A stretch of DNA of 14,565 bases. Origin: Deltaproteobacteria bacterium (GTDB lineage Bacteria > Desulfobacterota > DSM-4660 > Desulfatiglandales > Desulfatiglandaceae). The notes under the pieces were generated by a model. The model worked only from the letters and a program-made list of their open reading frames with translations, did not search any database and had not been told where the DNA came from. Positions 1-14,565 of the stretch are shown one piece after another. Each line of letters opens with the position of its first letter. Within the stretch, counting starts at the first letter, position 1. A program made the translations under genes and the position numbers. Location: the NCBI GenBank assembly GCA_019314425.1, contig JAFCZI010000113.1:1-14565 (forward strand), read 5' to 3'.

Positions 1-497
1 GTGATGAAGATATCCGCCTTCTGAACGACCCCCAGGTAGGGGAGCGAGGGATGCCACAGGTCGTTGCAGATGAAGACCGCCATGGTAAAACCGTGCAGGG
101 TGAAGACCTGCACCTTTTTTCCGGAGGCAAAATATTTCCGTTCCTCGAAAACGCCATAGTTTGGCAGGTTAAGCTTGCGATAGGCAAAAAGAATATTTCC
201 GTCCACCGCCACCAGGGCAGCATTGTAAAAATTCATGGCCGGGGTTTCTTCAATGAACCCCACCACGACCGCCGTCCCTTGGGTGGCCTTTGCCAGGGCC
301 GTTATTTCCGGGGAATCCATCCTCAGGGCAGCTTCGTGGTATCGTTGTCCCACAAAATATCCGGTCAAGGCCAGTTCCGGAAAAACCGACAGATGCGCGC
401 CTTTTTCTGCGGCGTGACGGATTCTGGATATCACATCCTCAAGATTGGTTTTGAGGTCAAGCAGAACCGGATTTGTTTGATGAGCAATCACTTTCAT
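1..497 (-). CDS. Nitrilase/carbon-nitrogen hydrolase superfamily protein (partial, N-terminal 165 residues)
   Basis: Reading leftward from the ATG at 497 gives an open frame to the window edge, so the C-terminal part is missing. The fragment carries the whole nitrilase catalytic set: Glu41 in FPELALTGY, Lys108 in YRKLNLPNYG and the nucleophile Cys144 in FICNDLWHP. Enzymes of this superfamily hydrolyse nitriles or, much more often, carboxamides and carbamoyl compounds in the cytoplasm; CNDLWHP is typical of amidase-like branches. The start is backed by a purine-rich GGTGGGGTG just upstream and by the family's usual N-terminus (MKVIAHQTNP). It starts only 18 nt after the stop of the second methyltransferase and is the last visible gene of the six-gene operon. 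Because an asparagine synthase lies in the same operon, an amide substrate made within the pathway is plausible (inference). The exact substrate cannot be read from the fragment. Confidence 0.9.
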   Translation of the reverse strand, partial: MKVIAHQTNPVLLDLKTNLEDVISRIRHAAEKGAHLSVFPELALTGYFVGQRYHEAALRMDSPEITALAKATQGTAVVVGFIEETPAMNFYNAALVAVDGNILFAYRKLNLPNYGVFEERKYFASGKKVQVFTLHGFTMAVFICNDLWHPSLPYLGVVQKADIFI

Positions 498-515
498 TTT
501 GAATCACCCCACCCA

Positions 516-1694
516 CTAAAATAAAAAACATTTTCCCGTATTCTTGAGGGTGTGATCGTCCCTCATATAGTTCGGCTTGCTTCCATTGCGCATGATCACC
601 TCAAATCCCTCGGGATCATAGGTGTCCATTTTGTAATCAGGGGCTTTTTCGGGGCCGGTTTCGTGGCAGAGCTGGATGTGCCTTTCCAGCTTGGCAATGG
701 AGAAGGAGATTAATTCTTTCAAAAAGCCGAAGGAGTGCCGCATTTGGTGAAATCCGTACTTTTTCATGAGGGCGAATCCTTGCACGGCTTCTTCTTCCGC
801 TTTTTTATTCGGTTTTTCCTGACTGGTGGTGCATGCGGTCTGAATGGAAGGAAGGTCGAGCATTTGGTTGATTTTTTCCTGAAGCAGGTTGGCAATATTG
901 TGCGAAACAAGACCGAGATCAACCGCATAGTTTTTTTGGATATTGGCAATTGAAGGGAGTCCTGCATGGACAACGGTAATCCCTGGATTGATCAATTGTG
1001 CAAGGACGATGCCGAAGAGTCCCTCCGCATGGGTCAAAGTGACCAGACTCGACATGGAGTAAGGGCCTGACAGCCCCGCCATGGGCATGGTGGAAACGTA
1101 AACGGGAATGCCCTTGCGCACGCATGAGATGAAGGGATCTATCATGCTGTCAATAATGTTTAGCGGGCTGTTAATCAACGAAAACTGGACCGTCAGATTT
1201 CCTCTGGTATGGTGCACTTCTTCCGCTCGGGCGATGCCCTCGTCCGTTACCGTTGCAACATAGATTGGTTTGCTGCAATGCTCGATAATGGTGTCGATGA
1301 CCTTCACTTCCTGCCCCTTTAGCAAGACACCCCTTGCCATGAAATCAATGACATCGGCTTGTTCTGCGATCTTTGCTATTCGGGTCAGGTGTTCAAAGGT
1401 CGGTTCCACCAGGTCCCCGGTCTGATCGTCATAGACAAATGGGGCAGTCCCGCCGATGCCGAAGGCATTTTCCGGTATCCAGTATTGCGCTCTTTTGGGC
1501 GTCGTATTGAGGGCCTGCTCCACCAGCGGCCGCAAAACATGGAGATGCCCGGTGCTGTCGTCAAAAGCCGCCATGCCGGTCTCTTCAAAAATTTTTCTGA
1601 CCTCGCGGGAAGCGCACTTGACGCCGATTTCTTCCAGTACCCTGAGGGCGTCGTCATGTATTTTTTCCAGAAGATCGATGTTTATTAGATTCAT
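516..1694 (-). CDS. MttB-family (trimethylamine/betaine methyltransferase superfamily) protein, short form, copy 1
   Basis: This is a homologue of MttB/COG5598 methyltransferases, which move a methyl group from tri- or quaternary amines (trimethylamine, glycine betaine, carnitine) to a corrinoid protein. Diagnostic blocks shared with the second copy at 5661-6911 are IGGTAPFVYDD, CSKPIY, MPMAGLSGPY, THAEGLFGI and GLVSHN. There is no internal TAG, so it belongs to the non-pyrrolysine branch. It is about 392 residues, against roughly 470-490 for characterised members. It ends just after DDHTLKNTGK, so the usual C-terminal tail is absent. Two ATGs occur (1700 and 1694); GAGG abuts the first and sits 6 nt before the second, so 1694 is preferred. 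It lies 15 nt after the PhnP-like gene and 18 nt before the nitrilase gene. The stop is TAG, and readthrough would add only a few residues before TGA. Substrate unknown. Confidence 0.88.
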   Translation of the reverse strand: MNLINIDLLEKIHDDALRVLEEIGVKCASREVRKIFEETGMAAFDDSTGHLHVLRPLVEQALNTTPKRAQYWIPENAFGIGGTAPFVYDDQTGDLVEPTFEHLTRIAKIAEQADVIDFMARGVLLKGQEVKVIDTIIEHCSKPIYVATVTDEGIARAEEVHHTRGNLTVQFSLINSPLNIIDSMIDPFISCVRKGIPVYVSTMPMAGLSGPYSMSSLVTLTHAEGLFGIVLAQLINPGITVVHAGLPSIANIQKNYAVDLGLVSHNIANLLQEKINQMLDLPSIQTACTTSQEKPNKKAEEEAVQGFALMKKYGFHQMRHSFGFLKELISFSIAKLERHIQLCHETGPEKAPDYKMDTYDPEGFEVIMRNGSKPNYMRDDHTLKNTGKCFLF

Positions 1695-1709
1695 GTTCAT
1701 CCTCTCAAA

Positions 1710-2558
1710 CTAGATTGTAATACGCATCCCATCGTGTGCGAAGCGCATATTTTTCAAATTTTTCTCAATTGCCCTATAATCATCATAACCCCTGTTCCAG
1801 TACTCCTCCATATGAACAAAAAGGACCTGATCCGCTTTTAATCTCCGGGCAAGGGCAAGGGTTTCCTCAAATGTGTAAAGGGTGGTCCTCGATATATGGT
1901 TCTCAGGATATCTGAAACCATGTTTGAGGCCCTTCTCAAAGATCCCCGGCTGGATCACGAGGATGTTCGGATGTTTGACTTCATCCCTGTGCTCGGGAAA
2001 CGGCTTGATATCGCACGGTGCGTATACGATTTTCTTCCCCTTTTTTTCAAATATATAGACGAAAGCGGTTTGAGAACCGCGGTCTACGGGGATCGCTGTT
2101 ATTTCGGTTTGCCCTATCGTAGTTCTTCCATCAAACCCGATACATTCCACAAACCCCTGCTGCTCATAGAAATCGATAAGGGGGCCGTAAATCGTTTTGA
2201 GGTCGGTGATCCGATCTTTTAAGACTTGGGGGAGGAGCAGCCGGATGGTTTTTCCCCCGTAGGCTTCCCAGGTGCGAAAATCGAGCGTAATCTGCTCCAC
2301 GACCCTGAATCCTTCCACGTGGTCGGGATCCAGATGGGTAAACAGGAGATAATCAACCCGATCGATATTGGCCCGGTTCAATTGCCAGGCGATCTCCGCT
2401 GGTGCATCGATCAGGAGATTTTCATCATGGACGAAGATGGACGGCCCGGTTCTGGCGTAGGGCGCCCCCTTCTCTCTGGCTTCCCGGCAGACGCGGCATT
2501 TGCAGAGGGGTTTCGGAATCACCGTGCACCCCCCGGAACCCAGAACCGTAACATGCAT
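1710..2558 (-). CDS. PhnP-like metallo-beta-lactamase-fold hydrolase
   Basis: The 282-residue protein has the metallo-beta-lactamase fold of the PhnP type (cyclic phosphodiesterase and relatives). It begins MHVTVLGSGGCTVIPKP, followed by the CxCxxC cluster (Cys19, Cys21, Cys24) that in PhnP builds a structural zinc site. The metal motif reads H75-L-D77-P-D79-H80 rather than HxHxDH, so the second His is Asp. Asp183 (APCDIK) and His249 (FVHMEE) match later ligands, whereas the region expected to hold the middle His reads PVDRGSQ. Whether it binds two metals as usual is therefore open. PhnP acts on phosphoribosyl cyclic phosphate, but no other phn gene is visible, so a phosphonate role is not supported. 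A strong AGAGGGG ribosome site lies 8 nt before the ATG. It starts 17 nt after the FAD oxidoreductase gene, which suggests co-transcription. Confidence 0.88.
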   Translation of the reverse strand: MHVTVLGSGGCTVIPKPLCKCRVCREAREKGAPYARTGPSIFVHDENLLIDAPAEIAWQLNRANIDRVDYLLFTHLDPDHVEGFRVVEQITLDFRTWEAYGGKTIRLLLPQVLKDRITDLKTIYGPLIDFYEQQGFVECIGFDGRTTIGQTEITAIPVDRGSQTAFVYIFEKKGKKIVYAPCDIKPFPEHRDEVKHPNILVIQPGIFEKGLKHGFRYPENHISRTTLYTFEETLALARRLKADQVLFVHMEEYWNRGYDDYRAIEKNLKNMRFAHDGMRITI

Positions 2559-2575
2559 GGATCAAGCCCCTCTGT

Positions 2576-3907
2576 TTAGCTCCAGGGAAAAGGACTGTGA
2601 CTGACCGGATGCAGTTCGCCCTTTTGGTAACGGGTGAAGCGAAAGGGCTCAAGCAACGCCTGTTTCTCCCCCAAGACCTCCTTGGCCACCAGCTTTCCCA
2701 CGCCGATCATTTTATAGCCGTGGTTGGAATCGAGAATAAAATAGCAATTCTGCTTCATGGTGTCAAAAATGGGAAAACTGTCAGGCGTAAAACAGCCTAA
2801 TCCGCCGGAAGGTTCGTTTTTGTACATCCGGTATTGGTCTTCATACCGCTTCTGGCAATGGGCCAGGGCGGAGGTCCACATATGCACAAATTCGGGGGTA
2901 ACCGTAAAGTCCGGTGAATTGATGCCGTAGGGATCCACTTTAACGTCTCCCGTGACGGTGTAGGGCGCTGCCCCGCCCTGAACCCCGCCGAAATTGAAGT
3001 CAGGCTTGTAATAAATGCCCCACATCTCGTCCGTGATCAGTGATCCGTCCTCGCTGGAGTAAAGGGGCGCTTCCGAATCCACATGAATCACCGGTGGCAT
3101 TTCGCCCCGGTTGTTCATGGCATAGGCGGGATCCACCCCAAGGGTGCCCTCCACCAGGCACAGGTAGGTCCACATCTGATTTCCGGAATGCAGAATGCCG
3201 TCGGGTCCCATGATGTCGACTTCATTGGGAAGGCCCAGCATATCCCACAAACCTTTGGCCCAGGGGCCGGGACCGGCGATGACCCAGTCGCACTGAATAT
3301 CGCCCTTTGATGTCTGAACGGCAGTCACGGAATCCTTATCGGTCTTGAACCCGGTGACGGAAACTCCGGTCAATATTCGGACCCCGAGGGCTTCGGCCTT
3401 GTCCGCCAGCCGGTAGAGGGATTTCATCTGGTTGGCATACCCGCCTTTTTTTTCATGCAAAATGGAGGTAATGCCCTTGGCGTGCCAATCGTCAAAGATG
3501 TTTTCCCGCATATAGTTGAGGCAGTCTTTTTCCCCTTCGATAAAAGTCGATTCGTAACCGATATTTTTCTGTTGTTGATAAATTTGAGTCACATCTTCAT
3601 GCATGGATTCCGGAGATATCTGCATGTACCCCACCGGATGAAAACCGTAGCTTTCGGTATCTTCTTCCCATGCGCGAACGCTGTGGGCCATGAGTTCCCG
3701 CATGGCCGGTTGAAAATAGTTGTTGCGGATGATGCCGCAGGCGATGCCCGATGCACCGGCCCCGATGGCCGTTTTATCGATGACCAGGATATCTTTTCCG
3801 CTGCCGGTTTTTTTCTGCTTTAATTCCTGTGCCAGGTGCCAGGCGGTGCTGAGGCCATGGATGCCGGCCCCGATGATAATATATTGGGAATGGGTTGGAA
3901 TTGCCAT
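2576..3907 (-). CDS. DAO-family FAD-dependent oxidoreductase (sarcosine/dimethylglycine/glycine oxidase-like)
   Basis: The 443-residue flavoprotein opens with a dinucleotide-binding fold, YIIIGAGIHGLSTAWHLA (GxGxxG at residues 13-18), and an acidic/lysine strand end (VIDKTAIGAGASG). These are typical of the DAO superfamily, which oxidises the C-N bond of amino acids and N-methyl amines such as sarcosine and dimethylglycine. The C-terminus, FRFTRYQKGELHPVSHSPFPWS, resembles a distinct DAO-family branch. No membrane segment or export signal is apparent, so it is probably cytoplasmic. AGGAG lies 8 nt before the ATG. The operon places it between asparagine synthase and a PhnP-like hydrolase, with two methyltransferases nearby. 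Oxidative demethylation of a secondary or tertiary amine left by methyl transfer would fit (inference). The substrate is not predictable from the sequence alone. Confidence 0.9.
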   Translation of the reverse strand: MAIPTHSQYIIIGAGIHGLSTAWHLAQELKQKKTGSGKDILVIDKTAIGAGASGIACGIIRNNYFQPAMRELMAHSVRAWEEDTESYGFHPVGYMQISPESMHEDVTQIYQQQKNIGYESTFIEGEKDCLNYMRENIFDDWHAKGITSILHEKKGGYANQMKSLYRLADKAEALGVRILTGVSVTGFKTDKDSVTAVQTSKGDIQCDWVIAGPGPWAKGLWDMLGLPNEVDIMGPDGILHSGNQMWTYLCLVEGTLGVDPAYAMNNRGEMPPVIHVDSEAPLYSSEDGSLITDEMWGIYYKPDFNFGGVQGGAAPYTVTGDVKVDPYGINSPDFTVTPEFVHMWTSALAHCQKRYEDQYRMYKNEPSGGLGCFTPDSFPIFDTMKQNCYFILDSNHGYKMIGVGKLVAKEVLGEKQALLEPFRFTRYQKGELHPVSHSPFPWS

Positions 3908-3921
3908 TTTTCGTGACTCCT

Positions 3922-3959
3922 AAAAAAACATGCCCGAAACCAAAAAAAACGGTCCGGGC
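3922..3959 (-). terminator. Possible intrinsic terminator or attenuator between asnB and the FAD oxidoreductase
   Basis: On the minus strand GCCCGGACC can pair with GGTTTCGGGC around a T-rich loop. The stem is 5 bp plus 3 bp with a small internal mismatch. It is followed by ATGTTTTTTT and then directly by the AGGAG ribosome site of the next gene. The stem is modest and lies inside an apparent operon, so partial termination or an mRNA boundary is more likely than a full stop. Confidence 0.4.
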
Positions 3960-3978
3960 CAATTGTATTGAAATGGTT

Positions 3979-5601
3979 TTAAGCGGCTTTGGCCTTTTTT
4001 GCCTCCTCGGTTTCACCGGACAGGTCGTGTTTCAGGTCTCCGTCAACGGTTCCCTTCACGTGTTCCCGTTCTTCGGCGAAATCAAAGCCGGTCCAGATGC
4101 CGATGGAACCCAGGATGGATTTCTGTGGATGAAATTCCCTGAAAATCTTGAAATAATAAGCTGCTTCCCTGCTGTTAATCACTGCGTCCGGGTTTTCAGC
4201 TTTGATCTGGAGGTATTCGTCTTCGGTCATGGCCGCTTCCGCCATCTGCTCTCCGACACTTTCACAGCCAGCTCCCTGGGTATATTGAACTTTGTACCGC
4301 CACAGAATTTCCTCCGGGAGATAGTGGGTGTTTTCAAAGGCTTTTCGAAGGATCCACTTCTCAATTTTGGCGCCGTTGTGCTCGCGGATTTTCAGTTCAG
4401 GCGGTATTTTCATGGATAGATCCACCATGTGGACGTCAAAAAAAGGCACGCGAAGTTCCAGGCTGAAAAGCATGCCCATGCGGTCGGCCCGTTGCAGGTT
4501 AATGTTGTGCACATTTCCGATGCAGCGGCGCGCTTCCAGATTCAATTTGTCAAAGGGAAAATGTTTCATGTAATGATAGCCCGTAAACAACTCATCGGCC
4601 CCCTCGCCGGTGAGCACCACGGTTACGAATTCGGCGGCCAGTTTGCAGGTGAAATAGCAGGGCACGGCACAGCGCACCAGAGACGGATCATAGGTCTCCA
4701 GTTTCTGGATGACCGTGGGCAGGGCTTCGTGGTACTCTGCTTCGGTGAAAATCAGTTCGTGGTGGTTGCATCCGATATGTTTCGCCGCGATTCGAGAAGC
4801 TTTTACATCATCGCTCAAATCCCCGTTTTCATCCCGCATGCCCACCACGAAGGTATGGAGGTTGGGAATCTCATCGGCGGCGATAGCCGCCACCAAGCTG
4901 CTGTCCAGTCCGCCGCTGCAAAAGGCGCCCACCGGGATCTCGGGGTCCGCCAGCAGACGGTCTTTCACCGCCTTTATAAATGTGGTTTTAATTATCTCAC
5001 AGGTTTCATCCACGTCCGTCAGAATGTGCTCCTGAATTTCAGGAATGGTGTAAAATTTGACGAACCCTTCTCCGGGCGTGTAGTAGTGACCCGCTGGAAA
5101 CTCATGGACTTCCGCCACACCCGCCAGGGTCATGGCCCCCAACTCAGAGGTAAAATAGAGGTTTCCATCTTGATAGCCGTAATAAAGCGGTTTGATGCCG
5201 ATGGGATCCCGCGCCAGCATGAAGTCATTCCCCTCAAAAATGGCAAAGGCGAACATGCCCTCAAGTTGTTTGACGCACTCCGGTCCGTGCTTCTTGTAAA
5301 GGTTTAGGATTACTTCCGTATCCGACTGAGTGGTAAACCTGAAAGCGCCGTTTAAACGTTTTTTTAATGAACGAAAATTGTAGATTTCCCCATTGCACAC
5401 AATGCCGCAGTTTCCATCATCGGCCAAAATGGGTTGGTGACCGGAAGCAACATCCACAATGGACAACCGGGTGTGACCCACCACACCATTTTTGTGTTCG
5501 TGAATTCCCCGATCATTGGGGCCCCGATGAGAAAGGGCATCCAGCATTTTATTGATGATTCTTGTATCCTTGACTCCAAAACATCCAGCAATGCCACACA
5601 T
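3979..5601 (-). CDS. asnB: Asparagine synthase (glutamine-hydrolysing), AsnB family
   Basis: This class II glutamine amidotransferase is fused to an asparagine synthase domain, 540 residues, close to the family's usual length. The mature N-terminus MCGIAGCFG puts the nucleophile at Cys2, followed by LSHRGPND, RLSIVD, NGEIYN (70-75) and SDTE. The synthase half carries the ATP pyrophosphatase loop SGGLDSS (229-235) and TGEGADELFTGY. AsnB activates a carboxylate with ATP and amidates it with ammonia from glutamine; aspartate is the classic acceptor. Here the enzyme sits between a methyltransferase and an FAD oxidase, so a non-aspartate carboxylate in the pathway is possible (inference). An ATG at 5619 is in frame, but the ribosome site lies downstream of it, and starting there would bury the catalytic cysteine. 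The tail after about residue 500 is rich in Lys, Glu and Ala. Confidence 0.93.
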   Translation of the reverse strand: MCGIAGCFGVKDTRIINKMLDALSHRGPNDRGIHEHKNGVVGHTRLSIVDVASGHQPILADDGNCGIVCNGEIYNFRSLKKRLNGAFRFTTQSDTEVILNLYKKHGPECVKQLEGMFAFAIFEGNDFMLARDPIGIKPLYYGYQDGNLYFTSELGAMTLAGVAEVHEFPAGHYYTPGEGFVKFYTIPEIQEHILTDVDETCEIIKTTFIKAVKDRLLADPEIPVGAFCSGGLDSSLVAAIAADEIPNLHTFVVGMRDENGDLSDDVKASRIAAKHIGCNHHELIFTEAEYHEALPTVIQKLETYDPSLVRCAVPCYFTCKLAAEFVTVVLTGEGADELFTGYHYMKHFPFDKLNLEARRCIGNVHNINLQRADRMGMLFSLELRVPFFDVHMVDLSMKIPPELKIREHNGAKIEKWILRKAFENTHYLPEEILWRYKVQYTQGAGCESVGEQMAEAAMTEDEYLQIKAENPDAVINSREAAYYFKIFREFHPQKSILGSIGIWTGFDFAEEREHVKGTVDGDLKHDLSGETEEAKKAKAA

Positions 5602-5610
5602 AATGAATAT

Positions 5611-5616
5611 CTCCTT
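5611..5616 (-). promoter_or_regulatory. Ribosome binding site that fixes the asnB start
   Basis: AAGGAG on the minus strand lies 9 nt before the ATG at 5601. This ATG gives Met-Cys-Gly-Ile, which exposes Cys2 after Met removal, as the amidotransferase chemistry requires. The upstream in-frame ATG at 5619 would place this site inside the coding region. Confidence 0.75.
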
Positions 5617-5660
5617 CAAAAGTCCTGCACGATATGCGTATATTATTTTTTCCAGTTCCC

Positions 5661-6911
5661 TTAATGGACGAAGATCTTACCCAGATTCGCGGTGGTCAGC
5701 GCATCCTCCATATACATCCCCAAGCCGATACGGCGAATAGATTCCATTCCCCCGTCGTCATAGACCACGTTTTCCACTTCAGGCGCATCTTCCGGCGTCA
5801 CGGTTTCCGAAATTTCAATGGCTTTTTCAAGTTTTTCAAATGAAAAATCGATCAGGTAGCGTAGGAAGGCAAAGGGGTGGCGAATCATGTGAAAGCCGTA
5901 TTTCAAACACAGGGCCTGCCCCATCTTGGCGTCTTCATAAGCGCGGTCCGTGAGGTGCTCTTCATGGGTGGTGCCGGCACTCTGAAAAGTGGGCAGATCC
6001 AACATGAGGTTGAGGTGCGTCATGAGCAGGTTCAGATAATTGTGGCTCACCAGGCCGTAATTGGGGTTGTATTCAATGCTGGGGTCCGCAATGGTGGGAT
6101 AGCCCGCATGAACGCAGGTGACGCCGGGATTCAGTAGCTGGGCCGCGCAAATACCGAACAAAACCTCTGCATGGGTCATGGAAAGCACGCCGTTATAGCA
6201 GTAAGGTGCGCTGATGCCAGCCATTGGCATGGCCGAAATGAATGTAGGAAGTCCGGATTTGACCACGTTTACGAAATTTTCGGAGAAATTTTCGTTCACT
6301 TCCAGGGGCGGTCGCGTCAGGCAGAACACGATCATGATGTTCTTTCTTTCTTCATAAATTTCAAGGGCCCGGACCAATGCCTTGTCCGACGTCACGGCGA
6401 AATAGAGGGGCTTCGAACAGGTTTCCGCCATGAGGGTCATCTGTTCTACTTCATCCTTCAGTTTGATGCCGCGTCCCATGCCGCCCACCGGACCACTCTT
6501 CTGGGCGATTCGGGCAATACGGGCCGCATGTTCGGCGGTGGGGAAAATACCCCCCTGGCCTTTCTTGTCGTCATAAACATAAGGGGCCGTGCCTCCGATG
6601 AAAAAGCTCTTAAGGGGAACAAAAAACTCATTCACCCCGGGGGTGGTTTTAAGACATTGCTCCACCAGGTCACCCATGAGATAAATTCGATCTTCGTAAA
6701 CGGCGGCCAGCCCTTCTGCTTCAAGCTTTTTAAAGACCTGCTGCATGTCCGGCTGTTTGCATCCCACGCCCAGGTTTTCCAGTATCCACAACGCGTCCTG
6801 ATGGGAACGCATCAGCATTTCTACAACCGATTCGCCCAGTATGGACGTTGATTTTTTTACTTGCGCGTCGTTCAAAAATTTCTCCTCATCTAAAAAATTG
6901 AGGCCCGACAT
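5661..6911 (-). CDS. MttB-family (trimethylamine/betaine methyltransferase superfamily) protein, short form, copy 2
   Basis: This is the first structural gene of the operon, 416 residues, and a paralogue of the gene at 516-1694. Shared blocks are IGGTAPYVYDD, CSKPLY, MPMAGISAPY, THAEVLFGI, NPGVTCVHAG and GLVSHN. It belongs to the MttB/COG5598 superfamily of corrinoid-linked amine methyltransferases and lacks an internal TAG; its stop is TAA. Like its partner it ends early (MEDALTTANLGKIFVH), lacking the C-terminal tail of typical members. The frame is open upstream to a TTG at 6932 and an ATG at 6929. Only the ATG at 6911 has a well-placed ribosome site (GAGGA, 9 nt before), so it is chosen. 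The gene lies behind a good promoter and palindromic operator-like sites. Two paralogues in one operon might form a heteromer or act on two methylation states (inference). Confidence 0.88.
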   Translation of the reverse strand: MSGLNFLDEEKFLNDAQVKKSTSILGESVVEMLMRSHQDALWILENLGVGCKQPDMQQVFKKLEAEGLAAVYEDRIYLMGDLVEQCLKTTPGVNEFFVPLKSFFIGGTAPYVYDDKKGQGGIFPTAEHAARIARIAQKSGPVGGMGRGIKLKDEVEQMTLMAETCSKPLYFAVTSDKALVRALEIYEERKNIMIVFCLTRPPLEVNENFSENFVNVVKSGLPTFISAMPMAGISAPYCYNGVLSMTHAEVLFGICAAQLLNPGVTCVHAGYPTIADPSIEYNPNYGLVSHNYLNLLMTHLNLMLDLPTFQSAGTTHEEHLTDRAYEDAKMGQALCLKYGFHMIRHPFAFLRYLIDFSFEKLEKAIEISETVTPEDAPEVENVVYDDGGMESIRRIGLGMYMEDALTTANLGKIFVH

Positions 6912-6934
6912 TGGACCTGTTCCTCGCATCAATT

Positions 6935-6956
6935 GGGTGATTCGTTAAAATCACCC
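6935..6956. promoter_or_regulatory. Perfect 8-bp inverted repeat in the operon leader
   Basis: GGGTGATT, a six-base spacer, then AATCACCC: both arms match exactly. It sits between the promoter at 7042-7070 and the ribosome site of the first methyltransferase gene. It could be an RNA hairpin that tunes translation or a second protein-binding site. It lacks a T-tract, so it is not a normal terminator. Confidence 0.45.
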
Positions 6957-6988
6957 TAAAAATAAGTTTCATATCGCTAATTGCTTGA

Positions 6989-7000
6989 TTTGATATCACA
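6989..7000. promoter_or_regulatory. Possible second operator copy (TTTGA-TA-TCACA)
   Basis: TTTGATATCACA matches the TTTGA-nn-TCA pattern of the palindrome at 7029-7040 and lies exactly 40 bp downstream of it in transcription direction. That is close to a whole number of helical turns, so both would face the same side of the DNA. The inference rests only on this match. Confidence 0.3.
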
Positions 7001-7020
7001 CCATAAAGTATATTGTTATT

Positions 7021-7040
7021 TCAAATCATTTGAGCTCAAA
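7021..7040. promoter_or_regulatory. Palindromic operator candidate at the transcription start
   Basis: Two overlapping perfect palindromes occur: TCAAAT-C-ATTTGA (7021-7033) and TTTGAGCTCAAA (7029-7040). Together they give three alternating TCAAA/TTTGA half-sites. They sit immediately downstream of the -10 box, over the expected transcription start, where a bound repressor would block initiation. The MarR-family gene just upstream is the obvious candidate binder; this is inference from position and symmetry. Confidence 0.5.
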
Positions 7041-7041
7041 C

Positions 7042-7070
7042 TATATAATACAAGCGAAATGCTTTGTCAA
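7042..7070 (-). promoter_or_regulatory. Sigma70-type promoter for the methyltransferase operon
   Basis: The minus strand reads TTGACA (7070-7065, a perfect -35 match), a 17-bp spacer, then TATATA (7047-7042). It lies in an AT-rich stretch between the MarR gene and the first methyltransferase gene, with a predicted start near 7035 and a leader of about 125 nt. Confidence 0.65.
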
Positions 7071-7127
7071 GGGGGAGGGATTTTCATTAGGGGAAAGGGC
7101 CGAAAAAAACAAAGGCGTCATTTGCGG

Positions 7128-7586
7128 TCAGGTGACCTTCAGACCCTGAACGTCGAGCATGTCGGTGAGCCGTTTAAGGGTCAAAGCGATCTCGTCGATT
7201 GCTTTAGGAGAGAGGCTGTTGAGTCCGTCAACAATTTTTTGCTGAATAGGCGGAGGGGCGTTTTCCGCGAGGGCTTCGCCGGCTTTCGTCAATTCCACGG
7301 TCACCACCCGGCGATCCGGCGATATGCGTAATCGTTTCACAAGATCTTTATTTTCCAGCCGGTCTATAATCCCGGTCACCGTACTGGAATTGACCATCAC
7401 ATGTTTCGCAATCTGAGAGGGAGAAAGCGGGCCGTTTTCATGAAGGGCGTAAATCTTGTTTAATTCCTTTGTGTAATGCTCCCCCGCCTGCATCAATCGG
7501 CGAATGGCGTAAACAATCTCCTTCGTTCGCATGGCATGATAGTCTTGGGATATTTCAGACAGCGTATCTTCACAGGTTTCAGGCAT
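7128..7586 (-). CDS. MarR-family transcriptional regulator
   Basis: The 152-residue protein has the MarR winged helix-turn-helix layout. An N-terminal helical dimerisation region comes first. The recognition segment LSPSQIAKHVMVNSSTVTGI lies roughly at residues 54-73, followed by DRLENKDLVKR, then the wing with the conserved SPDRRVVTVELTKAG pattern and C-terminal dimer helices. GAGGA lies 7 nt before the ATG. MarR proteins usually repress neighbouring genes and release DNA on binding a small ligand. This one lies between the divergent betaine-type transporter and the methyltransferase operon, and palindromes overlap the operon promoter downstream. Regulation of one or both units by a methylated amine or pathway product is a reasonable inference. 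Transcription could also continue from this gene into the operon, since only weak hairpins precede the T-tract near 7103-7109. Confidence 0.92.
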   Translation of the reverse strand: MPETCEDTLSEISQDYHAMRTKEIVYAIRRLMQAGEHYTKELNKIYALHENGPLSPSQIAKHVMVNSSTVTGIIDRLENKDLVKRLRISPDRRVVTVELTKAGEALAENAPPPIQQKIVDGLNSLSPKAIDEIALTLKRLTDMLDVQGLKVT

Positions 7587-7684
7587 AATCAGTTCCTCGA
7601 ACGTATGAAATTTTCCAACATATTAACATAAGGGGTAAATTTCGAGCAATAAGATAATGTGCATTGATTTTGAAAAGGTAAGGC

Positions 7685-8443
7685 ATGATACAATTAAAGC
7701 AAGTTTCCAAGTCGTTTGATGAAGGCTGTACCTATGCTGTAAAAGACCTCTCTTTAAGGGTCAATACAGGTGAGACGCTCGTACTGCTGGGATCGTCCGG
7801 TTGCGGCAAAACCACTACCCTTAAGATGATTAACCGGCTCATTGAACCGACTGAAGGGTGTATCGAAGTGGGTGGCGAGGATATCCTGAAACAGGACCCG
7901 GTTGTGCTACGGCGGCGGATCGGCTATGTTTTCCAAGGGATCGGGCTTTTCCCGCACATGACCGTTGAACAAAACGTGGGGTTGGTGCCGCAGATTTCAG
8001 GGGAACCCATTGAAAAAAGAAATGCGAATGCTCACCAACTCCTGGAAATGGTAGGACTCCATCCCGAAACGTTTGCCAACCGGTTTCCGGCCGAACTCTC
8101 CGGTGGTCAGCAGCAACGGGTAGGCGTCGCCCGCGCACTGGCAGCTGATCCGGACTATCTGCTCATGGATGAGCCGTTCGGCGCCCTCGATGCGCTGAGT
8201 CGTGAGTTGCTACAGCAGGAATTGCTGGATTTAAAAAAGAAATTGGAAAAGACCATTGTTTTTGTGACCCATGATATTTTTGAAGCGCTTCTGCTGAGCG
8301 ATCGCATTGCAATCCTGCATCAGGGCCGGCTGGAACAGGTCGGGACGAAAAAGGATATCCTGTCGGCGCCTGCAACCCCGTTTGTAAAGGATCTTTTTTC
8401 AAAACCCGCCAGGCAGTTGGCTGATTTTCAGGAAATGACGTGA
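7685..8443 (+). CDS. Osmoprotectant/betaine-type ABC transporter ATP-binding protein
   Basis: This 252-residue ABC ATPase has Walker [10 protein letters not shown] (from residue 36), Q-loop Gln84 (VFQ), signature [16 protein letters not shown] (from 138), Walker [13 protein letters not shown] and switch His196 (FVTHD). The strand [21 protein letters not shown] and overall pattern match the OpuC/OsmV/ProV branch, which powers uptake of glycine betaine, choline and similar compounds. The C-terminal CBS domains of long members are absent, so it is a short form of the OsmV kind. An AAGG-type ribosome site precedes the ATG. Its stop overlaps the permease start (TGATG), which indicates translational coupling. 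It is divergent from the MarR gene, with about 100 bp between them that hold no convincing promoter to my eye. Substrate assignment within quaternary amines is not possible. Confidence 0.9.
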
Positions 8444-9363
8444 TGGCATCCCAATCTCTGGCCGCTTTTGTCTCCGAACGTTTACCCGAACTCTGGTTTC
8501 GAACCGGCGAGCATCTCATGCTCACCGGATCTTCTTCCGGTGCGGCCATGCTGATCGGGATACCGCTCGGAATGCTTCTGTACCGTAAACGCTGGTTTCG
8601 CAATCCCGCCATGGGCACCATCAGCATCCTTCAGACCATTCCCAGTCTGGCCATGCTGGCCTTCCTCCTGGCGCTTCTCCACAAAATCGGGGCTTTGCCG
8701 GCCATCATCGCCTTAACCCTTTATGCGCTCCTTCCCATCGTCCGCAATACGCTCACCGGACTGGAAGGGGTATCCGCCCAGGTGATGGAGGCCGCAAGGG
8801 GCATCGGGATGACAGAGGGCCAGCAACTGAGAATGGTTCGAATACCCCTGGCGGCACCGGTCATTGTTGCCGGGATTCGAACCGCAGTGGTTGTGGGCGT
8901 GGGGATTGCAACCCTTTCGGCCTTTATCGGCGCCGGGGGCCTGGGGCAGTTTATTAACCGCGGTCTTGCGCTTTCCAACACAAGGCTCATTCTTTTGGGT
9001 GCTATCCCTGCTGCCTTGCTGGCCCTCCTTTTGGACTTCACCATCGGGGCCTTTTTGTGGGGGGCTGCACCTGAAAGAAAACGAAAGGGGGGATCAGCGC
9101 AAAATTTCTTGAGGGCAGCAGCACTGGGGATGCCTGTCCTGTTGGTTATTACCGGTATATTGGCCTACTTTAGCAATCCCTATGCACAAAGCGGGCGAAT
9201 AGCAGCGGACGACCTTAATGCCCGCACGGTGGTCATCGGGACAAAGAATTTTACGGAACAACTGATTCTGGGTGAGCTGATGGCCCAAATGATTGAGGCC
9301 CGGACATTATTGAAAGTAGAACGGCGCTTCAATCTCGGCGGTACCATAAATCCAGTGGGTTGA
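8443..9363 (+). CDS. ABC transporter permease fused to a truncated substrate-binding domain (OpuC/ProWX-like)
   Basis: Residues 1-215 form a binding-protein-dependent permease of the ProW/OpuCB type, with several membrane helices and the EAA loop ([24 protein letters not shown], about residues 114-137) that docks on the ATPase. An extra membrane segment (about 224-240, [15 protein letters not shown]) then leads to the start of an OpuAC/OsmX-type binding domain: [21 protein letters not shown]. In related fusion proteins (about 500 residues) this domain continues for some 230 more residues. Here it ends at [11 protein letters not shown] and a stop, total 306 residues. The other two frames after GGT close quickly, so this is loss of sequence, not a simple frameshift. 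The preferred start is ATG 8443, which overlaps the ATPase stop; GTG 8440 is also in frame. The importer probably cannot capture substrate unless another binding protein serves it. Confidence 0.85.
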
Positions 9364-9521
9364 TTTAGTAAACAGGGATTCCGGGAGAGAGAAAGCGGAA
9401 GCGTTTCGTGAATCGCGAGAAGAGAGTTGATCTGCTCAGCGCTTACGTTGTATATTCTGTCTAACGCCTTAGAAACAGGCAAACCCCTTGAAGATTGCCC
9501 CTGATCAGGAGACGGAAAAGA

Positions 9522-10331
9522 ATGAAAAGCATTGATCGACTTGTTGAAATCATTCAGGAAATTTCTTCCGGGGAATACTCAAATGATATTATGGGGCTGA
9601 CTTGCGCTGATCAGCCGGAGATGGTGCAAACCATTGCGGAGGCCATGGGCTTGATGATGGTCAAGGTGGAGGCGAGGGAGTACCGACTCGAATTGATGGT
9701 TGAGAAGCTGAAAGCATTAAACGAAAAGATCAAGCGGAATACCATTCAGGCGGTGTCGACCATGGCCCATGCGCTGGCCGCGCGTGATGCCTACACGGAA
9801 GGACATGCCGCGCGGGTAGCGGATGTGGCCTGTAAAATAGCCAGGCAAATGGGGCTGACGGAAGAAGAAATAGAGTTTGTTCGATTGGGCGGCATTCTGC
9901 ACGACATCGGAAAAATAGGATTTCCAGATCGTCTTTTCGAGGCCCATGCACAAAAAAATCCGTCAGACCTGGTCAAACAGATCACCCGGCACCCGAGCAC
10001 TGGGGCAAAGATCTTGGAAGACCTCGACTTCCTGGGTCCGGCGCTTGAGTATGTTCATTGTCACCACGAACGACCCGACGGCAAGGGATACCCCCGCCAT
10101 CTCAAGGCCGAACAGATTCCCCTGGGCGCCAGAATCCTGGCGGTTGCAGATGCCTTTGACGCCATGACAACCGACCGGCCCTATCAAAAAGGCAAGCCCC
10201 CTGAAGTCGCCTTGGATATTTTGAAAAAGAGCGCCGGGGAAAAGTGGGATGACCGGTGTGTTTCAGCCTTTGATGCGGTTTTGAACGGAGCAAAATCAGA
10301 ATCAGAGGCTGACGAACACCAGAATAGCTAG
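9522..10331 (+). CDS. HD-GYP domain protein (probable cyclic-di-GMP phosphodiesterase)
   Basis: The 269-residue protein has an N-terminal helical segment (1-75, likely coiled coil near 48-72) with no recognised sensor or receiver domain. An HD-GYP domain follows: GHAARVA, the metal pair in HDIGK (127-131), HCHHERPDGKGYP with HHE at 181-183 and GYP at 189-191, and ADAFDAMTTDRPY. HD-GYP enzymes hydrolyse cyclic-di-GMP; the GYP signature is intact, so activity is plausible. The frame opens at a TTG at 9495, but AGGAG lies 10 nt before the ATG at 9522, which gives MKSIDRLVEI. It follows the truncated transporter gene after 158 nt of sequence in which I recognise nothing; the lost part of the binding domain would be expected there. 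Without a sensor domain it may rely on protein partners (inference). Confidence 0.9.
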   Translation: MKSIDRLVEIIQEISSGEYSNDIMGLTCADQPEMVQTIAEAMGLMMVKVEAREYRLELMVEKLKALNEKIKRNTIQAVSTMAHALAARDAYTEGHAARVADVACKIARQMGLTEEEIEFVRLGGILHDIGKIGFPDRLFEAHAQKNPSDLVKQITRHPSTGAKILEDLDFLGPALEYVHCHHERPDGKGYPRHLKAEQIPLGARILAVADAFDAMTTDRPYQKGKPPEVALDILKKSAGEKWDDRCVSAFDAVLNGAKSESEADEHQNS

Positions 10332-10354
10332 TGTCCTTCCACGAATGAGAAAAC

Positions 10355-10450
10355 TTGTTCGAGTTCAAGGAAGGCGATAATTGTAACTGCAGGAATACAT
10401 TTTAGTATTTCGAGGATTACAATTTGAGACTGACGCCGAAATCGGGCAAA
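10355..10450 (+). repeat. Left arm of a ~95-bp inverted repeat
   Basis: This 96-bp stretch matches the reverse complement of 10795-10889 with 13 mismatches and one single-base gap, about 85% identity. Perfect blocks include GTTCGAGTTCAAGGAAGGCG, TATTTCGAGGATTA and ATCGGGCAAA. It lies 23 nt after the HD-GYP stop and 25 nt from the stop of the cysteine-rich gene. It is probably one copy of a dispersed genomic repeat. Confidence 0.85.
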
Positions 10451-10475
10451 TTGGCCATTTGTGGATGGGCACTGA

Positions 10476-10754
10476 CTAGTGGCTACCCCGCTTTGAAGCC
10501 TTGATGGGGTTAATTTTTGCAGCGCCTTTTGCGGCTTCCACTTTAAGGTGGGTTGCCATGGCGCAATTGCCGATACGCCATTTGGCGGAAGGATCCGGGA
10601 ATACCATGCAGTATTCACCATCGGTATAATTTATTACTCTTTGACAGCCAGCACACCCTTCAACAATTTTGTGACATGCACCGCCGTTAAATCCACACCC
10701 TTTTTTAGTCATGAAAGAACAATCCTGACCGTCTTTTACTGTTGTACAAACCAT
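10476..10754 (-). CDS. PxxKW-type cysteine-rich small protein
   Basis: The 92-residue protein has eight cysteines in its first 64 residues (3, 12, 20, 27, 34, 37, 49, 64) and the segment FPDPSAKWRIGNC, with Pro55-x-x-Lys58-Trp59. This matches the PxxKW family of cysteine-rich proteins that I recall from deltaproteobacteria. The function is unknown; the cysteine spacing suggests metal binding or an iron-sulfur cluster (inference). The frame is open upstream to a TTG at 10784, but AGAGGA lies 10 nt before the ATG at 10754, and family members begin like MVCTTVKDG. The C-terminus is basic (KASKRGSH). The gene lies inside a ~535-bp inverted-repeat structure and runs against the HD-GYP gene. No terminator is visible after it. 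Confidence 0.8.
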   Translation of the reverse strand: MVCTTVKDGQDCSFMTKKGCGFNGGACHKIVEGCAGCQRVINYTDGEYCMVFPDPSAKWRIGNCAMATHLKVEAAKGAAKINPIKASKRGSH

Positions 10755-10794
10755 TTTAATCACATCCTCTTGAGCCAGTTTCAAAACGCCCCCT

Positions 10795-10889
10795 TTTGCC
10801 CGATCTCTGCGTCAAACTCAAACTTTAATCCTCGAAATATCCAACATATTCCTGCGGTTAAAATTTTCGCCTTCCTTGAACTCGAACAA
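10795..10889 (-). repeat. Right arm of a ~95-bp inverted repeat
   Basis: This is the partner of 10355-10450 in opposite orientation. It ends about 40 nt before the start codon of the cysteine-rich gene, so it may include part of that gene's promoter region. From here to about 11000 the DNA is AT-rich, and I see no gene. Confidence 0.85.
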
Positions 10890-11000
10890 AATTGAACATT
10901 TTGAAATTGGCTCTCTTCAATATTTTCTTAAACCCGAACTTATGCTTTATGAAACCTCAATTGTCAAGCAAAATAGACATGAAGTTTTGAATTTCAAGGA

Positions 11001-11040
11001 AAAAAATAAATGTAGAGGCACGGTGCACCGTGCCCCTACA
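11001..11040 (-). terminator. Strong intrinsic terminator of the hisS-aspS operon
   Basis: Positions 11011-11040 form a 30-base palindrome: arm TGTAGAGGCACGGTG and its complement, with one mismatch that becomes a G-U pair in the minus-strand transcript. It is followed on the minus strand by TTTATTTTTT. The aspS stop codon TAG lies inside the stem, so the hairpin starts before translation ends. Confidence 0.85.
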
Positions 11041-12844
11041 GGTTGATGTTGAGCCCCAGTTCTTTCAGTTGACCCGGGTCCACCCTGGACGGCGCTTCCG
11101 TAAGGGGGCAGGTGCCACTGGTGGTTTTGGGAAATGCGATGATTTCCCGGATGGAACTAACCCCGGTCATAATGGCCACAAGGCGATCAAACCCCAGTGC
11201 CATGCCGCCATGGGGGGGTGCGCCATGTTTCAAGGCATCGATCAGAAACCCAAATTTTGATCGGGCTTCTTCCGATGAAATGCCCAATGCCTCGAAAACG
11301 GCCTCCTGGGTTGCCGCATTGTGAATCCTGATGCTGCCGCCGCCGATTTCCGATCCGTTCAAAACCAGATCATACGCCCTGCCCCTGACTTTCCCCGGGT
11401 GTTCCAGAAGTAATGCCAGGTCTTCCTCCACGGGGGCCGTAAACGGGTGATGGACCGCCACAAACCGGCCATCGGCCTCATCATATTCCAACAGCGGGAA
11501 ATCCGTCACCCAGACGAAGGCGTATTCCCCTTCCTTTATCAAGCCCTCTCGCCGGGCCATTTCCAGACGGAGCGCGCCCAAGGCCGCGTTGGCAATGGCG
11601 GGTTGATCCGCCACCATCAGGATCAGGTCTCCCGGAACAGCATCAAGACGCCCATTGAGGGAGAGCCTCGCTTCATCGCTAAAAAATTTCGCCAGGGGGG
11701 ATTGCCACTTGTCCTCCGCGACTTTGATCCACGCCAGGCCTTTGGCCCCGTTGGCGGTGGCCATCAGGGATATTTCGTCCAGCGCCTTTCTCGAGTAGTC
11801 AGCGGCCGCGTTCTTCACGCAAATGGCCTTAACCATGCCACCTGCGGCAACAACGCCCTTAAAAACCTTGAAATCCGATTGTTCCGCGATATCGGTGATG
11901 TTTTTAAGTTCCATGGCAAACCGCAAATCCGGTCGATCCGTACCAAAGCGATCCATGGCATCCTGATAGGTCAGATGGGGGATGGGGGCCGGGATTTCTC
12001 GGCCCATTATCTTGCTGAAAAGCGCACCCATCATGCCTTCAAAAATATCCATGACGGTTTTTTCGTCAACAAACGCCATTTCCAGGTCCACCTGGGTGAA
12101 CTCCGGTTGCCGGTCCGCCCTGAGATCCTCGTCCCTGAAACATCTGACCACCTGATAATACCGATCGAACCCCGCTATCATCAGCAGCTGTTTGAAGAGC
12201 TGGGGGGATTGGGGAAGGGCGTAAAACATGCCGCGATTGATTCTGCTGGGCACCAGGTAATCCCTTGCGCCTTCAGGGGTGCTCTTGGTGAGAACAGGCG
12301 TTTCCACTTCGATGAAATCCCGTTCGTCCAAATAGGCTCTGATGAAGGAGGCGATGGCATGACGTTTTCGGAAATTCTCAAAAATCTGCGGCCTGCGAAG
12401 TTCCAAATAACGGTATTTCAACCGAAGGCTTTCAGATGCATCCACGGCCCCATCCACCTGGAACGGGGGTGTTTCAGTCTGATTGAGGAGCTTCACCTCT
12501 TCTGCTTTTATTTCGATTTCCCCGGTGGGGAGATCTCGATTTTCCTGGCCTTCGAGTCTGGGAACCACCGTGCCTTTGACAGCCAGAACCCACTCATTGC
12601 GCAGAACATGGGCCCTTTCATGGGCGGTGGCATTAACCTGGGGGTCAAAAACCACCTGGGTAATCCCTTCCCTGTCCCTCAAATCGATGAAAATGAGGTT
12701 TCCAAGGTCGCGTCTTCTGTTCACCCACCCCATCAGGATGACTTCCTGGCCCACATGCTGCTGCCTGAGGGTTCCGCAGTTGTGGGTTCGTTTCCATTCC
12801 CCCAGCGAATCAATGGTTATGGTCTCGTTCTGTTTGTCTTTCAT
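11036..12844 (-). CDS. aspS: Aspartyl-tRNA synthetase
   Basis: This class II synthetase has 602 residues, the bacterial length with the inserted GAD domain. The N-terminal anticodon-binding OB fold reads GWVNRRRDLGNLIFIDLRDREGI. The catalytic core has ATPEGARDYLVPSR-like (here STPEGARDYL), ALPQSPQLFKQLLM, motif 2 FRDEDLRADRQPEFTQ and motif 3 MALGFDRLVAI. It charges tRNA-Asp with aspartate. Leu47 in RRRDLG matches the Leu of the tRNA-Asp-specific E. coli enzyme, where non-discriminating forms carry His, so a discriminating enzyme is likely (inference). The start codon overlaps the hisS stop (ATGA), indicating translational coupling. A strong terminator follows directly. Confidence 0.97.
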   Translation of the reverse strand: MKDKQNETITIDSLGEWKRTHNCGTLRQQHVGQEVILMGWVNRRRDLGNLIFIDLRDREGITQVVFDPQVNATAHERAHVLRNEWVLAVKGTVVPRLEGQENRDLPTGEIEIKAEEVKLLNQTETPPFQVDGAVDASESLRLKYRYLELRRPQIFENFRKRHAIASFIRAYLDERDFIEVETPVLTKSTPEGARDYLVPSRINRGMFYALPQSPQLFKQLLMIAGFDRYYQVVRCFRDEDLRADRQPEFTQVDLEMAFVDEKTVMDIFEGMMGALFSKIMGREIPAPIPHLTYQDAMDRFGTDRPDLRFAMELKNITDIAEQSDFKVFKGVVAAGGMVKAICVKNAAADYSRKALDEISLMATANGAKGLAWIKVAEDKWQSPLAKFFSDEARLSLNGRLDAVPGDLILMVADQPAIANAALGALRLEMARREGLIKEGEYAFVWVTDFPLLEYDEADGRFVAVHHPFTAPVEEDLALLLEHPGKVRGRAYDLVLNGSEIGGGSIRIHNAATQEAVFEALGISSEEARSKFGFLIDALKHGAPPHGGMALGFDRLVAIMTGVSSIREIIAFPKTTSGTCPLTEAPSRVDPGQLKELGLNINL

Positions 12845-14100
12845 TTTTTAAGAATATCCTTTAGGGTCAGTACCAGATTGTCAAAATCGATCTCCCGTTG
12901 TTCCCGGGTGTTCATGTTCCGCAGAATCGCTTTTTGGGTCCGGAACTCGTCGTCTCCGACCATCAGGACGCTTTGGGCGCCCAACCGACCCGCTTTCTTC
13001 ATTTGCGATTTAAGGCCTTTTCCCCCGTAATCCAGCTCCACCCAGAGTCCCAGTTTTCTTAATGCCGTCATCCATTGAAACGTCAATTGATCAACGTTTT
13101 CGCCCAGGGCGGCAATAAAAAGATCGGGTTTCAAGAGTTCCATCGGCGCTGACGCTTCCAGGAGCGCGACCACTCTTTCAATGCCCACGGCAAACCCGAT
13201 GGCGGGGTGGTCAGGACCGCCCAGCGTTTTGACCAGGCCATCGTATCGCCCCCCCCCGGCGACGGCATTCTGGGCGCCCAGGTGCTCGGTCTGAATTTCG
13301 AATGTGGTTCGGTTGTAATAATCAAGCCCCCGGACCAGCTGGTCGTTCACCTCGAAGGAGATGTTTAACGCATCAAGGGTGGCTTTGAGTGATCCAAAAT
13401 GGTCCCGGCAGTCCCGGCAGAGAAAGGCGGGTATGGCGGGTGCGTCCCGAACGATGGTGCGGCAGGTTTCCACTTTGCAATCAAACACCCGCAACGGGTT
13501 TAACTGGGCCCTTTTTTGACAATCGGCGCAAAGGGATGAGGTCTTTTCGGCCAGATAGCTTTTCAGCTTTTCTTTAAAGCCCGGCTGACAATCGGGGCAT
13601 CCCAGGGAATTGACTTGCAGGGTGAGGTCCCGCAACCCCATTGTCTCAAAAAGATACATCGCCAGGCTGATTATTTCGGCATCGCTTTTGGGACCCGGAT
13701 CGCCGAAAAGTTCAACATCAATCTGATGAAACTGCCGAAAGCGGCCCTTTTGAGGCCGTTCATGCCTGAACATGGGCCCCATGGCATATAATTTCTGTAT
13801 GGGATAATTCTGGTACAACCGGTGTTGAATATAGGCCCTGACCACAGACGCGGTGGCCTCCGGCCTCATGGTCAGCCCCCGTCCCTTGATATCTTCAAAG
13901 GAGTACATCTCCTTTGACACAATATCGGTTTCCTGGCCGATGCCGCGGCTGAAAAGTTGGGTTTTTTCAAGAATGGGGGTCTTGATTTCCTGGTATCCAA
14001 ATGCGGAAAAAAGATCCCGCGCCTTGGCTTCAATTTCCTGCCATCGGGCTGATTCTCCGGGGAGGATATCTTTAAAGCCTTTTAATGTTGTAAATTCCAA
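12841..14100 (-). CDS. hisS: Histidyl-tRNA synthetase
   Basis: This class II synthetase has 419 residues, normal for the bacterial enzyme. It shows the N-terminal LKGFKDILPGE, TMRPEATASVVRAY, motif 2 FRHERPQKGRFRQFHQ, the histidine-specific VRGLDYYNRTTFE and motif 3 AIGFAVGIERV, then the C-terminal anticodon domain. An insertion with repeated cysteine pairs (CPDC, CADC, CKVETC, CRDC) lies between the core halves; such insertions occur in some HisRS lineages and may bind zinc (inference). The start is TTG at 14100, giving (M)EFTTLKGFKDILPGE, with AGGAG 11 nt upstream and no in-frame ATG nearby. It lies 45 nt after a small basic-protein gene and overlaps aspS by 4 nt. Confidence 0.97.
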   Translation of the reverse strand: MEFTTLKGFKDILPGESARWQEIEAKARDLFSAFGYQEIKTPILEKTQLFSRGIGQETDIVSKEMYSFEDIKGRGLTMRPEATASVVRAYIQHRLYQNYPIQKLYAMGPMFRHERPQKGRFRQFHQIDVELFGDPGPKSDAEIISLAMYLFETMGLRDLTLQVNSLGCPDCQPGFKEKLKSYLAEKTSSLCADCQKRAQLNPLRVFDCKVETCRTIVRDAPAIPAFLCRDCRDHFGSLKATLDALNISFEVNDQLVRGLDYYNRTTFEIQTEHLGAQNAVAGGGRYDGLVKTLGGPDHPAIGFAVGIERVVALLEASAPMELLKPDLFIAALGENVDQLTFQWMTALRKLGLWVELDYGGKGLKSQMKKAGRLGAQSVLMVGDDEFRTQKAILRNMNTREQREIDFDNLVLTLKDILKK

Positions 14101-14145
14101 TGGATAATGCGCTCCTGTTTCGCTGTAAAAAGGTTCTTCCTTTGA

Positions 14146-14382
14146 TTATTCGATGGTGATTTTTCTGGCCACTTTCTTTTTCCCCGGCATGTCTCTTTTT
14201 TCCAGATTCTTTATTTTTGAATCCAGCAGGGTTTTGACGGCTTTGAGAAGTTCAAGGTGTGACCGGTCCAGGTGTTTTCTGAATTCCGGGGCGTTTTTGG
14301 CCAAATCTTCGAGGCCCCGAAGAAACTTCCCCAAAGAGCATAATGTTTTGGTGCCACCCGCCTCACTTTCCTTTCCGGCCAT
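14146..14382 (-). CDS. Small basic protein of unknown function upstream of hisS
   Basis: This 78-residue protein is not recognised. A helical, charged middle (LGKFLRGLEDLAKNAPEF, then HLELLKAVKTLLDSKIKNLEKR) leads to a strongly basic tail, PGKKKVARKITIE. AGAGGAG lies 6 nt before the ATG, the best ribosome site in this part of the window, so it is very probably translated. No cysteine cluster, membrane segment or signal peptide is present apart from one Cys near residue 15. It starts 19 nt after the stop of the upstream partial gene and precedes hisS in the same operon. A nucleic-acid or ribosome-linked role would suit the charge and neighbours, but this is a guess. Confidence 0.7.
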   Translation of the reverse strand: MAGKESEAGGTKTLCSLGKFLRGLEDLAKNAPEFRKHLDRSHLELLKAVKTLLDSKIKNLEKRDMPGKKKVARKITIE

Positions 14383-14401
14383 AACGAACTCCTCTTATGA
14401 A

Positions 14402-14565
14402 TCAAAAATGGATCAACAAATGCTGCCCTTCAAGAGTGGCCTTGAGCGAGTCCAGCGCCGCAACCTGCCGGGGAAGCATCACGCCCCGTTTGAAGCCGCC
14501 GATGCGAACAATCAGTTCATCAGCGATTTTATGCAGCGCCACTGGTGTATTCTTTCTGACGGGAG
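14402..14565 (-). CDS. C-terminal fragment of an unidentified protein
   Basis: The last 53 residues of a gene that enters from the right edge, ending in LKATLEGQHLLIHF before a TGA. The other two minus-strand frames close within the first 18 codons. Visible segments are VALHKIADELIVRIGGFKRG and VMLPRQVAALDSL. I do not recognise the family. Close spacing to the next gene (19 nt) suggests it is the upstream member of the hisS-aspS operon. Confidence 0.55.
   Translation of the reverse strand, partial: PVRKNTPVALHKIADELIVRIGGFKRGVMLPRQVAALDSLKATLEGQHLLIHF

Follow-up and report, generated by a model that had tools for sequence, protein, structure and literature searches.

A conserved gene cluster linking MttB-type proteins to an AsnB-type ligase in Desulfobacterota, with a possible role in demethylation of betaine-like amines

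In anoxic sediments, methylated amines and betaines serve as major substrates. Among described systems, the glycine betaine:corrinoid methyltransferase systems (MtgB/MtgC/MtgA, and also MtpB, MtcB and MtyB) share with the operon reported here the MttB superfamily fold, a nearby betaine importer and the expected demethylation of a quaternary amine. Unlike them, the operon lacks genes for a corrinoid protein and MTII and carries two shortened MttB paralogues together with genes for an AsnB-type ligase, a DAO-family enzyme, an MBL-fold protein and a nitrilase. In strain DCMF, the glycine betaine cluster comprises MttBs, MTII, corrinoid proteins and transporters, and the word "asparagine" was not found in the available portions of the main text of the paper describing it (PMC9768040). 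A direct literature search for an AsnB-MttB gene cluster likewise returned no description, in agreement with the initial annotation, which knew of no pathway with such a set. The ligase resembles asparagine synthetase B (E. coli 1ct9 and human 6gq3) in domain order, type I cysteine nucleophile, PP-loop, catalytic lysine and GEGxDE motif, but its family is changed at or near the aspartate site in 52 of 52 full-length members, its type II form lacks the cysteine, and its genomic partner is MttB. Amine gamma-glutamylation routes, for example the Puu putrescine pathway, resemble the operon in combining an ATP ligase, an FAD oxidase and an amide hydrolase; they differ in that the ligase here is of the AsnB family and not a glutamine synthetase, MttB proteins are present, and the operon has no aldehyde dehydrogenase. 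Heterotetrameric sarcosine oxidase and N-methylglutamate routes are also comparable, in that the DAO protein is distantly related to the SoxB-type subunit and SoxA-, SoxB- and SoxD-type genes adjoin MttB1 in some loci, but this DAO is a single-subunit protein that scores 68.1 bits against the soxB model TIGR01373 (sarcosine oxidase beta; cut-off 529.45).

The window analysed is a whole contig of 14,565 nucleotides (JAFCZI010000113.1) from a member of the Desulfatiglandaceae. Six minus-strand open reading frames run in one direction in the order MttB1, AsnB, DAO, MBL-fold, MttB2 and nitrilase, as originally annotated. The gaps between them had been given as 15-75 nt; measured from MttB1 to the nitrilase they are 59 (or 41), 71, 17, 9 and 18 nt. 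The single good promoter that had been proposed could not be confirmed: a TTGACA-17-TATATA reading is possible at about 7070-7042, but a consensus scan, which yielded 17 promoter-like sites in the window versus 12.3 (sd 3.8) in shuffles, omits it. Directly upstream of the operon lies a MarR-family regulator (7128..7586, minus strand; PF01047). Divergent from the operon, on the plus strand, are an OpuA-type ATPase of a betaine/choline ABC importer (7685..8443; TIGR01186, 301.7 bits with a cut-off of 326.6) and an OpuB-type permease (8440..9363; BPD_transp_1) whose fused substrate-binding domain is shortened to OpuAC positions 2-37. The OpuA-type gene holds the same position in strain NaphS2, where the permease counterpart has 527 amino acids and a complete OpuAC.

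The order MarR-MttB1-AsnB-DAO-MBL-MttB2-nitrilase was found again in NaphS2 and in two further genomes (G018 and G362), and the gene set is conserved together across families of Desulfobacterota, bacteria of the sulfate-reducing type. Recurrence of the same order on other contigs argues against chance clustering, which was rejected. In the 33 loci that carry AsnB and extend 5.6 kb or more downstream from MttB1, MttB2 was found in 31, MBL in 22, DAO in 20, nitrilase in 17 and a corrinoid demethylase module in 10. MttB1, MttB2 and the AsnB-type ligase thus occur together in 31 of the 33, a strong linkage. A strict six-gene unit was rejected, since DAO, MBL and nitrilase vary among loci, although the loci in which MBL (11) or nitrilase (16) was not seen may partly reflect contig ends, because the end of the nitrilase lies some 6 kb beyond MttB1. 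In 10 of the 43 loci that were long enough, MttB1 is more distant and AsnB is missing. Across 62 loci, a MarR gene with 50% identity or more was present in 31 and an OpuA-type gene in 20. The proposal that the genes form one pathway is supported by their joint conservation across the families of the phylum, the frequent adjoining OpuC-type importer and the distribution of the type I ligase, described below.

The window's ligase (3979..5619, minus strand; PF00733 and GATase_7) is a type I AsnB-like glutamine-dependent amidotransferase/ligase with its real start, MCG, at 5601. All 29 type I sequences have MCG at the N-terminus. The window protein retains the glutaminase cysteine, scores 587.8 bits against NF006949 (cut-off 499) and also passes the TIGR01536 cut-off, as would be expected if it were a housekeeping asparagine synthetase placed here by chance with no pathway role. 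A second form, type II, lacks the cysteine in 27 of 27 sequences, as do most other linked forms, and the one type II protein tested reached 294.9 of the 499 bits for NF006949. On the MttB1 tree, one type has replaced the other at this position in the cluster ten times or more. A serine in place of the cysteine was considered as a mark of linkage to MttB and is not a strict one, being carried by L149, L150, L154 and L158 with no MttB in the stretch examined.

We take T322 and T323 of E. coli AsnB to be aspartate-site residues. When the 52 full-length members were compared with the E. coli and human enzymes only, the positions of T322, T323 and R325 (E. coli) and Asp-400 (human) read S/L/R/N in 26 of 26 type I proteins, with the arginine kept, and D/C/S/A in 26 of 26 type II proteins. 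Aspartate-site roles for Arg325 in E. coli (PMC12018205) and Asp-400 in human (PMC6748925) are given in the available portions of those papers. The "background" AsnB set has 17 rows, in which one type I gene appears twice and the remainder belong to other AsnB subfamilies, and so is no fair control for this site. Judged by sequence, the ligase comes as two interchangeable types, both altered at predicted aspartate-site residues.

Genome distribution also bears on the housekeeping explanation. Of 395 phylum genomes, 15 hold a type I AsnB and all 15 hold an MttB-AsnB operon. MttB1 is present in 11 of these 15 versus 13 of 395 overall (p 1e-16, kinship ignored), and the remaining four have an AsnB gene that shares a gene run with long MttB genes. 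No type I or type II AsnB was found in 10 genus and family genomes without MttB1, and the window's genome encodes another AsnB-family protein, of 644 amino acids. In favour of a housekeeping enzyme, one genome (G032) has a type II AsnB (73%) and no MttB1, and lone type I or II copies occur in G013, G018, G024, G118 and G403; neighbourhoods of the AsnB matches were followed in part, leaving out for example G210, G315 and G352. On the distribution and the residues together, including the lost cysteines, this explanation was set aside as very improbable.

MttB1 (5661..6932, minus strand; PF06253, 65.5 bits) is a short, divergent MttB-superfamily protein. Its probable start is an in-frame ATG at 6911, the start also chosen in the initial annotation. 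Its paralogue MttB2 (516..1700, minus strand) scores 112.1 bits for PF06253 (cut-off 25), is 43-44% identical to MttB1 and clusters with it, apart from the long MttBs; MttB1 orthologues in the nearest relatives are 84-97% identical. A pyrrolysine-type MttB was rejected, as neither gene contains an in-frame stop (amber codon), and TIGR02369, the pyrrolysine-type trimethylamine methyltransferase model, gave 93 and 50.9 bits for the two proteins (cut-off 525). The structure of MttB1, the one paralogue modelled, was predicted by AlphaFold2 from 42 rows of MttB1, MttB2 and long MttB sequences with a pLDDT of 93.7; 15 close MttB1 sequences only gave 47.9. The best PDB matches were MttB (7xcl/7xcm) and MtgB (2qne/9yce), with a TM score of 0.73 (query length) to 7xcl and 2qne and a high Foldseek rmsd of about 15. 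On this model, MttB1 is predicted to have the MttB fold.

The fold would be expected if MttB1 and MttB2 were ordinary corrinoid-dependent betaine demethylases whose acceptor is encoded elsewhere, such as the Wood-Ljungdahl corrinoid iron-sulfur protein, with AsnB and the nitrilase handling nitrogen. The alignment also retains GGT columns in both paralogues, which would correspond to Gly110-Thr111 of MttB, a pair that contacts the corrin ring according to the available part of PMC9842639. CoFeSP-type proteins were above cut-off in seven of eight genomes (the exception being G030), and the cap-domain corrinoid protein family PF02607 was found in 14 of the 19 genomes searched, NaphS2 and G018 each counted once, with some matches within proteins of 600-900 amino acids. 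Against this, about 60 C-terminal residues of both long MttBs are missing in all six MttB1 and all six MttB2 rows. The region equivalent to MttB 396-495, described in the same part of PMC9842639 as the end of the dimerisation loop plus two anchoring helices that help hold the corrinoid protein MttC, is consequently incomplete. The canonical MttB core block is not retained. No PF02607 match was found in G018, G362 (one contig), TRIP AH-1, G365 or the incomplete G000, and D. magnum has one weak match; the genomes without a match include two well-assembled ones that carry the complete DAO-type operon and another whose operon is damaged. Finally, in all 10 loci with a corrinoid protein next to MttB1, a long MttB is present as well. 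We therefore regard ordinary corrinoid demethylases as unlikely. MttB1 and MttB2 are shortened, divergent MttB-fold paralogues and, in view of the short C-terminus, the altered core residues and the well-assembled genomes without the cap-domain protein, are probably not corrinoid methyltransferases of the ordinary kind; the initial assignment to the MttB family stands, and the methyl transfer from amines that went with it is doubtful in its ordinary corrinoid form.

The DAO-family FAD amine dehydrogenase/oxidase (2576..3907, minus strand; PF01266, 121 bits) has sarcosine oxidase and dimethylglycine dehydrogenase as its nearest solved structures. DAO and the corrinoid module, which co-occur in none of the 33 loci, have switched at least four times on the tree, and an MtrH-like protein is present in six of the ten corrinoid-module loci. 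Replacement of DAO by a corrinoid demethylase module suggests that this slot probably serves N-demethylation. MttB1 and MttB2 stay while the modules alternate, and they carry new, nearly invariant residues (His254, Glu256, His275, His348, Arg351 and His352). Both observations would suit a substrate-binding protein or C-N lyase without methyl-group catalysis, the demethylase always being the exchangeable module. This is an unlikely alternative, since at one locus (L132, genome G030) a full-length MttB accompanies AsnB and DAO as if equivalent, with neither MttB1 nor MttB2 found in the stretch or genome.

The fourth gene encodes an MBL-fold hydrolase (1710..2558, minus strand; PF12706, 57.9 bits). 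The annotation "PhnP-like" holds for the MBL fold only: the PhnP model scores 40.7 (cut-off 272), and the HxHxDH motif is replaced by HxDxDH, the consensus of 24 sequences being tHlDPDHvEG. The sixth gene (3..497, minus strand) belongs, as annotated, to the nitrilase superfamily of C-N hydrolases (PF00795, 88.7 bits), but only its N-terminal 165 of about 312 amino acids are present, because the window is a whole contig and the contig end cuts the gene. The Glu/Lys/Cys triad presumably lies in the segments FPElAlTGYF, RKLNLPNYGVF and FICNDlW, all three of which are conserved among 19 relatives and also found in the fragment. In NaphS2, where the orthologue is full-length, the protein is closest to the N-terminal portion of glutamine-dependent NAD+ synthetase. 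A role for the nitrilase as ammonia source for type II AsnB was not supported, as it accompanies both AsnB types.

At a probability of roughly 45%, we propose that the operon allows a betaine-like amine, carboxylated and N-methylated, to be taken up and N-demethylated by way of an amidated intermediate. OpuAB would import the betaine-like compound under regulation by MarR, and the AsnB-type enzyme would use ATP to activate the carboxylate of this substrate, not aspartate, and form the amide. MttB1 and MttB2 may form a heteromeric MttB-fold enzyme that acts on the quaternary or methylated ammonium group and probably needs no MttC-type corrinoid protein. N-methyl groups would be removed by the exchangeable module, DAO here and long MttB plus corrinoid protein elsewhere, and the nitrilase-type and MBL hydrolases would release the acid again. 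We infer the direction (breakdown), substrate class, amide intermediate, heteromer, step order and MttB1/MttB2 chemistry. Of the schemes first suggested, amidation followed by demethylation or oxidation and amide hydrolysis is the best fit, although the whole set is not obligatory. This scheme gains weight from other families, in which AsnB-family genes also occur within canonical corrinoid MttB clusters, in a single case (L144) together with OpuAB and a nitrilase.

The other suggestion, synthesis of a methylated amide with no degradation, the product then being an osmolyte or metabolite, could draw on the match of AsnB to the NAGGN amidotransferase model, which is below cut-off (266 versus 570 bits). 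A SAM-methyltransferase-like protein, with no match in a PDB search, also precedes AsnB in nine canonical clusters. This appears quite unlikely, as the adjoining importer and MarR gene, the exchange of DAO for the corrinoid module and the SoxA- and SoxB-type genes in more distant MttB1 loci all fit breakdown.

An extended form of the demethylation proposal is speculative and, in our estimate, rather unlikely. MttB1 and MttB2 would represent a new MttB-fold catalytic type, a heteromer free of corrinoid protein that acts on a betaine amide and not on the free acid. Amidation by the re-targeted AsnB would be a compulsory gate, with later removal of the amide. AsnB-gated demethylation would be a general strategy of Desulfobacterota, common to the canonical corrinoid MttB clusters. 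The operons of NaphS2 and Desulfonema magnum, for example, offer a defined set of proteins for testing. If true, an amide-dependent route, together with MttB-fold proteins in genomes that lack the cap-domain corrinoid family, would alter how annotations of "trimethylamine methyltransferase" and "asparagine synthase B" are read in these bacteria.

The operon lies on the minus strand of the window, a whole contig (C121) from a draft assembly of 2.8 Mb and 475 contigs with an estimated completeness of 80%. The genes for MttB1, AsnB, DAO, an MBL-fold hydrolase, MttB2 and a nitrilase (first 165 residues only) follow one another with gaps of 59 (or 41, if the earliest candidate start is used), 71, 17, 9 and 18 nt. 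MttB1 and MttB2 are short, divergent paralogues of the MttB superfamily (PF06253), and no other PF06253 protein was found in the 80% complete draft. AsnB is a ligase and DAO an FAD enzyme nearest, among solved structures, to sarcosine oxidase and dimethylglycine dehydrogenase. In the MBL family (window 1710-2558 and relatives), HxDxDH takes the place of HxHxDH, and a Cys-rich N-terminus is conserved. Upstream are a MarR gene and the divergent OpuAB genes of a betaine-type importer. As a candidate for the good promoter described in the initial annotation, TTGACA-17-TATATA can be read, yet it is absent from a consensus scan of the window (17 sites, 12.3 expected). The fused substrate-binding domain of the OpuB permease (8440-9363) breaks off after 37 profile positions, through either a real deletion or an assembly join; the NaphS2 counterpart is the intact 527-aa form. 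There follow an HD-domain ORF (9495-10331), a small Cys-rich PxxKW/DUF6811 protein (10476-10784) and two minus-strand genes (11036-14100), presumably AspRS- and HisRS-like, with a terminator-like hairpin of 13 pairs at 11040-11011.

The proposal that these genes form one pathway was followed by seeking the same order in other genomes. NaphS2 (L024) shows every gene in this order, MarR and the divergent OpuAB included; it can be placed in the genus of the window, since its record and that of G004, of the same genus, give identical matches. A profile scan of genome contigs with the MttB1 alignment as query returned 61 loci (62 with the window), from Desulfobacterota-type organisms and a few labelled only 'Proteobacteria', 'Pseudomonadota' or 'bacterium'. 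Gene content was counted at the 43 of 62 loci with at least 5.6 kb after MttB1. AsnB is present at 33 and missing at 10, those with more distant MttB1. The 33 AsnB-bearing loci hold MttB2 (31), the MBL-fold gene (22) and the nitrilase (17), the last count being lowered by contig ends because the NaphS2 nitrilase ends about 6 kb after MttB1. MarR (at least 50% identical) occurs at 31 of the 62 loci and an OpuA-type gene at 20. In the phylum sample, 13 of 395 genomes have MttB1 (at least 67% identity); another holds MttB2 together with a stretch of 150 residues that matches at 65%. Desulfonema magnum has an extra, lone MttB1-like gene (L126, 2.29 Mb; 59% identical) distant from its operon.

DAO is exchangeable. 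Among the 33 loci, 20 carry DAO, 10 a long-MttB/corrinoid module, none both and three neither. The module comprises a long MttB (f8) and a two-domain corrinoid protein (f9) at all 10, with a Pterin_bind/MtrH-like protein (f13) at six and a B12-activation-like protein (f15) at five; one f8 protein scored 481.6 bits against TIGR02369 (cut-off 525). It precedes MttB1 at six loci and follows MttB2 at four (L040, L044, L053, L059), and the two of these four included in the tree have another long-MttB lineage. The MttB1 tree, which has 61 rows and is weak at 25 of its 58 inner branches, places at least four switches between DAO and module. The reaction of this slot would be N-demethylation, since it is common to FAD enzymes of the sarcosine oxidase and dimethylglycine dehydrogenase kind and to corrinoid methyltransferases.

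Two AsnB types, about 30% identical, likewise share one operon position, and L053 carries both. They switch at least 10 times on the MttB1 tree, including between the close relatives L030/L033 and L047/L049. The N-terminal Cys is present in 29/29 type I sequences, the window's type, and 0/27 type II sequences, some being one gene counted twice. At the positions of E. coli T322 and T323, which we take to be aspartate-site positions, E. coli R325 and human Asp-400, type I has S, L, R, N (26/26) and type II has D, C, S, A (26/26). According to excerpts of the respective papers, E. coli Arg325 has been studied for aspartate binding (PMC12018205) and human Asp-400 forms part of the pocket in which the amino group of modelled inhibitors sits (PMC6748925). 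Type I (at least 69%) occurs in 15 of 395 genomes, 11 of which have MttB1, counts not corrected for kinship. Eleven of the 15 genes lie in one run with MttB-family genes; four are alone (G013, G024, G118, G403), each in a genome with another AsnB-MttB operon. Ten genomes from the genus and family lack MttB1, and neither type was found in them; one of the ten (G021) has a related AsnB in a canonical cluster (L128). Type II is linked less strictly: in G032, where no MttB1 is found, it lies on a contig of 4.5 kb (73%), and a second copy in G018 (L120) stands alone.

That canonical cluster (f15, f8, f13, second long MttB, f9, SAM-methyltransferase-like protein of 420 aa, AsnB) was found at nine loci (L128, L131, L140, L141, L146, L147, L148, L153, L155; L147 and L155 cut by contig ends) and is apparently an undescribed pathway of its own. 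Other orders are MarR-AsnB-OpuA-OpuB-(gap)-MttB-nitrilase-MtrH-like-MttB-corrinoid protein (L144) and MarR-AsnB-DAO-OpuABC-long MttB (L132). Ser replaces the Cys in 7 of 10 cluster AsnBs, and L131, L140 and L141 keep it. No MttB was found in the stretches examined around Ser-type AsnBs at L149, L150, L154 and L158 or nine less similar AsnBs (L159-L167).

At eight loci (L055, L063, L065, L066, L070, L071, L075, L077) SoxA/SoxB/SoxD-type genes stand beside MttB1 without AsnB and, except at L071, without MttB2. They are joined, in varying combination, by an MmgE/PrpD protein and by a GlmS-like protein of about 1,500 residues; L053 has Sox-type genes in addition to the usual set. This GlmS-like glutamine amidotransferase (f12) accompanies MttB1 at L063, L065, L071, L075, L077 and L081, several of which also hold the Sox-type and MmgE/PrpD genes.

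MttB1 and MttB2 are 43-44% identical and form two separate groups on one side of a long branch from 32 long MttBs, in a quick tree that carries a long-branch warning. The AlphaFold2 model of MttB1 is confident (pLDDT 93.7), its top PDB matches being MttB and MtgB (Foldseek rmsd about 15). About 60 C-terminal residues are missing from 12/12 MttB1/MttB2 rows relative to two aligned long MttBs, and the GMSDSK..D.QAGYE block of long MttBs is absent from MttB1 and MttB2. According to the excerpt of PMC9842639, this C-terminal part of MttB anchors the dimerisation loop with which the neighbouring subunit holds the corrinoid protein. His254, His275, His348, Arg351 and His352 (window MttB1 numbering) occur in 22, 22, 24, 24 and 24 of 24 MttB1 rows, 16/16 MttB2 rows and 0/2 long MttB rows. 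However, the Gly-Thr pair that contacts the corrin ring in MttB is kept.

Across 19 genomes examined, no PF02607 cap domain was found in G018 (98% complete), G362 (98%, one contig), TRIP AH-1, G365 or the incomplete G000; the other 14 all have it, with D. magnum (a single weak match of 35.6 bits) at one extreme and G118 (26 matches) at the other. Complete DAO-type operons are present in G018 and G362 (L114, L115). TRIP AH-1 is a weaker case, because MttB2 is lacking and MttB1 reads as two pieces; G365 has MttB1 and a GlmS-like protein (39% to f12), with no AsnB. In G018 and TRIP AH-1, the listed PF02310 matches have, in our reading, the sizes expected of mutase subunits and radical-SAM proteins. 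CoFeSP-type proteins occur in seven genomes (G000, G004, G018, G362, G365, D. magnum, TRIP AH-1), so CoFeSP is still a possible methyl acceptor for MttB1 and MttB2; G030 has a single match, below cut-off.

No description of this gene set was found in searches of the open-access PMC literature, a coverage that takes in few subscription papers. The comparisons demonstrate that the genes are linked, that parts are exchangeable and that residues have changed, and the chemistry and direction of the pathway are our inference: in the simplest common story, to which we give a probability slightly under one half (about 0.45), a betaine-like acid would be imported, converted to an amide, demethylated and finally released by amide hydrolysis. 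The component proteins belong to known families.
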